Part shown: piece after piece, positions 1 to 64,000 of the stretch
How positions within the stretch are numbered: position 1 is the stretch's first letter
Layout: every line of letters begins with the position of its first letter
Source of the DNA: Oscillibacter valericigenes
GTDB taxonomy: Bacteria > Bacillota > Clostridia > Oscillospirales > Oscillospiraceae
Assembly (NCBI RefSeq): GCF_016902445.1
Contig: NZ_JACSNX010000001.1
Coordinates: 310,001 to 374,000 of the forward strand
DNA: 64,000 bases
Reading direction: 5' to 3'
The notes under the pieces: generated by a model
Seen by the model: only the letters and a program-made list of their open reading frames with translations
What the model was told of the DNA's origin: nothing
Databases searched by the model: none
Program-made: the position numbers and the translations under genes

Positions 1-955
1 CCTCATAGCTGATCCGTTTCGGAGCTCCGATCCGCTTCAGCACGCCAAGCAGCGTCGTATAGGGGTACCGGATATCGATCTCCAGCAGTTTCTGCTGGCT
101 CTCGATGGACTCCTTGAACTTGGCGTATAAGCAGTCCATCCCAGTCTTGAATGCCTCCAAGTCGGCGCCACACTTGTGTTCCAGCTTCAGAGGATCGCCG
201 AGGGGAATGATGCGGTCGCTGCCTCCAGTCAGAAGGATCGGATAGAGGTTTGCTCCGCTGACTCCCACATCGGAGGTTGTGAATCGAAGGCCAGGGCGCA
301 TGGAATGGGCATTGCGGATGCCTTTTGCCGCAACCGCAGCATGGTAGGTATCCAGCAGTTCGTTGGTCTGCCCGTCCAGCGTCCAAATCGCCGTGACGAT
401 CGAGTGGTCAAAATTCGCCGCTAGGAAGTGGTTGCCGGGGAAGTCCCTATCCAGGACAGTCCTAACACACTGGACCAGGGGCAAAATCTCCAGCACAGCA
501 TAGTCCTTCGGGTCGCCGCCATGGACAGCAGATACCTTCTCATCCGCTACCTTGATGAGGCTTTCTCCCGCCGCGACATCCATGCAGTAGTTCAAGATCC
601 TGGTGAACACCTTCTTCGAGACTTTGTTCAGCGCATGGCCGGAGATCCGGGCACGCTCCAGGATTGTCTTGATCGCGCAGGATCGGACGGGATAGGTCTC
701 CCCATTGACTTTCAGGAGCAGATTGGTGTTTTCCATGGTGTCTGCGATGATCTCCGCCCTTCCCTCATGCTCGTACAGCTTGAGATAGAGATCCCCCATC
801 GGAGTATCCTTCTCAAGCGACTCGAACACGATGCTTCTGGAGGGCGTCACCATCCACCGGCTGTTGTCCTGGCGTTCCTTCAAGAAATCCAAAAACTCGC
901 TTGGATCACTGAAGGAGCAACTGTAGTTGTCCGCGTAGATGTTTCTTTCCGTCAT
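1..955 (-). CDS. Unknown protein, C-terminus cut by window edge
   Basis: An uninterrupted minus-strand frame runs from an ATG at 955 to the left edge, giving at least 318 codons. The translation starts MTERNIYADNYSCSF and has normal amino-acid composition with no signal peptide or membrane segment. An AAAGGCGG ribosome site lies just upstream of the ATG. I do not recognise the family; it resembles the long soluble hypothetical proteins carried by clostridial plasmids and conjugative elements. It lies downstream of a structured leader with an intrinsic terminator (1011-1053), so its expression may depend on read-through. The true 3' end is outside the window. Confidence 0.75.
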   Translation of the reverse strand, partial: MTERNIYADNYSCSFSDPSEFLDFLKERQDNSRWMVTPSRSIVFESLEKDTPMGDLYLKLYEHEGRAEIIADTMENTNLLLKVNGETYPVRSCAIKTILERARISGHALNKVSKKVFTRILNYCMDVAAGESLIKVADEKVSAVHGGDPKDYAVLEILPLVQCVRTVLDRDFPGNHFLAANFDHSIVTAIWTLDGQTNELLDTYHAAVAAKGIRNAHSMRPGLRFTTSDVGVSGANLYPILLTGGSDRIIPLGDPLKLEHKCGADLEAFKTGMDCLYAKFKESIESQQKLLEIDIRYPYTTLLGVLKRIGAPKRISYE

Positions 956-1010
956 TGGTTTTACCGCCTTTCAAAATGATTTCTCAAACCCGCCGGAGCG
1001 GTATTTGGAC

Positions 1011-1165
1011 AAAAAAAGAGCACTTCGATTTGTGGTGTCACAAATCAAAGCGCAAATAGTTGGTGGCTGCTATCTTCCGGCCACCTATTCAGTCCATGAG
1101 CATATCCGCTCACGCCTCACTGCTTACTCAGATCCCCATCGGGAGAAGATTATCTAATAAGTACA
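1011..1165 (-). ncRNA. Candidate structured leader or small RNA
   Basis: On the minus strand a transcript from the promoter at 1171-1199 would start near 1164. It would form a TGAGC/GCTCA hairpin (1097-1112), a GGTGGC/GCCACC hairpin (1062-1085), then a 15-pair stem with two mismatches (1020-1053) followed by seven U (1011-1017). The last element is a textbook intrinsic terminator. The RNA would end about 55 nt before the ATG at 955, so it could be a regulatory leader or a free small RNA. I do not recognise a known riboswitch class in it. Confidence 0.5.
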
Positions 1166-1170
1166 CGGCA

Positions 1171-1199
1171 ATCTTAGCATGAGGCGAGTAAGGCGGCAA
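1171..1199 (-). promoter_or_regulatory. Sigma-A-like promoter for the leader RNA
   Basis: Reading the minus strand, TTGCCG (1199-1194) and TAAGAT (1176-1171) are separated by exactly 17 nt. It would drive the leader RNA and the gene at 955-1. Confidence 0.45.
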
Positions 1200-1253
1200 G
1201 CATACCGAAAAGTACTACAATTACTTTATTGTGATTTATTTCCAATTTCTCTC

Positions 1254-1308
1254 TTGACATTACGTCCAACTGGACGTATTATATGCGTATCACGTCCAGC
1301 TGGACGTA
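1254..1308 (+). promoter_or_regulatory. Promoter with two dyad operators for the XRE gene
   Basis: A consensus -35 TTGACA (1254-1259), a 17-nt spacer and TATTAT (1277-1282) form a strong sigma-A promoter. The dyad TACGTCCAACTGGACGTA (1261-1278) fills the spacer and touches the -10. A second, CACGTCCAGCTGGACGTA (1291-1308), covers the start region and abuts the ribosome site AAGGAGG. The two sites are 30 bp apart centre to centre, close to three helical turns. The layout is that of an autorepressed regulator promoter. Confidence 0.8.
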
Positions 1309-1320
1309 AGGAGGTTTACA

Positions 1321-2019
1321 ATGAATCATTTCTATCCCGCTGAATATGGCTTCCTGTTCGAGGAAGAAAGTGATTTCGTACCTGGTATTGGAGAGATGAT
1401 AACCCTCCTCGCACCAGGTGAGGAGTTTCTCAAGCAGCGTGAAGCGTTAGGGCTCACGCAGCAGCAGGTAGCTGATAAGGCAGGAATCCTCATCCGGCAA
1501 TACCAACGTCTGGAGAGTGGTGAGCGAAGCCTGGACAGCACATCCTTCCGAATCGGGCTGAATGTCTGCCATGCGCTCCAAATTGATCCCAGATTCTACT
1601 GCGAAGCTCGTACTAAAGAGGAAGGACAGCGGGTACGCGAGCAGAGACTGCTGAAAGCGAAAGCCGAGGCTGAGGCCGAGGCCGAGGACTCTAATGCGGC
1701 ACCGGAAGAGGAACCTCATAATGAAACGCCCAGCCGGCAGTTCAAGTATGTCACCTATCGTGAGACCGAAGATGGCGATCCAGGCGAAATCATAGGTGTA
1801 GAATTTGGGACCGGGATCAACGCGGTTTTCGACCAGATCTCCCAGTCGATCAGGGATGACCTCTCTGTGAATCCTGACTACGATGGCTGCGATATTGGCA
1901 TCTACGACTATGAACAACTTCAAGATCATCACTATTCTGTCCAGGCCGTGGTTGATCGGCCTTATGCCCCAAGGAATGATTTGTATGACTACCTGGTGGT
2001 AGAAAGCGAACAGGAATAA
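1321..2019 (+). CDS. XRE-family transcriptional regulator
   Basis: 232 residues. An XRE-type helix-turn-helix lies around residues 38-80 (EALGLTQQQVADKAG then RQYQRLESGERSL). A charged Ala/Glu-rich linker around 105-130 leads to a C-terminal domain of about 90 residues that I do not recognise, probably for sensing or dimerisation. The ATG at 1321 has AAGGAGG directly upstream. The promoter carries two perfect dyads that this protein most likely binds itself. The gene stands alone and ends at a bidirectional terminator. Its target genes other than itself cannot be told from the sequence. Confidence 0.85.
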   Translation: MNHFYPAEYGFLFEEESDFVPGIGEMITLLAPGEEFLKQREALGLTQQQVADKAGILIRQYQRLESGERSLDSTSFRIGLNVCHALQIDPRFYCEARTKEEGQRVREQRLLKAKAEAEAEAEDSNAAPEEEPHNETPSRQFKYVTYRETEDGDPGEIIGVEFGTGINAVFDQISQSIRDDLSVNPDYDGCDIGIYDYEQLQDHHYSVQAVVDRPYAPRNDLYDYLVVESEQE

Positions 2020-2085
2020 GACAGATGGCCGCTTTCTTATACACTTGAGGAGATTGAAGGATATGCTCTCAAGGAGCAGATGATG

Positions 2086-2130
2086 AAACAGGCACCCCAC
2101 AATCCTTTGGGATTGTGAGGTGCCTGTTTT
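2086..2130. terminator. Bidirectional intrinsic terminator
   Basis: AAACAGGCACC...ACAATCC pairs with GGATTGT...GGTGCCTGTTT around a short TTTG-type loop, with A and T runs on both sides. It serves the convergent genes ending at 2019 and 2129. Confidence 0.9.
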
Positions 2131-2353
2131 AGTCTTTATTTCCAGCCAGAGCCTGTATGTAATCCGCTACGATTTCAGACAGAAGTTCTGACCGATTGAT
2201 CCGGCCTGCCAGGGACCTTGCTCCATTATGATTTGTGATGTAGGTCGGATCACCTGTTAGCAGGAAACCGACGATCTGATTGATAGGGGCATAACCGCGC
2301 TCTTGGAGCGCCGAGTATATCAGCCGCAGCCTTTCCGCATCCGTCATTTCCAT
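2129..2353 (-). CDS. IreB-like (UPF0297) protein
   Basis: About 74 residues from ATG 2353. The segment [20 protein letters not shown] followed by [14 protein letters not shown] matches the IreB/UPF0297 core nearly word for word. IreB is a small phosphoprotein substrate of the Ser/Thr kinase IreK in Firmicutes, and chromosomal copies sit next to ruvX-type genes. Here it is the last gene of an ImmA/IrrE operon, which is unusual. The usual N-terminal segment bearing the phosphorylated threonines is missing from the 74-residue form. A longer reading in the same frame overlaps the upstream small gene and is less likely. It is probably an accessory paralogue. Confidence 0.75.
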
Positions 2354-2366
2354 ATATGCCCCCTGG

Positions 2367-2525
2367 TTACTGTACCCGATAGCCACGCTCCACCGTGGCA
2401 AGTACATAATCCAACATACTCTCATGTGATGGGAATGTCTTTGGCTCCAAGCCTTCAACTTCATGAAAAGAGATGATCCGGTCAACCGAATCCTGCCAAC
2501 AAACGCAATTTGTATCTATCCTCAT
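2367..2525 (-). CDS. Small unknown protein (52 aa)
   Basis: ATG at 2525 overlaps the TGA of the upstream gene in an ATGA junction, and the TAA at 2367-2369 lies 13 nt before the next start. The translation begins [16 protein letters not shown] and ends ERGYRVQ, with ordinary soluble composition. Tight coupling on both sides supports it as a real cistron of the ImmA operon. Function unknown. Confidence 0.65.
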
Positions 2526-2818
2526 TCTTGGCACCTCAAAGGTATCTTCCGTTCCACAAACCAGCGGCCGATGATATTGCCAGTTAAATTGGCTGTCCTC
2601 TCAAAGTAAAGGAAGCGCCGCTGTCCACGCATCATGACAGTATAGCGATCCCCTTGCCCACCGGCTTTCGCCGCATATGACGGCCGGATGTCGAGGACTC
2701 GGTCTATTTCATATGTTATCCCATTCTCCCAGGTAAGCGCACGGGGCAGCATGACGCCATCCTCATTGAAATGGACGGAAACCGCCACATACGCTTTATA
2801 CTCCGCCCCCGCGTCCAT
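2522..2818 (-). CDS. Conserved small protein of ImmA/polymerase cluster
   Basis: 98 residues beginning MDAGAEYKAYVAVSVHFNED, predicted mostly beta-strand. I recognise it as a hypothetical protein recurrently found beside ImmA/IrrE and Y-family polymerase genes in clostridial mobile elements, but know no function. It starts 5 nt after the peptidase gene and its stop overlaps the start of the 52-residue gene, so translation is probably coupled. Confidence 0.75.
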   Translation of the reverse strand: MDAGAEYKAYVAVSVHFNEDGVMLPRALTWENGITYEIDRVLDIRPSYAAKAGGQGDRYTVMMRGQRRFLYFERTANLTGNIIGRWFVERKIPLRCQE

Positions 2819-2823
2819 GGCCT

Positions 2824-3363
2824 TCAGCAGAGCGGCTTGCTGATGTCTCGCCGCAGGAAATCAGACTGCGCAAGATATGGGGCCTGGAACCGGCCATCAC
2901 GCTTTTCAAGAAGCCGCAGTTTGAAGTCCAGCAGTTCCGGCGGGACATTCAGCGAACTGGCCACAGAGAAGAAGTCTGTATGGCTCTGGAGCGTGTCAAA
3001 CAAATCTGTGTCATCGACCAGGAACTCCGCTGCGAAAATATTGGCTTCCCGCTCCATAAAGTCTCTGTCATCCAGATAGGACAACTCGTGGAACGTGCGG
3101 ATCTTACTATCCACATGTAAGACACCATGCGCCAGCTCGTGGGCGAGGATGACCCGCTGCACCAGGTCTTCCAACTCGCTGTTGACCACGGCGATTTTAC
3201 ATCTGCTGTGGATCAGAAAGAAGCCCTTACATGACCCAGCATGACAGCCCATCGGTTGTCTGGAAACGCGGATTCCCATAGCCTCGCACAATTCCTCCGC
3301 ATCAGATGTCTTATATTTGCTCTTTAAGCGAGCGACTTCTCGCTTGATACTTTCTGCCCGCAT
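2824..3363 (-). CDS. ImmA/IrrE-family metallopeptidase
   Basis: 179 residues from ATG 3363, which has GAGGTG at good spacing. The HExxH zinc motif is in ILAHELAHGVLH, and further acidic residues in an EREANIFAAEFL stretch complete the IrrE/ImmA signature. Family members cleave or inactivate XRE repressors, for example ImmA on ImmR of ICEBs1 and IrrE on DdrO after DNA damage. The upstream gene of the same operon is an XRE regulator, which is the obvious substrate. Together with the divergent polymerase it forms a plausible LexA-independent damage switch. Confidence 0.9.
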   Translation of the reverse strand: MRAESIKREVARLKSKYKTSDAEELCEAMGIRVSRQPMGCHAGSCKGFFLIHSRCKIAVVNSELEDLVQRVILAHELAHGVLHVDSKIRTFHELSYLDDRDFMEREANIFAAEFLVDDTDLFDTLQSHTDFFSVASSLNVPPELLDFKLRLLEKRDGRFQAPYLAQSDFLRRDISKPLC

Positions 3364-3472
3364 CTCCATCACCTCGATTCAAAATAGAGCTGGGCTCCCT
3401 TTATATGCGTCATAGTAGCAATCCAGGAGTCCCATAATCCGTACTACATTTACCGGGCTGAATCGAGTATGA

Positions 3473-3910
3473 TCAATCGCGGTATTTTTTGGGCGTGAAT
3501 TTGTTGTGGGCATCTTCCTTACATGCCAGGTATGCCTGCATCACTGCCTGGAAGAACTGGTCCTTGTCCTCCTGGGGGACCTCGCCGCCGGCGAACATCG
3601 TCTTAACGCCGTCAAGAAGATCCTCCAGCTCACCGGCTCCTTTCTGGCCGTGCCTCATGCGCACGGCGTTGAGATAAGGTGCCTCATCCAGTCCATAGGA
3701 GGGGTCCTCCACATCAGGGCGGGAGAGATACGCTTCCGAAACGCCCAGCACTTCCGCAAGCTTATACAGGTTGCGGCCACGGGGGACCACAGTCTCTGTC
3801 TCATATTTCGATACTGTGCGGATGGTAAGCCCGGACTTCTCCGCCAGCTCCGCTTGGGTCAAATTCTTTCTGGCTCTGCTCTCCCGGATCTTCTCGCCAA
3901 TTGTCTTCAT
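3473..3910 (-). CDS. XRE-family repressor, likely ImmA target
   Basis: 145 residues from ATG 3910 with an AAAGAGGA ribosome site. The helix-turn-helix occupies about residues 5-60 (KNLTQAELAEKSGLTIRT then SKYETETVVPRG). The C-terminal 80 residues are helical and acidic. It heads the minus-strand operon and diverges from the Y-family polymerase. The shared region contains five TAGAACTT-type repeats that it may bind. Cleavage by the adjacent ImmA-like peptidase would relieve repression; this is inferred from the ImmR/ImmA and DdrO/IrrE systems. Confidence 0.85.
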   Translation of the reverse strand: MKTIGEKIRESRARKNLTQAELAEKSGLTIRTVSKYETETVVPRGRNLYKLAEVLGVSEAYLSRPDVEDPSYGLDEAPYLNAVRMRHGQKGAGELEDLLDGVKTMFAGGEVPQEDKDQFFQAVMQAYLACKEDAHNKFTPKKYRD

Positions 3911-3954
3911 AGCTTCATCCTCTTTCTGCAGGCAATAACGAGTCAATTTCTCAA

Positions 3955-4099
3955 AAGTTCTATTGACAGGGGCCGTCGTACCTGCTATTGTATGGATAGA
4001 ACTTTATAGAACTTACATGGAACGATGTAGAACTTGATTGCATTATAAATGGAAGTTTGCGCATTGTCAAGTAGAATGTGAAGGAATTTTATAGAACTT
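3955..4099. promoter_or_regulatory. Divergent promoters with phased TAGAACTT repeats
   Basis: Plus promoter: TTGACA (3963-3968), 17 nt, TATTGT (3986-3991). Minus promoter: TTGACA (4070-4065), 17 nt, TATAAT (4047-4042). TAGAACTT occurs at 3997-4004, 4007-4014, 4028-4035 and 4092-4099, with an inverted copy at 3955-3962. The first three are offset by 10 and 21 bp, i.e. on one face of the helix. They cover both predicted start points. This is a shared operator region for the repressor and the polymerase. Confidence 0.75.
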
Positions 4100-4127
4100 C
4101 CATCGAGCCGAAAGCGAGGGTAGGACT

Positions 4128-5372
4128 ATGTGCAATCGGGTTGTATTCCACAGCGACCTCAACAACTGCTATGCCAGTATTGAGTGTATGCTGCACCCGG
4201 AACTGAGAGGGACATATCTTGCTGTCTGCGGCAGTACAGAGGAGCGGCATGGGATCGTATTGGCGAAGAACCAGCTGGCCAAAAAATGCGGCGTCAAGAC
4301 GGGTGATGTCATTTGGGAGGCAAAGCAGAAGTGTCCGCAGCTGACCACTGTTCCGCCGCACATGGAGCAATATTTGAAATTCTCTAAAATCGTACGGGCA
4401 ATCTATCTGCGGTACTCTCCCGAAGTGGAGGCATTTGGGATCGATGAGAGCTGGATCGAGATGACCGGGTCCCCGCTGCTGGAGCATCGCTCCCCGGTCG
4501 ATGTAGCCAATGAGATCCGTGAAACGGTGAAGGCGGAGACAGGGCTCACGGTTTCCATCGGAGTCAGCTTCAATAAGATATTCGCCAAATTGGGCTCCGA
4601 TATGAAGAAGCCGGACGCTGTGACAGAGATCTGGGAAGACACATTCCGCGACCAGGTCTGGCCCCTCCCTGTATCGGATCTTCTCTACGTTGGCCGCGCC
4701 ACTACGGACAAGCTTGCCCGATATGGCATCCATACGATCGGCGCCTTGGCGAAAGCAGAACCGGAATTCCTGCAGCGGGTACTTGGGCGGAACGGCCTAA
4801 AGCTCTGGATCTACGCCAATGGCAAGGACACCTCGCGTGTGATGCCGTGCGATTATGAGCCGCCCGTCAAAAGCATCGGGCATGGGATCACCTGCACTGC
4901 GGATTTGGCCACAGAATATGAGGTGCGGCAAGTCCTGTTGGAACTCAGTCAAGAGGTCGGCAAGAAACTGCGCAAACATCATTTGGCCGCGACCGGCGTC
5001 CGTATCTATGTGCGGGACTGTACCCTGAACCATCGCGAATACCAAGCGCGGATGCCCTTCCCCACGCAGAGTTTTCTGGAATTGGCCGAGGCAGGCTCGA
5101 AGCTGTTTCATCGCAGGTATGGTTGGGACCACCCTGTCCGATCCCTCACCATCAGCGCGATCGACCTGGTACCGTCAGATACGCCTATCCAGCTGGATCT
5201 CTGGACAGACTTCGCCAGGCACAAAAGGAAATTGGATTTGGAGCGTACAGTAGAGGATATCCGCAGACGCTTTGGCATAAGGGCGATCAACTTTGCCTCC
5301 CTGGGTGACTCTTTGAAGATCCCATCCCACAGAGAAGTAGAATATAAAATGCCGGCTGTTATGTATCAGTGA
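4128..5372 (+). CDS. Y-family translesion DNA polymerase
   Basis: 414 residues. The N-terminal SDLNNCYASIE and the GIDESW segment supply the Asp and Asp-Glu that hold the catalytic metals in DinB/UmuC polymerases. The HhH/thumb and little-finger regions follow at about 165-380, so the protein is full length. It copies past damaged bases at the cost of mutations. Expression is probably controlled by the divergent XRE/ImmA pair through TAGAACTT repeats. A LexA/UmuD-fold-like gene follows 13 nt downstream, reminiscent of UmuC/UmuD partners, although that gene is frameshifted here. Confidence 0.92.
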   Translation: MCNRVVFHSDLNNCYASIECMLHPELRGTYLAVCGSTEERHGIVLAKNQLAKKCGVKTGDVIWEAKQKCPQLTTVPPHMEQYLKFSKIVRAIYLRYSPEVEAFGIDESWIEMTGSPLLEHRSPVDVANEIRETVKAETGLTVSIGVSFNKIFAKLGSDMKKPDAVTEIWEDTFRDQVWPLPVSDLLYVGRATTDKLARYGIHTIGALAKAEPEFLQRVLGRNGLKLWIYANGKDTSRVMPCDYEPPVKSIGHGITCTADLATEYEVRQVLLELSQEVGKKLRKHHLAATGVRIYVRDCTLNHREYQARMPFPTQSFLELAEAGSKLFHRRYGWDHPVRSLTISAIDLVPSDTPIQLDLWTDFARHKRKLDLERTVEDIRRRFGIRAINFASLGDSLKIPSHREVEYKMPAVMYQ

Positions 5373-5385
5373 GGAGTGAGAATCA

Positions 5386-5741
5386 ATGACAGATCATGTG
5401 AATTATGTAGGTCGGGTGGACCATCCTATTTTGATGGACGAGTCTGACCAGACAGTGATGATAAAGGGCTTCACCGGTCGGCTTGCCGGTGATGTTATGC
5501 TCTTTAACAGCTTTGGCCGGCACTATCTCGACTATGGGATCACAGACGGAAGCTTGCTGCTCTGTGCCATGGGATCGAGCCGCATGACGGCGACTTGGTC
5601 ATCAAGATGAATCAGGGCAAGCCGGCTGTCTATATCTTCCGGCTCGGCTCCACCGAGACTGCCGAGGGCTCCATGCGCGTGTTGGGAAATGCGGATGAGG
5701 CTGATTACGTGATCGTCAGTGCCTTTAACTTCTACCACTGA
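5386..5741 (+). pseudogene. Frameshifted LexA/UmuD-fold-like protein
   Basis: The first frame opens at ATG 5386 and stops at 5610. From about 5568 the reading continues in the frame one base earlier (GIEPHDGDLVIKMNQGKP) to TGA 5739-5741, so one base seems missing near 5560-5571. The joined protein of about 118 residues contains YGITDGSLLL then PHDGDLVI, the beta-layout of S24/LexA/UmuD domains. The catalytic Ser and Lys positions look replaced by His and Phe, so it would be a non-cleaving relative. It directly follows the Y-family polymerase. A sequencing error is possible. Confidence 0.6.
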
Positions 5742-5756
5742 TTGGAGGGATTCGCA

Positions 5757-6347
5757 TTGGATAAATTCGCCAGCTATCTGAGAAAGTTAGACATCACTCA
5801 GAATGTGACAGAAGAAGAGGTGGAGAAGACGGAAATGCTGCTGCATGTCTACGCACCTACACTGCGTAGCGCCGCACATCGGCTAGAGGAATTGGGCGAG
5901 GAGTGCTATGAGGGACGGCGCCAGACGATCTCCGACTTCATCAATCTGGCAATCGACTATGATCGGGATGCAGATCGGAAAAGGATCGCAGAGCGGCTCT
6001 CTGACATGGGCCATTCCATGGAACTGCTCTCCATCCTGGAGTCTGCCCTTCTCTTGATGAAGGAAGACCCCAGGCATGGAGACCTTTACTACAAGCTCCT
6101 CTCCACCCGCTACTTTGATGCCTACTGCCGCTCCAATGAGGATGCCTTCCTCGCACTCGGGATGTCCTCTTCTTCCTACTACCGGCACATCAAGCGTGCG
6201 GTTCGAATGTACGCTGCCTACCTCTGGTGCGTGGTCATTCCCGATCTGATCCTCAAGGAGGACTTGAGAAAGGAATACAACGGAGATGCCGCCGGACATG
6301 GAGGTGGGAGTCAAGTGGGAGACAAAGTGGCAGTCAACTGGTACTGA
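5757..6347 (+). CDS. Unknown helical protein with C-terminal HTH-like segment
   Basis: 196 residues from TTG 5757, chosen because GGAGGG (5744-5749) is correctly spaced; no ATG is suitably placed. The protein is strongly helical. A segment near residues 140-165 (LGMSSSSYYRHIKRAVRM) looks like the recognition part of a sigma region 4 or ArpU-like helix-turn-helix. The tail after 175 is Gly-rich. It follows the frameshifted S24-like gene by 15 nt and ends before two tandem terminators. A role in transcription is only an inference. Confidence 0.6.
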   Translation: MDKFASYLRKLDITQNVTEEEVEKTEMLLHVYAPTLRSAAHRLEELGEECYEGRRQTISDFINLAIDYDRDADRKRIAERLSDMGHSMELLSILESALLLMKEDPRHGDLYYKLLSTRYFDAYCRSNEDAFLALGMSSSSYYRHIKRAVRMYAAYLWCVVIPDLILKEDLRKEYNGDAAGHGGGSQVGDKVAVNWY

Positions 6348-6439
6348 AATGAGAACTTTTCCGGCAAGATAATGGGAGCTGACTGGCATTGATAACGAAA
6401 ATCTGACCTTGTATAATTGACTATGCTGGAAGGCATATA

Positions 6440-6472
6440 GGCTCCTCGGAGTGATCCGAGGGGCCATTTTTT
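6440..6472 (+). terminator. Intrinsic terminator
   Basis: GGCTCCTCGG pairs with CCGAGGGGCC around a 6-nt loop, followed by ATTTTTT. It ends the polymerase transcript. Confidence 0.85.
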
Positions 6473-6500
6473 ATGCCCTTCCCAGCCAATACGGGGCAAA

Positions 6501-6541
6501 GAGCCGGACTGCTGCGATCGTGCAGCGGCCCGGCTTTTTTG
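6501..6541 (+). terminator. Second tandem intrinsic terminator
   Basis: GAGCCGG.C.GCTGC pairs with GCAGC.G.CCGGCT, followed by seven T. It lies only about 30 nt after the previous terminator. Confidence 0.85.
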
Positions 6542-6607
6542 CTGCCCAGAGTTGGGAGCATAGTCTATGTCCTGCAGTCCATATCGGGCGAGAGGCCCGC
6601 CTCCATG

Positions 6608-6635
6608 CTGTTCGAGTTGGTCAAAAATCGAACAG
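6608..6635 (+). promoter_or_regulatory. Inverted repeat before sigma-like gene
   Basis: CTGTTCGA and TCGAACAG form a perfect 8-bp inverted repeat with a 12-nt spacer. It is followed by TTTT and then by the ribosome site at 6640-6644. It could be an operator or a leader hairpin that influences the gene at 6651. Confidence 0.4.
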
Positions 6636-6650
6636 TTTTGGAGGAAAAAC

Positions 6651-7049
6651 ATGAAAACAGTCAAAATTAAAGACTACTTCGGTAAGATCCATTATGTTCC
6701 GGTCAATGATGAGGTGTACGAGGCGCTGCGTGATATCCGTCGTGAGGAGGATCGACTCAGGAAAAGGACTGCTTATCACCGAAGCAGATTTTCCCTTGAT
6801 GAATATGAGACGGGAATGCGCACCGGAGAGAGTGATCCAATTCAGGAGGAACTGATTCGCAAGGAGGAATGCATCCGCCTTTATGAGGCGATCTCCCAGC
6901 TGACCCCGCTTCAGCGGCGCCGTATTCAAATGCTGATGGAAGATATGAACTATACCCAAATTGCTCGCGTAGAGGGAAGAAATCCCTCCGTGATTTATCG
7001 TTCGATCCAAGGCAGTTTCCTGCACCTGCGGCGCCTTCTGAAGGAATAA
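6651..7049 (+). CDS. Sigma-70 region 4-like protein
   Basis: 132 residues from ATG 6651, preceded by GGAGG. The N-terminal half is charged (DIRREEDRLRKR). The C-terminal half, ISQLTPLQRRRIQMLMEDMN then YTQIARVEGRNPSVIYRSI, is a sigma region 4 helix-turn-helix. No region 2 is visible, so it may be a DNA-binding regulator rather than a full sigma factor. Such proteins are common in clostridial conjugative elements and phages. A GC-rich hairpin follows the stop. Confidence 0.8.
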   Translation: MKTVKIKDYFGKIHYVPVNDEVYEALRDIRREEDRLRKRTAYHRSRFSLDEYETGMRTGESDPIQEELIRKEECIRLYEAISQLTPLQRRRIQMLMEDMNYTQIARVEGRNPSVIYRSIQGSFLHLRRLLKE

Positions 7050-7062
7050 AGGTTATGTGAGA

Positions 7063-7090
7063 GGCGGCCAGCGCATTGGCTGGCCGCCTT
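7063..7090 (+). terminator. GC-rich hairpin after sigma-like gene
   Basis: GGCGGCCAGC pairs with GCTGGCCGCC across a 5-6 nt loop. The downstream T-run is poor (TTCTCC), so termination may be partial. Confidence 0.6.
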
Positions 7091-7166
7091 CTCCAAGTTT
7101 TGTGTTGTCAAAGAACTACGATATACGTAAACAATAGTAGAGTAAAAAGATAGGAGGGGTCATCCC

Positions 7167-8096
7167 ATGATTATTTCTGTGGATCACGGCAATAAATCCA
7201 TCAAGACACCACGGCTGCTCTTCACGTCCGGACTGATCGAGTCGGATACCAGGCCCGGCATTAAGACGGACTGTATTTTCTGGAACGGTAAATATTACAC
7301 GCTGACAGAGAAGCGAATCTCGTACCTGCGGGACAAGACGGAGGACGATCGATTCTATGTGCTCACGCTTTTTGCCATCGCCAAAGAGCTGGAGCTGGAT
7401 GGGATCATGGAGCCGGATGAGGAACTTGACATCACGCTCCTGGTCGGTCTGCCGCCCGCGCACTATGGCCAGCTGTATAGCCGGTTCGAGCAGTACTTCC
7501 TCCGAAAGCGGGAAGTGGTCGATTTCGAGTACAACGGCCGCTACTACTCGATCCGGATCACCAAGGTTGTCAGCTACACCCAGGCCCTGGCCGCTGCGGT
7601 CACAAAATATGGGGAACTCAAGAAGCACGCCGCATCCTATATCATCGACATCGGTGGCTATACCGTCGATGTTCTGAAGCTCCGATATGGGAAGCCGGAC
7701 TTGGCGGTGGTGGAGAGTTTTGAGCAGGGCGTAATCACCCTCTATAACAGCATTGCCAGCCAGTGCAATTCCCAATTTGCCCTCCATCTGGAGGACTGCG
7801 ACATTGATGAAGTGATTCGCGGGGAGCCGACGATCCTCCCGGGTGAGGTGCAGATCCTGATTCGGAAGATGGCCAACCAATTCCTCACGGAGCTGTGTAA
7901 CTTCTTGGGTGAGCGCGGCATCGACCTGAAGGTCAGCAAGTGCGTGTTTGCGGGCGGTGGGTCCATGCTGCTGCGGAGCATCATCGAGCGCAGCGACAAG
8001 GTAGGGTTCCCCATTTTTATCGATGACATCCACGCCAATGCGCAGGGGTACCTGCTCCTTTATAAGAGTGAGGAGGCGGCCCATGGCAGCAAGTAA
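7167..8096 (+). CDS. parM: ParM/StbA-like actin-type partition ATPase
   Basis: 309 residues with the actin-fold nucleotide motifs in order: VDHGNKSIK (phosphate 1), IIDIGGYTVDV at about 157 (phosphate 2) and FAGGGSMLL at about 260 (adenosine). The length fits ParM/Alp filament proteins. ParM filaments push sister plasmids apart through ParR bound at a centromere. The next gene overlaps it and looks like ParR. This implies that the DNA exists, at least at times, as a low-copy replicon. No repeated parC centromere is obvious just upstream. Confidence 0.85.
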   Translation: MIISVDHGNKSIKTPRLLFTSGLIESDTRPGIKTDCIFWNGKYYTLTEKRISYLRDKTEDDRFYVLTLFAIAKELELDGIMEPDEELDITLLVGLPPAHYGQLYSRFEQYFLRKREVVDFEYNGRYYSIRITKVVSYTQALAAAVTKYGELKKHAASYIIDIGGYTVDVLKLRYGKPDLAVVESFEQGVITLYNSIASQCNSQFALHLEDCDIDEVIRGEPTILPGEVQILIRKMANQFLTELCNFLGERGIDLKVSKCVFAGGGSMLLRSIIERSDKVGFPIFIDDIHANAQGYLLLYKSEEAAHGSK

Positions 8097-8406
8097 TCAC
8101 AGGCCGCGTATCTCCCTGCAATTCAATGAATTCGACTTCCGACACCGCAAGGTGCTGGAGATCCTGCGGGCCAGGCCCCGGAACATGACGGACCTCGTAG
8201 TGAATGCGATCCTCCACTTTGTGAGCTGCCCTGACGCAGAGCAGGAGTATGATAAGGAGTCCATCAAGAAGCTGATCCGCGAAGTGATATTGGAGATGTC
8301 AGCGGAGGGGAGCATTTCGCTCACCTTTGCTCCTACCGCCCCCGGAGAGCCGCCGGCCAATCCGGATTTAAGCGATATGATGGCGGCTTTCCGGAGCGGG
8401 CAGTGA
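8083..8406 (+). CDS. ParR-like centromere-binding adaptor
   Basis: 107 residues from ATG 8083, with AGGAGG upstream inside parM and a 14-nt overlap. The N-terminus (RPRISLQFNEFDFRHRKVLE then ARPRNMTDLVVNAILHF) has the beta-strand plus two-helix pattern of ribbon-helix-helix ParR proteins. The C-terminal tail is flexible and would contact ParM. Identification relies on this pattern and on its position after parM. Confidence 0.65.
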   Translation: MAASNHRPRISLQFNEFDFRHRKVLEILRARPRNMTDLVVNAILHFVSCPDAEQEYDKESIKKLIREVILEMSAEGSISLTFAPTAPGEPPANPDLSDMMAAFRSGQ

Positions 8407-8441
8407 GTCTGGCCAGATGATGTGCCAAGGGGCAAGAAAAT

Positions 8442-8864
8442 ATGGGCGTGAAGAATTGCATAGACAATATCAGTGGTATCCCTGCGGATGTGACGTTTCG
8501 GGACCTCAGGGTCCACTACCGTACAGGCCGGGCCGTCCGTCTGTCGGGAACGGGGCGCGATAAGGAATACACCTATCGTGTGGGCGTCCAGACTGACCTC
8601 GGAGACATTGAGCTTTCTGTATGGCAGGAAGCGATGCAACGGCTGATCCATGCCAGCGGTGAGGATGAATTACAGCAGGCACTCCAGGCCTATGTGAAGG
8701 AGCATATCTACTGGTGGCATACACGGGCGGAGCGCCTGCAGGAGTCGCTGGAACTGCACGCCTGCCGTACCTTTGAAGATCCAAGATGGGCCGACTATGA
8801 CCTGTTCTATCAGGGCTACTTCCAAAAGGTCAAATCAAATGAAGGAGGATCTGAACTTGAATAA
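8442..8864 (+). CDS. Unknown protein (140 aa)
   Basis: Starts at ATG 8442 after an AAGGGG-type ribosome site, 35 nt beyond the ParR-like gene, and overlaps the next gene by 8 nt. The N-terminal half is predicted beta-rich, and the C-terminal half helical with several aromatic residues (HIYWWHTRAERL). No motif is recognised. It probably shares a transcript with the partition genes. Confidence 0.65.
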   Translation: MGVKNCIDNISGIPADVTFRDLRVHYRTGRAVRLSGTGRDKEYTYRVGVQTDLGDIELSVWQEAMQRLIHASGEDELQQALQAYVKEHIYWWHTRAERLQESLELHACRTFEDPRWADYDLFYQGYFQKVKSNEGGSELE

Positions 8865-9075
8865 GAAGATGGGCGCGCTGGTGTACGATGCCGCGATCGA
8901 CCGCATGGACATCCGCTACGGACTGAATCGCTTTCATGGCGGCTTGCATTGCGGTGAGCAGTTGGAGGTGCTGGTCAATGGCCGGTGGCTCCCTACCAGA
9001 ATTGAGAAGGGCAAGGACTGGTATCTGGTCGGGATCAAGACAGAGAGTCTGATCGGCCTGCTGGTGCGCATTTGA
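8857..9075 (+). CDS. DUF5348 protein
   Basis: 72 residues from TTG 8857, which is well spaced from AGGAGG at 8844-8848; an in-frame ATG at 8839 lies before that site. LVYDAAIDRMDIRYGL and GLHCGEQLEVLVNGRWLPTR are typical of DUF5348, a small beta-rich family common on Firmicutes mobile elements with no known function. It ends the partition transcript just before a terminator. Confidence 0.75.
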   Translation: MNKKMGALVYDAAIDRMDIRYGLNRFHGGLHCGEQLEVLVNGRWLPTRIEKGKDWYLVGIKTESLIGLLVRI

Positions 9076-9098
9076 GTCCGAGCATACACCTCAAACGA

Positions 9099-9143
9099 AA
9101 TTGGGAGGATGCCGCGTCATGGCGGCGTCTTCCCAATTCATTT
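9099..9143 (+). terminator. Intrinsic terminator after DUF5348 gene
   Basis: AATTGGGA.GATGCCGC pairs with GCGGCGTCTTCCCAATT around GTCATG, followed by CATTT. It is a long strong stem with a modest T tract. Confidence 0.7.
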
Positions 9144-9234
9144 GCGCTCTCGGACGAATTATTGAGAAAGTCGAGAAAATTCGGAGAGGCTGTATAGTGA
9201 AGCACGATCAATTACCCTTGCCGGCGTATAGTAT

Positions 9235-9314
9235 CCCTTTAATTTGGAATACTATTAAGGGAATATCTTCTTTAGGAGTTGTATTTCCCCTTATTATATG
9301 CTATAATTTAAGGG
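9235..9314 (+). promoter_or_regulatory. Promoter and paired inverted repeats upstream of fic
   Basis: The promoter is TTGTAT (9279-9284), 17 nt, TATAAT (9302-9307). Two inverted repeats share the half-site CCCTTAAT: CCCTTTAAT/ATTAAGGG at 9235-9261, and CCCCTTA/TTTAAGGG at 9287-9314, which overlaps the -10. The second pair brackets the promoter core. They look like operators, perhaps bound by the winged-helix part of the Fic protein. Confidence 0.6.
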
Positions 9315-9334
9315 AACAAAGGGGGCGTAAGGTT

Positions 9335-10381
9335 ATGCGCACATTCAATTACTCCGCGATCCGGGAGCAGAAGTGGGATTCGGATATCCTGGGGCTGGTC
9401 GCGGCAATCTATAAGGAGGCTGGGAAACAGGAGCTGTGTCTGAAACAGCGGCCGGAGGAATTAGAGAAACTGGTGGAGATCGCAAAGGTACAGAGCACCG
9501 AGGCATCCAATGCCATTGAGGGCATCGTGACCACAAACACCCGCATCCGGCAGCTTGTGGAGGAGAAAACGATGCCGAGAAACCGGGACGAGCAGGAGAT
9601 CGCCGGCTACCGGGATGTGCTGAACCTCATCCACGAGAACTTCGATGCCATCCCCATCACCCAGAATTACATCCTGCAGCTCCACAAGATCCTCTATAGT
9701 CACATGAACAATCCCATGGCGGGTAGGACGAAAAACGTTCAGAATTACATCAGTGCCACCTATCCCGACGGCCATGTGGAGACCTTGTTCACCCCCTTGG
9801 CCCCCTATGAAACACCGGAGGCTCTGGACAGGATCTGCGAGGAGTACAATCGGGTCATCGGGAACATGGAAGTAGAGCCGCTGATCGTTATTCCCGTATT
9901 CATCCACGACTTCCTCTGCATCCACCCATTCAACGATGGAAACGGAAGAATGAGCCGTCTGCTGACTACGCTGCTGCTCTATCGCAGCGGGTTCTATGTG
10001 GGCAAATATATCTCACTGGAGGCCAAGATCGCGAAAAATAAGGATCTCTATTATGAAGTCCTGGGTCAGGCGCAGATCGGATGGCATGAAGGTACTGAAG
10101 ATACGGTGCCCTTCATCAAGTATCTGCTGGGGACCATCCTCTCCGCCTACAAGGACTTTGAGGACCGTTTTGCTCTGGTAGAGACAAAGCTTCCGGCCCT
10201 GGAGACCGTGCGCCGGGCTACCATGGAAAAGATCGGGCGGTTTACGAAGCAGGACATCCGGGAACTCTGCCCTTCGCTCAGCATCAGCTCCATCGAGGGG
10301 GCGCTGCGGAAATTGGTGGCTGCCGGGGAGCTGAAACGGGAAGGCGCCGGGAAGAACATTTGCTATTACAGGTTAAAATGA
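9335..10381 (+). CDS. fic: Fic-family protein (AMP transferase)
   Basis: 348 residues from ATG 9335. The Fic motif reads HPFNDGNGRMSRLL at about residue 195, with the catalytic His and the ATP-binding loop intact. STEASNAIEG at about residue 57 matches the N-terminal inhibitory helix of class II Fic proteins, so AMPylation would be self-restrained. The C-terminal 60 residues (TKQDIRELCPSLSISSIEGA) resemble a winged helix, the common Fic/DUF4172-type architecture. The gene is monocistronic with its own promoter and terminator. The target protein is unknown. Confidence 0.9.
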   Translation: MRTFNYSAIREQKWDSDILGLVAAIYKEAGKQELCLKQRPEELEKLVEIAKVQSTEASNAIEGIVTTNTRIRQLVEEKTMPRNRDEQEIAGYRDVLNLIHENFDAIPITQNYILQLHKILYSHMNNPMAGRTKNVQNYISATYPDGHVETLFTPLAPYETPEALDRICEEYNRVIGNMEVEPLIVIPVFIHDFLCIHPFNDGNGRMSRLLTTLLLYRSGFYVGKYISLEAKIAKNKDLYYEVLGQAQIGWHEGTEDTVPFIKYLLGTILSAYKDFEDRFALVETKLPALETVRRATMEKIGRFTKQDIRELCPSLSISSIEGALRKLVAAGELKREGAGKNICYYRLK

Positions 10382-10392
10382 TTCTATGACGC

Positions 10393-10441
10393 AAAACAGC
10401 ACGGATATGGCTTCATTGCGAAGTCAAATCCGTGCTGTTTT
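10393..10441. terminator. Bidirectional terminator after fic
   Basis: AAAACAGCACGGAT pairs with ATCCGTGCTGTTTT, with an inner CTTC/GAAG pairing in the loop. It ends fic and can also stop minus-strand transcripts from the exonuclease remnant. Confidence 0.85.
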
Positions 10442-10500
10442 CATACTCTTTTGCGCGTTGAGTCTCCAGTATAGGTCAAAGTAGTTTCACTTCGATTCGC

Positions 10501-10782
10501 TTACTCTAAAATGATGGTGCGGCCTTCTTCATCTGCATCATCATCGCCCAATCCGAAAGATACAGAAAGCGGCTCTTTCTTGTAGAGCACAGCGGTACCC
10601 GCGTAGCCATTTCGCTGTCCGTGATTCCAGCAGTGCTGGTACCCCGGCAGGATCTGCGGCTCTTGCTGGGTCCGGATCTCCTGCAGGCAGAGTATATCCG
10701 GCCCAATATCCGCGATTGGGGCAAAGGAGTTGTTCTGACTGCAAGAGCTAAGACCATTCAAGTTCCATGAGACAATCTTCAA
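10501..10782 (-). pseudogene. Truncated exonuclease III/AP endonuclease remnant
   Basis: 93 codons from TTG 10782 with a GAGAGGA ribosome site. LKIVSWNLNGL and PDILCLQEIRTQ are the first two ExoIII/ExoA motifs, including the metal-binding Asn and Glu. Full-length enzymes have about 250 residues and need later Asp, Asn and His motifs that are absent here. The frame stops right after RTIILE, and the following DNA does not continue the family in any frame I read. It is most likely the 5' end of a gene cut by rearrangement. Confidence 0.8.
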
Positions 10783-10811
10783 TTCAAATCCTCTCCTCAT
10801 CATGGTATGGC

Positions 10812-10844
10812 AAAAGCCCAGCACCTCCAAGGTACTGGGCTTTT
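10812..10844. terminator. Intrinsic terminator
   Basis: AAAAGCCCAG.ACCT and AGGT.CTGGGCTTTT form a stem with A and T runs on both sides. It separates the SEC-C gene from the exonuclease remnant. Confidence 0.85.
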
Positions 10845-10899
10845 CCTCATGTCTCCAGATCCAACGTAAAACCGCTCCGGCCTTGAAAAAACCTATTAT

Positions 10900-11898
10900 C
10901 TATCTACCGCAGCACTTCTTGTATTTTTTGCCGCTCCCGCAAGGGCACGGATCATTCCTGCCGATTTTCGGCTTCTTCTCTCCCACCGGCTTTGCAGGAG
11001 CTGCCTTGGCCAGCTCCTGCAAAAGGCTCAGACGCAGCTGTTCATTGGGTAGGTCAGCCTCCATGATCCCTCGCCGCAGCTCCTCCGCATTCATACTTCC
11101 TTCCGCAAGCGCCTTCTTGATATTCGGGCCGAAGGACAGCGTCTGGGGCATCTGTTCCTCACGCGGCAAGAGGTCGAAAAGCTCATTGGGGGTATAGCCA
11201 CGGTTGCTCTGCATCCTGGTGGTGTTGTGGAAAGCCTGATATCGTTCGATGAAGGTTTGGAAGTCCTTCCGACGAGGAAAGTGGACACCCATTGCTGTGA
11301 GCCGTTCCTGGACCTGCGGGAAATCGGCATCAGCGCAGCGGATACCGAAGACGAGTTCATCGAAAACCTCAGACTTTTTCCACTCTGGCAACTGTAGCCG
11401 AGTCTCTATGAACTCCCGCATCTGATTTGTTTCCTCTGTCGGCTCACAATAGAAGGCATCATCGTAGGCCAGCAGTTCTGCCTTCGATGGAACATAGTAG
11501 GGCTTTCCCTGCTGGCTTTTCAGGAGCGCATGGTATCTGTCCAACCCATCTCCAATGAGCGAGACATCTATGATCTCTCGGTCCAGGACATCTTTGAGTT
11601 TCCCATCCACATAGAGTTCGTCAAGACCCAGGATATAGTAGTCCTCGCACTCGTGCCGGGCGATTTCCGCAAAGGCAAGGAACTCGTCCCGCGTCACCAG
11701 CTTGGGGCTTTGAGAAGATATGATCTCGTATGCTTTCCGAAGTGGAATGATCCCATATAGGTTAGCCATCGCATTGAAGTACTTCCGCAACTGCCGGGAA
11801 GTCGTATCTTTCAGTGGGATCTCCCGGTACTTGGAATTCAATTCCCGTCGTTTATAAGGCTCCGGGAAGTCGATGTAGAATTGTCCGTCTTTTATCAT
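10900..11898 (-). CDS. SEC-C motif protein
   Basis: 332 residues from ATG 11898, preceded by GGAGG. The C-terminus [18 protein letters not shown] is the SEC-C zinc motif (CxCx8CC), preceded by a Lys/Pro linker. The remaining 300 residues are helical and unfamiliar. SEC-C ends bind zinc and occur on SecA and on many accessory proteins, so the motif alone does not reveal function. The promoter is at 11960-11988. Confidence 0.8.
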
Positions 11899-11959
11899 GG
11901 CCTTGCCTCCAGAGAACAGTAGACATTGGAGCGGATTTTGAGCAATTCTCTCACTTTGA

Positions 11960-11988
11960 ATTATAGCGGCGATACAAACATATGGCAA
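11960..11988 (-). promoter_or_regulatory. Sigma-A promoter of SEC-C gene
   Basis: On the minus strand, TTGCCA (11988-11983), a 17-nt spacer and a perfect TATAAT (11965-11960), about 60 bp before the ATG at 11898. Confidence 0.6.
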
Positions 11989-12247
11989 GACTACTCCTAC
12001 CAGAAGTCAGAGCCAAAATAGAGGAACATGAACGATTCCTATATATAGGAATTAGTCTGACAAGAAAAAGTCCAGTACTCTAAAAACTTCTTCGAGTTTC
12101 ACACGAGAAAATACTCTTATTCGAGCTGCATTAGCACAATAATTTGATGGGAGGCCGCAGAATGCGGCCTCCCGGTAGTTTAATCAGCGGTATAATTAGT
12201 CTCTTCGAACTAATAAAAAGCAATACTCTGAGCGTCGATCACTGGCA
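11989..12247. other. Intergenic region with palindrome and hairpin
   Basis: No gene is seen in this AT-rich stretch, part of the roughly 350-bp gap between the SEC-C start and the end of the ATPase gene. It holds a perfect 18-bp palindrome ATTCCTATATATAGGAAT (12035-12052) and a GGGAGGCCGC/GCGGCCTCCC hairpin (12149-12173) that may terminate the ATPase transcript. Confidence 0.5.
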
Positions 12248-13543
12248 TTACAACTCTAAGCTATTTTCATTCAACAAAAATTCCTTGACGCCCATTGTAA
12301 CGTATCCTTTGTCATCCCGGCGAGGTTTCATTGTCCTCTCAACAACAATAATTTTCTTAAATGAGTCATTTGCCCTATCAAAAGATTTTGTCTCCTGATC
12401 CAACTTTTCTTTGCTTGGGATCTCATAGGCAGACTGGATATAATAGCGTCTGCTACCCTGGTTCGCAATAAAGTCGATTTCCAGCTGCTTGCGTTGCTCT
12501 CTCCCCTCAGAGTTTTTCTCTCTAACTTCAACAACGCCCACATCCACATTGTAACCCCGATACCGAAGTTCGTTGTAGATGATATTTTCCATAATGTGCG
12601 ATGGCTCGATTTGCCGGAAGTTCAATCGTGCATTTCGGAGTCCAATGTCTTCAAAGTACACTTTGAAAGGCGTGTCAATATAGTGCTTACCTTTCACATC
12701 ATAGCGTTTCGCCTTGCTGATCAGGAAGGATTCCGCCATATGGCCAATGTATTTGGCGACCGTCACTTCGCTGATTGTAGAACCCTTTATACTTTTGAAG
12801 GTGCCCGCCAATTTCCTCGGGTTCACAAGTGTTGAGATACCGGAAGCGAGGATATCCAGCAATTCCCCGATGTCTTCATCCGACTGCAAGTTATACCGTT
12901 TCACGATATCCCTTAGGTAGACATTCGTGATCTGGGTGTTCAAATAAGCAACTTTCTGTTCCTCGGTCTGCATAAGAGCGACAGAGGGGAGTCCTCCATA
13001 TACCATGTAGTCATCAAATGCCTCTTCTTTGGAGCCATCGTATACGCTGAAGAATTCGGAGAAGGACAGTGGCAAAACATGGACTTCGTCGCCGCGACCA
13101 GCAAATTCCGTGATGATATCGCTGGAGAGGAATTTGGAATTACTCCCCGTCACATAGACATCCACATTGTCCTTACGAAGGTACCCGTTCAAAACGGCTT
13201 CAAAATATCCCAGATTTTGTACCTCATCTAAAAGGAGATAGTACATACCATCATCAACAATTTTATCGTTAATGTAGGTCATGAATTTTTCCGGGTCAAC
13301 TTTCCGTTTTCCCTCTTCTATCTCCATTAGATCCTCACCGATCAGCATGAGGTTTTGTGCTGAGTCAAATGCGAAGCGGATGATATGACTGTCCTCTACA
13401 CCACTATTAAGTAAATGCTGATAAAACAGTGTATTCAAAAGATAGGATTTACCACAGCGGCGAATACCAGTGATGACCTTCACAAATCCGTTGTGCTTGC
13501 GAGCAATCAATTTATTCAGATATACATTTCGTTCGATTTGCAT
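12248..13543 (-). CDS. DUF4143/AAA_14-family ATPase
   Basis: 431 residues. Walker A is GIRRCGKSYL at about residue 26 and Walker B is YYLLLDEVQ at about 103. VTGSNSKFL at about 132 is the sensor region, and the C-terminal half carries the DUF4143 nuclease-like fold with EIDFIAN. The family is widespread in gut bacteria and is of unsettled role, with defence or toxin-antitoxin functions suspected. It lies between the SEC-C gene and the recombinase, with its own promoter at 13600-13628. Base composition is visibly AT-richer than the array that follows. Confidence 0.9.
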   Translation of the reverse strand: MQIERNVYLNKLIARKHNGFVKVITGIRRCGKSYLLNTLFYQHLLNSGVEDSHIIRFAFDSAQNLMLIGEDLMEIEEGKRKVDPEKFMTYINDKIVDDGMYYLLLDEVQNLGYFEAVLNGYLRKDNVDVYVTGSNSKFLSSDIITEFAGRGDEVHVLPLSFSEFFSVYDGSKEEAFDDYMVYGGLPSVALMQTEEQKVAYLNTQITNVYLRDIVKRYNLQSDEDIGELLDILASGISTLVNPRKLAGTFKSIKGSTISEVTVAKYIGHMAESFLISKAKRYDVKGKHYIDTPFKVYFEDIGLRNARLNFRQIEPSHIMENIIYNELRYRGYNVDVGVVEVREKNSEGREQRKQLEIDFIANQGSRRYYIQSAYEIPSKEKLDQETKSFDRANDSFKKIIVVERTMKPRRDDKGYVTMGVKEFLLNENSLEL

Positions 13544-13599
13544 AGCGCACCCCTCTTTATATCTTTACCGAAATCGGCAAAAATATTCAGTCCGCTGTT

Positions 13600-13628
13600 A
13601 TTGTAGCAAATGAAGAAGCTTATTTCAA
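13600..13628 (-). promoter_or_regulatory. Promoter of DUF4143 ATPase gene
   Basis: On the minus strand, TTGAAA (13628-13623), 17 nt, TACAAT (13605-13600). A CCGAAATCGG palindrome lies just downstream near 13568-13577. Confidence 0.5.
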
Positions 13629-13694
13629 GAGAACAATGTCGATTGCGATGTAGATTTTCGGAAACATCGTCAAAAAAATTCAGAGTTTTTGGGT

Positions 13695-13712
13695 GAGGTA
13701 TATTGATACCTC
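13695..13712. repeat. 18-bp inverted repeat at recombinase stop
   Basis: GAGGTAT, ATTG, ATACCTC: 7-bp arms flanking 4 bp, touching the stop codon of the recombinase gene. It may be an operator or a recombination-related site; there is no T tract. Confidence 0.4.
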
Positions 13713-14383
13713 TATGCTTTCAATTCTCGCTTATACTTATAATAGGTGTTGCGTGATAGGCCAGTTAGCTGCATCACCTCAACATCGCTTAGGGTACCGT
13801 TGAAGTCCCTGGAGTGCTTCCTGATGATCTCTTTGGCTGCGAGGCTCTTCTTCGTGGTGATCTTGGCATCCTTTTTCCGCCCAATCTGCTTTCCATTGAG
13901 TCTGGCCGTCTCGATCCCTTCCCTGGTACGTTGATGAAGATCCTCGACCTCTTTTTCAGACTGCTCGAAAGCAAGCCGGATCTGTTCCTTGGCCAGCTCC
14001 ATGAGATAGCGATTGACCCCTTCAAGAATGTAGTCCACATTGCTGCCAGTGAGTTGCACATTATTCTCCAGGGCTTTCTTATAGGTGTCCGTATTGATGT
14101 GAGGCTCCTTCAGAAAGACCAGATTGACGCCTCTATTGAAGAGTTCCTCATAAGCGGCAAAGCCTTCTTCAGCATTCCCGCTCATTCTGGAGACACTGTC
14201 AAAGATGATCGTGTCGCCGGCCTTCACGCGTTTCATAAGCAACTGCCATTGCCTCCGATCCATCCTCGTCCTGGTGAAGACCTCTTGTACGATGACGGAA
14301 TCCTGGTACTGGGCCTTGATGTTTCGGATTTGGCGCTCAATACTCTGCTTCGGCCGGGAGATCCGGCAATACCCATATTTCAT
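13712..14383 (-). CDS. Serine recombinase (resolvase/invertase family)
   Basis: 223 residues from ATG 14383, preceded by GAGGAGG. The N-terminal catalytic domain starts MKYGYCRISRPKQSIERQI, where the Ser of CRIS is the expected nucleophile. DSVSRMSGNAEEGF carries the conserved Ser/Arg pattern at about residues 64-78. A long helix (RLAFEQSEKEVEDLHQRTRE) links to a C-terminal helix-turn-helix (MQLTGLSRNTYYKYK). It is the size of small resolvase/invertase enzymes and not of large integrases. It is transcribed away from the immunity array, whose promoter and leader begin about 180 bp away. This position suggests a role in gaining, losing or switching array DNA. Confidence 0.85.
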   Translation of the reverse strand: MKYGYCRISRPKQSIERQIRNIKAQYQDSVIVQEVFTRTRMDRRQWQLLMKRVKAGDTIIFDSVSRMSGNAEEGFAAYEELFNRGVNLVFLKEPHINTDTYKKALENNVQLTGSNVDYILEGVNRYLMELAKEQIRLAFEQSEKEVEDLHQRTREGIETARLNGKQIGRKKDAKITTKKSLAAKEIIRKHSRDFNGTLSDVEVMQLTGLSRNTYYKYKRELKA

Positions 14384-14506
14384 AGACTGCCTCCTCGGTA
14401 TTAAGATAAACCTTCGTTTAATTTGACATACAGAGTTACGTTCAGAAAAGATAGGAAACAACAAAGTTTGATACAATTTGGTGCGAGGTTTAGATTGGTA
14501 CGGTTT

Positions 14507-14524
14507 CTGCTATTTCAATAGCAG
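14507..14524. repeat. Inverted repeat between recombinase and array
   Basis: CTGCTATTTCAATAGCAG is a perfect 8-bp arm repeat with a 2-bp centre. It sits inside an outer GGTAC...GTACC pairing. It lies between the divergent recombinase and array promoters and is a candidate res-type site or operator. Confidence 0.45.
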
Positions 14525-14538
14525 AGTACCTTGTCATA

Positions 14539-14567
14539 TTGGTCAAAACATGCTATCCTCATATTAT
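14539..14567 (+). promoter_or_regulatory. Candidate promoter of the immunity array
   Basis: TTGGTC (14539-14544), 17 nt, TATTAT (14562-14567). A transcript would start near 14574 and carry a leader of about 250 nt before the first gene. Confidence 0.5.
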
Positions 14568-14573
14568 ATCTAT

Positions 14574-14812
14574 TTTTGCAGGAAACATAAGAGGCGATCA
14601 AGTTATATTGGTTTGTCGTAGCTCGTTTCCTGAGAGGCTATATGAGACAAATAAATGATATTGGGTACCTGCTTATCTTAGATTTCTTTGAGAATAAAAT
14701 TAAGTGTGTGTTCTGCATCCGCCAAGGGTGCGGCAGTTCCTTGCGGCTTTTTCGTGCCCCACGCCCATTCGTCTGTAGGACAATGGGCGCGGGGCGCTTT
14801 TTGATCTTCTGA
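14574..14812 (+). promoter_or_regulatory. Leader with tandem terminator hairpins
   Basis: Hairpin 1 pairs CCGC.AAGG with CCTTGCGG (14719-14746), followed by C and five T. Hairpin 2 pairs CGCCCATT with AATGGGCG, extended by CCCC/GGGG (14754-14797), followed by five T (14798-14802). The ribosome site AAAGGAG of the first array gene starts 10 nt later. A 56-codon open frame (14642-14812) spans both hairpins and could act as a leader peptide. The layout points to transcription attenuation before the operon. It resembles, from memory only, leaders on other Firmicutes mobile elements. Confidence 0.6.
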
Positions 14813-14827
14813 AAGGAGCCAGAGAAT

Positions 14828-15943
14828 ATGAGCCTGAATTATACCTGCCCCAGATGTGGGACGCCCTTGGGCTATGAGGGATTGTGCTGGAAATGCAAGT
14901 GCGAACAGGAGCGGAATGCTGCCCTGGCCTGGACACCGGAGCAAGTCGCGGAGAAACAGGAAAACCTGGTTCAGAATATCCGGCGGTTATCTGATTTTAA
15001 GGACCCCGAGCACGCCGACTTTTGGCAGCTCCTCAGTTACCGGGACGCCATCACCCCGGAGATTCAGCGCTCGGCACTGGCGGCAGAGGTGTTCTGGCCC
15101 TGTGAAATCTATTATCACGCTCCCGCCGATGTGCGGGATGGCCTGATCGCCGCTCTGCTGAAAACGGAGGACTCCCATGAGGCGGGGAACCTGATGTCTT
15201 GCCTTGCCTTCCAGGGGGATGACAGGGCGCTGGAGACCCTGCTGGAGCTGGAGCGGAACCCCCGTCCTTGGCGCAAGGGCCTCTATGTGGACCCATCCAG
15301 CTATGCGCAGATCGGCGGCTGGACCTTCGACAGGGAGGGCCAGAAAATCCAACTCAACTTCGACACCTGCTATCCTATGGTCAAGGGAATCTCCGGCGAG
15401 GTATCCCCCGTCCGTATTGGCCGTCCTCGGGAGGACACCTGCCCCCACTGCGGCGGGCGGATGGTGGATATGCTGGTGCTGGACGGCCGGGACGAGCGGC
15501 TCCGGTTCCTGGGGCTGGACGGCATCCTGACCGCCGCCTGCTGCCCCAGCTGTGTGGGATTTCTGAAAGGCCCTGCCTTCAACCGTTTCACCCTGGACGG
15601 CGGTGTGGAGGTCTTCCCCTCGGAGCTCTTTGACGGCTCGGAGCGGGCGGATTGCTATGTCCGGCCAGAGGACTACAAGACCCTCACCGAAAACCCCTTT
15701 GTGCTGGGGAAAGCGCCTGTGCCCCTGTTTTACGGGTGCGCCAGCGAAGATGTGAACACCGTCGGCGGCTTTGGCAACTGGGTGCAGGACGCGGAGTACA
15801 CCACCTGCCCCCACTGCGGAAAGCCCATGAAATACCTGGCGCAGATCCAGTGGGATACGGTGTTTGACTGCGCGGAGGGCACGCTTTACATTGAACTCTG
15901 CCCGGACTGCCAGATCGTATCCATGCAGCACCAGCAGACCTGA
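14828..15943 (+). CDS. Zinc-ribbon protein with DUF1963-like C-terminus
   Basis: 371 residues. The N-terminus begins with a zinc ribbon (CPRCGTPLGYEGLCWKC). Further CxxC pairs occur at about 203 and in TTCPHCGKPMKYLAQIQWDT at about 327. The C-terminal third, with VGGFGNWVQD then CPHCGKPM and a LAQI strand, matches the DUF1963/YwqG pattern found in many toxin-immunity loci. It is the first gene after the attenuator-like leader and is followed 13 nt later by the next gene. An immunity role is inferred from family and context; the cognate toxin is unknown. Confidence 0.75.
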   Translation: MSLNYTCPRCGTPLGYEGLCWKCKCEQERNAALAWTPEQVAEKQENLVQNIRRLSDFKDPEHADFWQLLSYRDAITPEIQRSALAAEVFWPCEIYYHAPADVRDGLIAALLKTEDSHEAGNLMSCLAFQGDDRALETLLELERNPRPWRKGLYVDPSSYAQIGGWTFDREGQKIQLNFDTCYPMVKGISGEVSPVRIGRPREDTCPHCGGRMVDMLVLDGRDERLRFLGLDGILTAACCPSCVGFLKGPAFNRFTLDGGVEVFPSELFDGSERADCYVRPEDYKTLTENPFVLGKAPVPLFYGCASEDVNTVGGFGNWVQDAEYTTCPHCGKPMKYLAQIQWDTVFDCAEGTLYIELCPDCQIVSMQHQQT

Positions 15944-15956
15944 GAGGAGAACCGAT

Positions 15957-17339
15957 ATGAGCTTACCAAAGCGTGACGGTGTGCATGACCGCTACTACTT
16001 GATCCACAAGCCGGACACCGCCCCGGAGGTGCTGGCGGAGGCGGACGCCTGTATTCAGGACATTCTGGACGGGACCGCACGGGAGAACCACGCCGCCTAT
16101 CCGACCGTGGTGCGGAACCAAAGCGGAACGCCCTTTCTTCCCAGTCAGCTGCTGGAGCGGTACCTGTCCAAGCTGCCTTTGAAGGGCTTTCCCTATGAGG
16201 ACGCGGTTGCCTTCTGCGACGCCCTGCGGCGGCTGGCGGGCTGGAAGGAGATCGATTACACACTACGGCAGTACATCGAAAAGCAGGTGCAGGATCGGTA
16301 CTTTGAGGTCGGAGAGCGGGAGGATGGTTTTACGGTTTTCCCACCTTGCACCGTGTGGCCGGAGCTGCACCCGGAGGATGTGGATGAAGGGCTGCTGCGC
16401 TTCGCCTGCTATGTGGCGGTCTGCTATACCGTGTACGGCCTGAGCTTTGAGTACCTCACCACTGAGCATATCCTCGGCCTGGTTTCCCAGCTCCGCCCCA
16501 ATATGGTGAAGGAGCTGAAAACCAATGGCAGCGGCAAACTGCCGCCCAACATCCAAAAGCGGAAAACAAAGCACCTGACCGCCTCGGCCAACGACGCCTT
16601 TGCCACCATCCGCATCACCGCCAGGGACTGCACCGAGGGATGCTGCAACGAGGCGCTGAGTTATCTGGTGGAGGTGCTGGAGCAGCCGGAGTTCCCCCGC
16701 AGCTACTCCATCGAGTTCCGCGGGCCGGAGAAGCTCTACCTGCCCATCCCCGGCCTGCCCAAGAAGGGCGTCAACCAGCTCTTTGCCTGCGCGGTGCGGT
16801 ACCCCCGCCTCCATGTCCGGATGGAGAATTATGCCCGGCTTGCCATGCAGGAGGACGAGTGGTATCAAAACCTCTGCGATGAGCATTGCGCCCTGCCCGG
16901 CACCTTTGCGGTGTTTGCCCTGGGACTGGAGGGGCCACAGTGGTGGGGGCTGGTGTGCGACTACCTGGACCGCTGTGACGACGAGCACTCTTCGCTCCAA
17001 GAAAAGTTCATCCACGCATTTTTCAAAAAATATGGCTTTACCGCCCAGTCCCTGCCGGTGCTGGTCCACGGAGTCCAGTCCATGCAGAATCTGAAGCCCG
17101 CAAAGGAGTTCCGCACCCTGATTGCCAATGAGGAGAGCCTGGACGCCCTGCTGGAGATCAAGGGGCATCTGGAGGACTATCTGCCCGAAGAAGGAGCGCA
17201 TGACCTGCGGGCCCGGGACTACCTGTGGCGGGAGGTGCTCTGGGCCATCTGGGGGCAAGCCTCCGAAAACGGCGGCGGCAAGGTCCTCAAGGCCGCACCG
17301 AAGGAACTGAAAGAGAAATACCAGCAGGTATTCGCGTAA
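15957..17339 (+). CDS. DUF6138-family immunity-like protein
   Basis: 460 residues from ATG 15957, with GAGAGGAGA upstream; an in-frame start further upstream would overlap the previous gene by 80 nt. I recognise the DUF6138 pattern, including FALGLEGPQWWGLVCDYLD then RCDDEHSSLQEKFIHAFFKK near residue 330. It is helical, cytoplasmic and without a signal peptide. DUF6138 genes recur in polyimmunity loci. The following gene starts 10 nt downstream. Confidence 0.75.
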   Translation: MSLPKRDGVHDRYYLIHKPDTAPEVLAEADACIQDILDGTARENHAAYPTVVRNQSGTPFLPSQLLERYLSKLPLKGFPYEDAVAFCDALRRLAGWKEIDYTLRQYIEKQVQDRYFEVGEREDGFTVFPPCTVWPELHPEDVDEGLLRFACYVAVCYTVYGLSFEYLTTEHILGLVSQLRPNMVKELKTNGSGKLPPNIQKRKTKHLTASANDAFATIRITARDCTEGCCNEALSYLVEVLEQPEFPRSYSIEFRGPEKLYLPIPGLPKKGVNQLFACAVRYPRLHVRMENYARLAMQEDEWYQNLCDEHCALPGTFAVFALGLEGPQWWGLVCDYLDRCDDEHSSLQEKFIHAFFKKYGFTAQSLPVLVHGVQSMQNLKPAKEFRTLIANEESLDALLEIKGHLEDYLPEEGAHDLRARDYLWREVLWAIWGQASENGGGKVLKAAPKELKEKYQQVFA

Positions 17340-17349
17340 GGAGAACGCC

Positions 17350-18192
17350 ATGAAAAAGAGAACGGTCAAGGACTTTGTTGCCCTGTACGCCCCGGAAGAT
17401 GAGGAAAAGCTGGTACTGATTCAGGACGGTATCAGCGCGGACAAAACCTTTCTGGATACCTTTTGGGCGGCGCATACCCATGCCCTCGCCATGGCGGATG
17501 TCCAGACGGGACAGGTGATCTCCGGCCGATGCTATCTGAGCTGGCCGCTGACGGACAAGGAACGGGATGCCGGCGACTATTCCAAGCGGTTTACCAAGGG
17601 CCAGATCTACCGGATCAAAGCCCGCGGCTGGAAAGGTGATGCCCTCTACGAACCTCAGTGGTATGTCACGGAGGTACTGGAGGAAGGCGTACCCTGTCCA
17701 GCACTGGAGGATATCTGGACGGAGTACACAAAGCCGATTCTTCTGGAGGACGAAGTGCTGGGGACCCTCACGCTGGATCGTGAGATGAGCATATTCGAGG
17801 GGACCTGTAAGTGGATGGGAAAAGAAGTCCGGATCTCGTTGGATGTGGAGATTGAAAAGAAAGCGTCCTGGAACCGTGTCACCAATGTGATGAAGAAACT
17901 GGTGGCAGACCAGGAAGTCTGGGATAAGTCCCTGCGGGCGATGGCTGCCCAAAAGCTCACTGCTCAGGCCAACGAGTGGCTGGCGGACAATGACCAGACC
18001 GACCGGGAAGCGGAGAAAGATCCCATCACCGAGGATGAGTTCGCCCGGCGTATTCTGCTCACCGAGTTTACAGTATCTCCCGGCGGCCGTTTTACCGCCT
18101 GGTATGAGGACGATGATATGTTCTGGGGCCATGTGATCACTGTGGATGGAACGCTGAAAAAAGGCCCCGTTGACGCTGATATACAGGGATAA
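17350..18192 (+). CDS. DUF2262 protein, copy 1
   Basis: 280 residues. The DUF2262 core occupies about 130-280, from DEVLGTLTLDREMSIFEGT to TAWYEDDDMFWGHVITVDG. The first 125 residues resemble the N-terminal half of the second copy at 21627-22466. Family members are predicted immunity proteins. The two copies are diverged, so they are likely aimed at different toxins and do not look like a recent duplication. Confidence 0.8.
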   Translation: MKKRTVKDFVALYAPEDEEKLVLIQDGISADKTFLDTFWAAHTHALAMADVQTGQVISGRCYLSWPLTDKERDAGDYSKRFTKGQIYRIKARGWKGDALYEPQWYVTEVLEEGVPCPALEDIWTEYTKPILLEDEVLGTLTLDREMSIFEGTCKWMGKEVRISLDVEIEKKASWNRVTNVMKKLVADQEVWDKSLRAMAAQKLTAQANEWLADNDQTDREAEKDPITEDEFARRILLTEFTVSPGGRFTAWYEDDDMFWGHVITVDGTLKKGPVDADIQG

Positions 18193-18210
18193 GGTGAGGA
18201 GGAAACCTAA

Positions 18211-18444
18211 ATGAACAGCGAGCAGATCACAGCTTTTCTGCAGGAACACTGGGAGTGGGTGACTTTAATCATGGGCATTGTGTCCGTGGTTGGCTCAATT
18301 CGGAATTGGAACTGGATGTGCGACCCCACCGGCAAGCCGGACTCTCACCGCTATGGCCGTGGCTCCCGGCGGGTGATCTTCTTTCTGCTGGGGATTGTGC
18401 TGATTATAGTGAGCGTCTGGAGCCTTGTGCTGGCAATCAAGTAG
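18211..18444 (+). CDS. Imm17-family membrane immunity protein
   Basis: 77 residues with two hydrophobic segments: about 15-32 (WVTLIMGIVSVVGSI) and about 55-75 (VIFFLLGIVLIIVSVWSLV). The connecting loop NWNWMCDPTGKPDSHRYGRG is highly characteristic of Imm17. Imm17 proteins are small inner-membrane proteins in polymorphic-toxin loci, presumably acting on toxins at or in the membrane. It is the only clear membrane protein in the array. Confidence 0.85.
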   Translation: MNSEQITAFLQEHWEWVTLIMGIVSVVGSIRNWNWMCDPTGKPDSHRYGRGSRRVIFFLLGIVLIIVSVWSLVLAIK

Positions 18445-18457
18445 GAGGAAATATCCT

Positions 18458-18667
18458 ATGACCCAAGAGGAACAGATCCGCCTATGGCGGCTCATGGAAA
18501 AGCTCAACTGGTTTTTCCACCAGGAGATGCACTACCTGGACCGGGAGACGGCGGAACAGACCGCGCGGGAGTGCTATCCGGAGATTCGAGATTTTACATA
18601 CGACATTTTATGGAACGATTTGCCCAAAGAGGTACAGGAGCGACTTGAGGACGAGGAGTGCCCCTAA
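18458..18667 (+). CDS. Small unknown array protein (69 aa)
   Basis: From ATG 18458, preceded by GTAGGAGG. It is a short helical acidic protein (MTQEEQIRLWRLMEKLNWFF) with no recognisable motif. It starts 13 nt after the Imm17 gene and is likely co-translated. It may be an accessory of a neighbour or an independent small immunity protein. Confidence 0.65.
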   Translation: MTQEEQIRLWRLMEKLNWFFHQEMHYLDRETAEQTARECYPEIRDFTYDILWNDLPKEVQERLEDEECP

Positions 18668-18700
18668 TGACTTTACGCTGGCCCAGGAGGTGGAACTGCA

Positions 18701-19288
18701 ATGTCCATAACCGCCTATAAAGTGGAGGCTGTTGGCCATGACCGGACCGGCCGGGACTTCGGCTATGTGAATATCATGTACCGCTACTGCGGCAAGCAGT
18801 CCTGCCCCCGGCCGGATCAGTGCGAAAAGCTGGAGGTCATGTGGGCGGACGAGAGTGTCTACGGGCCGCCAGCTCCCGGAAGCAAGGTGGGCGATTTTAT
18901 CCAGACTTGGCTCATGGGCCCCTGGAACTGCGGGGTATTCACCCACCGGGAGATTGCCCAGCGGCTCATAGACACCTTCACCGGCTTGAAGGTCAAGGAG
19001 CTGGCGTGGTTCGAGAACCCCAGAGAAAAGACGCTGAAAAACGGCAAGCCCCGTGTGCGCCGGGCCAAGTGGCTGCCGGAGCGGGAGGTGGATCTGGTGT
19101 ACCTCTACGCCGACCACTATCTTGACGCCAGAAATCCCACTCCCGCCGAGACCGACTTCTTCACCGTCACAAGGCTGGACGCCTGGGGCACAAGTACCTG
19201 GTTCATGTGCACCCCGGAGGCCGCTGAAAATCTGATTGCCATGGACTTTGACAATCTGGCCGTCAAGGAAACTACTATTGTGGGATAA
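18701..19288 (+). CDS. Unknown array protein (195 aa)
   Basis: ATG 18701 follows a CCAGGAGG site. It has mixed alpha/beta composition with cysteines in YRYCGKQSCPRPDQCEKLE that could bind metal near residue 30. FFTVTRLDAWGTSTWFMCTPEAA near 150 looks like a conserved strand region. No named family is recognised; an immunity role is suggested only by position. Confidence 0.6.
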   Translation: MSITAYKVEAVGHDRTGRDFGYVNIMYRYCGKQSCPRPDQCEKLEVMWADESVYGPPAPGSKVGDFIQTWLMGPWNCGVFTHREIAQRLIDTFTGLKVKELAWFENPREKTLKNGKPRVRRAKWLPEREVDLVYLYADHYLDARNPTPAETDFFTVTRLDAWGTSTWFMCTPEAAENLIAMDFDNLAVKETTIVG

Positions 19289-19301
19289 AGAAAGTAGGTG
19301 C

Positions 19302-20384
19302 ATGATGTACCAAATTGCATATATTGGCCGCTGGGAGACCCTCCCGGAAACGGCTGCCGCCATTTATGAACATGATACTCCCAGGCTGGAAGCAATGCTC
19401 CAGGGCGGTCTGGACCTCAACGCCCCCATTCAGCTCAGCGAATACATCAAGCTGATGCCATTGGAGATCGTGGTTTTTCGGAATGATGTGCCCATGATCC
19501 ACTTCCTGCTGGAGCATGGAGCTGATCCCAGTCTGGCAGAGGAACAGCCCCTGCTGCTCACCGCCGCCCGCTGCTGCGGGCCGGAGGTGGTGGCGCTCTT
19601 TGCTGGACAGGCCGCAAAACTCAGCCTGAAGCAGAAAGAGCGGGCCTTCCAGGAGGTGCGCTGGGGCAAGCGCCCGGAGAATATCCAGGTGCTGGAGCAA
19701 GCCGGGATCACTGTGGACAAGTTTGGCAGCGAGGCATTCCGGGCGGCGGTGTCCGATGGACAGGCCGAGCTTGCCAAACTGCTGCTGGAAAAAGGGGCGG
19801 ATATCAATTACCACAAGCCGGACATGGTGTTCCCTTACGCCTCCACCCCTGTCACCGAGGCCGCCCGCTCCAACAATTTCTCCATGGTGCGCTGGCTGGT
19901 GGAACAGGGAGCGGATATCACCCTTGTTGACAAATACGGTGACCGTCCCTACAGTGTGGCAGTTCAAAACAAGAATCAAGAGATGGCCGACTACCTGAAG
20001 GCCCTGGAGCCAGAGGAATGGCACAACGAGCAGGAAAAGATCCGGCAGCTCATGCCCTACAAGCTACCCGCCAAGCTGGTGGAATACTTGAAGACCGGCC
20101 CCCTGCGGCTGGAGTTTCCGGATCAGGAATGGGTGAAGTGGGCGGAGCTCTACTCCTTCATGGATGTGCAGGAGATGACCTGGAAACGGAAGAAGCTGCT
20201 CTCCCTCATGGTGCAGATGGACAACTACAGCGACTACCTGCTGCTGTGGAGCCCCAGGGACAAAAAGCTGTGGTATCTGGACATCGAGCATGAGGAATTC
20301 CACCCTCTGGCCAAATGGGATGACTTCATCGCAGATCCCGGCCGGTATCTGAACGGGATGATTGAAGGCGAGTTTGAGGAGTAA
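19302..20384 (+). CDS. Ankyrin-repeat protein with SUKH-like C-terminus
   Basis: 360 residues from ATG 19302 (19305 is equally possible). At least four ankyrin units are visible, for example MIHFLLEHGADPSL near 70, AELAKLLLEKGADINYH near 160 and MVRWLVEQGADITLVDKYGD near 200. The last 120 residues (EWVKWAELYSFM to DDFIADPGRYL) look like a SMI1/KNR4 (SUKH)-type domain, a major immunity superfamily. Ankyrin proteins are common in polyimmunity loci. Confidence 0.75.
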   Translation: MMYQIAYIGRWETLPETAAAIYEHDTPRLEAMLQGGLDLNAPIQLSEYIKLMPLEIVVFRNDVPMIHFLLEHGADPSLAEEQPLLLTAARCCGPEVVALFAGQAAKLSLKQKERAFQEVRWGKRPENIQVLEQAGITVDKFGSEAFRAAVSDGQAELAKLLLEKGADINYHKPDMVFPYASTPVTEAARSNNFSMVRWLVEQGADITLVDKYGDRPYSVAVQNKNQEMADYLKALEPEEWHNEQEKIRQLMPYKLPAKLVEYLKTGPLRLEFPDQEWVKWAELYSFMDVQEMTWKRKKLLSLMVQMDNYSDYLLLWSPRDKKLWYLDIEHEEFHPLAKWDDFIADPGRYLNGMIEGEFEE

Positions 20385-20388
20385 AGCC

Positions 20389-21009
20389 ATGACATCAATA
20401 GACTTTCTGAACAAGGTACATAAAAGCCTGGACTCGCAGGAATATAACCTCTCTTATTCTCCGGCCAAGTCCAAGAATTATATGTTGTACTGCAACGGCA
20501 ACTTTATCGGCGGCCTGTTCGATGAGGAGTTGTGCTTCGTTTATACCGACAGTGTGAGCGAGCTGCTGGGGCAGCCGGACCCCGTCTATCGCGGATACTC
20601 CAGCACCGCCCAGCACAGGATGCTGGTGATCCCGGAGGAACACTGGGCAAAAGCGCTGAAACTGCTCTATGCCGAGAAATTTGACTGGAGCCGTTTGGTG
20701 TACGACATCACCTACACCAGCATTGGCGCGGCTGTGGTGGAGGACTTTTACGATGAGAATGTAGTCTTCCTGCGCTTCTGCTTTGAAAAGGAACTGCTGA
20801 AAAAGAACCCTCTGGACCGGCATGGCCGTATCCTGCGGATGGTCTATCTCAATCAGGACCTGACAAATATCGGTAAGAATTTGTTTCCTGAGTTGCTGGA
20901 CAAGTTCCTCGTTTTTACAGATCGCAAAGGAAAAACCAGTCTGGAAACCATGCTGAAACGGTGGTACACCGCTCTGGAGAAGGAGTACCGCAGCCAGATA
21001 ACGGGATAA
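20389..21009 (+). CDS. Unknown array protein (206 aa), TfoX-like N-terminus
   Basis: Starts at ATG 20389, 4 nt after the ankyrin gene. The first 100 residues (YMLYCNGNFIGGLFDEELCF then LGQPDPVYRGYSSTAQHRML) faintly resemble the TfoX N-terminal fold. The C-terminal half is helical and unknown. An in-frame start further upstream would overlap the preceding gene and lacks a ribosome site. No function is assigned. Confidence 0.6.
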   Translation: MTSIDFLNKVHKSLDSQEYNLSYSPAKSKNYMLYCNGNFIGGLFDEELCFVYTDSVSELLGQPDPVYRGYSSTAQHRMLVIPEEHWAKALKLLYAEKFDWSRLVYDITYTSIGAAVVEDFYDENVVFLRFCFEKELLKKNPLDRHGRILRMVYLNQDLTNIGKNLFPELLDKFLVFTDRKGKTSLETMLKRWYTALEKEYRSQITG

Positions 21010-21021
21010 GGAGGCGGCAAC

Positions 21022-21612
21022 ATGACAGAGGAAAACAGAATCTACATCACCCATCTCAAGGTCACGGATGTCCCGTGGCACCGGCTCACCACCGCCTATG
21101 GCCGGGGGACGGATTTTCCCGCACACCTGACAGTGCTGGAGCAGATGCGTGATTTGGCATCCGTCAAAAAGTCCCTCTACGAGCTCACCACCAACATGGA
21201 GCACCAGAGTACCCTGTGGCACGCTACCCCCTTCGGCATGGTGTTCCTGAACCGAATTCTGGAGAAAGCCCTCGCAGAGAGCGGGCAGAACCCCGCAGCC
21301 GATTTCCTGGCTGGGGAACTGCTGGACTTCTTTGCCTGCATCCTCCAGTGCTTCCATGATGGAGATAAGATGGAACACGCCGAGGCGCTGCCGCTGTTCT
21401 CCGATCTGCTGAAGGAAGAATACCTGTGGTCGGAGGAATACGACGAGGAAGAAGATGAGATGCGCTACGAGGAGGACGAGGTCTTCCCCGATGACCTGTT
21501 CTACAGTTTCTATTACTACTCCTGGCAAGCGGTGAAAGCCTACCAGGATGTATTGGAGCAAGTCCCGGCAGAGTTTGCCAAGCCCGCTGCCGAGGTGCTG
21601 GAACTGCTGTAA
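21022..21612 (+). CDS. Unknown array protein (196 aa)
   Basis: ATG 21022, preceded by AAGGAGG. Mostly helical, with a very acidic stretch (EEYDEEEDEMRYEEDE) near residue 138. Acidity is typical of immunity proteins that mask basic nuclease toxins, but no family is recognised. It is followed by the second DUF2262 gene 14 nt later. Confidence 0.6.
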   Translation: MTEENRIYITHLKVTDVPWHRLTTAYGRGTDFPAHLTVLEQMRDLASVKKSLYELTTNMEHQSTLWHATPFGMVFLNRILEKALAESGQNPAADFLAGELLDFFACILQCFHDGDKMEHAEALPLFSDLLKEEYLWSEEYDEEEDEMRYEEDEVFPDDLFYSFYYYSWQAVKAYQDVLEQVPAEFAKPAAEVLELL

Positions 21613-21626
21613 AGGAGGCTACACCG

Positions 21627-22466
21627 ATGTTTGAAGAATTCTATGAGATGTACGAGCCCGAGGAGCAGGAAGTGGTGGCTCTGATCAATCGCTGCATCGG
21701 TGGCGGATATAACTGGAAAGGCAGCTTTTGGGAAATGACTGTTGTGACCCTGGGCATGGTGTTCTGTGACACCGGCGAGGTCACCACCAAGGAGGAGCGG
21801 CTGGAATGGCCGGTCACCGAGGAGGAACGCAACAGCGAAAAGGGCTGGTGCCGCTTTGGAAAGGAACAGATCTGCCGCCTGAAGATCCGCCGGATGAAAG
21901 AAGAATTGGCAAAGGATCTGGTGGTGCGCCCCTGGTGTATCTCCGAGATAGTCAATGCCCATGAAGACTGCTCGGAACTTCAGGCTATTCTGGAGGAGTA
22001 CCACAAGCCGGTGGTGATCCAGGACCAGGTGCTGGGAGAACTGACACTGGACAAGGACTATGATACCTTCGAGGGCGAGATCCAGTGGTGCGGAAAGGAT
22101 GTGAGCCTTTCTTTGGAGGTCAATGCCGAGAGCAAGCCCTCCTGGACCCGTGCCCGCAGCGCCGCCAAGAAGCTGCTGGCCGACTGTGAAACCTGGGACA
22201 AAGCCATGCGGGAGCTTGCGGCAAAGAACCTGACCGAACTGGCTAACAACTGGCTTTCCCAGGATGAGGAAAACCCCCGTGACCCGGAAACAGACCCTAT
22301 CACAGAGGAAGAACTGGCCCGTCGGATCAGCATGACGAGCCTGTCCGTCACCTCCGGCGGCAGCTTCACCGCCTGGTTTGACTGCGACGAGATGTTCACC
22401 GACCATGCGGTGACGGTCTACGGCTCCTTGAAAAAGGGCCTCAAAACTGCCAACATTGAGGGGTAA
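21627..22466 (+). CDS. DUF2262 protein, copy 2
   Basis: 279 residues, the same length and layout as the gene at 17350-18192. Shared blocks include DQVLGELTLDKDYDTFEG, DPITEEELARRI and a C-terminal FTAWFDCDEMFTDHAVTV segment. The His/Asp-rich end differs (FTDHAVTV instead of FWGHVITV). It is a diverged paralogue, probably acquired separately. Confidence 0.8.
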   Translation: MFEEFYEMYEPEEQEVVALINRCIGGGYNWKGSFWEMTVVTLGMVFCDTGEVTTKEERLEWPVTEEERNSEKGWCRFGKEQICRLKIRRMKEELAKDLVVRPWCISEIVNAHEDCSELQAILEEYHKPVVIQDQVLGELTLDKDYDTFEGEIQWCGKDVSLSLEVNAESKPSWTRARSAAKKLLADCETWDKAMRELAAKNLTELANNWLSQDEENPRDPETDPITEEELARRISMTSLSVTSGGSFTAWFDCDEMFTDHAVTVYGSLKKGLKTANIEG

Positions 22467-22488
22467 TGGATGATTGGAGAGTGCAACT

Positions 22489-23031
22489 ATGGATACAAAT
22501 TTCAACGCGGCCCTTTACCGGGAAGAAATGCTGTCCCTTGTGAACGCCGCCATCAAAAAGCTGAAAGCGGAGCATCCGGATTATGAGGTATTCACCATGA
22601 GCCTGACGACGGATTTTGCCTCCGGGGTAAGCGCCGTTCACTTTGACAGCCGGGTCTCCTCGGAGCGGTACTTCCAGAAGGAGGCGGAACAGTACCAGAA
22701 ATATCTACAGGCCGGCAATCTGAGCATGGCCGAGATGTATGCCCCCACTGGAGAGAGCCGGATCACCAATCCTGCGGACTTTGAACTTCCCTTCTACGCA
22801 GAGATTCAAAATAAGTCTTTTCTTGTGGAGTTTGAGGAGGAGCCGGAGGACGAAGATTCCGAGGAAGAAGAGGAGGAAGCATCTGCCTTCTGGGAGGAGG
22901 CTGCCCCGATTCTGAAGCAAGCTGCCGCTGCAGCTTATCAAACGGCCAAGTCAGAGCTGAAGGTTGATGCAGATGCATTTGAGGTCAGCTACAACTGCCC
23001 GGATGACTGGTATTATCCGCTGGAGCAATAA
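22489..23031 (+). CDS. DUF4303-like immunity protein
   Basis: 180 residues from ATG 22489; GGAGAG gives the start and the TTG at 22474 is less well placed. The pattern of an N-terminal helical segment with paired lysines, then VFTMSLTTDF, a very acidic DED/EEEE run near 125 and a final VSYNCPDDWYYP, fits the DUF4303 group of predicted immunity proteins. The next gene begins 15 nt after the stop. Confidence 0.65.
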   Translation: MDTNFNAALYREEMLSLVNAAIKKLKAEHPDYEVFTMSLTTDFASGVSAVHFDSRVSSERYFQKEAEQYQKYLQAGNLSMAEMYAPTGESRITNPADFELPFYAEIQNKSFLVEFEEEPEDEDSEEEEEEASAFWEEAAPILKQAAAAAYQTAKSELKVDADAFEVSYNCPDDWYYPLEQ

Positions 23032-23046
23032 GGGAGGGCATTCACC

Positions 23047-23601
23047 ATGGTGAAAGAGCGCATCCCCATCTCCGGCAATCTCAAAAGCAGGGTCAAGCAG
23101 CTGATGGAGTACGCCGGATGGTACGAGGGGCGAAAAGTGGACATCTCCATTGCGGAAAAGTATTACGCCGAGCATGGTGCCCCGATGATGAAGTCCACCC
23201 AGCGGTTTTACCGCAAGTATTTCGGCCTGTGCTGTGAGTGGTATCTGGAGCAGAAAAAAATGAGCTGGGCGGCTGACTTCCAATTTGCTTTGTTCCCTTA
23301 CCTGGTCAACGGGATCAAAAACCATTTGGAAGAAGCCTATTTTCGGGATATGTCCGGCTGTGAACTGGCAGAGGTAGAACAGGCTGCCGGTGAAAAATGC
23401 CAGCCCATCGGTCATATCGGCTACTACTACCCGGCGGAGGTTTGGATCTCCGAGTACGGGAAACTGTATGCGAAATATGAGTACCAGGATGAGATTGAGT
23501 GCTTTCCAGATGTGTTTGCCCTGATTGAGCGGGACCTGCGGCAGTGCAGATTTGATTCCGCTGCCATGAAAACGGTTGAGGCACTGGATGGAAAACTATG
23601 A
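23047..23601 (+). CDS. SUKH-3-like immunity protein
   Basis: 184 residues. The segment GEKCQPIGHIGYYYPAEVWI then YGKLYAKYEYQDEIECFPDV follows the SUKH-3 core (PIG.., a gap, then GR.Y and an acidic loop). SUKH proteins are the largest family of immunity proteins to polymorphic nuclease and deaminase toxins. Its stop overlaps the next start by 4 nt (ATGA), so it may be translationally coupled to the DKNYY gene. Confidence 0.7.
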   Translation: MVKERIPISGNLKSRVKQLMEYAGWYEGRKVDISIAEKYYAEHGAPMMKSTQRFYRKYFGLCCEWYLEQKKMSWAADFQFALFPYLVNGIKNHLEEAYFRDMSGCELAEVEQAAGEKCQPIGHIGYYYPAEVWISEYGKLYAKYEYQDEIECFPDVFALIERDLRQCRFDSAAMKTVEALDGKL

Positions 23602-24602
23602 AACAGGACTTTACTATTTGGCGCAATCAAATATTGCAGAATCCGCGGGACATTTCACCGCTGAAATTCGGAATATCGCAGGATGAGGTCATAGAAATCT
23701 TCGGGAATCCCGATACCGTTTCCACCATGATAAGCGACGGGAAACCTTTGATCCTCAAATATCGTGACATTGAACTGCATTTCGATAGAAAGGCCCCCCA
23801 TGGGCTTTACTTAGTTTATAGCGACGACGAAATTGAGCTGAGCATAACAGATCATCACGAAGAACTGCTGCAGCCGATCATAAACATAGAGCCGGTGGAC
23901 AATGAGTTTTTCCTTCAGGATGGAGCCGTATATTTCTCCGGTCTATATGAAAACGGCTTGTTGAAGGGTGTTGCGCCCAAAGACTTCTGCTGCTGGCATT
24001 ACTGGGGCAAATCCTCTACGGCCTGCTTCCTCGGTGGGATTCGCCTGCGTGGAGCAGACCCGGCATCGTTTCGGGTGTTAAACTATGCCTACGCGATGGA
24101 CAAAACAGCCGTCTACACCACCAGCGGGAGAATCCCAGATGTAGAACTGGCAGCCTTCCAGGTATTAGACAACGGTCAGAACGATTCGGGTGCGCCACAG
24201 GGATATGCAAAGGACAGCCGGCAGGTCTACTTCCACAACGGAGACGCCAAGGTTAAGATCATCAAAGGCGCGGGAGTTTCCTCTTTCCGCTCGTTGGGCG
24301 ACACCTATTTTGCCAGGGATGAGAAACGGATCTATGCTTACGGTAAGCAGCTTCCCAAGGCGGATCTGCCCTCATGGGAATTGCTCGGTCACTGGTATTC
24401 CCGCGATGCCAAGCGGGTGTACTACCTCAACCGGGAGATTAAGGGGGCGGATCGGGACAGTTTTATGGTATGCACCCCGCCAGACGCACCTCCGCTTGCC
24501 GATCATCTGGCCCGTGACAAGGAACATTTTTACCAAAACGATGAGATGATTGAAGAACCACTGTGGCTGGAAAGGCTACATGAGTTAGAAGCAGAACAGT
24601 AG
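23598..24602 (+). CDS. DKNYY-repeat protein, copy 1
   Basis: 334 residues. About 110 N-terminal residues are unfamiliar. Then come repeated units of the YAxDxxxVYxxGxxIxxAD..SF type, such as YAKDSRQVYFHNGD, FARDEKRIYAYGKQLPKAD and YSRDAKRVYYLNREIKGAD. These are DKNYY repeats, predicted to form a beta-solenoid-like binding surface. Family members occur in immunity loci. It is paralogous to 29616-30350. Local base composition looks AT-richer than the first array genes. Confidence 0.8.
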   Translation: MKQDFTIWRNQILQNPRDISPLKFGISQDEVIEIFGNPDTVSTMISDGKPLILKYRDIELHFDRKAPHGLYLVYSDDEIELSITDHHEELLQPIINIEPVDNEFFLQDGAVYFSGLYENGLLKGVAPKDFCCWHYWGKSSTACFLGGIRLRGADPASFRVLNYAYAMDKTAVYTTSGRIPDVELAAFQVLDNGQNDSGAPQGYAKDSRQVYFHNGDAKVKIIKGAGVSSFRSLGDTYFARDEKRIYAYGKQLPKADLPSWELLGHWYSRDAKRVYYLNREIKGADRDSFMVCTPPDAPPLADHLARDKEHFYQNDEMIEEPLWLERLHELEAEQ

Positions 24603-24618
24603 ACGGAGGAAAACGGCT

Positions 24619-25164
24619 ATGGATTATTTGAAGGCACTGCATGAAAACCCCGATTTGGCAGAGAAGTTTGATTCCCTTTTTGACTTCTTCCTGCTGGATG
24701 AGTTGTCCCCAAGGGATGATGCGGAAGGCCGATACACCTTCTCACTGCCCGGTATGGCCTTTGCCAGAGATGGCTCAGGCGGTGAATACCATTTGCTGGA
24801 GGATGGCTCCATCGGCTATAACGGCAGCGAAGGTCAAGCGGGGCGTCTGGCTGAGAACATGGATGCTCTCTTTTCTCTGCTGGTAAACAGTATTTGCTGG
24901 CATGACTATTGTAACGCAAAGGAGTATGTGGATTTCAAAACATTGGAGGAATATGGGCAACGGCAGCGCGGCATCATCTTGGAAGATGTTGACGCGGACA
25001 GTTGGCGGCGGCTATCCGATGCTCTTGGTATCCCTACCGGTGAGCCACTGGCTCCGGTTCTGGAGCGATTCCGCAAAGCAACACAGCGTGAGCCTCTGTA
25101 CCAGTGTATATTCCATGAGGACGATGGAAGTTTGACCGAATCAGATGGCTTGATGTTTGAATGA
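24619..25164 (+). CDS. Unknown array protein (181 aa), SUKH-like pattern
   Basis: ATG 24619 after GGAGG. FARDGSGGEYHLLEDGSIGY near residue 50 resembles the middle strand region of SMI1/KNR4-type proteins, in which a displayed acidic and glycine-rich turn is typical. The remainder is helical. The family call is tentative. Confidence 0.6.
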   Translation: MDYLKALHENPDLAEKFDSLFDFFLLDELSPRDDAEGRYTFSLPGMAFARDGSGGEYHLLEDGSIGYNGSEGQAGRLAENMDALFSLLVNSICWHDYCNAKEYVDFKTLEEYGQRQRGIILEDVDADSWRRLSDALGIPTGEPLAPVLERFRKATQREPLYQCIFHEDDGSLTESDGLMFE

Positions 25165-25180
25165 GAAAGGAGCAATCCCT

Positions 25181-25507
25181 ATGAAAGCATTTGACCCCAA
25201 TTACAAACTGCTGGACGAGATGTATCAGGACGATTACTATCCTGCTTTTCTGGTAGACAAGGTAAAGGACGAACTCCAAAAAGTCATCGACCTGCTGGAG
25301 AGCGGCGAAACCGACACCGAAGTGGTGCAGGAAAAGCTGGATGAGGCGGTCTGCGGCATCAATGATCTCCAGGAGGAGTTTGACGAGAACGACAGTGAGA
25401 TCGAAACGGTGGCCCGGGACTGCATCGGCGTCACTGTAGACTACATTTTGAAGTGGTTTGGCATTCCCATTGATATGGAGGAGGCCATCCGGGAAAGGGA
25501 CTGGTGA
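25181..25507 (+). CDS. DUF5713 protein
   Basis: 108 residues. LLDEMYQDDYYPAFLVDKVK then DELQKVIDLLESGE and FDENDSEIETVARDCIG are hallmark DUF5713 segments. It is a small acidic helical protein recurrent in immunity arrays. The stop overlaps the start of the next gene by 4 nt (GTGA), indicating translational coupling. Confidence 0.8.
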   Translation: MKAFDPNYKLLDEMYQDDYYPAFLVDKVKDELQKVIDLLESGETDTEVVQEKLDEAVCGINDLQEEFDENDSEIETVARDCIGVTVDYILKWFGIPIDMEEAIRERDW

Positions 25508-25863
25508 AAACGATGTCCATTGAAAATATGTTTGGCGACCTGGATAAGATCGACATTCTGGCGGAAAAACCTGAGACAAAGGAAGTTTTGATGGCCCTCG
25601 TCTGCAACGGATTCATTGACGGCTCCCCGGAAACACAGACGGCTCTGTTGGACAAGATGGAGGGCTATCTGAACCACACCCAGAGCGAGGAATTCCAAAA
25701 GGAATATGGGGACTGGTCCGTGATTTTGCGTGTGACCCTTGACCGGGAGCCGGATGAGCGCATCCTGGCCCTGCTCAGCAAGTGCCCTGCGTGGGCGGCG
25801 GACTATGGCGTAAAGCTGGAAATTGAAATTGGAGGAAAACAGGTCCGCATTGTAGAGAGCTGA
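25504..25863 (+). CDS. DUF6572-like small protein
   Basis: 119 residues from GTG 25504; ATG 25513 is an alternative. MSIENMFGDLDKIDILAEKP and TALLDKMEGYLNHTQSEEF resemble DUF6572. The protein overlaps the DUF5713 gene and may function with it. The gap to the next ribosome site is 20-30 nt. Confidence 0.55.
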   Translation: MKTMSIENMFGDLDKIDILAEKPETKEVLMALVCNGFIDGSPETQTALLDKMEGYLNHTQSEEFQKEYGDWSVILRVTLDREPDERILALLSKCPAWAADYGVKLEIEIGGKQVRIVES

Positions 25864-25899
25864 CCGATGCTCAAATCGAATCAACAGGAGGAAATCACC

Positions 25900-26631
25900 A
25901 TGCCGACTGCCGAGTGGCTGAACAAATACGAATCCATCAAAGACAAACTGGCCTGCAAAACAGACCTGGACGCTCATTTCACAGAGAGAGTGATTGGGAA
26001 TATGGGCGTGGATGTGCTGGACATTGGTGCCGTCCACTTCCCTACCGGAACAATTTTCGCCTGCGATCCGCTGGTGGAGCTGGAGGATACGCCGCCCTTT
26101 CTTCAAACAATTCCCGCTGGGACTTATCCCGTGAAGATCTGCGTGGTACCCAGTGAAAAATACGGCGACCGCTACGCCTGCGTCAAGGTTGAGGTCAGCC
26201 GGGAAAAGCCTGTCCGCTATGAGCTGGGCATGACCGGCAAAGAGGATCTGGACGAGGAACTGGGCGAGGACGATTATTTTGGCTTTGGCGTAGATGCTGG
26301 AATGGGCTGCGTTGCGGACATCCAGACCCAGGCGGCCTTCAAGACCTACTGGGCCAAGCGGCTGGAGGAAGACCCGGACATCGACCCCTATAACGACCTG
26401 TTCTGCGACTTGCTGGAGGAAAACGCCCAAGCCCACCCCAAATATCAGCTGAGCCACGGCGACTGGCTCAACTGGACAGTGCCGGACACGGACTGCAATC
26501 TGCCCATTTTCGCCTCCGGCTGGGGTGACGGCTACTATCCCGTCTACTTCGGGTATGACGCAAAGGGCGAAGTCTGCGCCGTGTATGTGCGCTTCATCGA
26601 CATTGAAGCCAGCTACCAGGAACAGGCGTAA
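25900..26631 (+). CDS. DUF4241 protein
   Basis: 243 residues from ATG 25900, with CAGGAGG upstream; an ATG at 25867 has no ribosome site. VHFPTGTIFACDPLVEL then PAGTYPVKICVV are the DUF4241 signature, and FASGWGDGYYPVYFGYDAKG completes the family pattern. DUF4241 is predicted as an immunity domain in toxin systems. It is cytoplasmic and acidic. Confidence 0.8.
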   Translation: MPTAEWLNKYESIKDKLACKTDLDAHFTERVIGNMGVDVLDIGAVHFPTGTIFACDPLVELEDTPPFLQTIPAGTYPVKICVVPSEKYGDRYACVKVEVSREKPVRYELGMTGKEDLDEELGEDDYFGFGVDAGMGCVADIQTQAAFKTYWAKRLEEDPDIDPYNDLFCDLLEENAQAHPKYQLSHGDWLNWTVPDTDCNLPIFASGWGDGYYPVYFGYDAKGEVCAVYVRFIDIEASYQEQA

Positions 26632-26645
26632 GGAGGTAAACAGCG

Positions 26646-27605
26646 ATGGAATGGCCAAAACGGGCGCGGACAGCGGATTGGGAAAACGGTATCCTGACTC
26701 TGGATGGAGAAAAGAAATTTGAGATCCCGGAGCTGACCGCAGAGATCATGGAGCAGCTGGCCGGTTACACTCTGGTGGGCTTTCATGTAAAAGGCTATCC
26801 GGTGACCGACGACCTACTCTCCCCTTTTGCTGGGCATAAAAGCATGGCCAACTTCGGCGTGGAGGACGGTGTGCTCACCGATGCCTGCTTCCCCGTCTTT
26901 TCCGCTATGCCCAAGCTGCGCTATCTGTTGTTGGATGGCAACGCCGCCATCCACGGCAGCGGCCTGTCCGCCCTGCAAGGCTGCAAGCTGGACCTTATCA
27001 CTCTCAACCGCACCGGGCTGGATGATGCCGGTCTACTCCAGTCGGCCTCCATTCCCAAGCTCTCCCACATTCAGATCGACCATACCGCTGTTACATACGA
27101 GGGCCTGCTGGCCATCGCCGGCAACAGCCGCATCGAGCCGGTGGCCCATGTGCAATTCACCAAGGAGCAGATGGAACACTTCTCCCAGCTCCAGCGGGAA
27201 AAGGCCAAAAAGCCCGTCCAGCTGGATGAGCAGGCAGCGGCGGAATGCCGCAGGGTGCTGTCCGCTTTCTTTGCGGAAATGACAGAATGGGAGCAGTACA
27301 TGGAGCAGGCCGGGTTTGAAGATGCCGAGGCTGTGCCCCGCCTGCTGGCGATCTGGGAAAAGTATGTGAGCGAAAAGCCCCGTCCGGGCTACCGGCCTCT
27401 GGGCCTCTCATACAGTGCCCAGGGTACCTACAACGGGGAAGAATTCCTTGACGCGGAGCAGATCACCAAGAACAAACTCTACATCTACACCAGGGAGAAA
27501 AACACCGGCTTTGACCGCCGCTTCCTCATGAGGCGTGTGGGCGAGGACTGGATGATCGACGGGGTTCAGGAGCGGCTGGACGGCTGGCAGCGCACGGGTT
27601 TGTGA
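26646..27605 (+). CDS. LRR plus NTF2-like immunity protein
   Basis: 319 residues. Residues 60-175 contain leucine-rich repeat-like strands (LRYLLLDGN, LDLITLNRTGLDDAGL, LSHIQIDHTAVTYEGL). Residues 195-319 (AAECRRVLSAFFAEMTEWEQ to VGEDWMIDGVQERLDGWQ) have the helix-then-beta layout of NTF2-fold immunity domains. The fusion of a recognition-type repeat with an immunity domain is typical of this locus. Confidence 0.65.
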   Translation: MEWPKRARTADWENGILTLDGEKKFEIPELTAEIMEQLAGYTLVGFHVKGYPVTDDLLSPFAGHKSMANFGVEDGVLTDACFPVFSAMPKLRYLLLDGNAAIHGSGLSALQGCKLDLITLNRTGLDDAGLLQSASIPKLSHIQIDHTAVTYEGLLAIAGNSRIEPVAHVQFTKEQMEHFSQLQREKAKKPVQLDEQAAAECRRVLSAFFAEMTEWEQYMEQAGFEDAEAVPRLLAIWEKYVSEKPRPGYRPLGLSYSAQGTYNGEEFLDAEQITKNKLYIYTREKNTGFDRRFLMRRVGEDWMIDGVQERLDGWQRTGL

Positions 27606-27613
27606 GGCATCAC

Positions 27614-27850
27614 ATGGCTTGGGAATATGAAACTTTTGGCCCAGACGGTCAATGCAAATTGTTTGGTGTGAACATCTTTGACTACGACTGGCAAACCACC
27701 GGCAAGCGAGTAAAAGTCAAAGACCCGATCTATCACCAAGACCATACCTTCGAGGTCTGGCAGGTGGAGATTGACGGGCAGATCCACCGCTTTGCCGCCG
27801 GGGAGTTCTCCAACTGTGTATGGGGATTCTATCTGGAAAAGAACGGATGA
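27614..27850 (+). CDS. Small unknown array protein (78 aa)
   Basis: ATG 27614 lies 8 nt after the previous stop. It is beta-rich (MAWEYETFGPDGQCKLFGVN, FEVWQVEIDGQIHRFAAGEF) and may form a compact barrel. No family is recognised. Its place inside the operon supports it as real. Confidence 0.6.
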   Translation: MAWEYETFGPDGQCKLFGVNIFDYDWQTTGKRVKVKDPIYHQDHTFEVWQVEIDGQIHRFAAGEFSNCVWGFYLEKNG

Positions 27851-27865
27851 GAGGAGCGTGGCGCC

Positions 27866-29347
27866 ATGAAAGCCAACGCCGGAGAGGTCTATACAGTCTA
27901 TAACCAATATCTGAAACGCTACACCGCCTGCCAGGTGGCCTATATTGCGCCGCCGGACACGGTGAGCGAAGAATCTTGGGCGGTGGTCCTCTCTCTGGAT
28001 TGGGTGGGCGACGCCCCTCTGACTGCGGAGGAACTGCCCAATCTCCGCCCGCTCTACAAGGACTTCATGTACTGGTCCCGCGACCTCCACCTGCTGCGGG
28101 TGCCGTTGGAGGTCCCGCCCCAGTATAAACTGGTGGGTACACTTCCGCCCTTCACCGACCAGCCCTGCCGCTCCTATGGAGGCTGGAGTGACGGCTATGA
28201 TGTGTACCTCCAGATCCGGTGGCAGGCCATTCCGGAGGAACGGCGGCGGGCCTTCAAGGTGGCCATGGACAGTGACGAGCAAACGGAGATCGGCGGTATC
28301 CCGGTGAAGGTCAGCAGCCATCGGGTGATGGACCAGTACGCACCATTCGATTCGGCGCTGGAACTAAAGGCTCTGCCCTGCCTCTCCGAACTCATCTGCG
28401 AGCGGTGGCACCCGGATCTGCTGGAGTTTTTGCGGGAAACCCCCTTTGTTGATGAAGTGACTTTGCTGAACCACGGTCAGAGGACACTTGATCTGCGGGG
28501 CACCAGCATCAGAAAGCTGATGCTGGACATGACCGGGCTAAAGGAGCTGTGGCTGTGTGAGGGAACGGAGCAGCTCCTGTTCCAGAACAAGGGGCCGGAC
28601 GCCTGTGCAATCCATGCCCCCGAAGATGGCGGCGGTTTGACCCTCCAATTTATCGGGGAATACCGCCCGCACACGGAACTGCCGAACCTACGGGGGCTGC
28701 ATGGCATCGAGCTGAAGGACTTTGATCTCACCGGGCTGGCTGCTGTCCATCCCCACCTGAAGGAACTGAGGCTCTGGGGTGCGCCGGGAAACCTGGGGAA
28801 CTTCTCCGCTGTGCGAGGGTTCCGGGAACTGACGAACCTCTCCACCTTCGACCTGTTCGGTTTCGGGGCGGACGACATCCCCACCCCGGAACAGATGCCG
28901 GAACTTCGCTGGTTCTGGATGACCAGCCTGCCGGAAACGGCGGCAAAAGCGGCAAAGCAGCTCTGGAAAAGCAAGCCGGGAATGGATCTGTGGATCACTA
29001 AGGCCCGGAAACCGGAGTGGCTGGCGCAAAACCTGGACAATCCCTTCCGGGGCTGGGACGGTGCGGAGCATATCCCTGCCGCCGCTGCGAAAAAGGCAGC
29101 CAATCAATACCGCAAGACCCGTTCCCAGCTGATGAAGCTGGCCGCTGAACCGGGCGAGGACGCCCAGTCCCAGGCGCTGGATGCGGTGACAGCCTATACC
29201 CAGACCTTCAACAAGATGGGCTTTATCGAAACCGAGGAACGGGATGAAATCTACATGGCCCTGCGGGGTATCCTGGATGCCCTGCCGGGTGATGCGCTCC
29301 AGAAAGATGCCCTGATTGAGAAGTTTGATGAGCTTCGTGATTTTTGA
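27866..29347 (+). CDS. Imm26-like domain fused to repeat region
   Basis: 493 residues. The first 110 follow the Imm26 pattern: AGEVYTVYNQYLKRYTACQV, an AVVLSLDW strand, and VPPQYKLVGTLPP. Residues 170-390 contain leucine-rich-repeat-like strands (VDEVTLLNHG, LKELRLWGAPGNL, LTNLSTFDLFGF). The C-terminal 100 residues are helical. This is another multi-module immunity-type protein. Confidence 0.7.
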   Translation: MKANAGEVYTVYNQYLKRYTACQVAYIAPPDTVSEESWAVVLSLDWVGDAPLTAEELPNLRPLYKDFMYWSRDLHLLRVPLEVPPQYKLVGTLPPFTDQPCRSYGGWSDGYDVYLQIRWQAIPEERRRAFKVAMDSDEQTEIGGIPVKVSSHRVMDQYAPFDSALELKALPCLSELICERWHPDLLEFLRETPFVDEVTLLNHGQRTLDLRGTSIRKLMLDMTGLKELWLCEGTEQLLFQNKGPDACAIHAPEDGGGLTLQFIGEYRPHTELPNLRGLHGIELKDFDLTGLAAVHPHLKELRLWGAPGNLGNFSAVRGFRELTNLSTFDLFGFGADDIPTPEQMPELRWFWMTSLPETAAKAAKQLWKSKPGMDLWITKARKPEWLAQNLDNPFRGWDGAEHIPAAAAKKAANQYRKTRSQLMKLAAEPGEDAQSQALDAVTAYTQTFNKMGFIETEERDEIYMALRGILDALPGDALQKDALIEKFDELRDF

Positions 29348-29359
29348 GGAGGGGTTAGG

Positions 29360-29605
29360 ATGGACCAGACAGTAATTTACAATGGCCAAATTCTTGCCCT
29401 GACGCGCTTTTGGGCGACGGGAGAGCCTTGCCTGTGGATCACCGACCCAGAGCAAATCGGGATGCCCAAAATGGAATTTGTGGGAGGCCACCCGGACGAA
29501 TACTGCATTTTCCTGAAAAAACTGACTGAAGCAGAGCTGGCACAGATCACATCCCTGGACGGCACTCCACTGGATATGAAAGAAGAACGAAACGACATTG
29601 AATGA
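29360..29605 (+). CDS. Small unknown array protein (81 aa)
   Basis: ATG 29360 with GAGGAGGGG upstream. It is beta-rich at the start (VIYNGQILALTRFWATGE) with an acidic C-terminus. No family is recognised. It sits 12 nt after the Imm26-like gene. Confidence 0.6.
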   Translation: MDQTVIYNGQILALTRFWATGEPCLWITDPEQIGMPKMEFVGGHPDEYCIFLKKLTEAELAQITSLDGTPLDMKEERNDIE

Positions 29606-29615
29606 GGTGAACACC

Positions 29616-30350
29616 ATGGAATCGATTAGAAACCCACTTCCCAAGCCGCCAAAATACATAGATGTGGACTATATGACTTTGCCTGACATCGACAGCAACC
29701 CGCTGTTCTATAATGAGGACACACAGGAGATCACGGCCTATTGGACGGATGGGAAAATGGTCTACTGGGATTTTGGCCGGGTGTCCATGGATGTAGAGCA
29801 TTTTGTCTGGTTCAATTCGACCTTTGCCAAGGATAGCAAACACTGTTTTCTCCAGGGCCACAAGCTGCGGAATGTGGATCACGCCTCATTCACGGCACTC
29901 AACAACTGCTACGCCAGGGATTGTAAAAGTGTCTGGACGACCGGCGGCCGGTTTGAACCGGAGGACATCAGCTCTTTCGTTGTCTGTGATGATGGAGTCA
30001 AACTGATTGAACAGATCCGGACCATGTCCGATGGGACACAGCGCCCCATCCGAGTGCGGATTCCCTACGGATATGCCAAGGACAGCAAGGCCGTGTACTA
30101 TGAAAACTTTGCCGGTAAAATCAAGATACTGAAAAGAGCTGACCCTGCCACCTTCGTTTCCAACAACGACGGCTATTTCGCATGGGATGCCAAGTCCATC
30201 TTCTGGGGCGGTTATCTGCTGCCGAAAGCCGACCTGCAATCCTGGCGGATCGTGAATACAGAAATGGATCTCTCAAGGGATGACAAGCACTTCTATATCC
30301 TGAATAAACTGGTCACAGAAGAAGAATGGAACCAGAAACTGCTCGAATAA
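29616..30350 (+). CDS. DKNYY-repeat protein, copy 2
   Basis: 244 residues from ATG 29616, with GAGGTG upstream. Repeat units include FAKDSKHCFLQGHKLRNVD, YARDCKSVWTTGGRF and YAKDSKAVYYENFAGKIK. It is clearly related to the gene at 23598-24602 but lacks that gene's N-terminal domain. The two copies are separated by nine genes, so this is not a tandem duplication. Confidence 0.8.
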   Translation: MESIRNPLPKPPKYIDVDYMTLPDIDSNPLFYNEDTQEITAYWTDGKMVYWDFGRVSMDVEHFVWFNSTFAKDSKHCFLQGHKLRNVDHASFTALNNCYARDCKSVWTTGGRFEPEDISSFVVCDDGVKLIEQIRTMSDGTQRPIRVRIPYGYAKDSKAVYYENFAGKIKILKRADPATFVSNNDGYFAWDAKSIFWGGYLLPKADLQSWRIVNTEMDLSRDDKHFYILNKLVTEEEWNQKLLE

Positions 30351-30365
30351 GAAAGGACAAACCCT

Positions 30366-31235
30366 ATGGCACTACAAGATAAGAAAATCATGCCTCCCCC
30401 TTGGCTGGCCCACCGGGAGATCGAGCGATACTCCATTGGCTGGCGCATGGGCTATGGGGAGGATTACATAGACCGATTTGGCGATTGGCTGGACACCCTC
30501 TCCCCGGAGGAGCGGACGGAATACCGCACTCTCTTTCCCGAGCCGGTGACCTGGAAGGGCTGGTGGGATGACGAGGACAGCAGCGAGGTACTGGAGCATG
30601 GTGACTTCTTGGTGGATGCGTGGCAGCCGGAAGGCCAGCCAAAGTACACCCGCCAGTGGCTCCAGCAGGAGTTTGCCGTCGGGCGGAAGCGGGAGCTGTG
30701 CCTGTTCTGGGGCCATCAGCTATCCGAGGACGGCCAGCTGACAAAAAGCTGCCTCAGCCAGTGGTGGATAGAGGACTTCTATACGACGGCTGACTCCTAC
30801 CTCTGCATGGAGCAGTATATGATGGCTGCCAAGGCCGAGCTGTTCGGCGACAAAGAGATCCGGGACCAGATTTTGAAATGCAGCGACCAAAAGCAGATCA
30901 AGGCTCTGGGCCGCAAGGTGCGGGGCTTTGAGCAGAAGGTATGGGACAAGTTCAAGTACGCCATTGTGCTGCTTGGCAACTGGCACAAATTCAGCCAGAA
31001 CCGCGAACTGCGGGAGTTTCTCCTTTCCACCGGGGACAGCGTGCTGGTGGAGGCCAGCCCCTATGATGCCATCTGGGGTATCCGCCTCGCGGCCAGCTCC
31101 CCGGAGGCCCAGGACCCCATGAAGTGGCGTGGACAAAACCTGCTGGGCTTTGCGCTGATGGAGGTGCGGGACGAGCTGCGCAGAGTGACACAGAATGAAA
31201 TGCTTTGCGATTGGAGTATGGTATGGCAACAATGA
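30366..31235 (+). CDS. NADAR (YbiA-like) ADP-ribose hydrolase-fold protein
   Basis: 289 residues. From about residue 110 the NADAR pattern is complete: CLFWGHQLSEDGQLTKSCLS, QWW, a YLCMEQYMMAAKAELFGDKE helix, WDKFKYAIVLLGNWHKFSQN, STGDSVLVEASPYDAIWGI, and NLLGFALMEVRDEL. NADAR enzymes are N-glycosidases, and some reverse ADP-ribosylation of DNA as antitoxins to DarT. The first 100 residues are an extra Trp-rich domain. In this array it probably counters an ADP-ribosylating toxin. The last 13 nt overlap the next gene. Confidence 0.88.
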   Translation: MALQDKKIMPPPWLAHREIERYSIGWRMGYGEDYIDRFGDWLDTLSPEERTEYRTLFPEPVTWKGWWDDEDSSEVLEHGDFLVDAWQPEGQPKYTRQWLQQEFAVGRKRELCLFWGHQLSEDGQLTKSCLSQWWIEDFYTTADSYLCMEQYMMAAKAELFGDKEIRDQILKCSDQKQIKALGRKVRGFEQKVWDKFKYAIVLLGNWHKFSQNRELREFLLSTGDSVLVEASPYDAIWGIRLAASSPEAQDPMKWRGQNLLGFALMEVRDELRRVTQNEMLCDWSMVWQQ

Positions 31236-31681
31236 AACTCTATGAACTGGTCAACCACTACCACATCGGCACGGAACTGACCTGTGCCGAGGCGATGTTC
31301 ATGGCCTGCAATGAATATTACCATCTGAATTTGTCCGAGGAGACCCGGAAAATGTTCTCCGTCATGGGCCTTGGGATGCAGACTGAGCACTCCTGCTGCG
31401 GTGCCTTTACCGTGGCGGTGGGGATCATCGGCCTGATGACCGCCAAGGAGGGCCAGACCGATGTGGACAACATGGAGGGCTACCAAATGATTGCTGAATT
31501 GACGGAGTTTATGCTGGGCTTCTATGGAACGCTCCACTGTGTCGAGCTGCAAAAGCTGGAGATCATGGGCTACGAAAACCCCTGCCACGCCATTGTGGAG
31601 GCGCTGGCTCAAAAGCTGGAGGAACTGCTGGCGGGCCGCAGGATCTTCCGCCCGGTAAACGGAGGACAACTGGGCTGCTGA
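31223..31681 (+). CDS. C_GCAxxG_C_C-type cysteine protein
   Basis: 152 residues from ATG 31223 inside the end of the NADAR gene. ELTCAEAMFMACNEYYHL then TEHSCCGAFTVAVGIIGLM follows the cysteine-rich helical-bundle family named for the C-GCAxxG-C-C pattern, although here the motif reads CCGAFTVAVG and the last Cys pair is less clear. Such proteins are usually thought redox-active. Its presence in an immunity array is unexpected. Overlaps on both sides suggest it moves together with its neighbours. Confidence 0.65.
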   Translation: MATMKLYELVNHYHIGTELTCAEAMFMACNEYYHLNLSEETRKMFSVMGLGMQTEHSCCGAFTVAVGIIGLMTAKEGQTDVDNMEGYQMIAELTEFMLGFYGTLHCVELQKLEIMGYENPCHAIVEALAQKLEELLAGRRIFRPVNGGQLGC

Positions 31682-32148
31682 TGTGCCGGAGAGCGAGGGA
31701 TTACATGAAAGACTTTTCCCAATACGGAAACAGACCGGACGACCAGTGGGAAATGCTGCCCTGGATACCCAATCCGCGCCCGCCCTTCAAAATCTGGGTG
31801 AAGCCGGAGCAGATCTCGCCATTCTTCCTCATTCCCCACCACCCCTATGCAATCTCCCTCCTGCTAAAGATCAGCGACGGATTTCGGGCAGAAGAATTCT
31901 GCCGGCTGGGACTGACCGGCAGCAGCGGAGACTGGGAACGGCTGGTCCGGGGCGTGATCCGGGAGTTTGAGGAAAATAACAGCGGCGAGGATCTGTTTCA
32001 CTTCGACTCCGACGAAGATGTGTTCTGCGTGTATTCCCAATACATCGACGATTTGATGCTACTGTCCAAAATGATCCGGGCGGCCTGTGACAATGAAAAA
32101 ACGATGGGGACTTATCTGGGTATAGGTGAGGTGGAACATGAGAAATAA
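31681..32148 (+). CDS. Imm51-like immunity protein
   Basis: 155 residues from ATG 31681, overlapping the previous stop by one base (TGATG); ATG 31705 is an alternative. Residues 45-145 follow the Imm51 pattern: PFFLIPHHPYAISLLLKISD, LTGSSGDWERLVRGVIREF, FDSDEDVFCVYSQYIDDL. It is acidic and soluble. The stop overlaps the start of the next gene by 11 nt. Confidence 0.7.
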   Translation: MCRRARDYMKDFSQYGNRPDDQWEMLPWIPNPRPPFKIWVKPEQISPFFLIPHHPYAISLLLKISDGFRAEEFCRLGLTGSSGDWERLVRGVIREFEENNSGEDLFHFDSDEDVFCVYSQYIDDLMLLSKMIRAACDNEKTMGTYLGIGEVEHEK

Positions 32149-32467
32149 GGAGCAGGAGATGGCATGGCGAAAAGTAATGGAAGCCTGCATGGAGGATGTG
32201 AAACACCACTTCGATGACATCCAGCAGGCCATTGAGTTTGGCTACTACATCCAGCCGGACAACTACTTTGCGACCTACATCTTTGCCACGGACTCGCAAT
32301 TAGAGACGGCGCGGCAGAGCGGCCTGACGGAACAGATCAATTCCTATCACAGAGAGCAGCTGATAAAGCGTCATTACCCCATTGAGGGAATCAAGGACTG
32401 CACCTTTGCCTCACAGGAGGAATGTGACCGGGAATTTGGCGGGAATTGGTATTACTATTTCAAATGA
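32138..32467 (+). CDS. Unknown array protein (109 aa)
   Basis: ATG 32138 with AGGTGG upstream, overlapping the Imm51-like gene. It contains aromatic-rich blocks (FGYYIQPDNYFATYIFATDS and GGNWYYYFK). No family is recognised. Confidence 0.6.
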   Translation: MRNKEQEMAWRKVMEACMEDVKHHFDDIQQAIEFGYYIQPDNYFATYIFATDSQLETARQSGLTEQINSYHREQLIKRHYPIEGIKDCTFASQEECDREFGGNWYYYFK

Positions 32468-32485
32468 TACGATGAGGGGATCGAG

Positions 32486-32785
32486 ATGATCGAGTACATC
32501 AAGCTCTTTTGGAAAGGCGCACCGGAGGGTGAACCATCAGTCATCCTCTATGAAGTGGATACCGAAAATGAGCGGCTGGCCCTCCGCTCCATCGACATTC
32601 TTGCAGATGGCTGCACTCGCAACATCCCTGACCTTTACGACGGCGCCATCGAGATCACGCCGATCCCCACCGTGGAGGAATTGAACGCCCATGTCTGGGG
32701 CGAGGAATTCCACGCCTGCATCATAGAGCAGGCGGAATTCGAGGCCATCTGGGAAACTCACACCTATGATGGAGCGTTAAAGTAA
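32486..32785 (+). CDS. DUF6881 protein
   Basis: 99 residues. IEYIKLFWKGAPEGEPSVIL and ALRSIDILADGCTRNI match the DUF6881 pattern of an N-terminal YIKV-type strand followed by an ADG turn. It is a small beta-rich, acidic, probable immunity protein. The following gene starts 15 nt later. Confidence 0.75.
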   Translation: MIEYIKLFWKGAPEGEPSVILYEVDTENERLALRSIDILADGCTRNIPDLYDGAIEITPIPTVEELNAHVWGEEFHACIIEQAEFEAIWETHTYDGALK

Positions 32786-32800
32786 CCAGGAGGAGACCCA

Positions 32801-33751
32801 ATGAACCAATCTATAAAAGCCAAAATCCTGCCGCTGTTCCCCATCCTCGACCTGAACGAGCTGCGACGGGAAACCCATCTGGAGGATGCTGTGCTGTCTG
32901 ACTTCTCTGTAGGTTGGGATCAGAATGTCTATTTGCTTTTCAAACAGATGGCAGAATCACAAGACAAAATTACTGCAAAGCCCCCCGCTGGCTACACAGT
33001 AGTGGAGTTAAAAATGGACTGGGCAGGCGGAGAAATTCTGGACATAGCAGTATTTCCACTGGGGCGTCTAAAATTCCAATTTCGTTATATGCGGGCCATT
33101 GGTGAGGAGTTCCTGTTGTTTAAGGCACGGTCTGCCTACCGGGAAAGCGGCCCCGAGCAAAACGCCTGGATTGTCAGCCGGGACGGAGCTGTGCTGTCCC
33201 GTTTCTGCCTGGGGGATGGCATTCAAGACTGTGTGGTAAAAAAAGATGGCACCATCATTACCAGCTACTTTGACGAAGGCGTATTTGGTAATTACGGTTG
33301 GGATGAACCTCTGGGTGCTTGCGGCCTGATTGCATGGACATCGGAGGGAACTTCTCTCTGGAAGAATGAGAAGTATCCCATCTACGACTGCTACGCCATT
33401 AGTCTGGACGAAGAAGAAAATCTGTGGTTTTATTATTACGATGAATTCCGGCTGGTGCGGACGAACTTTAAAGAGGATCTTGTGTTTGAACCGCCAATCG
33501 AAGGAAGCGGAGCTTTTTCTGTTGCCCCGTCTGGTGATACTTTTCTGTTTCAGGGCGGGTATCAGGAACACAACAAATTCTACTTCCTTACTGCTCATGG
33601 TGGTCGCCTTGGGAAAAAACAGAAGGCTATTCCCACCTGTGACGGAAACAAGGTCGCTGTGGAGCAGTGCAGTCTGCTTCGCAGCCAGATGCTGTTCCTC
33701 GGGAAAAACGGTGTTCTCTATGGCGGGGTACTTGGTGAAAGCGAGGCATGA
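32801..33751 (+). CDS. Beta-propeller-like array protein
   Basis: 316 residues with repeated short strands and aromatic residues, such as NAWIVSRDGAVLSRFCLGDG, LWFYYYDEFRLVRTNF and FSVAPSGDTFLFQGGYQEH. These suggest a beta-propeller without clear WD motifs. The stop overlaps the next start by 4 nt (ATGA). Its base composition looks AT-richer than most of the array, suggesting a separate origin. Function unknown. Confidence 0.6.
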   Translation: MNQSIKAKILPLFPILDLNELRRETHLEDAVLSDFSVGWDQNVYLLFKQMAESQDKITAKPPAGYTVVELKMDWAGGEILDIAVFPLGRLKFQFRYMRAIGEEFLLFKARSAYRESGPEQNAWIVSRDGAVLSRFCLGDGIQDCVVKKDGTIITSYFDEGVFGNYGWDEPLGACGLIAWTSEGTSLWKNEKYPIYDCYAISLDEEENLWFYYYDEFRLVRTNFKEDLVFEPPIEGSGAFSVAPSGDTFLFQGGYQEHNKFYFLTAHGGRLGKKQKAIPTCDGNKVAVEQCSLLRSQMLFLGKNGVLYGGVLGESEA

Positions 33752-34443
33752 CAATGGTTGAAATCAATCGTGTCTGGCTCAATGTGGATACAGACACCAA
33801 CAAAATTACACTATTCAGCCGTCCCCGTGTATCCATCCATGTGGATGAGTATATTTGGGGTTTGATCGAAGAACATATCGTGAAGCCCCATAAGCTCATG
33901 CGCAGCGAAAAGCATAGGTATCTGCTGAAAATTGCCTTTGGCCGATTTGATCCGGTGCGGCACCGATATTATCCGCTTTCCCCGTACAACGGGCAGCTTC
34001 GGGAAGGCGTCAAGCCGGACAGCGCAAACGGATGGTATCCCTGTGAGGACTTTGCAGACGCTGAAAAACGCACCACCTGGTTCTCTCCCGATAAAATCTG
34101 GACAAACTGCGGCAACAAGGTTCTGGATGTCAATATTGATGCCGCCAATGTGAGCGACAGCATCACCCCCAGAGAATACGCAGACTTGCTGTTCGATGGG
34201 ATCGGGGCTGCCTTGGTGTTTAACTTCAAAAGGCTCAAGCGCGAGGAATTTGATGGGCTGAAACCCAAGATCGACTGGAGCATGGTAGAGAGTTTTCCCT
34301 TTCCCGCACCCTTTGAGGAGCAACGGTACATTGGGGACGAGGGCAAAATTCATGTGCATTCCTGGGATGGCCGACAGGAAACGAACCTTGTAGGCCCCTA
34401 TTCCGTGCAGGAGTTGTATCTGGAACATTTCGGAGAATCGTGA
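33748..34443 (+). CDS. Unknown array protein (231 aa)
   Basis: ATG 33748 overlaps the preceding gene by 4 nt. The N-terminal half carries basic segments (KPHKLMRSEKHRYLLKIAFG) and the C-terminal half is acidic. Aromatic residues are frequent. No family is recognised. Its AT-richer composition is shared with the previous gene. Confidence 0.6.
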   Translation: MTMVEINRVWLNVDTDTNKITLFSRPRVSIHVDEYIWGLIEEHIVKPHKLMRSEKHRYLLKIAFGRFDPVRHRYYPLSPYNGQLREGVKPDSANGWYPCEDFADAEKRTTWFSPDKIWTNCGNKVLDVNIDAANVSDSITPREYADLLFDGIGAALVFNFKRLKREEFDGLKPKIDWSMVESFPFPAPFEEQRYIGDEGKIHVHSWDGRQETNLVGPYSVQELYLEHFGES

Positions 34444-34452
34444 GGTGAGCAT

Positions 34453-35118
34453 ATGACAAAGGGCATCCGTGAACACCTGCTGGAGCAGGCAATCAAGTTT
34501 CATCAGTGGCAGGAAGACACCTACCCTGGAAAGGCTACCTGGGAGTTGTATGGGGTGTGGGAAGTCGATTATCCATACTGGAATGATACTTACCGTGCCT
34601 TTTGCCATGTGCTGACCCAAATGGATGCAGAAACGGCAGACAGCATCCTGCTGGATGAGATGGTCTATCTGATCGCCAGGGACAACGAAGCGGAGGGGTT
34701 TATACAGGAAACCACTTCCCATCCCCAATGGTTCGAGTGCCTCTGCCGCAAGGCCGCAGCCTCCAATGAGAGTGAGGCCAAGTGGCAGTTTGCCGCGTAT
34801 CTGCCGGAATGTCCGTGCAGCCAGGAAGTCAAAGACATGATCCTGGACTTCGCAAAGGACCCCAATGAATATGTGAGCCGGCGGGCGCTTTTGGCGATGC
34901 CCGCTCTGCGTCCTGACTGTGTGGAACAGTTCGCTCCGCTGTTCTGGGAGCGGAACTGTTATTCCCTCGAATTACAGGAATACCAGCGGATCGCGGTTCT
35001 GGTCTCGCTGGATGCCATCCATTCCGGCCTGCTTCCACAATACTTGGAGCAGGCCAAGCAGGATGGCCGGCGCTATCTGCTGGAACACGCAGAAAGGATC
35101 GAAGGAGGACTACTGTGA
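34453..35118 (+). CDS. HEAT-repeat-like array protein
   Basis: 221 residues, nearly all helical, with HEAT-like pairs such as EAKWQFAAYLPECPCSQEVK and YVSRRALLAMPALRPD. Such solenoids are a recurrent immunity architecture. The stop overlaps the start of the FGE-like gene by 4 nt (GTGA). No catalytic motif is seen. Confidence 0.65.
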   Translation: MTKGIREHLLEQAIKFHQWQEDTYPGKATWELYGVWEVDYPYWNDTYRAFCHVLTQMDAETADSILLDEMVYLIARDNEAEGFIQETTSHPQWFECLCRKAAASNESEAKWQFAAYLPECPCSQEVKDMILDFAKDPNEYVSRRALLAMPALRPDCVEQFAPLFWERNCYSLELQEYQRIAVLVSLDAIHSGLLPQYLEQAKQDGRRYLLEHAERIEGGLL

Positions 35119-36083
35119 ACGAAAATTTATTCCGCAGCCAATTCGATCAACTGGAAACCACCGAGAAACAGGCGCTGATGGAAAGCCTTGCTGCTCGTTA
35201 TAATATGACTTTTCTCGGCCTACATACCTTTGACCACTGGGGCCAGAACTGTACCACCGGCATATTCGAGAAAGATGGCCGGGAGTTTGTCTTTGTTCCC
35301 GGTGACACCGTCACCCTGGGCTGGGAACGGTTCGCTGTTGGGCTGGATCAGGACAGCCGAGAGGAACTGGACTATCTGTTCCAGGAATGGGAGATGGAAC
35401 AGAACCCGGAGGAGATGATCCGGGAAAGCATGGCTCCTGTTCGGCAGGCAGCCATTGGCCCCATGCTGGTGGGCCGTGAGCTGGAGGAACTGTGCTGGGA
35501 GCCGGTCACAATGGACGATCCCAGATTGACCGCCCATCCTGACTGGCTGAAGCAGTTTCGGGATTTTGCCTGGAGCGACCTTGACAGCCTTACCTTGCAC
35601 CAGTCAGCCCGCATTGAGCGGACGGAGAAGGGCTTTCAGATCTGTATCTATATCCGCACAGACTACGATGCGCTCCTTGCCGGGCTGGAAAAGCAGGGGC
35701 TTTCGCTGCCTACGGCGGACGAGTGGGCCTATCTGTGCGGCGGTGGGTGCCGCACCCTGTTCCCCTGGGGAGATGGAATGGACTACTCCATGCACCTGCA
35801 CCACTTCGAAAGCCCGGAGGATGAGGACAAGCCCTTCGATATGGAGGAGCCTAACTTCTTCGGAGTGTCCATCGCCTATGACCCCTATATGCGGGAGGTC
35901 GTGAAGGCCGAGCAGCTTACTACTTGCGGCGGTGATGGCGGGCGCAGCATCTGCGGCGGACTTGGAATCTTCCTCGGTTTTCTGCCCTGTTCGCCCCACT
36001 GCAAGCCGGAAGTGCAGGAGGACAAGGAACTGAACGGCGACTATGATTTCTACCGGCCCATTATCCGGGTAGAGATGACTTGA
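35115..36083 (+). CDS. FGE/sulfatase-modifying-factor fold protein
   Basis: 322 residues from GTG 35115. The C-terminal half shows the formylglycine-generating enzyme fold pattern: LSLPTADEWAYLCGGGCRTL, FPWGDGMDY, EPNFFGVSIAYDPYMREVV, and a GGDGGRSICGG turn with a final RPIIRVE. The active-site cysteines of true FGE are not obvious, so it may be a non-enzymatic fold member. Its N-terminal 130 residues are unfamiliar. It is coupled to the HEAT-like gene. An immunity use of this fold is inferred only from context. Confidence 0.7.
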   Translation: MNENLFRSQFDQLETTEKQALMESLAARYNMTFLGLHTFDHWGQNCTTGIFEKDGREFVFVPGDTVTLGWERFAVGLDQDSREELDYLFQEWEMEQNPEEMIRESMAPVRQAAIGPMLVGRELEELCWEPVTMDDPRLTAHPDWLKQFRDFAWSDLDSLTLHQSARIERTEKGFQICIYIRTDYDALLAGLEKQGLSLPTADEWAYLCGGGCRTLFPWGDGMDYSMHLHHFESPEDEDKPFDMEEPNFFGVSIAYDPYMREVVKAEQLTTCGGDGGRSICGGLGIFLGFLPCSPHCKPEVQEDKELNGDYDFYRPIIRVEMT

Positions 36084-36100
36084 GAGAATAGAGGGAAACA

Positions 36101-36649
36101 ATGGACATCAACGGCTGGAATTATCTCTTTGAAAGCCTGCCTCATTGGAGGATTAGGGAGCGTTTTCCCTATGTTTATGATCAACTCACCCAGTCTCCGT
36201 CTGATAAATATGCCATCTTGATCTATTCCATTGCAGAAGTCAGTATGTGCAACGAGGTAGGCTGTCTGGCTGTTTTCGAAAGCCGAGAACATCCCCTCCT
36301 GCTACTGAACGCGTACAAAGCCCATTTCCCTCCTCAAACCCCTGTGTTTTCTGCAAATGGCCGGTATGTGTGTTTGAAGTCACAGGTGTACTTATCCGGC
36401 CAAAATCGAGTGGAGTGTCCCCTGCTTCTCCTGGATTTGTATGAGCGGCAATTCACGGTGTTGACAATGGATACACATGGTCATCAAATTGCCATCCAAA
36501 ATCAAACCGAGAAAGAATCGGTACTGCACTTAACGCCTTGCTCTAATCCTTCTGAGGAGTCAGAGCAGCAGGAATCGATACAAATGGCAGAATTGCTGTG
36601 GCATACATTTCAAGAAATCAATATGTTGGAACGATGGCTTAAAAGATAA
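36101..36649 (+). CDS. Unknown array protein (182 aa)
   Basis: ATG 36101 follows AGAGGGAAACA. It is mixed alpha/beta (GCLAVFESREHPLLLLNAYK, YVCLKSQVYLSGQN). Base composition is AT-rich for this locus. No family is recognised. Confidence 0.55.
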   Translation: MDINGWNYLFESLPHWRIRERFPYVYDQLTQSPSDKYAILIYSIAEVSMCNEVGCLAVFESREHPLLLLNAYKAHFPPQTPVFSANGRYVCLKSQVYLSGQNRVECPLLLLDLYERQFTVLTMDTHGHQIAIQNQTEKESVLHLTPCSNPSEESEQQESIQMAELLWHTFQEINMLERWLKR

Positions 36650-36666
36650 TTTTCAAGAGGTAGGTT

Positions 36667-37236
36667 ATGAAAGAAACAACACCCGATCTCACAAGGATCA
36701 GCAAGTATATCAGCTTGATCCTTCGGCACAAGCCGGAGGTTATTGGGATCAAGTTGGATACCCACGGCTGGGCGGATGTCAATGCGCTGCTGGCGGGTAT
36801 CAGCAGAAAATACCCCATCAACCGGGACATCCTGGAGGAAATCGTACAGAGTGATGAAAAGCAGCGGTATTCCTTCAGCGAGGACGGGACAAAAATCCGG
36901 GCCAACCAGGGCCACTCCGTCCAGGTGGATGTGGAACTCCCCGTGACTGAACCACCGGAGACGCTGTACCACGGAACGGCCCGGCGGTTTGCTGCCTCCA
37001 TCGAGGCCCAGGGACTGCTCCCCCAGAGCCGCCTGTATGTTCATCTTTCACCGGATCAGGAAACAGCGGAGAAAGTTGGGCGCCGGCATGGAGAACCTGT
37101 GATCTATCTGGTGGATGCCGGACAGATGCACCGGGACGGATATCTCTTTTATTTGTCCGCCAATGGAGTTTGGCTAACAAAGGTGGTTCCTGCAACCTAC
37201 CTGAAACGCTTAGAGGGTGAATTGAAACAGCATTGA
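36667..37236 (+). CDS. kptA: RNA 2'-phosphotransferase KptA/Tpt1
   Basis: 189 residues, full length. SKYISLILRHKPEVIGI, DEKQRYSFSEDGTKIRANQG, LYHGTARRF, RLYVHLSPDQE and NGVWLTKVVPATY are the ordered Tpt1/KptA motifs, with the catalytic Arg-His-Arg set apparently intact. Tpt1 removes the 2'-phosphate left by RNA ligation through an ADP-ribosylated intermediate, and some homologues ADP-ribosylate nucleic-acid ends. Within an immunity array it may repair damage from RNA-cutting toxins or process ADP-ribose marks. It begins 17 nt after its neighbour. Confidence 0.92.
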   Translation: MKETTPDLTRISKYISLILRHKPEVIGIKLDTHGWADVNALLAGISRKYPINRDILEEIVQSDEKQRYSFSEDGTKIRANQGHSVQVDVELPVTEPPETLYHGTARRFAASIEAQGLLPQSRLYVHLSPDQETAEKVGRRHGEPVIYLVDAGQMHRDGYLFYLSANGVWLTKVVPATYLKRLEGELKQH

Positions 37237-37288
37237 CCTATCCCACCGTTATGGTTGTAGAAAGTAATTTGTAGCCGGAGGGATGAAG

Positions 37289-37657
37289 ATGGACAGCAAG
37301 AAGCTGTATTGCCCTTCCTGTGGTCAGCTGGTAGCACAGATGAAGGAAGACAGCAGCATCTCCTACCGCCAATATGACCAGCTTCTCCAGAAACTCATGG
37401 AACTGGAGCGGCAGGGTGACATGGAACTGTACGCCGGTGACTGCCCACTGGAGGATACCGGCGCAGTGCTGGACGCTGAACAGCACTATACCGTCTGCCA
37501 CTATATGCAGTGCCGCAGCTGTGGAGCCCTCTATTTTGTGGGAGCCTGCATCCGGGGTGCGCCAGTTTTTCGGCAGGTGGCAGATATCAGAAAGGAAAAC
37601 CTGGACACCCGGCTGTGGGGCCAGTGTGGAACCTACTATTTACAGAAAAAAGGCTGA
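37289..37657 (+). CDS. Zinc-ribbon array protein (122 aa)
   Basis: Starts at ATG 37289; GGAGGG at 37277-37282 is too close to the ATG at 37283. Two cysteine pairs, YCPSCGQLV at the N-terminus and MQCRSCGALYF near residue 75, indicate a zinc ribbon. The rest is acidic and helical. No family is recognised. The next gene starts 13 nt after the stop. Confidence 0.65.
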   Translation: MDSKKLYCPSCGQLVAQMKEDSSISYRQYDQLLQKLMELERQGDMELYAGDCPLEDTGAVLDAEQHYTVCHYMQCRSCGALYFVGACIRGAPVFRQVADIRKENLDTRLWGQCGTYYLQKKG

Positions 37658-37670
37658 AGGAGGCGTCAAC

Positions 37671-38519
37671 ATGGATGTCGTGAAACTTCCCAAGAAAGTC
37701 CGCATGGTCTGCTATGAGATCATGGATGGCAAAGAAGGAGCCTTGGACACCCTGGAATCCTTTGCTGATAAATACCCCCATCAGATAGCAGCGGTCAAGG
37801 CGGAGGTCGCCTATTTCAACCTGGACTATGCAAAGGCGCTTGCTTTGGATCTGACCATCCTTCCCTGGCTGGAGGAGTGGTATTACAGCAATGTGAGCGA
37901 TGAACACATGATTGCCATGACGGTGGCCGCCATCCAGCTCCACCGGGAGCAGGAGCTGATTGAGGCGCTGATGAAAGAACAGGCGCGCATCCGGGCTGAG
38001 AACGGCCTCCCCCAGCGGGATCGGTTCTGTGACATCCTGATGGACTACCTCAAGCGGGGCGTAATGCCATTTGCGGACAACGACAAGAACTACCCCTACC
38101 ATCAACCGGAGGAACCGCAGACAAAGGAGCAGCTCTGGGCAAAGCTGGTGGACCAGAATAAGAAGCTCTCGCCGGACGATCCCGATGCCAGGCGGAAGCT
38201 CTATAACCACTGCTGTATGTTCGGAACCGCCAGGGATGCCGTAGATCTCTTTGAGGAGATCCAGGGCGTGCCCATGGCTGACTCCTCCTATCGGGACGCA
38301 ATCGCCCGCTATCTCTATCTGGGCGAGCGGGAGAAGGCGCTCCAGACAGCGGAGCGGTTGGCAACATCGCGGCTGTGGGCGGTTGCCGGGCCGACGCAGG
38401 TGCGTCCCATGTCCTTCTTTGAGGACCCGAACCTGCGGGAGTTTTTGTTGGAGCCGGAATCCCTCCGGCGCATCCGGGAAGCCGCCTTCATTGATGACGG
38501 AACTTTGGTAAGAAAATAG
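37671..38519 (+). CDS. Helical-repeat (TPR-like) array protein
   Basis: 282 residues from ATG 37671, with GAAGGAGG upstream. TPR-like helix pairs are visible (AAVKAEVAYFNLDYAKALAL and IARYLYLGEREKALQTAERL). It is probably a solenoid that binds a partner. No catalytic motif is seen. Confidence 0.65.
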   Translation: MDVVKLPKKVRMVCYEIMDGKEGALDTLESFADKYPHQIAAVKAEVAYFNLDYAKALALDLTILPWLEEWYYSNVSDEHMIAMTVAAIQLHREQELIEALMKEQARIRAENGLPQRDRFCDILMDYLKRGVMPFADNDKNYPYHQPEEPQTKEQLWAKLVDQNKKLSPDDPDARRKLYNHCCMFGTARDAVDLFEEIQGVPMADSSYRDAIARYLYLGEREKALQTAERLATSRLWAVAGPTQVRPMSFFEDPNLREFLLEPESLRRIREAAFIDDGTLVRK

Positions 38520-38537
38520 AGAAAGCGAGGGACTAAC

Positions 38538-39008
38538 ATGGGTGCATGGGGCATTAAGGCATTGGAAAGCGATGAGGGGCTGGATATGATCGGCATCCTC
38601 ACAGATGAATATCTATCAAAGCATTCGGTATTAAACCTGGACGAGATACTTGAGCTGATGAAACAGGAAGGTATGTTGGGAGAAGATCTCTCCGACATCG
38701 ACTTTCTCTATGATAACACCGCTATGGCTCTGGCAGAGTTGTACTTTCAATGGAAAGACGATGGCAAACTGAATTATGACACTGACAATAGTATCTGGTG
38801 TAAGGTGACGGACTTCACAGCATCTAAAAAGGCTCTCGCTTTCCTACTGCGGCAGCTCACTGATATTAAAAATGAGGTACCTGATGAGGATGACATCCGT
38901 GAGATTGTGGATCTTTGGAAGGATGAGGACAACGGAGAGATTGCTCCTGCGTGGTTGGAACACTTGAATCAGCTCATTGAGCGATTGGCTTCAGAACAGG
39001 AGGCGTGA
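38538..39008 (+). CDS. DUF4259 protein
   Basis: 156 residues. MGAWGIKALESDEGLDMIG is the characteristic DUF4259 N-terminus, followed by an acidic helical body. DUF4259 occurs in many predicted immunity clusters. The giant fusion gene begins 3 nt after its stop. Confidence 0.82.
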   Translation: MGAWGIKALESDEGLDMIGILTDEYLSKHSVLNLDEILELMKQEGMLGEDLSDIDFLYDNTAMALAELYFQWKDDGKLNYDTDNSIWCKVTDFTASKKALAFLLRQLTDIKNEVPDEDDIREIVDLWKDEDNGEIAPAWLEHLNQLIERLASEQEA

Positions 39009-39011
39009 CGG

Positions 39012-42000
39012 ATGTATATCAAAAAGTACTGGGGCAACTTTATCGGAGGCTCGGATGACAGCCTGAACCTTGTGGCTCTTTTAGTAGATCAGAAAAAGGA
39101 GGAGATCCCCCTCAGCGAGATTTTCGCCAAGATCGGGCTGGACAAGCAGAACTGGGACTTCCGCCAGACCGTGGAGTATCTGGAGTTTACACACTCCGAT
39201 GGCGTGGAGATGGATTTCCACTTTGCTATTGATGTGGTCACCGACCTGGCCGCCATCCTGCTGGAGTGCAGCGTCAGCGGCAGTGTGAACCTCCAGGATC
39301 TGGACGAGTACAACACCCCCTCCCGCCGCATCCGCATCACCGCCACGCCAGAGGAGCACGACGCCATGAACAAGGCCCTGGCGGATTTTGCCCAGAACCC
39401 GCTGGAATATGACCTCAGTGAGATGATGGACGACGAGGAGATCCGGGAGATGGCTCGGGATGTGGAGGCGCTGCGGAAGGAACTGTACGAGGCCGCCGGC
39501 CGCAACCGGGACTTTCATGTGAAGGCAGAGGACATGAAGAATCTGCTCCCCGACTGGGAGGAAGCCAGTGGCTGCATCGCCACCAACCGCATCACGGTGG
39601 AGGGCTGCAAGGTTGGCTACTGCTACCGGGAGAAACCGGACGGCGACTGGGACAGCGGCTGGCGCTTCACCGCCGGTGATGAGAGTGACGAGTACATGGA
39701 CGACCCCAACAATGCCGGGATTTACAAGCTGAACACAATCTGTAACGACGATCCCGACATCATTCCTCTGCTGAACACCCCCGCCCCCTGCGCCTTTGAG
39801 CGGGATGAAAATGGCGTGTTCCAGCAGATCAAAGATTGGAAACCGGATGAGGACGAGGAGGACCCGGATATGGATATTTTACAGCAGTGCCAGAAGTGGC
39901 ATGAGGAGAACGAGCATCACAAGATCATTGAAGCACTGGAGGGTATTGAGGAGCGCACTCCGGAAATGGACAGCCAGCTTGCAAGGGCGTACAACAACGA
40001 GGCAGATCACAGAACGCCGGAAGGCAGAGCTATGCTCAAAAAGGCCATCGCTCTCTTGAAACCTCATGAGGAATACTTTGAGGGAGACTACTACTGGAAC
40101 TTTCGCATGGGCTATTCCTATTACTATCTGGATCAGGAGGGCAGGGCTCTTCGTTACTTTGAAAAGGCATTGGAGGCCCGCCCCGACGACGAGGACACCA
40201 TGCAGCTAATCGACGGGTGCAAGAAGGGCATTTCTCTGCCTCAGTTCTCGGAGTGCTTCCGGGAGCGGACGGAATCTACATGGAAGGACTTTTCTCGGCA
40301 GGAAGCCCAGCTTCGCCGGATGATGGATGAGGACAAGGACCACACCCGGGGCCAGGAGCTGGTGGACCGGGTGGAAGGGATTCTGAACCAGGCGTTTGAC
40401 GAAATCTCTTTCGAGATGGGCGTGGGCGGCGAGAAGTACGAGCTGATCCTCACCCCGGAGGGGGATAAGGTCAAGCTCTTTGAGCTGGTCTATTTCCAGA
40501 AGCACGCCCCCAAGGAGGTGCTGGAGCACTGGAACATCCTGGTGGGCCGTCAGCCCCTCCAGAACATCGGTCTGCGTACCGAGGATGGATGGGACATCTC
40601 CGGGGAGGATGTGCAGATCTGGCTGGAGGAGCAGGGTGAAAACAGCTTCGCCATCTCCGCCTACTGCGAAAAGCTGCTGCCCATGCTCCGGGAGGCGGAA
40701 GGCCGGGTCTGGTGGATGCTCACCACCCTCACCGACCAAGTGCTGGGCGAGATCTCCCACATGTGGTACATTGATGACTTCAATGTGCTGGAGGAGCCCA
40801 AGGCGGAGCAGTCATTCCTCCTGTCCCAGCTGCCTGACAAACTGAAAGAAAAGGGAGCGAACCTTTCCACAGACCCAGAAGCCTATCTGAACAGCTATCT
40901 TGGCTACAAAATGGAACCCAACAAGGACCCGGAAGCCGACTGGCGGCTGGATGTGATGGCCGGCTCCACCAACTGCGTGCCGCTCATCAACGGCTATCTG
41001 GATGCCGACAATGACTTCATGGACGCGCTCCATGCCGACGGCGCAGTGGCGGGCTTCTTCTGCTATCCCCTGGATACCCTCCGGGAAGAAGAAGGAACGG
41101 ATAAGATCTTCGACTTCCGGGACAAGCTGGAAGAAGTGTTCACCACCGGCGACGGACCGGAGGTGCTCACCCTCACCGGCGGAGCCACCGGTCTCTTCTG
41201 CGGCTATGTGGACTTCATTGCCTGGGACATCCAGACGGCGCTCCAGATGGCGAAGAAGTTCTTCGAGGACAGCGACATCCCCTGGGCCAGCTTCCACACC
41301 TTCCGCCGTGAAGCGGGCACAGTGAACTTGAAAACGCCGCCCGAGGAGGAACCGGAGGACGAGGATCAGGTCCCCGAGCTGGACGAGACGCTGACGGATA
41401 TGGACTATATCCCCTACACCCCGCAGAACGAAGAAGCATTCTTCCAGCAGCTGGAGCAGTGGAATGACGAGGACGAGTACACCCGCTGCATCCAGGCATT
41501 GAACGCCATCCCAGAGGATTGGCGGAACTACCGCATTGCCTACGCTATGGCACGGGCGCTGGAGAACTATGCCATCATTGGGGACCACGACGAGGGTACT
41601 CCTAACTATAAGGGAGATAAGGCCCTGCGCCGAGCCATCGAGGTGCTGGAGTCTGTTCGGGAAGAAGGACAGGATAAGGCCCAATGGAATATGCGGATGG
41701 CCTATGGCTATCAGTATCTCTATGGTCAGGAGGAAAAAGCCATCCCCTACGCCCAGCGGTGGGCGGAGCTGGATCCCGAGGACGAGGACGCCACGGCGGT
41801 GATTCAGGAGTGCCAGAAAGAGATTGCAAAGCGGGCCGAGGCAGAGGCCGAGGACGAGAGTGACCACACAGGCGTCTTCACCGGCTTTGTGCTGCTGTCC
41901 AAGGGAGAATGGGATAAAGATCAGTTCATCCGGGACATGAAAGAAAAGTGGGACATTGCCGTGGATGAATACGACGAGAGTGAGGAGGAAGGCGACGACG

Positions 42001-44609
42001 CGCTGGTGTTTGAGGTGGGCGACATGCTGGCCGCTGTCAGTCTGGCCTCCTATCCCATCCCCGGCGGCGAGGCCGAGGGCAATGCGGAAAACAACTATAT
42101 GTGGGAGGATGCAGTCAAGGTTGCCAAGGAGCATTGCGCCCACTTGATGGTAGCAGTGCTGGGCAAAGAGGAAGATCTGCTGGAAAAGGGCAAACTGTTC
42201 ACCAAGGTGGTGGCCGCCTGCTGCCGGCAGGACTATGCCACCGGCATCTACACCAGCGGCGTGGTGTTTGAGCCCCGGTTCTATGAGGGGTTTGCCGATA
42301 TGATGCAGGAGGACGAACTGCCCATCTTCAACTGGATCTGGTTCGGTCTTTGGCGGGATGAGCATGGCATGAACGGCTACACCTACGGCATGGCGTCGTT
42401 TGGCAAGGACGAGATGGAGGTGCTGGGCACCGATGCCAAGCCGGGCGATCTGCGGGACTTTTTGGCCAGTCTTGTGTCCTATGTGCTGGAGAACGATGTG
42501 GAACTGCACGATGGGGAGACCATCGGTTTTGCGGAGGATGATAAGCACACCATCACCCGCAGCCCTGGCGTCGGACTGCCGGAGGAGCAGATGACCCTGA
42601 AAATCTCCTGGGCGTCATCGGGCGGTGACCCTGACGATGATGACGATGACCCGGATGGCGAAGCGCCCGAGGATGAGGAATCCGGTGTTCCTGAGGTCTA
42701 CACTGAGGAAGAAATGGAAGCCGTCGAGGGGCATATCCAGCAGTATTTCGGCAAGTTCGAGAATGTGTTCCATGAGCTGTCTTCCCCGGACATCCACGTG
42801 GACATCTGCGTGGTGCCGCCCTCCCAAGAGCGGGACTACTACACCCTGGTCACCATGGGGATGGGCGCTCACCGGATGAATGTGCCGGAGGAACTGGCGG
42901 AATATAAGCTGGAGCGGGCGGAGCTGGCCATCGCGCTGCCGGGGAACTGGAAGCTGAAGCGTGAGGATTTGAAGAATGAGCGGTGGTACTGGCCTATCCG
43001 CCTGCTGAAAACCCTGGCCCGCTTGCCCATTGCCAGCGATACCTGGCTGGGCTTCGGCCATACCATGGACAATGAGGAGGACTTCGCAAAGGGCACAAAG
43101 CTGTGTGCAGCCATTCTCACCGGTCCTCAGGGGACGGAGGAGGGCAGCGAGGTCTGTACCTTGCCCGGCGGCGAGGAGGTCAACTTCTATCAGGTGATCC
43201 CCCTCTACCGGGACGAGCTGGAGTATAAGCTGGCCCACGACGCGGACGCCCTGCTGGACAAGATGGAGGGCATCAGCTTTGTGGTGGAGCCTGACCGCCA
43301 GGATGCCATCACTCGTGGCACCCTTTCCAATGATGATTTTGACGGTGAGATGGACGATGCCTCCTATCATATCGAGAGTATTGAGGAGAAGGGGCTGCCC
43401 ATTGACCCCATCAATGCCTACAGCCACATGGCCATCTACCTGCGCTGGTGCATGGAGCATGACCTGATGGGCGACGAATTTTTAGAGGAATACGGCGATG
43501 TGGTGCAGAAGGTCAAGGCTGACCCCGCCGGCGTGGATCTGCGGGCATTTATCCGGGATGAGCTGGACGGTCAGCTGGTCGGCCCAATGTTCAACAAGAT
43601 CGGCCGAGCCTTTGCCTCCTACTACTATGGGGAGCCGGACAGCCCCTATTTCCCCAGCGACATCGACGACTACGCCATTGGCGTCATCGGGCAGGAGCGC
43701 AATTACTCCGACGAGATCCAGGACGAAGCCTACCTGTTCATCCCCTTTGACGAGGACTACTACCAGGCCATGGCAGAGGTGATTGAGAAACGCTTCACCA
43801 ACTGGCAGGGACAGGACTTCGACGAGGACACGTTGGAGCCTTCCGAGGTGGCTCAGGCCATCATGGAGTATCTGGACTGTGAATGCACCTATTTTCCCTC
43901 CATGAAGGACGATGACCCCATCATGGCAGCCTACAACTATGCCAAGCGGGACAGCGCCCAAGAAGGCTTTGTGCCGGTGCTCATCAAGGCGGATGACGAA
44001 ACGCTGTGGGAGTGCCTCATTATGAATTCCGACCCGGACAGTGATGGTGAGGACGACTATGCTTTCGACCCGGACAAGGTAGCCGACTACCGGAAGAAGA
44101 TACTGTCTGCACCTGTCAAGGACAGCAAGGCGGTCCTGGAGGCACTGATCGGCCAGCGCATGGAAGAAGCCGAGGATGACGATATGGACTGGGATGAGGA
44201 AATCCTGGGCGAGATGGAGGGCGGAGAACCCAACGACCGCTTCTCCAGCTACTGGGATGATGATACGGAGATGACCTATCCGCTTATCCTGGCCAAGATC
44301 CCGGTGAAGAATCCCTGGGAGATCTTCGCCTACCTGCCCTTTGGAAACTGGAACGACTGCCCCGACACACCGGACCTGATGGCTGCGGCCAAATACTGGT
44401 TCGAGCAGTACGGCGCAGTTCCTGCCGCCATGAGCCATGATGAGCTGGAGTTCCTGCTTCCGGCCCCCGTCCCCAAGGAGAAGGCCATGGATGTGGCGGT
44501 AGAACTGTATGGCTTCTGCCCGGATCTGGATCAGAATGAGGATGGAAGCATTGGCTCCTTGGCAGATGCCCTGTGGCAGTCCACCGTCTGGTACTTCTGG
44601 TGGGATTGA
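39012..44609 (+). CDS. Giant multidomain polyimmunity fusion protein
   Basis: 1865 residues, extremely acidic, cytoplasmic. Approximate order: unknown acidic domain (1-180); DUF2185-like (186-275, GCIATNRITVEGCKVGYCYR); TPR block 1 (283-405); large unknown domain (405-775); TPR block 2 (799-945), similar to block 1; DUF4261 (955-1190, FTGFVLLSKGEWDKDQF); SUFU-like (1236-1425); an immunity-type domain (1433-1600, YSHMAIYLRWCMEHDLMGDE); and DUF4253 (about 1700-1865, IFAYLPFGNWNDCP ending YFWWD). Each named domain normally occurs alone as a single immunity protein. No stop or frame break is seen across 5.6 kb. Confidence 0.85.
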   Translation: MYIKKYWGNFIGGSDDSLNLVALLVDQKKEEIPLSEIFAKIGLDKQNWDFRQTVEYLEFTHSDGVEMDFHFAIDVVTDLAAILLECSVSGSVNLQDLDEYNTPSRRIRITATPEEHDAMNKALADFAQNPLEYDLSEMMDDEEIREMARDVEALRKELYEAAGRNRDFHVKAEDMKNLLPDWEEASGCIATNRITVEGCKVGYCYREKPDGDWDSGWRFTAGDESDEYMDDPNNAGIYKLNTICNDDPDIIPLLNTPAPCAFERDENGVFQQIKDWKPDEDEEDPDMDILQQCQKWHEENEHHKIIEALEGIEERTPEMDSQLARAYNNEADHRTPEGRAMLKKAIALLKPHEEYFEGDYYWNFRMGYSYYYLDQEGRALRYFEKALEARPDDEDTMQLIDGCKKGISLPQFSECFRERTESTWKDFSRQEAQLRRMMDEDKDHTRGQELVDRVEGILNQAFDEISFEMGVGGEKYELILTPEGDKVKLFELVYFQKHAPKEVLEHWNILVGRQPLQNIGLRTEDGWDISGEDVQIWLEEQGENSFAISAYCEKLLPMLREAEGRVWWMLTTLTDQVLGEISHMWYIDDFNVLEEPKAEQSFLLSQLPDKLKEKGANLSTDPEAYLNSYLGYKMEPNKDPEADWRLDVMAGSTNCVPLINGYLDADNDFMDALHADGAVAGFFCYPLDTLREEEGTDKIFDFRDKLEEVFTTGDGPEVLTLTGGATGLFCGYVDFIAWDIQTALQMAKKFFEDSDIPWASFHTFRREAGTVNLKTPPEEEPEDEDQVPELDETLTDMDYIPYTPQNEEAFFQQLEQWNDEDEYTRCIQALNAIPEDWRNYRIAYAMARALENYAIIGDHDEGTPNYKGDKALRRAIEVLESVREEGQDKAQWNMRMAYGYQYLYGQEEKAIPYAQRWAELDPEDEDATAVIQECQKEIAKRAEAEAEDESDHTGVFTGFVLLSKGEWDKDQFIRDMKEKWDIAVDEYDESEEEGDDALVFEVGDMLAAVSLASYPIPGGEAEGNAENNYMWEDAVKVAKEHCAHLMVAVLGKEEDLLEKGKLFTKVVAACCRQDYATGIYTSGVVFEPRFYEGFADMMQEDELPIFNWIWFGLWRDEHGMNGYTYGMASFGKDEMEVLGTDAKPGDLRDFLASLVSYVLENDVELHDGETIGFAEDDKHTITRSPGVGLPEEQMTLKISWASSGGDPDDDDDDPDGEAPEDEESGVPEVYTEEEMEAVEGHIQQYFGKFENVFHELSSPDIHVDICVVPPSQERDYYTLVTMGMGAHRMNVPEELAEYKLERAELAIALPGNWKLKREDLKNERWYWPIRLLKTLARLPIASDTWLGFGHTMDNEEDFAKGTKLCAAILTGPQGTEEGSEVCTLPGGEEVNFYQVIPLYRDELEYKLAHDADALLDKMEGISFVVEPDRQDAITRGTLSNDDFDGEMDDASYHIESIEEKGLPIDPINAYSHMAIYLRWCMEHDLMGDEFLEEYGDVVQKVKADPAGVDLRAFIRDELDGQLVGPMFNKIGRAFASYYYGEPDSPYFPSDIDDYAIGVIGQERNYSDEIQDEAYLFIPFDEDYYQAMAEVIEKRFTNWQGQDFDEDTLEPSEVAQAIMEYLDCECTYFPSMKDDDPIMAAYNYAKRDSAQEGFVPVLIKADDETLWECLIMNSDPDSDGEDDYAFDPDKVADYRKKILSAPVKDSKAVLEALIGQRMEEAEDDDMDWDEEILGEMEGGEPNDRFSSYWDDDTEMTYPLILAKIPVKNPWEIFAYLPFGNWNDCPDTPDLMAAAKYWFEQYGAVPAAMSHDELEFLLPAPVPKEKAMDVAVELYGFCPDLDQNEDGSIGSLADALWQSTVWYFWWD

Positions 44610-44624
44610 TGGGAGATTGTGACC

Positions 44625-45488
44625 ATGAACGAATATCTGAAGGAATATATTGAACTCCAAAAACAGTTTCGAGAGACAAAAGGAAATCCAGACAGTGTCC
44701 GCGCTCTCTATACCTTCAAGGAGAAACTGGAGCAGTCGGAAGACAAACAGGCCAAGGAGGTGCTGGTGGATGTGTATGATCTGCTGGACTTCAAGAAGGA
44801 TGCCTACGAACTGCTCTGCCAAATCGGAAATCGTTCCGATAAAAAGATACTCAAGCGACTGGGCACGCTGAAGGACTATGCGGAAAACTGGGGCAATCAT
44901 TATGCTCTCCCCAAGCCCAAAACGCTGGAGGAAAAGCAGAAAGAGAAGGAGCGGCAGGCCCAGCTGGGCCTGCCCACCTTCCGGTATCACCCCAATCCGC
45001 TGGAAACCGGCGCTTTTGAGGAGTCCGCGGATGGCGTTGCCTGCGACTGCTGCGGCAAGACGACCCACATTTTTTATACAGGCCCCTTTTACGCTGTGGA
45101 GGATATTGAGTGTCTGTGCCCGGAGTGTATCTCCAGCGGCGAGGCGGCCCGGAAATATGACGGCAGCTTCCAGGACGATTGCTCCGTGGACGATGGCGTG
45201 GAGGACCCGGCCCGACTGGACGAGCTGATCCACCGCACGCCTGGCTACTGTGGCTGGCAGCAGGAATACTGGCGCGCCCACTGCGGCGACTACTGCGCCT
45301 ATCTGGGCCCTGTGGGTGCCAGAGAGCTGCGGGCGCTGGGCGTGATGGAGGATGTGCTGGACGATTCCATGTGGGACGAGGAGCAGAAGGAAATGATCCG
45401 GGAATCCGTCAACGGCGGGCACTTGCAGTGCTACCTGTTCCAGTGTCTCCGCTGCGGAAAGCACCTGGTCTGGATGGATTTTGATTAA
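44625..45488 (+). CDS. CbrC-family (UPF0167) protein
   Basis: 287 residues from ATG 44625. After an 110-residue helical extension comes LPTFRYHPNPLETGAFEESA, VACDCCGKTTHIFYTGPFY, and DIECLCPECISSGEAARKYD, the full CbrC pattern with three CxxC-type pairs including CLRCGKHL near the end. E. coli CbrC contributes to colicin E2 tolerance, so a bacteriocin or toxin-immunity role fits. It follows the giant gene by 15 nt. Confidence 0.82.
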   Translation: MNEYLKEYIELQKQFRETKGNPDSVRALYTFKEKLEQSEDKQAKEVLVDVYDLLDFKKDAYELLCQIGNRSDKKILKRLGTLKDYAENWGNHYALPKPKTLEEKQKEKERQAQLGLPTFRYHPNPLETGAFEESADGVACDCCGKTTHIFYTGPFYAVEDIECLCPECISSGEAARKYDGSFQDDCSVDDGVEDPARLDELIHRTPGYCGWQQEYWRAHCGDYCAYLGPVGARELRALGVMEDVLDDSMWDEEQKEMIRESVNGGHLQCYLFQCLRCGKHLVWMDFD

Positions 45489-45522
45489 AGCACCGTACCC
45501 CGTGAAACGGAGATTCTGCCTA

Positions 45523-45694
45523 TGGATGACAACTTGAAAGAGCTTTTGGCACAGAAAAAGCTCATCTGAAAGAAAAGCAAAAAAGCGCAGACATGCAGCG
45601 ATACAAAGACCATTTCATGAAAAATATCGAGCAGTTTTCTCAGAAATACCGATACGCAGATGAAGTGGAAACACGCAAAATTGAAACGCTTTAG
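45523..45694 (+). pseudogene. Frameshifted small gene remnant
   Basis: ATG 45523 opens MDDNLKELLAQKKLI and then stops. One base later in frame the reading continues as LKEKQKSADMQRYKDHF to TAG 45694. The shift falls in a run of five A. A coding gap of about 275 bp here is longer than any other in the array, supporting decay of a small Lys/Gln-rich protein. Confidence 0.5.
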
Positions 45695-45762
45695 GTACAA
45701 AAAAGACAAAGCCTGTGGCAGGGGCAACACCTGCAGGCGGCAACAGAAAGGAGGCGGCCGCT

Positions 45763-46278
45763 ATGTCAAACTGGAGCGGAATCCGGAACAAATTGGAGAA
45801 TGACTACCTGTGCCCGGCGCTCCGGGGCCACATCCAGTATTTTGCCACCAGTTACAGCAAAAGCGCTGACCATGAGGGCCGGGCAGCCATTCGCATGGAC
45901 GGTGTGGAAGTGTTGCGGAGCAACTACTTCACCTATTTTGAGAATGTGTGGACGAAATTTCATCACCTGCGGTCCACAACGCTGAAAGATTGCGACTCCG
46001 CAAAAGAGGCCATCAACCAGGCTCATGCCTTTGCGCTGGAGCAGGGCACCTTTGACCAAAAGGTGTTCTATGAGGCGTTTGGTATCTTTGACAACCAGAG
46101 CATTGAGAAAAGCCTTGTCAGCGAGAATCCTCTTGTCCGCATCTTTGCCCTCCTGGACCGCAGGCTGGGAAAGCGCCGCCTGCTGGCTTTGGAGGAATCC
46201 ATGGAGCAGGAGCTGGACTGGGTGCGGGCTTTCTATGTGATCCGGATGCAGGCAGAAGGGCTGATGGAAAAAGAATAA
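45763..46278 (+). CDS. SF0329-family protein
   Basis: 171 residues from ATG 45763, with AAAGGAGG upstream. WSGIRNKLENDYLCPALRGH then IQYFATSYSKSADHEGRAAI matches the SF0329 group of predicted immunity proteins. The C-terminal half is helical. It restarts the array after the decayed gene. Confidence 0.75.
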   Translation: MSNWSGIRNKLENDYLCPALRGHIQYFATSYSKSADHEGRAAIRMDGVEVLRSNYFTYFENVWTKFHHLRSTTLKDCDSAKEAINQAHAFALEQGTFDQKVFYEAFGIFDNQSIEKSLVSENPLVRIFALLDRRLGKRRLLALEESMEQELDWVRAFYVIRMQAEGLMEKE

Positions 46279-46297
46279 CATTTCAGGAGGAATTGCC

Positions 46298-46657
46298 ATG
46301 TCACAGATCGCATCCTTTTATCTTCTCAAAGACGGCCAGCGGCAGGAACTGTCGGGCGGCGACTGCTCCGGCGCGGTCTATATGGCCATCTGGGACTGGT
46401 GTGAGAGCGAACTGGATCTGGATGTCCGTTTTCCTGCTCCCCAGACGGAGGACACCCTGGACTGTGCTCTGCTGGAGGGAGAGTTAGCGTCTAAACTGCT
46501 GGCAGTTCTGCGGGAGCAGGACCTCCCGGAGCTGGCCGCTGAAATTGCCCCAGACTGGGATCTGCCCGCTGAGACGGTGCAAAGCGGGCTTGAAACGCTG
46601 CGCTCCCATCTGGAACTGGTGCGGGGCAATACAGCCCTGCTGTATGAAATGACTTGA
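46298..46657 (+). CDS. Unknown array protein (119 aa)
   Basis: ATG 46298 after CAGGAGG. It is acidic and mostly helical (CSGAVYMAIWDWCESELDLD). No family is recognised. It is separated by 51 nt from the next gene. Confidence 0.6.
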   Translation: MSQIASFYLLKDGQRQELSGGDCSGAVYMAIWDWCESELDLDVRFPAPQTEDTLDCALLEGELASKLLAVLREQDLPELAAEIAPDWDLPAETVQSGLETLRSHLELVRGNTALLYEMT

Positions 46658-46708
46658 CGGGACTATGCCCATGACAAGGATACGGGTTAAGAAACGGAGA
46701 GAAATACC

Positions 46709-47062
46709 ATGGTGAGAGATGGACTTGTATTCAAAGATGAGGATGGTCAGGTCATATTCAACCAGTACAGCTTCTGTGAACTGGTGAAGCACCTGCTGGT
46801 GGAGCTGGTGGGGATCTCCTATGAGGAAGCCTCTCAGATAGTGGAACGCTCACCGCTGGCAGAGCCAGTGGCCGATGCCATGGGAGTGGCGATATTCAGC
46901 CATGACCTGCCTTATTACTGGGCTATGTCTTTCTACTATGGGAACGGTTACTGGTGGGAAAAGGGTATTCCAGCGCAGCCAGAGGATATGGATGCCTATG
47001 AAGCTTTGGAAAATAAGATCATGGAGAAATACCACTTAAAGGAGCCGTTTATATGGACATGA
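46709..47062 (+). CDS. Unknown array protein (117 aa)
   Basis: ATG 46709. ELVGISYEEASQIVERSPLA and FSHDLPYYWAMSFYYGNGYW suggest a compact alpha/beta protein. Its last 10 nt overlap the barstar-like gene. No family is recognised. Confidence 0.6.
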   Translation: MVRDGLVFKDEDGQVIFNQYSFCELVKHLLVELVGISYEEASQIVERSPLAEPVADAMGVAIFSHDLPYYWAMSFYYGNGYWWEKGIPAQPEDMDAYEALENKIMEKYHLKEPFIWT

Positions 47063-47358
47063 GAGAGGTGTTCACCATCGACGGCCGCCGCTTTTCCAGC
47101 ATGGCCGGTTTTTATGACGAGGTGGAGCGGGTATTTACCTTCGGTTTGGACCGGAAGATCGGTCGGAACCTGAACGCTTTCAACGATATTCTCCGGGGCG
47201 GTTTCGGGCGGCATGAGTATGGACAGCCCATCCACATCCAGTGGTTGGCCTATGAAAAAAGCGTCCGTAATCTCGGAAAAGAGAATATGGGCACCATTGT
47301 GGAAATCATTTTGGATACAGACCATTCCGGGCACGACTGTACCCTGGAACGGCTTTGA
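47053..47358 (+). CDS. Barstar-like ribonuclease inhibitor
   Basis: 101 residues from ATG 47053. VFTIDGRRFSSMAGFYDEVE, then IGRNLNAFNDILRGGFGRHE and IHIQWLAYEKSVRNLG, follow the barstar core. Barstar inhibits barnase-type RNases by plugging the active site with acidic residues. It is the clearest single-toxin immunity protein here and supports the function given to the whole array. Confidence 0.85.
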   Translation: MDMREVFTIDGRRFSSMAGFYDEVERVFTFGLDRKIGRNLNAFNDILRGGFGRHEYGQPIHIQWLAYEKSVRNLGKENMGTIVEIILDTDHSGHDCTLERL

Positions 47359-47382
47359 TCAAGCAGAAAAGGAGGCATCACG

Positions 47383-48162
47383 ATGGGACTTGACATCTAC
47401 GCCGGAACACTGACACGGTACTATTCTCACAACTGGAAAACTGTTGTTCAGCAGTGGGCGGAAGAAAATGGATGGGGCTTTCAAAAAATCACGCCGGATG
47501 GAGAAACTGCTGATAACGAGGAAGAAATGTCCCCGGCTGAGGTCCAGGCGGCAGTGGAGAACTGGCGGGATCAGATCTTGAGCGCCATTTCTCAGCCGGG
47601 CCAGCCCCCCTATACTCCCTGGCCGGAGGATAATGAGAAGCCCTATTACACCGACAAGCCGGATTGGGACGCCTTTGGCGCTATGCTGCTGGTAGCAGCC
47701 TGCCATACATACGATGAGCCGGTGCCCCCCACCGTGGAGAAGGACTGGAACTTCGGGGAGCATCCTCTGGTCGCCCGCCTTGGATCGGATGAGGAGCAGG
47801 TGTGGTCCCTGCTGCGTGGGGCTACCTGGTGGCTGCCTCTGCCGGATTCCTTCTTATTTCAGGCGCCTCTGCCCACCGATGATCAGGCGATGATCGCCAC
47901 CCTGGGCGGACTGCGGAAGGAACTGGAGAAGCTGAACCAGCTGGTGTGGCAGGCCGATGAGGATACCATCCTTGATTGGGCGGATACGGAAGGATACCCG
48001 GTAGACGGAACTATAGATGCAGACGGGCAGTACAGCAAGGCGGACATCCAGGAACACACTCAGTATGACACTCAATCCCTGGCCAAGTTCGCCTTCTCCA
48101 TGTTCTGGCGGGCCATGCGGTTTGCCGAGGAACAGCAGGTGCCCATCTTGCTTGACTACTAA
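47383..48162 (+). CDS. Unknown array protein (259 aa)
   Basis: ATG 47383 with AAAGGAGG upstream. It begins MGLDIYAGTLTRYYSHNWKT, a start I associate with hypothetical proteins of immunity loci, and contains many Trp and acidic residues. It is complete and soluble. No named domain. Confidence 0.65.
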   Translation: MGLDIYAGTLTRYYSHNWKTVVQQWAEENGWGFQKITPDGETADNEEEMSPAEVQAAVENWRDQILSAISQPGQPPYTPWPEDNEKPYYTDKPDWDAFGAMLLVAACHTYDEPVPPTVEKDWNFGEHPLVARLGSDEEQVWSLLRGATWWLPLPDSFLFQAPLPTDDQAMIATLGGLRKELEKLNQLVWQADEDTILDWADTEGYPVDGTIDADGQYSKADIQEHTQYDTQSLAKFAFSMFWRAMRFAEEQQVPILLDY

Positions 48163-48173
48163 GGAGGACTTTT

Positions 48174-48846
48174 ATGGGATACGATGTAAGTTTTCACCCG
48201 ATCTCGCCAGACGAAATACAGGTGCGACAAGTTCAAGGGCAAAGGCTTTGACGCCTTCCTGATGAGCCAGATGTGGGACTGCCAGGAGGACCGGGAGCGG
48301 ATTTTCCGGGAGTGTCGGTATCAGGTCGTGGCCACGGATATGCTGGCTGCGGCGCTTCCGGCGCTGGAGCGGGCCAACCTGGACGCCAACTTCGTGGAGG
48401 CCCTGGCGGAGCTATACCCCACCTGTGAGGCGTTCTATTTCCAGAACTGCGGCAAGCTGTTTCTGGCAGAGGATGTGCGCTCCCATCAGATTGAGGGCCC
48501 GGATCGGTTCATCCGCTTTGGCGTCAATGTCCGATTCTTCAACATTGAGGGTACGGAGGATATGCTCATCGACACGGTGGGCATGAGCACCCTGTTCCTG
48601 CCAGACCTCCAGTATCACTTCCACGATATGGACCCCAACTGGGTGGTGAATCACGCCTACAATGTTGCGTCGTACATTCTGGCAAATGACAACCCCATTG
48701 AGGACGGGGAGACGGTGGATGGTGTGGAGGATGGCCAGATGAGCCGGAATGTCCAGTGGAAATGCCGGTATGAGGACGCCCTGATCCAGCCGCCCAGAGC
48801 GGTGCTGGACATCAACATGGGAAGATATGCAGCAGGTCAAAGATAA
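48174..48846 (+). pseudogene. Broken last array gene (internal deletion and frameshift)
   Basis: An intact start (MGYDVSFHPISPDEI) with AAGGAGG upstream runs out of frame after 25 codons at 48249-48251. The body resumes in another frame near 48215 (YRCDKFKGKGFDAFLMSQ) and continues to 48846. The family start normally leads into a longer N-terminal region, so sequence seems lost between residues 15 and 20. It marks the distal end of the array. Confidence 0.65.
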
Positions 48847-48876
48847 TTTAGGCCTGATCAATCACCAATAATAAAA

Positions 48877-48917
48877 AAGGAAATGGAGGGAATTCAAAAG
48901 AATCCTTCCATTTCCTT
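48877..48917 (-). terminator. Terminator of the nuclease gene
   Basis: On the minus strand, AAGGAAATGGAAGG pairs with CC.TCCATTTCCTT, followed by a U run (48873-48878). No matching plus-strand terminator is seen for the array. Confidence 0.8.
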
Positions 48918-48925
48918 ACCTATAC

Positions 48926-50032
48926 CTATGGATTGCATCTCTTGCAGGAATCATAACCTTGGGCGATAAGATCCTCTCTCGAACCACTGTACTCCTGCCT
49001 GTTGGACTCTTTAATATCGTCGGCGCTGGAGCAGGACGGGAGATGGAACTTCTTTGTATTGGTATTGAGCACATAGTCAGATTGTACGGTGCCAGTGCCC
49101 GATGTTTCAGGCTCCTCAGGCTGCTGCGAGGTAACGGGCGCGCTGGGCTCCTCAGAAATAGCGGAGCCGCCGGAGGTGAGGTAGCTGTCCCCAGTAGCAT
49201 AGTCGATGGTGACACCGGGTTGGACATTGTAAGCGTAAACGCAGAAAAGGATGTCTTCTCCGCTGTCCTCGACCGAATATCCCTCCATCAGCACGCCGCT
49301 GGCCAGCAAGTTACTCCCCTCAAAAATGGGAGTTACCCGGTAGAGCACGTGGTTGTCCGTCTCCTGCACGTAGTCCGCCACCATATTCTCAAAGGGGAGC
49401 ATCCCTTCAATGTTCAAATACCGAGTACCGGTGATCAGGTTTTCTTCGTTGGCATTCTCACCGGTAAGCTGGTAGCCGAGCAGATGACAGCGGTTATAGA
49501 GGTACTTTCCATCCACACAGTCGTACTTGACCGTATGCCAGCCGGTAGGCTTGACTTGGCCGATACTCCCGCGATCTTCGGTGGGCATGATGTCCTGCCC
49601 TGCGCAGGCATAGGCGACACCGCAGCGCCCCAAAGAGTCGAGGGAGCTGTAGCTTTCAAAAGATGTGGTGGTGAGGTCATCAGCCGTGAAGTAGGGGACA
49701 TTTCCGTTGACTGCGACATAGGCCGATCCGGAGTAGGCAGGAACTGAGCTCAGCGTGAATGTCACCCCAGAAGGTTCCAACTCATGTCCAGAGGCCGACG
49801 CAGAGGAGTCCGTCTCCTGCTCACTGCCATCAGGCCCCTGAGGTTGATCTTCAGGATCACTCTCCGTGTCATCAGGCTCCACATCTTGCCCGGAGTCAGG
49901 AGTCTCAACTGTCGTACTCTGGCTGGGCTCAGCCGAAACATCCGGCTGGGAAGTTGTCTCTATGCCGCAGCCGGCCAAGAGTGATACGGCCAGAAGGAAT
50001 GCCAGGATAGATACCGTCCACTTCTTTTTCAT
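48926..50032 (-). CDS. Secreted lipoprotein DNA/RNA endonuclease
   Basis: 368 residues. The N-terminal signal peptide ends in a lipobox (VSLLAGCG), then a long Ser/Asp/Glu/Pro/Gln linker (about 25-95). The nuclease domain (about 100-270) has YNRCHLLGYQLTGENANEEN then LITGTRYLNIEGM, the NUC/EndA-type active-site region. The C-terminus has TKKFHLPSCSSADDIKESNR and DSCKRCNP, an Ada-like zinc motif. It would be tethered outside the cell and digest nucleic acid. It converges on the immunity array and shares a coupled start with the gene upstream. Confidence 0.88.
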   Translation of the reverse strand: MKKKWTVSILAFLLAVSLLAGCGIETTSQPDVSAEPSQSTTVETPDSGQDVEPDDTESDPEDQPQGPDGSEQETDSSASASGHELEPSGVTFTLSSVPAYSGSAYVAVNGNVPYFTADDLTTTSFESYSSLDSLGRCGVAYACAGQDIMPTEDRGSIGQVKPTGWHTVKYDCVDGKYLYNRCHLLGYQLTGENANEENLITGTRYLNIEGMLPFENMVADYVQETDNHVLYRVTPIFEGSNLLASGVLMEGYSVEDSGEDILFCVYAYNVQPGVTIDYATGDSYLTSGGSAISEEPSAPVTSQQPEEPETSGTGTVQSDYVLNTNTKKFHLPSCSSADDIKESNRQEYSGSREDLIAQGYDSCKRCNP

Positions 50033-50433
50033 CTTTTATAAACCTCCATTGTGATTTTTTCGTGAGAATTGCCTGGAAATTCCACCGTCCGTTCCAAACT
50101 CCACTGCGTCAGATCGATTGGGAAGGTCAGGTCTGCGGGGTAGACACGGTTCCAGCGGAATACTGTTATTTCTTCGATCTGTCGCTCGTAAGGGGTGACA
50201 TCCTCCAGCTCCACAAAGCAGAAGTCATCCTCCCCGGCCCGTGAAAGGTAATCTTCACTCGGTTCGAAGTCGCCAGAAGTAAACAGCTTCGCGGAATAGG
50301 GGGAGAGGCGGAGAACACTCCCTTTCGCCAGTTCTTCGATTGTTTCTGTTACAATGCGGTCACGGCTCTGCCGCCTGTGATTGAAGGCCATGCCGTTCTT
50401 ATCGTCCAAGCAAACGATCAGCCTCATTTTCAT
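50029..50433 (-). CDS. Conserved protein of unknown function (about 134 aa)
   Basis: Starts at ATG 50433 or 50427 after TTGGAG. It begins RLIVCLDDKNGMAFNHRRQS and contains FCFVELEDVTPYERQIEEIT. Similar proteins are sometimes labelled ribonuclease Z in databases, but no metallo-beta-lactamase HxHxDH motif is present. Its stop overlaps the nuclease start, so the two are co-translated. Confidence 0.7.
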   Translation of the reverse strand: MKMRLIVCLDDKNGMAFNHRRQSRDRIVTETIEELAKGSVLRLSPYSAKLFTSGDFEPSEDYLSRAGEDDFCFVELEDVTPYERQIEEITVFRWNRVYPADLTFPIDLTQWSLERTVEFPGNSHEKITMEVYKR

Positions 50434-50479
50434 CACGCTCCAATCCTTTTCTCTATATTCAGGGTACGGTACAAACTAT

Positions 50480-50511
50480 AAAAAAACGCTGCCCCAATTT
50501 CAGGACAGCGT
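50480..50511 (-). terminator. Intrinsic terminator
   Basis: On the minus strand, ACGCTGTCC pairs with GG.GCAGCGT, followed by seven T. It ends the 70-residue gene. Confidence 0.85.
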
Positions 50512-50712
50512 AAACATTGTATCGTATTGGTCTTGGAGTCGGAATGCGATCAGCCCGTGGTGGTCGATCTTCCTGGACAGCTTCTGCAAGATTACCGAAT
50601 GGAAGGGCACTCCGCGTCTGATTAGGAACTCCCCCCGCCTTCGGTACCACAGTATGTAAGCCCATTGAATTTCGATCCGGGCTGCGATCCATATCCGCTG
50701 TATCTGTTTCAT
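50500..50712 (-). CDS. Small basic protein (70 aa)
   Basis: ATG 50712 preceded by GGAGGATGGCAT. MKQIQRIWIAARIEIQWAYI then LWYRRRGEFLIRRGVPFHSV is a recurring small basic helical protein of clostridial accessory DNA. The function is not known; it could associate with membrane or nucleic acid. A longer reading in another frame (50459-50719) has Pro/Arg-rich shadow composition and is discarded. Confidence 0.7.
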   Translation of the reverse strand: MKQIQRIWIAARIEIQWAYILWYRRRGEFLIRRGVPFHSVILQKLSRKIDHHGLIAFRLQDQYDTMFTLS

Positions 50713-50810
50713 ATGCCATCCTCCATCATTCTAACAGAAAGAATGTCTTTCTACAAGTAAGATATTATCACAGATGCAAAGTCGAATTAAATCGAAACCT
50801 GCTGAAAAAC

Positions 50811-50848
50811 AAAAAACACCCCGCATCGTTGAAACACGATGCAGGGTG
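50811..50848 (-). terminator. Terminator of XRE gene
   Basis: On the minus strand, CACCCTGCATCGTG pairs with CACGATGCGGGGTG-type sequence (CACCC.GCATCGT / ACGATGC.GGGTG), followed by TTTTTTG. Confidence 0.8.
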
Positions 50849-50851
50849 GAT

Positions 50852-51187
50852 TTACTTGGGCTGCTTAACAGCGTCCTCGATCATAACATCGAAGATCCGC
50901 TTAATCCTTTTCCGCTCATGGGGAGATAGCGCGGCAAGCTGCTCGGAGATCTCTGTGCTGATAATTGCGGAGGAGACTGTCAGTACATCTACCAGTAATG
51001 TATTGGCATCTACTTCAAGTGCATTTGCGATCTCGATGAATGTCTCCAGCTTCGGTACCTTAGCCCCGCATTCGATGTTGCTGAGATATTTAGGGGTAAT
51101 GTCTACCTCCTGCGCCAATTCCGCCTGGGTCAGTCGGCGAACTTTCCGAGCCGCCTTGATGCGTGCTCCAACTTTGACTGCGTCCAC
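50852..51187 (-). CDS. XRE-family regulator
   Basis: 111 residues from GTG 51187, with GGGGGTGG upstream. An HTH (RRLTQAELAQEVDITPKYLS, NIECGAKVPKLETF) is at about residues 15-65. The tail (LSPHERKRIKRIFDVMIEDA) is helical. It is monocistronic with its own promoter and terminator. Targets unknown. Confidence 0.85.
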   Translation of the reverse strand: MDAVKVGARIKAARKVRRLTQAELAQEVDITPKYLSNIECGAKVPKLETFIEIANALEVDANTLLVDVLTVSSAIISTEISEQLAALSPHERKRIKRIFDVMIEDAVKQPK

Positions 51188-51345
51188 TTGTCCACCCCCT
51201 AACAGATAGAGTTTCTGCCTATTAGGAGTATAAAATGTAATGGCCGTCAATCAAATCCACCACTTGTTAGACCATCTTTCTATTTGAAAGACTTTCGTTA
51301 AAATCCTGATCATTTGGGGAAATGGCGGTTGAGCTTCACAAAGAA

Positions 51346-51386
51346 AAAGGAGCCCGGGACAGGCGAACCTGCCCCGGACTCCTTTG
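51346..51386 (-). terminator. Terminator of the 51407-52649 gene group
   Basis: AAAGGAG.CCGGG.AGG pairs with CCT.CCCGG.CTCCTTT, followed on the minus strand by TTCTTT. Confidence 0.75.
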
Positions 51387-51406
51387 CGCTGTGATCGAGT
51401 AGACGA

Positions 51407-51655
51407 TCACTTGGAACTGCCGTATTTCTTCTTCCATACGGCATGACACCTTTTACAGGCAACGCTTGGCCGCGCTGAAACCTCGTCTTCACTGACATCC
51501 GTCTCGTAGTAGTCGGTATCTTGCTGGTACCGGCCGCACAAGGACTGCCCATTTATGAAGCAGTGGCACTTTGCCGTCATGTGGACGGTGCTATCTCTAT
51601 CAGATATCGGCACTTGCCAGACGGGTTGTCCGCTATCCATTGGAAACTTGCTCAT
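51407..51655 (-). CDS. Small cysteine-containing protein (82 aa)
   Basis: ATG 51655 with AGGTG upstream. It has CHCFINGQSLCGRY and CKRCHAVWKKKYG; the cysteine spacing suggests a metal site, and the last motif resembles the Ada-like end of the nuclease at 48926-50032. It is the last gene of a minus-strand operon. Function unknown. Confidence 0.65.
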   Translation of the reverse strand: MSKFPMDSGQPVWQVPISDRDSTVHMTAKCHCFINGQSLCGRYQQDTDYYETDVSEDEVSARPSVACKRCHAVWKKKYGSSK

Positions 51656-51681
51656 AGGCACCTCGCTTTGTACCTTTCCCT

Positions 51682-52209
51682 CTATGCTGATGTTGGGAGG
51701 GAGCTGCCGCCATGCATCAAGGCGTCGAATTTCTGACGGTCGATCGCATGGCACTTACCCTCGCGGATATGGAAGTAGAGGCGGATCGCCCGGACTACCA
51801 CTTCACAGGAGTAGACATAGAACAGGGGCAGATTCTGCAGGAGCTGTTCATCACCGAACTTGTCCATCGCCTCCATAAAATCTTTCCAGTACTGGTTGGA
51901 GTCACCAAAGTAGGGATCATCATCACCCTGCTTCTCCGACCGGCCAATATTGTCCTGGTTGAAGTATCTGGTGAAGAAGTCGATGACATACTTATAGGGC
52001 TTCTCAGCTTCAGGTGTCTGGAGGAAGAGCGGCAATGCATTGAGGAACAGGATCGCTTCACGCAGCACTTGGAGCCGGTAATGGAGCTCATCGTAGAGCC
52101 AAAAGAACCGATTGCCCTCCTGCTGGTAGCCGCGCTCCAGGGCCAGCTGGTAGCGCGGGAAATAGGCGGAGTGGATCTGATGCAGCAAGTCAATCCCATA
52201 GAGATCCAT
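51682..52209 (-). CDS. Unknown protein (175 aa)
   Basis: ATG 52209 overlaps the upstream stop (TGATG), and GGAGGAG precedes it. It is helical with aromatic-rich segments (GYQQEGNRFFWLYDELHYRL). No motif. It is coupled to the 146-residue gene. Confidence 0.7.
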   Translation of the reverse strand: MDLYGIDLLHQIHSAYFPRYQLALERGYQQEGNRFFWLYDELHYRLQVLREAILFLNALPLFLQTPEAEKPYKYVIDFFTRYFNQDNIGRSEKQGDDDPYFGDSNQYWKDFMEAMDKFGDEQLLQNLPLFYVYSCEVVVRAIRLYFHIREGKCHAIDRQKFDALMHGGSSLPTSA

Positions 52210-52649
52210 CACCACACACTCCTCCAGTCCGGCCGGCTGGCCAATTCCTCGAACACACGTCTTCTCTCGTCTGCCTCATCTTCTTCTCCTTCATCGGGGA
52301 AGTCGGAGACGTCCAGGTCATAGACATCAAGATCCACATCAGCATTGGCAATGACAGACTGCACCAAGCCACCATGCACTTTGACGGCGACTCCAACTGC
52401 CAGATCCTGTTCTTCGATCCGCCAACGCTCAATATCCATACCGTCCAGTACCGCTGCATTATCGTGGTTATACTCCCAGCAGTGGTCGTCATACATCTCC
52501 TTATCAAGGCCAAATTCCCATGACTTAAGCGCATCTTCCCAGCATTTCCGCATGCTCGCCTCAGCCAGATCTCTATTGAGAAACAGGCTCACATGGCTTC
52601 CCCATGCAGATTCCGTGTCCTGCTCATGGATCAAGACATATATCTTCAT
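52209..52649 (-). CDS. Unknown protein (146 aa)
   Basis: ATG 52649 overlaps the previous gene by 4 nt. It starts with MKIYVLIHEQDTESAWGSHV, has a central VGVAVKVHGG strand and ends with a very acidic DEGEEDEADERRR stretch. It looks like an element-specific hypothetical protein of the same kind as those at 56-59 kb. Confidence 0.7.
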   Translation of the reverse strand: MKIYVLIHEQDTESAWGSHVSLFLNRDLAEASMRKCWEDALKSWEFGLDKEMYDDHCWEYNHDNAAVLDGMDIERWRIEEQDLAVGVAVKVHGGLVQSVIANADVDLDVYDLDVSDFPDEGEEDEADERRRVFEELASRPDWRSVW

Positions 52650-53131
52650 GCAAATGACCTCCTATCTGTTGAATCATCTTCTTCGGGCAACTCCTCGCCA
52701 GGCATGAAGCCAAAAGTCGCCTGAAACAGTTCCATGTACCTTTTCAAAGCTTCGCTGATCAGAGGTGCCTTCATGGAGGCGAGCGACCAGAAAATTATCT
52801 CCTCCTCCGGTACGCAGGCGGGTCCGGCGATGAACCGGCTACCATTGTATCGAGGATTCGGTTCAGACTGGATCTCTTTGAGCGCCTGGACGGTCTTGGC
52901 ATCCTTGATCAGCTGCAACCGCTTTTCAAATACCGTATGCACAAGGTCATTGCGGATGCCGTGCTCTCTGTATGCAGAAACGCGGTTAAGGGTATCTGTA
53001 AGTGCCTTTTCCCTTTCCCGTAGCACGGCCTTTGGCAGATCGCCATTTTCATCGACAGCGAAAGCTGCTTCCGCTATTTCCATGACGGCGTCTATCGGTT
53101 CTCCCCAGCAATCAAAAGTTTTATCTCTCAT
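52646..53131 (-). CDS. Unknown helical protein (161 aa)
   Basis: Start chosen at ATG 53131, whose distance from AAAGGA is acceptable; ATG 53143 has the site directly against it. It is helical throughout (AVLREREKALTDTLNRVSAY) with an acidic tail. Its stop overlaps the following start. Family unknown. Confidence 0.65.
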   Translation of the reverse strand: MRDKTFDCWGEPIDAVMEIAEAAFAVDENGDLPKAVLREREKALTDTLNRVSAYREHGIRNDLVHTVFEKRLQLIKDAKTVQALKEIQSEPNPRYNGSRFIAGPACVPEEEIIFWSLASMKAPLISEALKRYMELFQATFGFMPGEELPEEDDSTDRRSFA

Positions 53132-53147
53132 GTTGGCAGGCATCCTT

Positions 53148-53501
53148 TCAAAGTGTGATGTTATCTTCACTGGCCACGAGATCCTTATAGGTCAAGTGGT
53201 TCGTGTTGGGCACCTCGGCATCCAAGCTGATGGTTTGGATTCTCCGTCTCCGTTTCTCATACTCGTGGCCGATCGCAGAGCGCATCGCATAGAAGGCAAT
53301 GATTTCAAAGCTGTGTTTATGCAGCTCCGGCAGCGCGAACCAGCGTTTTACGCTCCGGCAGTATCGGAAAATCACTACGTCATACCACTCGTCGATCGGC
53401 AGGCGCCGCTTCCTCAGATACTTTGCGATGAGAAAGTGGTTCTCCTCTGCAAATTCCTGTTCTTCCTCTGTCAGCGGCGCGTTGAATCGATCGCGCCTCA
53501 T
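53148..53501 (-). CDS. Sigma-70 region 2-like protein
   Basis: 117 residues from ATG 53501, chosen because AAGGAGG lies 11 nt upstream; an earlier in-frame GTG lies inside a hairpin. EEEQEFAEENHFLIAKYLRK, YDVVIFRYCRSVKRWF and IIAFYAMRSAIGHEYEKRRR follow sigma region 2. No region 4 is present. It may cooperate with a separate region-4 protein such as that at 6651-7049. Confidence 0.7.
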   Translation of the reverse strand: MRRDRFNAPLTEEEQEFAEENHFLIAKYLRKRRLPIDEWYDVVIFRYCRSVKRWFALPELHKHSFEIIAFYAMRSAIGHEYEKRRRRIQTISLDAEVPNTNHLTYKDLVASEDNITL

Positions 53502-53535
53502 CAGAGCGTCAACCTCCTTCCTGGTAAGATGAATA

Positions 53536-53566
53536 GGAGGGAGCGACACCTCGTGTCACTCCCTCC
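53536..53566 (-). terminator. Intercistronic hairpin
   Basis: GGAGGGAG.GACAC pairs with GTGTC.CTCCCTCC around CTC. It lacks a clear U tract. It lies between the stop at 53599 and the start at 53501, so it may be a weak terminator or an RNA-stability element. Confidence 0.55.
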
Positions 53567-53598
53567 AAACCGCTTTTCATAGTGAACTGATTGCTTCC

Positions 53599-54090
53599 TC
53601 AGAAGTGGTAGTCCAGCACATTCCCGAAGTAATAGATCACGCCGGTATCTGCGTTTCTAAGCCATTCGGACAGGGGCTCCAGTGTATCGTCCTCATAGAT
53701 GTAATAGCCGAATTTAGCCTCGTAGGCTTCATCCAGCTCGTACATGAGAAGGGACATCGGTTTATTCTCCGGACCACTCTCTTTGCCGATAAAGGCATCC
53801 AGAGAGAGTGTGGTCATCTGAGCGCAGAGCTCGCGGAATCGCTTATAGCCCGGCTTAAAATAATGCTCCTTCCCGCCTTCAGCGATCTGGAACGAGAACT
53901 GGTCTGGGCCTTTAACAAAGATGTTCTTAAAAGACCCCATCAAGTACTTCAGCTCCTCAGCCCTGTCTTCCACATCGTCAACATAGTCGGCGACACCGTT
54001 GTCGCATAAACGGTCCGAGACATCGGCCGGCTGGATATAGTCGCTTGGAGCGATTTCGGTCGTACTGACTTGAAAAATTCTGCTGTGCAT
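53599..54090 (-). CDS. Unknown protein (163 aa)
   Basis: ATG 54090, with AAGAGGAA upstream. Mixed composition with FFSF-like strands (DQFSFQIAEGGKEHYFKPGY) and an acidic C-terminus ending in GVIYYFGNVLDYHF. No motif is recognised. Confidence 0.65.
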   Translation of the reverse strand: MHSRIFQVSTTEIAPSDYIQPADVSDRLCDNGVADYVDDVEDRAEELKYLMGSFKNIFVKGPDQFSFQIAEGGKEHYFKPGYKRFRELCAQMTTLSLDAFIGKESGPENKPMSLLMYELDEAYEAKFGYYIYEDDTLEPLSEWLRNADTGVIYYFGNVLDYHF

Positions 54091-54144
54091 AATCAATTCC
54101 TCTTCAATTTAAGAATTATTTGATATTGTTTTCCGTAAAATGGC

Positions 54145-54993
54145 TCAAAAACCATTCCAAATCTGCTGCCCGTGATAGTCGAAATATTCCGCATCATTGC
54201 AATCCGCAGGACATAGATCCACAAGCCTTTTGCGACTCCGAGAAATGAATAGGTCGGAATCCATAGGCGGCTTGGGCGTCTTATCACGCAGCAGTTCATC
54301 TATATGGACCACGTGCGCGAATTGCTCTGGTTCGTTCTCTTTCAAGAATTGGAAGAAGTAATTGCGATGATATGGACAGAAGGTGCAGGCGCTCGCTCTG
54401 GTGGAAAGTCCCCAAACATCCTTGATGTATGCGTAATTGTCCGCACGTTTTAATCCCATCTCGACCAGTGGAAATTTATTGATAAACAGCGGATTGGGGT
54501 TCTCCTTGCATCTTCGTGTCTCTTCGGCGCCGAACCCCATATGCATTTCATGCCCTTTCAGATCCGCCTCGCGAAGCCGTTGATACTTCCGATATCCAAG
54601 CAGATGCCATCGGACGTACTTTGCTATTACATTGACTTTGTAATCAATCGTACAATTGCGCGGCATGGTGCTCTTGTGCCCATCCTCCTTAAGTGTCCAC
54701 CAAGGTATGCTAATTGCCCGCCTCTCACCAAAATTTTTAATGAAATCCTGGTAGAGCGGCGACTTCAGCACAACGAGGGGCACGCCGCATGATTCTCCGC
54801 AACGCTGTAGGAATTGCACCTGCTTCAGGACCCATGAGGGTTCCAAGCCCAAATCGCAGTATACGGAGACATCGTAGATTGGGACCAGCGGCCAGACTGC
54901 CGGCTTGCCCTTCTTCTTGGCAAGCGCGTTCTGACAGGACATGAGAAACAACGCCGAGGACTGCATTCCAGCACCGCATGAGAGGATCTTCAA
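54145..54993 (-). CDS. PP-loop ATPase (PAPS reductase-like)
   Basis: 282 residues from TTG 54993, well spaced from GGGAGG. The N-terminal ILSCGAGMQSSAL is the PP-loop that binds the ATP pyrophosphate. RNCTIDYKVNVIAKYV and a late STRASACTFCPYHRNYF segment with paired cysteines follow the layout of phage and element PAPS reductase-like proteins. The true substrate is unknown; related enzymes act in DNA or tRNA modification such as phosphorothioation. It stands alone between two hairpins. Confidence 0.8.
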   Translation of the reverse strand: MKILSCGAGMQSSALFLMSCQNALAKKKGKPAVWPLVPIYDVSVYCDLGLEPSWVLKQVQFLQRCGESCGVPLVVLKSPLYQDFIKNFGERRAISIPWWTLKEDGHKSTMPRNCTIDYKVNVIAKYVRWHLLGYRKYQRLREADLKGHEMHMGFGAEETRRCKENPNPLFINKFPLVEMGLKRADNYAYIKDVWGLSTRASACTFCPYHRNYFFQFLKENEPEQFAHVVHIDELLRDKTPKPPMDSDLFISRSRKRLVDLCPADCNDAEYFDYHGQQIWNGF

Positions 54994-55088
54994 CGAATAC
55001 ACCTCCCATTTACAGCTACTAATGCCTTTGGAGATATCTTTGGTATCTTTCTAAGCACTACAAATCACCCCTTCTGTATCAACAATAG

Positions 55089-55119
55089 GATGGGGACACT
55101 GCTATGCAGTGCCCCCATC
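55089..55119 (-). terminator. Intercistronic hairpin
   Basis: GATGGGG.CACTG pairs with CAGTG.CCCCATC around CTATG-type loop bases. It follows the Api92-like gene; no strong U tract is visible. Confidence 0.5.
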
Positions 55120-55181
55120 GAAACCGCTTATTGGAACTGGCTTCTCTGTGAGAAGCTCAGACGTCCACAATCATCTGCACT

Positions 55182-55925
55182 TCAGCAACCGTCACAGTCG
55201 TCGCAGTCACGGAATTGCAGTACTCCATTTTCATCAAGGTAAACGCATTTGCTTTCTCCCCAACACTTTGTGTAAATATCCAGGGCGTCTTTATCCCGCT
55301 CGAAACATTCCACGTTCTCACCGCCATCGAATAGGATGCGGTGCCCGGTGTTAGAGCCAATGTCCTCGTCTGCCCACCAGTGTTCGATCCTGAGGGCCGG
55401 ATACAGTTCGCCCAGCTTCTGCACGATTGGAGCAGGATTTGACCACGCCGTATCAAACTGGATGGTATCGCGATCGAGAATGACCGTTTCACCGGCATTC
55501 CATTTTGTGCCCCAGTTTCTGATGCTCCACCCATACCAGGTAGCTGCTCCGTACTTCTCATAATTGGAGACATACTGACGGCCATCCGCATAGGCTTTGT
55601 CTTTCTCCGTATCAGATGCATCATTCATCCATTCGGACACCCTGCGGAACACTTCTTCCGGCCACTTGCTGGAAAAATGATTTCCTACCAGGGCGCTGAC
55701 GACTCTCAGCTTCTTATCATCGAGTTCCTGCAGCTGAATGCTGCACCGCTCCGTCAGGTAATACATGACACACCGCTCCGTCTTAGAGCCTTCCTCCATC
55801 ATCAACTCAGCGGGCATGGGGATCAGTAAATTGAAGTCAAAGTACTTCTCTCCCTGCGCCACATTGAACAGCGGAAGTTCCGCAATCCCCTCCATTTTCA
55901 GGATGTTTCTCACATAGTTCGGCAT
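55182..55925 (-). CDS. Api92/YubB-type ferredoxin-fold protein
   Basis: 247 residues from ATG 55925, with GGAGGAAT upstream. MPNYVRNILKMEGIAELPLF, DFNLLIPMPAEL, WYGWSIRNWGTKWNAGE and IQFDTAWSNPAPIVQKLGEL are typical of the Api92/DUF1281 group of phage and plasmid proteins. The C-terminus DCDDCDGC is unusually Cys/Asp-rich. Function is unknown; the family marks mobile DNA. Confidence 0.85.
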   Translation of the reverse strand: MPNYVRNILKMEGIAELPLFNVAQGEKYFDFNLLIPMPAELMMEEGSKTERCVMYYLTERCSIQLQELDDKKLRVVSALVGNHFSSKWPEEVFRRVSEWMNDASDTEKDKAYADGRQYVSNYEKYGAATWYGWSIRNWGTKWNAGETVILDRDTIQFDTAWSNPAPIVQKLGELYPALRIEHWWADEDIGSNTGHRILFDGGENVECFERDKDALDIYTKCWGESKCVYLDENGVLQFRDCDDCDGC

Positions 55926-55961
55926 AATTTTATTCCTCCATCATCTAGAATTTGAAAAATA

Positions 55962-55995
55962 GAGGGGAGTGATGCCCTTGGCATCGCTCCCCCTC
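55962..55995 (-). terminator. Terminator after 56011 gene
   Basis: On the minus strand, GAGGGGGAG.GATGCC pairs with GGCATC.CTCCCCTC, followed by TATTTTTC. Confidence 0.75.
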
Positions 55996-56010
55996 AAACA
56001 CGCAATTACA

Positions 56011-56661
56011 CTAGCTATTCGCCTGAGCAGCTTGTTCTTGAGCCATGATCTGGCGAGCTTCCCGGATCTGTTTCGGACCATTGGTCAGCTCCCAGGTCTC
56101 AATGAAGCGGCAGGTCTTGACCATCAGGCAGAAGAAGTCATAGTCGTTGATATTCACGAAGACCATGTTGCCCTTGACGTAAGAGCCTTTCTTCATGTGG
56201 ATACCCCCGGTCTGTGTGCTCTCCTTCGCGCCACGGCCATTTTCCACCATAATGCACCAGGGATAATTCCTCGGCCGGCCATCCTTATCAACAGAGGCAC
56301 GCTTGATGGAGACCTTCGTGACGAAGCTCAGGCCTTTGACATCCGGCTCACCGAAGATCTTCTCCTCCGAGAATTCGAACTGCTCCACGCCGATCTTCAC
56401 ACGGCTGAGCGCGTAGGTGAAAAACTCCGGAGACAGATTGGCCATGACCCGGATCGTATTCTCCCCAGTCCCTTTGGAATAGTCCTGGAGGATCATGCCG
56501 ATACAGGAGCGCGGCCGGCTGCCGTCATTCAGCTTCTCACCCTGCGCGTGGATATGTCCGTAGTATTCGACCGGAGCGGCCTTCAGCTTATCGTTGAACT
56601 CCACAAGCTTCTTGTTGGTCTTATAGACCGCGATCTGATTTTGAATTCGATACTGGCTCAT
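56011..56661 (-). CDS. Unknown element protein (216 aa)
   Basis: Start at ATG 56661, preceded by AAGGAGGGATCAATA; the longer upstream reading overlaps the next gene. It begins MSQYRIQNQIAVYKTNKKLV and ends QEQAAQANS. The middle is beta-rich (FFTYALSRVKIGVEQFEFSE). It may bind nucleic acid, but no family is recognised. Confidence 0.7.
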   Translation of the reverse strand: MSQYRIQNQIAVYKTNKKLVEFNDKLKAAPVEYYGHIHAQGEKLNDGSRPRSCIGMILQDYSKGTGENTIRVMANLSPEFFTYALSRVKIGVEQFEFSEEKIFGEPDVKGLSFVTKVSIKRASVDKDGRPRNYPWCIMVENGRGAKESTQTGGIHMKKGSYVKGNMVFVNINDYDFFCLMVKTCRFIETWELTNGPKQIREARQIMAQEQAAQANS

Positions 56662-56680
56662 TATTGATCCCTCCTTGGCA

Positions 56681-57253
56681 TTAGTACCATTCCCAATAGA
56701 ACAGGGCACTGGTTTCACTCGGCTCCTCTTCGGGAAGCTCTTGAGGGAAATAGGAGTTGAATTCCAGGATGGTCTCCAAGTCCAGGATGTAGTAGCCTGT
56801 GTTCTCGATTCCGTACTCGTGCTTCTCCATAAAGAAGTCCTCGATTTCGTAGTCCTTGCGCCAGTATGCGACCCGCTCTTTCCGGAAAGCGTTGTGTACT
56901 TCAACCCGGTTTACCAGGTGCTTCTCCCGCATTTCTGCGCCGCTGATCTCCTGACGGTGATAGGAGCCGTCGGGACGCCGCTCAGACACGGTAATCGTCC
57001 CGTCGCTGCACTGTGCAACGACATCTGCATCTTCGCCAAAGCCATAGGCTTCCCGAATGCTCTGCAGATTGATATAGGGAGCATCGATCCGCACCTTCAC
57101 GCAGTAGGGTTTCAGCTCGCGGAAAATGGGCTCATCCTGATATTTAGCCAGATAGGCTGACAGACCCAGCGCTTTGATTTCATCCAAGGAGTAAACTCTG
57201 TCCTCCAGGCCCTCAGGCTTGGTAACACGAAAAACATAACTGTCCAGTCCCAT
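56681..57253 (-). CDS. Unknown element protein (190 aa)
   Basis: ATG 57253, with GGAGG upstream. MGLDSYVFRVTKPEGLEDRV resembles the start of hypothetical proteins shared by clostridial elements. It ends with an acidic LPEEEPSETSALFYWEWY. It is in one operon with its neighbours (20-26 nt gaps). Confidence 0.7.
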   Translation of the reverse strand: MGLDSYVFRVTKPEGLEDRVYSLDEIKALGLSAYLAKYQDEPIFRELKPYCVKVRIDAPYINLQSIREAYGFGEDADVVAQCSDGTITVSERRPDGSYHRQEISGAEMREKHLVNRVEVHNAFRKERVAYWRKDYEIEDFFMEKHEYGIENTGYYILDLETILEFNSYFPQELPEEEPSETSALFYWEWY

Positions 57254-57278
57254 AATTGAAATACCTCCGTTTTGTTGC

Positions 57279-57680
57279 TTAATCAAATCGATTGATGTTA
57301 GCGTTGATGAATTGGATCGCGTAGTAGCAGATCAGGTTCACGAGCGTACCCATCCGAATGAATGCCTCTTTGCTTTCGGACAGAGTCTTGAGGGTGTAAA
57401 CACTTAGCTTTACAGGGCTGTGAAAACTGCGATGATCAGGCAGCCACACACCGTAGAATTCGATTTCGCCGTAGATGCCTTCACTGGTGCCATACTCCGT
57501 GTGCCCGATCACATTGAAAGAGCACAGCCTCACCTCGTCAAGGCTATTCAAGAAATCGACTTGGTGGTAGTCCAGGACGCACTCCTTCTCCGCCTCTTGG
57601 AACAGCGGATCTTCCTGCGCCTTCTTGGCTGCCGCTTCCATAATCTCCGTGACCCGCAAATACTTCTTCTGGTTATCCAA
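57279..57680 (-). CDS. Unknown element protein (133 aa)
   Basis: Starts at TTG 57680, 9 nt from AAGGAGG; no ATG is suitable. It is mixed alpha/beta, with GIYGEIEFYGVWLPDHRSFH in the middle and a hydrophobic end (VNLICYYAIQFINANIN). Family unknown. Confidence 0.65.
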   Translation of the reverse strand: MDNQKKYLRVTEIMEAAAKKAQEDPLFQEAEKECVLDYHQVDFLNSLDEVRLCSFNVIGHTEYGTSEGIYGEIEFYGVWLPDHRSFHSPVKLSVYTLKTLSESKEAFIRMGTLVNLICYYAIQFINANINRFD

Positions 57681-57700
57681 AATACTGTCCCTCCTTAAAA

Positions 57701-58492
57701 TCAAGTTTCCAATGGTTTCGCCTGACTCTCACTGGAGTCGATCATCTTTGCGAGCTCCTTCAGCCGACGCAGTTGCCAGATCGGGGAATACCACTTCGGC
57801 GTGTACCACAGCTCTCCGCCCTCGCCAATTGTGGGGAACAGTTCCGTTCCACCAAGAGGGTTCGTGAGCGAATTCCCTATGGCCACATACCCGGCGTAGC
57901 CCAGGATGGATAGCTGGATATAGCACATGAGAGCCACTACCTGATCCAAATCCTGACCAACGAACAGCATATCCTGCCGGCAACTGCGATCCTTATGTGT
58001 GGCATTGTAGGCCGTAGCAGCGGCCAGGAGCATACATCCGGCACCGCAACAGGTGTCCAGTGTACTCGCATAGCCCTTTTTTGCTATGAGATCATCGTCT
58101 TGCCCCATTGTCATCATTGCCATCATGTAAGCGACGTCCCAGGGAGTAAAGAATTGCCCTCTCCAAGAGTTTCCAAAATCGAGCGACATATAAAGCCTAC
58201 CCAGGAAGTCCTGGTTTGGGTCCGCCTGAAGGGCACTCGCAGTTATCTCCAGCAGTTTGCCAAACCGCTCCAGCTCGCCATCGCTGTACCTGTCAGATAC
58301 GTTGGAAACCCACTTGAGTCTCTGCTCGACCCGCTCTTTATCCACGCAATCAAACTGAACGGCTATGGAGCAGGCAGATAAGGTGACGAAATCACTCCAG
58401 ACCTTCCATGGCTCATGACGGTTGGTCAATTGGCGGAAGGTTGTGACAAAGGCTTTTGCGTCTGGGGTATCAAAAGGGATCTTTTCCTTCAT
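57701..58492 (-). CDS. N6-methylase-like protein lacking NPPY motif
   Basis: 263 residues from ATG 58492, with GCGGAGG upstream. ASTLDTCCGAGCMLLAAATA is the SAM-binding motif I of type I-like N6 methylases, and FVGQDLDQVVALMCYIQLSI the following acidic motif. Where NPPY/F is required, the sequence reads GNSLTNPLGG, so base methylation is doubtful. It may be a decoy or a regulatory SAM-binding protein. It is embedded in an operon of unknown proteins. Confidence 0.8.
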   Translation of the reverse strand: MKEKIPFDTPDAKAFVTTFRQLTNRHEPWKVWSDFVTLSACSIAVQFDCVDKERVEQRLKWVSNVSDRYSDGELERFGKLLEITASALQADPNQDFLGRLYMSLDFGNSWRGQFFTPWDVAYMMAMMTMGQDDDLIAKKGYASTLDTCCGAGCMLLAAATAYNATHKDRSCRQDMLFVGQDLDQVVALMCYIQLSILGYAGYVAIGNSLTNPLGGTELFPTIGEGGELWYTPKWYSPIWQLRRLKELAKMIDSSESQAKPLET

Positions 58493-58505
58493 GTTGTACC
58501 TCCGC

Positions 58506-59231
58506 TCAATCCAGGCACAGGTACTCGCCGGCCTTCCCGGCTTCAATGATCCAAAGCTGACGGACCATGTCGAAATTGCCGATCTTTACCGGCTCCTTCC
58601 TTTTCCGACGCGGGACGAACAGAAGGTCTCCACCTGCTGTCAGTTCCAAAGAGCCCTTCACGCCTCTGAAGGTACCAAGGCGGCCGTGCAGCTCGCGCTT
58701 TGCCCGTTCGATGGCGGCTTGGTACCGCTCTTTGTTGTATCGAAGATGGTGAAGCACATTCACATGAAGGTTCGGGCTGTCACCACACAGTTCCTCCAGA
58801 AGCATCAGGAGATCAGCAAATGCCTGCTCCTGCCTCTGTGGGGCCTGGTGATCATTTGCATCCAGCGTGATGTAGGAGTAGTCCCTTCCACTCAGCGGAG
58901 GAGTCAGGTCCTGGCACCAGAAAAAGAAATCCCAATCTTGCCCTTCATAGGCAAGCTCGTCGCTATCCTCATACTGATAGCAGGGGAATCGGAACGAGAT
59001 CTCATCCATCAGCGCCTTCATCTTCGCATTGCGGGCCAGCACCTGCTCATTCCGGATCTGCTCCTGTTCTTCGGGAGATTTCCCCTTGAGGAGGAGTGCT
59101 TCTTCCTGCAGGTCAGATTGCGTGAATTGATAGTTCAGCGTGACACCGCCGATCCCATCCACTGCCAATCCCTTATCGATCCAGAGTTGCCAGTCAACCG
59201 GCTGTATCCTCCAGTCGTGTGTGATTTTCAC
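58506..59231 (-). CDS. Unknown element protein (241 aa)
   Basis: ATG 59231 overlaps the upstream stop by 4 nt. It is mixed with acidic helices and ends in a basic stretch (VPRRKRKEPVKIGNFDMVRQ). No motif is recognised. It is probably co-translated with the 71-residue gene. Confidence 0.7.
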   Translation of the reverse strand: MKITHDWRIQPVDWQLWIDKGLAVDGIGGVTLNYQFTQSDLQEEALLLKGKSPEEQEQIRNEQVLARNAKMKALMDEISFRFPCYQYEDSDELAYEGQDWDFFFWCQDLTPPLSGRDYSYITLDANDHQAPQRQEQAFADLLMLLEELCGDSPNLHVNVLHHLRYNKERYQAAIERAKRELHGRLGTFRGVKGSLELTAGGDLLFVPRRKRKEPVKIGNFDMVRQLWIIEAGKAGEYLCLD

Positions 59232-59443
59232 GGTTTCGCCACCTCCCCCTTTGCGCCATGCCGGCGCAGGCAGTGAAGATAGTTCTCCGTAGGTTCCCAG
59301 TCGCTCATGACGACCACATACGCCTCGCCAGGGTAATCATCACAGAGGAAGTCACCCTCTCCGGCGTAGGTGCAGTGATCGCACATACCGGGGTCACACA
59401 GTTTGGGCACCGGCCGCCGTTTCATTCTCTTCTTTTTTCTCAA
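59228..59443 (-). CDS. Small basic Cys-containing protein (71 aa)
   Basis: TTG 59443 is 8 nt from AAGGAGG. The N-terminus is very basic (RKKKRMKRRPV), followed by CDPGMCDHCTYAGEGDFLCD, a four-cysteine cluster that likely binds zinc. It may bind nucleic acid. Coupled to the next gene. Confidence 0.65.
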   Translation of the reverse strand: MRKKKRMKRRPVPKLCDPGMCDHCTYAGEGDFLCDDYPGEAYVVVMSDWEPTENYLHCLRRHGAKGEVAKP

Positions 59444-59500
59444 AATCAGAACCTCCTTTGTCCGCCGCCCAATGGGACGGCAAATGATCTATATATGACA

Positions 59501-59526
59501 GGAGGAGGGCCTGCCGGCTCTCCTCC
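59501..59526 (-). terminator. Intercistronic hairpin after VWA gene
   Basis: GGAGGAG.GCC pairs with GGC.CTCCTCC around TGCC. It has no U tract, so it may stabilise the 3' end of the VWA message or attenuate the downstream genes. Confidence 0.5.
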
Positions 59527-59540
59527 AACGTCATAACCAC

Positions 59541-61721
59541 TTATTTCGGCAAATTCCGCGTGATCAGCTGCGTGAGCATGATGGGCAACTGATTGAGGTC
59601 GGTGATGTCCAGATAGCCGGCGCCATAGATGCGCTCGATCTGTTCCCGATCTGACCCAATTGCTGCCGCGAAGATCTCGACTCCACGCCGGCTGTACTCC
59701 AGTTTGATCCCGCGCAGGTCCGCCTCCGCTGCGGAACCGCTATACCCGTCGTCGTTCGGCTGGCCATCTGAAATGATGAACAGCATCTTGACCTCCGCCG
59801 GGTACTTGCAGAGTTTCTCAGCAACGAAGCGGAGCGCGGCGCCATCCCGGTTACAATAGCGCGGGCTCATGTCCATCAGCCGGTAGCGGTCTTTCCGATC
59901 CACCGACCCGAACTCAGCATAGGAGAACAGCTCCACATGGGAGCTGGACGCCGTATGGCCCATGATCATCACAGGTATCCCAAGCTTTTCGCAGAAATCC
60001 TGGACGACGATGGCTGTCGCCCTCGCCCTGGTGATCCGGTCATTGCCACACATACTGCCGCTCTCGTCAACCAAAAGTGCCACAGCAAGGTTGATGGGCT
60101 CGGTCGGAAGCCTGGCATTGCAGAACACCCTGCCGTCGTTGCGGTAGAGCGCGTGCTGATTCAGCCGTTTCCCGACCAGGAGTCCGGTCTGTTTCCCGCC
60201 CTGGCGCTTATCACGCAGAGCGGCGCTGACACTTCGCTGGAGGCGTTTGGACAGCATGAGTAGCTGTGGGGATACCTCGTTATAGGCATTGATGAGCGAC
60301 TGGTCCACCTGCGCCATCCGATGCACTGTCACGTGGATGTTCTTATGTGCATTCCCGTAGGAGATGCTGTCCGCCTCACGCTGGAGATCCTCAGACAACT
60401 CCTCCTCCATTGACGCATAGACCTGGGCCTCAGCCATATTTTCGAGCAGCCGTCGGATCTCCTCGGCCGCAAAGTCGTAGTCAGAGCCCTGGTACTGTCG
60501 ATCCATCGTGATACCGCCGTCGCCCTCGCTCTCTATCCCAGAGGTCACATGGGCGGCGATCCGTGCGGTCTCCTCGGCGATCGCCCGGCTCAGCTGCTGC
60601 TTCAGCTCCTGGTCCTTCTCCTTGTCGGGGAGGAAGGAGCCATTGCAAGGCACTGGGACCATGCGGTCATTCCGATTTTCCGCCGCTTTAGGCAACTGAC
60701 CCTGCAATGCTTCCTCAACTGCCTGGATGCCAGCATCACCATCTTCTCCAGTCTCCGACTGTGAAGGCTGGCTCCCGGTGCCATTCTGCTGGCTGTTGCC
60801 AGATTTGTTCGTCTGGCCGGCTCCAGCTTGCGCCTGCTGCTGGGCGGATTTCTGCTTATCGCGCAGGTCATCGAAACACCGCTGCATGACGGGCCAGAGG
60901 CCGATCAGGATGCGGCTTACCGTCTCACACCGGGATCTGGTATCGTCATCCCGGATACAGGCGTCCACAGCGGGAATGAATTCCAGGAGCAAGTCCATGA
61001 ATTCACCCGTGTAGCCGGACAGGTTATTCACCTCGCCCGCCCTCACATACTCGATCAGAAGATTGAGCACGATGCTGTGGTCGTAGAATTTCCGATTGAC
61101 CATCTCTGTGATGTCAGGCACCAGCTCGGAATACCGCAGGTTATTCAGGGCAATGCCCCGCGCAAGCCTGCCAGGGAACTCAAAGGACGTTCTGGCATCC
61201 ACATAGCCGTCCTCCAGGATATTCTGCAGAGCGGCCACAGTCTTCAAGATCACCGACCTCGGAACCGGATCGCTCTCATCCTGCACTGCGGCCAGGATCT
61301 CAGAGGCATAGAGCTTCTGAGTCCCATCCAGGCCGGAAGGCATTGACGGGTAAAATCGGCCCTTGGCCAGGTCATGCTCATAGGCTTCCCAGATCCTGCC
61401 GTCGGTGTAGAGGTTGTGGCCGAGCTCATGCCCGTCCAGACCCTCCAGACTGACCGACTTCAATTCCCGGGACGGCATACTCTGTGTAATGAGGTTACAC
61501 ACATTGATGTAGATGCCGGAGTAGTCGGTATAGGCGACCGTCTGATCCGTCTCGTCTGCAAATAGATTGACGCGGATCGGCCGGTGGTACCGCTTCGTAG
61601 CCGACTCAGTGATATCCGCCAGGTAGCCTCGATAGGCCCTTGATGTGAAGAACTCCTTATCGTCAATCTTGCTCATGCGATCCAAAATCTTCTTCCGGAC
61701 CTCACGGTGAGATGCACGCAT
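59541..61721 (-). CDS. CobT-like VWA protein with HExxH motif
   Basis: 726 residues from ATG 61721. Around residue 97 is GLDGHELGHNLYTDGR, an HExxH site of zinc-peptidase type. A Gln/Ser/Gly-rich linker (about 290-340) precedes a C-terminal VWA domain (about 525-726), whose MIDAS is DESGSM with later FIISDGQPND. The architecture resembles the CobT half of CobS/CobT-like chelatase pairs, which work with a MoxR AAA+ ATPase; that partner is at 62303-63997. It would remodel or insert metal into an unknown client. Confidence 0.88.
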   Translation of the reverse strand: MRASHREVRKKILDRMSKIDDKEFFTSRAYRGYLADITESATKRYHRPIRVNLFADETDQTVAYTDYSGIYINVCNLITQSMPSRELKSVSLEGLDGHELGHNLYTDGRIWEAYEHDLAKGRFYPSMPSGLDGTQKLYASEILAAVQDESDPVPRSVILKTVAALQNILEDGYVDARTSFEFPGRLARGIALNNLRYSELVPDITEMVNRKFYDHSIVLNLLIEYVRAGEVNNLSGYTGEFMDLLLEFIPAVDACIRDDDTRSRCETVSRILIGLWPVMQRCFDDLRDKQKSAQQQAQAGAGQTNKSGNSQQNGTGSQPSQSETGEDGDAGIQAVEEALQGQLPKAAENRNDRMVPVPCNGSFLPDKEKDQELKQQLSRAIAEETARIAAHVTSGIESEGDGGITMDRQYQGSDYDFAAEEIRRLLENMAEAQVYASMEEELSEDLQREADSISYGNAHKNIHVTVHRMAQVDQSLINAYNEVSPQLLMLSKRLQRSVSAALRDKRQGGKQTGLLVGKRLNQHALYRNDGRVFCNARLPTEPINLAVALLVDESGSMCGNDRITRARATAIVVQDFCEKLGIPVMIMGHTASSSHVELFSYAEFGSVDRKDRYRLMDMSPRYCNRDGAALRFVAEKLCKYPAEVKMLFIISDGQPNDDGYSGSAAEADLRGIKLEYSRRGVEIFAAAIGSDREQIERIYGAGYLDITDLNQLPIMLTQLITRNLPK

Positions 61722-61737
61722 AGTTCATGCACCTCCG

Positions 61738-62076
61738 TCAAGCAATGACCCGTTCTTCCACTTTGGCCAGGCCAAGCAGGGCGCCTTCCAGTTCCTGAGC
61801 CACCTCGCTTGCCGTGGCATTGGGATAGTACCAGTACAGGCAGGCGTCATGCCCGTCGATGCGGACGATCAGCGGGATCTTGCAGCAGCGGGGATAGGTC
61901 ATGGGTTCGACCGTGGCCTCGACCGGAGCCGAAGACAACAGGACTTCGAGCACATCGCTCACATACTGGGCTGCCGCTTCAGGCTGAATGGACTCGCCCT
62001 TCGGCCGCTCATCTTCCAGGCACGCCACCGCGACCGCGACCGCGCATTTGAAACCAGTCAATTCATCGTACATCAT
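61738..62076 (-). CDS. Unknown element protein (112 aa)
   Basis: ATG 62076 chosen; GAGGTG lies upstream and an earlier GTG (62088) overlaps it. It is acidic, with CAVAVAVACLEDERPKGESI and YPRCCKIPLIVRIDGHDACL. It is 17 nt before the VWA gene and probably in its operon. Confidence 0.65.
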   Translation of the reverse strand: MMYDELTGFKCAVAVAVACLEDERPKGESIQPEAAAQYVSDVLEVLLSSAPVEATVEPMTYPRCCKIPLIVRIDGHDACLYWYYPNATASEVAQELEGALLGLAKVEERVIA

Positions 62077-62119
62077 TACAAATAGCACCTCATTTCAAGT
62101 TTTGTGTTTGGAGTTGGAC

Positions 62120-62281
62120 TCAGACGAGCTGGAATCCTCTGTGGCAGAAGCCCGTCACATCGGATAAGTAGTCTGAGATCTCATCCTCGTCCTCCATGCC
62201 GTCAGGGATCTGGATCTCCGCCGGCAATCCCTCCAATTCATCAGGCTCGTCTACATCCCACTGGATGTGAATAGCTTTCAT
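62120..62281 (-). CDS. Small acidic protein (53 aa)
   Basis: ATG 62281 preceded by GGGGGAGCGTT. MKAIHIQWDVDEPDELEGLP, then an acidic middle and GFCHRGFQLV. I have seen similar short proteins in clostridial conjugative elements. It sits between the AAA+ gene and the 112-residue gene in the same operon. Confidence 0.65.
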   Translation of the reverse strand: MKAIHIQWDVDEPDELEGLPAEIQIPDGMEDEDEISDYLSDVTGFCHRGFQLV

Positions 62282-62302
62282 AACGCTCCCCCCTAAAGAA
62301 CT

Positions 62303-63997
62303 TCACCGCATATACTGCTTTTCCAGGCAGGTGGTGATTAGATCCGCACGGTTCTCCGGGTCTGCTGACGCGGAGGAGATGACGGTAGACAGAGCTGACT
62401 CGTAGGGATCTTTCGTGATCATCGTTGAGAGCACCCACGCCTTCAGCTCCCGCATACCGCAGCTACCGTCTGTGATCATCGTCTGTCGGCATCGTTCCGC
62501 TATATCACGGACGACCATGGCCATCTTGGTGGTCTCCTGCTCGTCCGTGCAGCCGGTTACATTCATGACCCGCTTGACCATAGTGGCCAGATCCGGTGCC
62601 TCGATGTCGTAGATCAGATCCATTCTGGAAATGATACTCTGATTGACATCCCGGCAGCCGGCATAGTCGGAGTTCGTCGTCACAATGATGACGGTGTCCG
62701 GATGCCGGTGTACGCGCTCGCCGGTAGGCAGCGTGATGGTCTGGCAGTTGTCCAAAAGGGAGTTAAGACCCACCAGGACACCGGGATTGGCAATGCAGGA
62801 GGGCTCCTGAAGCTCACACACGTATCCGTACCGAATTGCCTCCAGGAGCGGTGTATCCACATAGCGAATACGCTGCCCGTGCTGTTCCTCTTTCTGCGCC
62901 AACCGCCCAACAGCGATCTCAATGAGTTTCTGCAGGACGTCATCCTCCGTCTTATCATCGTCGTAGATACCCGTCAGCTCCTCATAGACGGACGGCGGGT
63001 GCATGATGATGTCGGAGATCTTCGGCAGAGGCGAAGATGCATCTGCCTGGCTGACTGCTCCAGCTGTATCGGGGATAAACTGACCTACAAGGTCCGTGAT
63101 CTCGGTGTTGGCACTGCATGTCATGAGCGTGTAGGGCAGATGCAGGCCCGCAGCGATCGCCTGGGCGCCCATCGTCTTACCGGTACCCGCCTCACCGCGA
63201 AACAGGAAGTTCCGCATCGGCTGGCTCGTGGTGGAGGTCAGCTTCGCATGCTCACAGACCCGCACCACTTCCCGGGGGATAATGTACCAGTCAGGCAGTT
63301 TGGGGACCATGGCGTCTTCCCGCGCCGTCAGGCTGCGGGCGGACAACTGGTATTTCCCAACGAAGTCCGCGTGACTGACCATGATCGCCTGCTGTTGGGG
63401 CGCTCCGCCCATCTTCAAGATGGTGAATTGGCCGTAGACAGTGCCGGTAGGAGCATAGCTGCCCTTATCCAGTGCCAGATGCGAGATCGTGCTGATATTG
63501 CCCGTTGTCGGGATGGCGAGCTTCACACCAGCAGCGCCCAGCTGGCCGGCGCCCTCAATTCGGCGATAGACATTGTCACAGAGGACTAACGCCATCGAGA
63601 GTGCGGAATCCATATCCGGGTTCGCCTGACTCAGCTCATTCCTGAACTGCAGGAAGGTATCACGAAACTCATCATCCTGCTCAAATATCGGCATCAGGCA
63701 GAACAGAAGAGCACTACCAGAGGCATTGCCGGCCGCCAGGGAATAGGCTTTCGGGGTATCGCTCCCATCCTCAAACTGGCTGACGACAAACTTTCCGGTG
63801 TTGGGATTGAAGACGACGCAGTCGGTCTTATTCGCGGACTTGTACTCCGCAATGCGGAACTTGTTATCCTGATGTCCGATCGCGCCGAGCCCATCCGTAT
63901 CCTGCCCTTGCTCCGAGGTGTTGACCAGCTTCGCATATGCCAGCAGGGCACGCATGGTAGGCGCGTGCAGCGAGGCCTTATGAAGCTTCCCGGACAT
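62303..63997 (-). CDS. MoxR/CobS-like AAA+ ATPase
   Basis: 564 residues; ATG 63997 is at the right edge, so its ribosome site is not visible and an earlier start cannot be ruled out. Walker A is RGEAGTGKTMGAQAIA at about residue 268, VCELQEP at about 394 takes the Walker B place, and VIIVTTNSD is sensor 1. The N-terminal 240 residues are unknown. AAA+ proteins of this type drive VWA partners; the VWA gene is in the same operon. Confidence 0.88.
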   Translation of the reverse strand: MSGKLHKASLHAPTMRALLAYAKLVNTSEQGQDTDGLGAIGHQDNKFRIAEYKSANKTDCVVFNPNTGKFVVSQFEDGSDTPKAYSLAAGNASGSALLFCLMPIFEQDDEFRDTFLQFRNELSQANPDMDSALSMALVLCDNVYRRIEGAGQLGAAGVKLAIPTTGNISTISHLALDKGSYAPTGTVYGQFTILKMGGAPQQQAIMVSHADFVGKYQLSARSLTAREDAMVPKLPDWYIIPREVVRVCEHAKLTSTTSQPMRNFLFRGEAGTGKTMGAQAIAAGLHLPYTLMTCSANTEITDLVGQFIPDTAGAVSQADASSPLPKISDIIMHPPSVYEELTGIYDDDKTEDDVLQKLIEIAVGRLAQKEEQHGQRIRYVDTPLLEAIRYGYVCELQEPSCIANPGVLVGLNSLLDNCQTITLPTGERVHRHPDTVIIVTTNSDYAGCRDVNQSIISRMDLIYDIEAPDLATMVKRVMNVTGCTDEQETTKMAMVVRDIAERCRQTMITDGSCGMRELKAWVLSTMITKDPYESALSTVISSASADPENRADLITTCLEKQYMR

Positions 63998-64000
63998 ATT

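Follow-up and report, generated by a model that had tools for sequence, protein, structure and literature searches.

The 64-kb stretch of DNA analysed here (the window; its contig has 457,740 bases and its genome 2.84 Mb) carries genes for an XRE-family repressor and an ImmA/IrrE-type metallopeptidase that diverge from the gene of a Y-family DNA polymerase. Judging from the sequence, we think it reasonably likely that these genes make up a two-protein repressor switch, which would be dedicated to the polymerase operon, relieved by the peptidase and independent of a LexA box.

Genes of the cassette

The original prediction, which covered positions 3473-5372, placed an XRE gene and an ImmA-like peptidase gene divergently from a Y-family polymerase gene. 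Pfam bore this out (HTH_3, Peptidase_M78 and IMS/IMS_C); the peptidase gene lies outside those positions. The genes are as follows.

2522..2818, minus strand: 98-aa ImuB-C-like protein (by family alignment), 5 bp behind the peptidase gene
2824..3372, minus strand: ImmA/IrrE-type metallopeptidase; Peptidase_M78, Pfam E 2.2e-15; HELAH motif in the translation
3473..3910, minus strand: XRE repressor, 145 aa; HTH_3, Pfam E 1.5e-15; the C-terminal part carries FAGG, a signature of the family
4128..5372, plus strand: Y-family DNA polymerase, DinB/Pol IV-like, 414 aa; IMS, E 5.6e-38; IMS_C, E 5.2e-19
5386..5740, plus strand: small S24/UmuD-like gene, directly 3' of the polymerase, frame-broken

The XRE, the M78 peptidase and the ImuB-C-like protein are probably encoded by a single operon, from which the polymerase diverges. 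The closest named locus is that of Pseudoflavonifractor capillosus An827, with an XRE identity of 98%. We observed that the predicted structure of the XRE protein (mean pLDDT 83.7, pTM 0.52) has five short helices followed by two long ones, and that its fold matches are mainly due to the HTH part. Its profile matched the DNA-binding domain of ImmR (7t8i, E 2.5e-11), and Pfam gave neither a LexA_DNA_bind nor an S24 family match for it. The peptidase matched IrrE chains weakly in sequence (E 0.07-0.11). Residues D10, D106 and E107 of the polymerase were invariant in an alignment of 24 polymerases.

The S24/UmuD-like gene has an identical frame break in one relative (L003) and is intact in two others (L041 and L042). 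With PF00717, the L042 copy scored 27.2 bits and the copies of L041 and L080 stayed under the cut-off; the matches of this neighbour to UmuD chains had E values of 0.26 or worse. It is followed by a weakly regulator-like gene, a sigma-like gene and then the gene of an actin-like partition protein. Genes for a YqaJ recombinase, a RecD2-type helicase, a CHC2 zinc-finger protein and RepA_N were found ~2-16 kb to the left of the window start, and these neighbours indicate that the locus resides in a mobile or plasmid-like element.

The 98-aa protein as a probable standalone ImuB-C

We compared the 98-aa protein with DUF6504 at the profile level (hhalign) and obtained a P of 1.2e-4 and a probability of 55. 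The DUF6504 model itself matched one of 19 members of the 98-aa family (E 0.09), and nothing in the window's genome. The gene neighbourhood fits ImuB-C, since the protein is encoded here with a DinB-type polymerase and a metallopeptidase, and its relative in L082 with a polymerase, DNA ligase and Ku. Published neighbourhoods join standalone ImuB-C with DinB and a zincin-like peptidase, and also with YqjH polymerases, mostly in Clostridia (PMC3765255, PMC6511836). From the profile comparison, and because its neighbourhoods resemble the published ones, we consider the 98-aa protein to be probably a standalone ImuB-C.

Searching the PDB with its predicted fold gave no match with E up to 0.001; the best hit of VIA-align (Z 4.8) was an artificial scaffold, which we took as uninformative. 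On the plasmid of an Oscillospiraceae isolate (L082, 6001-12000), genes for the polymerase, a relative of the 98-aa protein, a SIR2-family protein, DNA ligase and Ku are adjacent, and neither XRE nor peptidase was found near that polymerase.

Repeats and predicted promoters in the XRE-polymerase gap

The repeats and the promoters predicted by consensus scans are listed below.

3955..3962, minus strand: operator-like repeat O1, exact TAGAACTT; abuts the -35 box of the polymerase promoter
3963..3991, plus strand: predicted polymerase promoter, TTGACA-N17-TATTGT, 10/12 match; XRE side of the gap
3997..4004, plus strand: operator-like repeat O2, exact TAGAACTT; over the inferred polymerase start
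4007..4014, plus strand: operator-like repeat O3, exact TAGAACTT
4028..4035, plus strand: operator-like repeat O4, exact TAGAACTT; over the inferred XRE start
4070-4042, minus strand: predicted XRE promoter, TTGACA-N17-TATAAT, 12/12 match; polymerase side of the gap
4092..4099, plus strand: operator-like repeat O5, exact TAGAACTT; upstream of the -35 box of the XRE promoter

The five TAGAACTT-type repeats proposed originally proved to be exact, and all five copies present in the window fall in the gap. Shuffles of the window had 0.89 copies on average, and five copies were reached in 0 of 100 of them and in 0 of 300 shuffles of the gap. The proposed 10- and 21-bp phasing agrees with the steps 3997-4007-4028, and in the whole genome direct repeat pairs at most 30 bp apart occurred only in this gap (two matches, against 0 for the control). 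The transcription starts inferred from the -10 boxes, at ~3998 for the polymerase and ~4035 for XRE, are each overlapped by one copy, as had been suggested.

The promoters had been described as back-to-back, and this had to be corrected: the predicted pair is face-to-face, with the -35 boxes ~100 bp apart and convergent starts. Shuffles of the region contained 0.4 equally good promoter matches on average. It follows from this arrangement that each transcript would run across the opposite promoter.

The repeats also differ from a LexA box, as stated in the original prediction. The sequence GAAC-N4-GTTC was not found in the gap, where the best candidate had two mismatches.

Relatives in genomes

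In a search of 199 genomes, the XRE protein had matches in 188, mostly through its HTH. We kept the loci of the best 24 other matches (L012-L035, E up to 4e-13); a further match of equal rank, in G120, is outside this set. The polymerase is the divergent neighbour in 11 of these 24 loci (in two pieces in L017) and a relative of the 98-aa protein in four, and a peptidase gene follows XRE on the same strand in 23, while the XRE identities fall to ~30%. Conversely, 11 genomes had a polymerase match with E 1e-120 or better, and in eight of them an XRE gene lies divergently beside it; the three with no XRE beside their close polymerase are G089, G092 and G106. This comparison supports the reading that the XRE and ImmA/IrrE-type pair would control the polymerase without a LexA box.

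We observed that the best-scoring promoter pair was face-to-face in 22 of 22 loci of relatives, a set that includes near-identical members and four loci with the 98-aa partner; the span from -35 to -35 was 83-113 bp. The repeat in the gap varies by lineage (for example, ACGAAA-N4-TTTCGT, GTGAAA-N4-TTTCAC or AACTTCAT). Six of the 22 gaps had no 7- or 8-mer repeat above shuffles (p 0.05), and in four of these six a 6-mer also did no better than shuffles. Covariation between the recognition helix and the operator was not significant among 19 proteins retained after 70% clustering, with L083 left out (Mantel p 0.06 for the helix and 0.07 for the remaining protein; partial p 0.26).

Several loci depart from the common layout. 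In L083, XRE, the peptidase and the polymerase are all encoded on one strand, and the polymerase of L046 is in two pieces. In L047, L048, L050 and L054, the XRE-peptidase pair diverges from a 98-aa ImuB-C-like gene with no close polymerase beside it; recombinase-like genes come after this gene in L050.

Exchange of the repressor type in viral contigs

When the polymerase alignment was used to search viral contigs, 80 loci were obtained; 42 were counted, as their polymerase was close and sufficient DNA lay upstream of it. Of the 38 left out, six have <800 bp before the polymerase (L171, L188, L190, L191, L195 and L202) and 32 rank after L208 (all loci there except L229); the latter are mostly matches of <50% identity or truncated ones, the truncated matches above 50% identity being L221, L222, L224, L226 and L230-L236. 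L223, one of these 32, is also short upstream. Only L190 (partial), L195 and L223 among these 38 have a divergent XRE-family ORF.

A full-length XRE gene diverges from the polymerase in 26 of the 42 loci. Face-to-face promoters were found in all 26 (20 distinct gaps), a peptidase gene at most 300 bp behind XRE in 24 and a relative of the 98-aa protein in 24. In 12 other loci, the slot of XRE is taken by an HTH-S24 (LexA/HdiR-like) repressor ORF of 265-289 aa. S24 (PF00717) was found in nine of the nine ORFs scanned, and L165, L177 and L181 were assigned by eye from their sequences. SMEP is present in all 12 and SAG in nine of these repressors, which we take to be the usual marks of self-cleavage. 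The remaining four loci belong to neither class: in L196, L200 and L203 a relative of the 98-aa protein is beside the polymerase, and in L207 a WYL regulator.

The same scorer placed the promoters back-to-back in 11 of the 11 scorable HTH-S24 loci (the 49-bp gap of L206 was too short), with a score threshold for the face-to-face calls and none for the back-to-back calls, among which the polymerase promoter scored weakly in L194 and L177. This contrast under one scorer argues that the facing geometry is a property of XRE loci rather than an artefact of the scorer.

In a quickly built maximum-likelihood tree with 63 polymerases (42 with XRE, 13 with S24 and eight others), the repressor type changes four times, and three of these changes are forced by starred branches; shuffled labels gave 11.7 changes on average. 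From these few but forced changes, we conclude that XRE and S24 repressors were swapped at least three times on one polymerase.

These recurrences bear on the idea that the XRE protein and the peptidase are a toxin-antitoxin-like pair which lies beside the polymerase by chance. An HTH-Xre/zinc-metalloproteinase pair has indeed been described as toxin-antitoxin-like (PMC10538038), but the divergent placement and the same promoter geometry recur in phages, plasmids and chromosomes and the slot is also used by HTH-S24 repressors, so that we find this idea scarcely credible, the least so of those considered here.

Chromosomal copies, operator specificity and LexA

In three relatives (L055, L059 and L060), the cassette stands alone among genes that, named from their translations, appear to be housekeeping genes. 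The description of the switch as element-borne therefore holds for the window, with its RepA_N, YqaJ recombinase and actin-like partition genes, but not for these three chromosomal copies.

Exact operators occurred only at the cassette in six of six genomes of relatives, which argues for a single-target switch. Allowing up to one mismatch, G127, G151 and G169 had 6, 14 and 11 matches against 24, 21 and 19 for the backward control, and G123, G147 and G165 had 4, 4 and 5 against 1, 0 and 1, a small excess; in each of the six genomes, one of these matches lies at the cassette. We had also considered a LexA substitute with a wide regulon, and this was ruled out by the confinement of exact operators to the cassette in the six genomes.

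The genome of the window encodes LexA as a separate gene, with GAACAAATGTTT upstream of it. Host LexA might thus control the polymerase, leaving XRE and the peptidase to regulate only themselves. However, GAACAAATGTTT precedes the host lexA whereas the gap has no GAAC-N4-GTTC, the polymerase promoter is covered by the repeats, and the cassette is present in genomes without a LexA match; control by host LexA is therefore very improbable in our view. The independence from LexA that we propose instead is based on the gap without a LexA box and on the relatives where LexA was not found, the host itself having LexA.

Eight genomes of the chromosomal lineages carry the cassette. A search with PF01726 found nothing in seven of them (G127, G151, G169, G123, G147, G165 and G191), a result that leaves room for other S24 repressors, and gave in the eighth, G158, a partial match that exceeded the cut-off (26.9 bits). 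PF01726 matched in 148 of the 199 relatives. As the other 51 also have no match, and the eight genomes represent three genera only, a link between loss of LexA and the chromosomal cassette is at most suggestive.

In the window the polymerase comes first in a longer element operon, so that element induction may be the main role; most relatives are phages or elements. The locus would then be an ordinary ImmR/ImmA-style maintenance switch for lysogeny or transfer, with the polymerase as merely the first early gene. In gut phages that bear the label Ca. Heliusvirales (L077, L078 and L079), the cassette heads the early region, before recombination and replication genes; the sigma-like and partition genes 3' of the polymerase and the RepA_N and YqaJ genes to the left fit this reading as well, and prophages with ImmR/ImmA systems are known (PMC11318856). 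It accounts less well for the stand-alone copies in apparent housekeeping surroundings and for the ImuB-C-like gene, which is within the repressor operon in 24 of the 26 viral loci. We rate an element switch of this kind as rather unlikely; it is compatible with a dedicated polymerase switch. In a Monoglobus record (L081), the cassette adjoins predicted tetracycline-resistance genes and an integrase.

As a broader and more tentative form of the dedicated switch, we suggest that a conserved polymerase and its ImuB-C-like partner could carry exchangeable damage-sensing repressors, of two forms: a self-cleaving HTH-S24 protein with back-to-back promoters, or XRE together with a separate peptidase, where the promoters face each other and the operators change fast. 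The XRE form might have been domesticated on the chromosomes of Clostridia without detectable LexA as a dedicated single-target mutagenesis switch. We hold this possible, with slightly more doubt than confidence.

A possible mechanism

We infer XRE binding, cleavage, the damage signal, promoter interference and the role of the ImuB-C-like protein as follows. The XRE protein would bind the phased TAGAACTT repeats, shutting the polymerase promoter and tuning its own. Firing of one facing promoter would hinder the other, which, going by the geometry alone, may sharpen the switch. Upon a damage signal (for example, ssDNA or zinc release), the M78 peptidase would inactivate XRE and the polymerase would be made; the ImuB-C-like protein, whose gene follows that of the peptidase, is a candidate partner of the polymerase.

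By analogy, relief of the switch probably follows DNA damage. A damage signal is expected mainly because of the repeated swap with S24 repressors, the class of LexA, HdiR and UmuDAb, which are cleaved with RecA (PMC8565304). In pneumococcus, treatment with mitomycin C is followed by excision of ImmAR prophages, in one case independently of RecA, and ssDNA has been suggested as the signal (PMC12637031). DdrO is cut by IrrE, where zinc release is the proposed signal (PMC8072749). For two ImmR/ImmA prophages of C. clostridioforme, convergent promoters were predicted and interference was proposed (PMC11318856).

Comparison with known systems

The logic of the switch had been likened to ImmR/ImmA or DdrO/IrrE. 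ImmR/ImmA, of ICEBs1 and Firmicutes prophages, is the closest: it shares the operon of an XRE and an M78 peptidase gene, the divergent early operon and several repeats in the gap. Here, however, a Y-family polymerase is encoded first in the divergent operon, the repressor operon includes an ImuB-C-like gene, and the promoters are face-to-face, whereas those of ICEBs1 are described as divergent (PMC11318856). DdrO/IrrE of Deinococcus likewise combines an XRE repressor with an M78 peptidase and is independent of LexA (PMC8072749), but the likeness did not extend to its regulon of repair genes, as exact operators were confined to the cassette in the six genomes.

HdiR-umuC in Lactococcus and Streptococcus and UmuDAb in Acinetobacter also place an error-prone polymerase under a non-LexA repressor (PMC8565304). 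Both of these repressors belong to the S24 proteins and cleave themselves, whereas here the HTH and the peptidase are on two proteins, which are of another class. The neighbourhoods of Aravind 2013 and of Timinskas and Venclovas 2019 resemble ours in having ImuB-C with DinB and a DUF955 metallopeptidase; the accessible parts of these reports do not describe an XRE repressor, operators, promoter geometry or S24 exchange (PMC3765255, PMC6511836). In coliphage 186, as here, the early promoter and that of the repressor face each other, but the repressor is of another class, and interference in our system is deduced from geometry alone.

The single features have thus been published separately: control of error-prone polymerases by non-LexA repressors, switches of the XRE-M78 type, ImuB-C next to DinB and DUF955 peptidases, and convergent promoters in ImmR/ImmA prophages. 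Our search, which covered few subscription journals, did not find literature joining these features; what appears to be new is their combination, together with the interchangeability of the repressors and the chromosomal form with a single target. The proposed switch would be a concrete and testable case of LexA-free control of mutagenesis in gut Clostridia and their phages. As one polymerase occurs with two proteolytic repressors that are unrelated and differ in promoter geometry, nature offers a matched comparison between a one-protein self-cleaving design and a repressor plus protease. The stand-alone chromosomal copies allow one to ask whether bacteria lacking LexA retain inducible mutagenesis.

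Other genes of the window

Behind the XRE operon, on the same strand, is a gene for an IreB-family regulatory phosphoprotein (2129-2485, E 1.1e-24), which is present in L003 too. Positions 15900-45500 of the window contain a long series of polymorphic-toxin immunity-type genes. Imm68, Imm33, SUFU, DUF4253 and others are fused there in one frame of 1865 aa, and Imm-NTF2, DUF4241, DUF2262, NADAR and DKNYY proteins are also encoded in this region.
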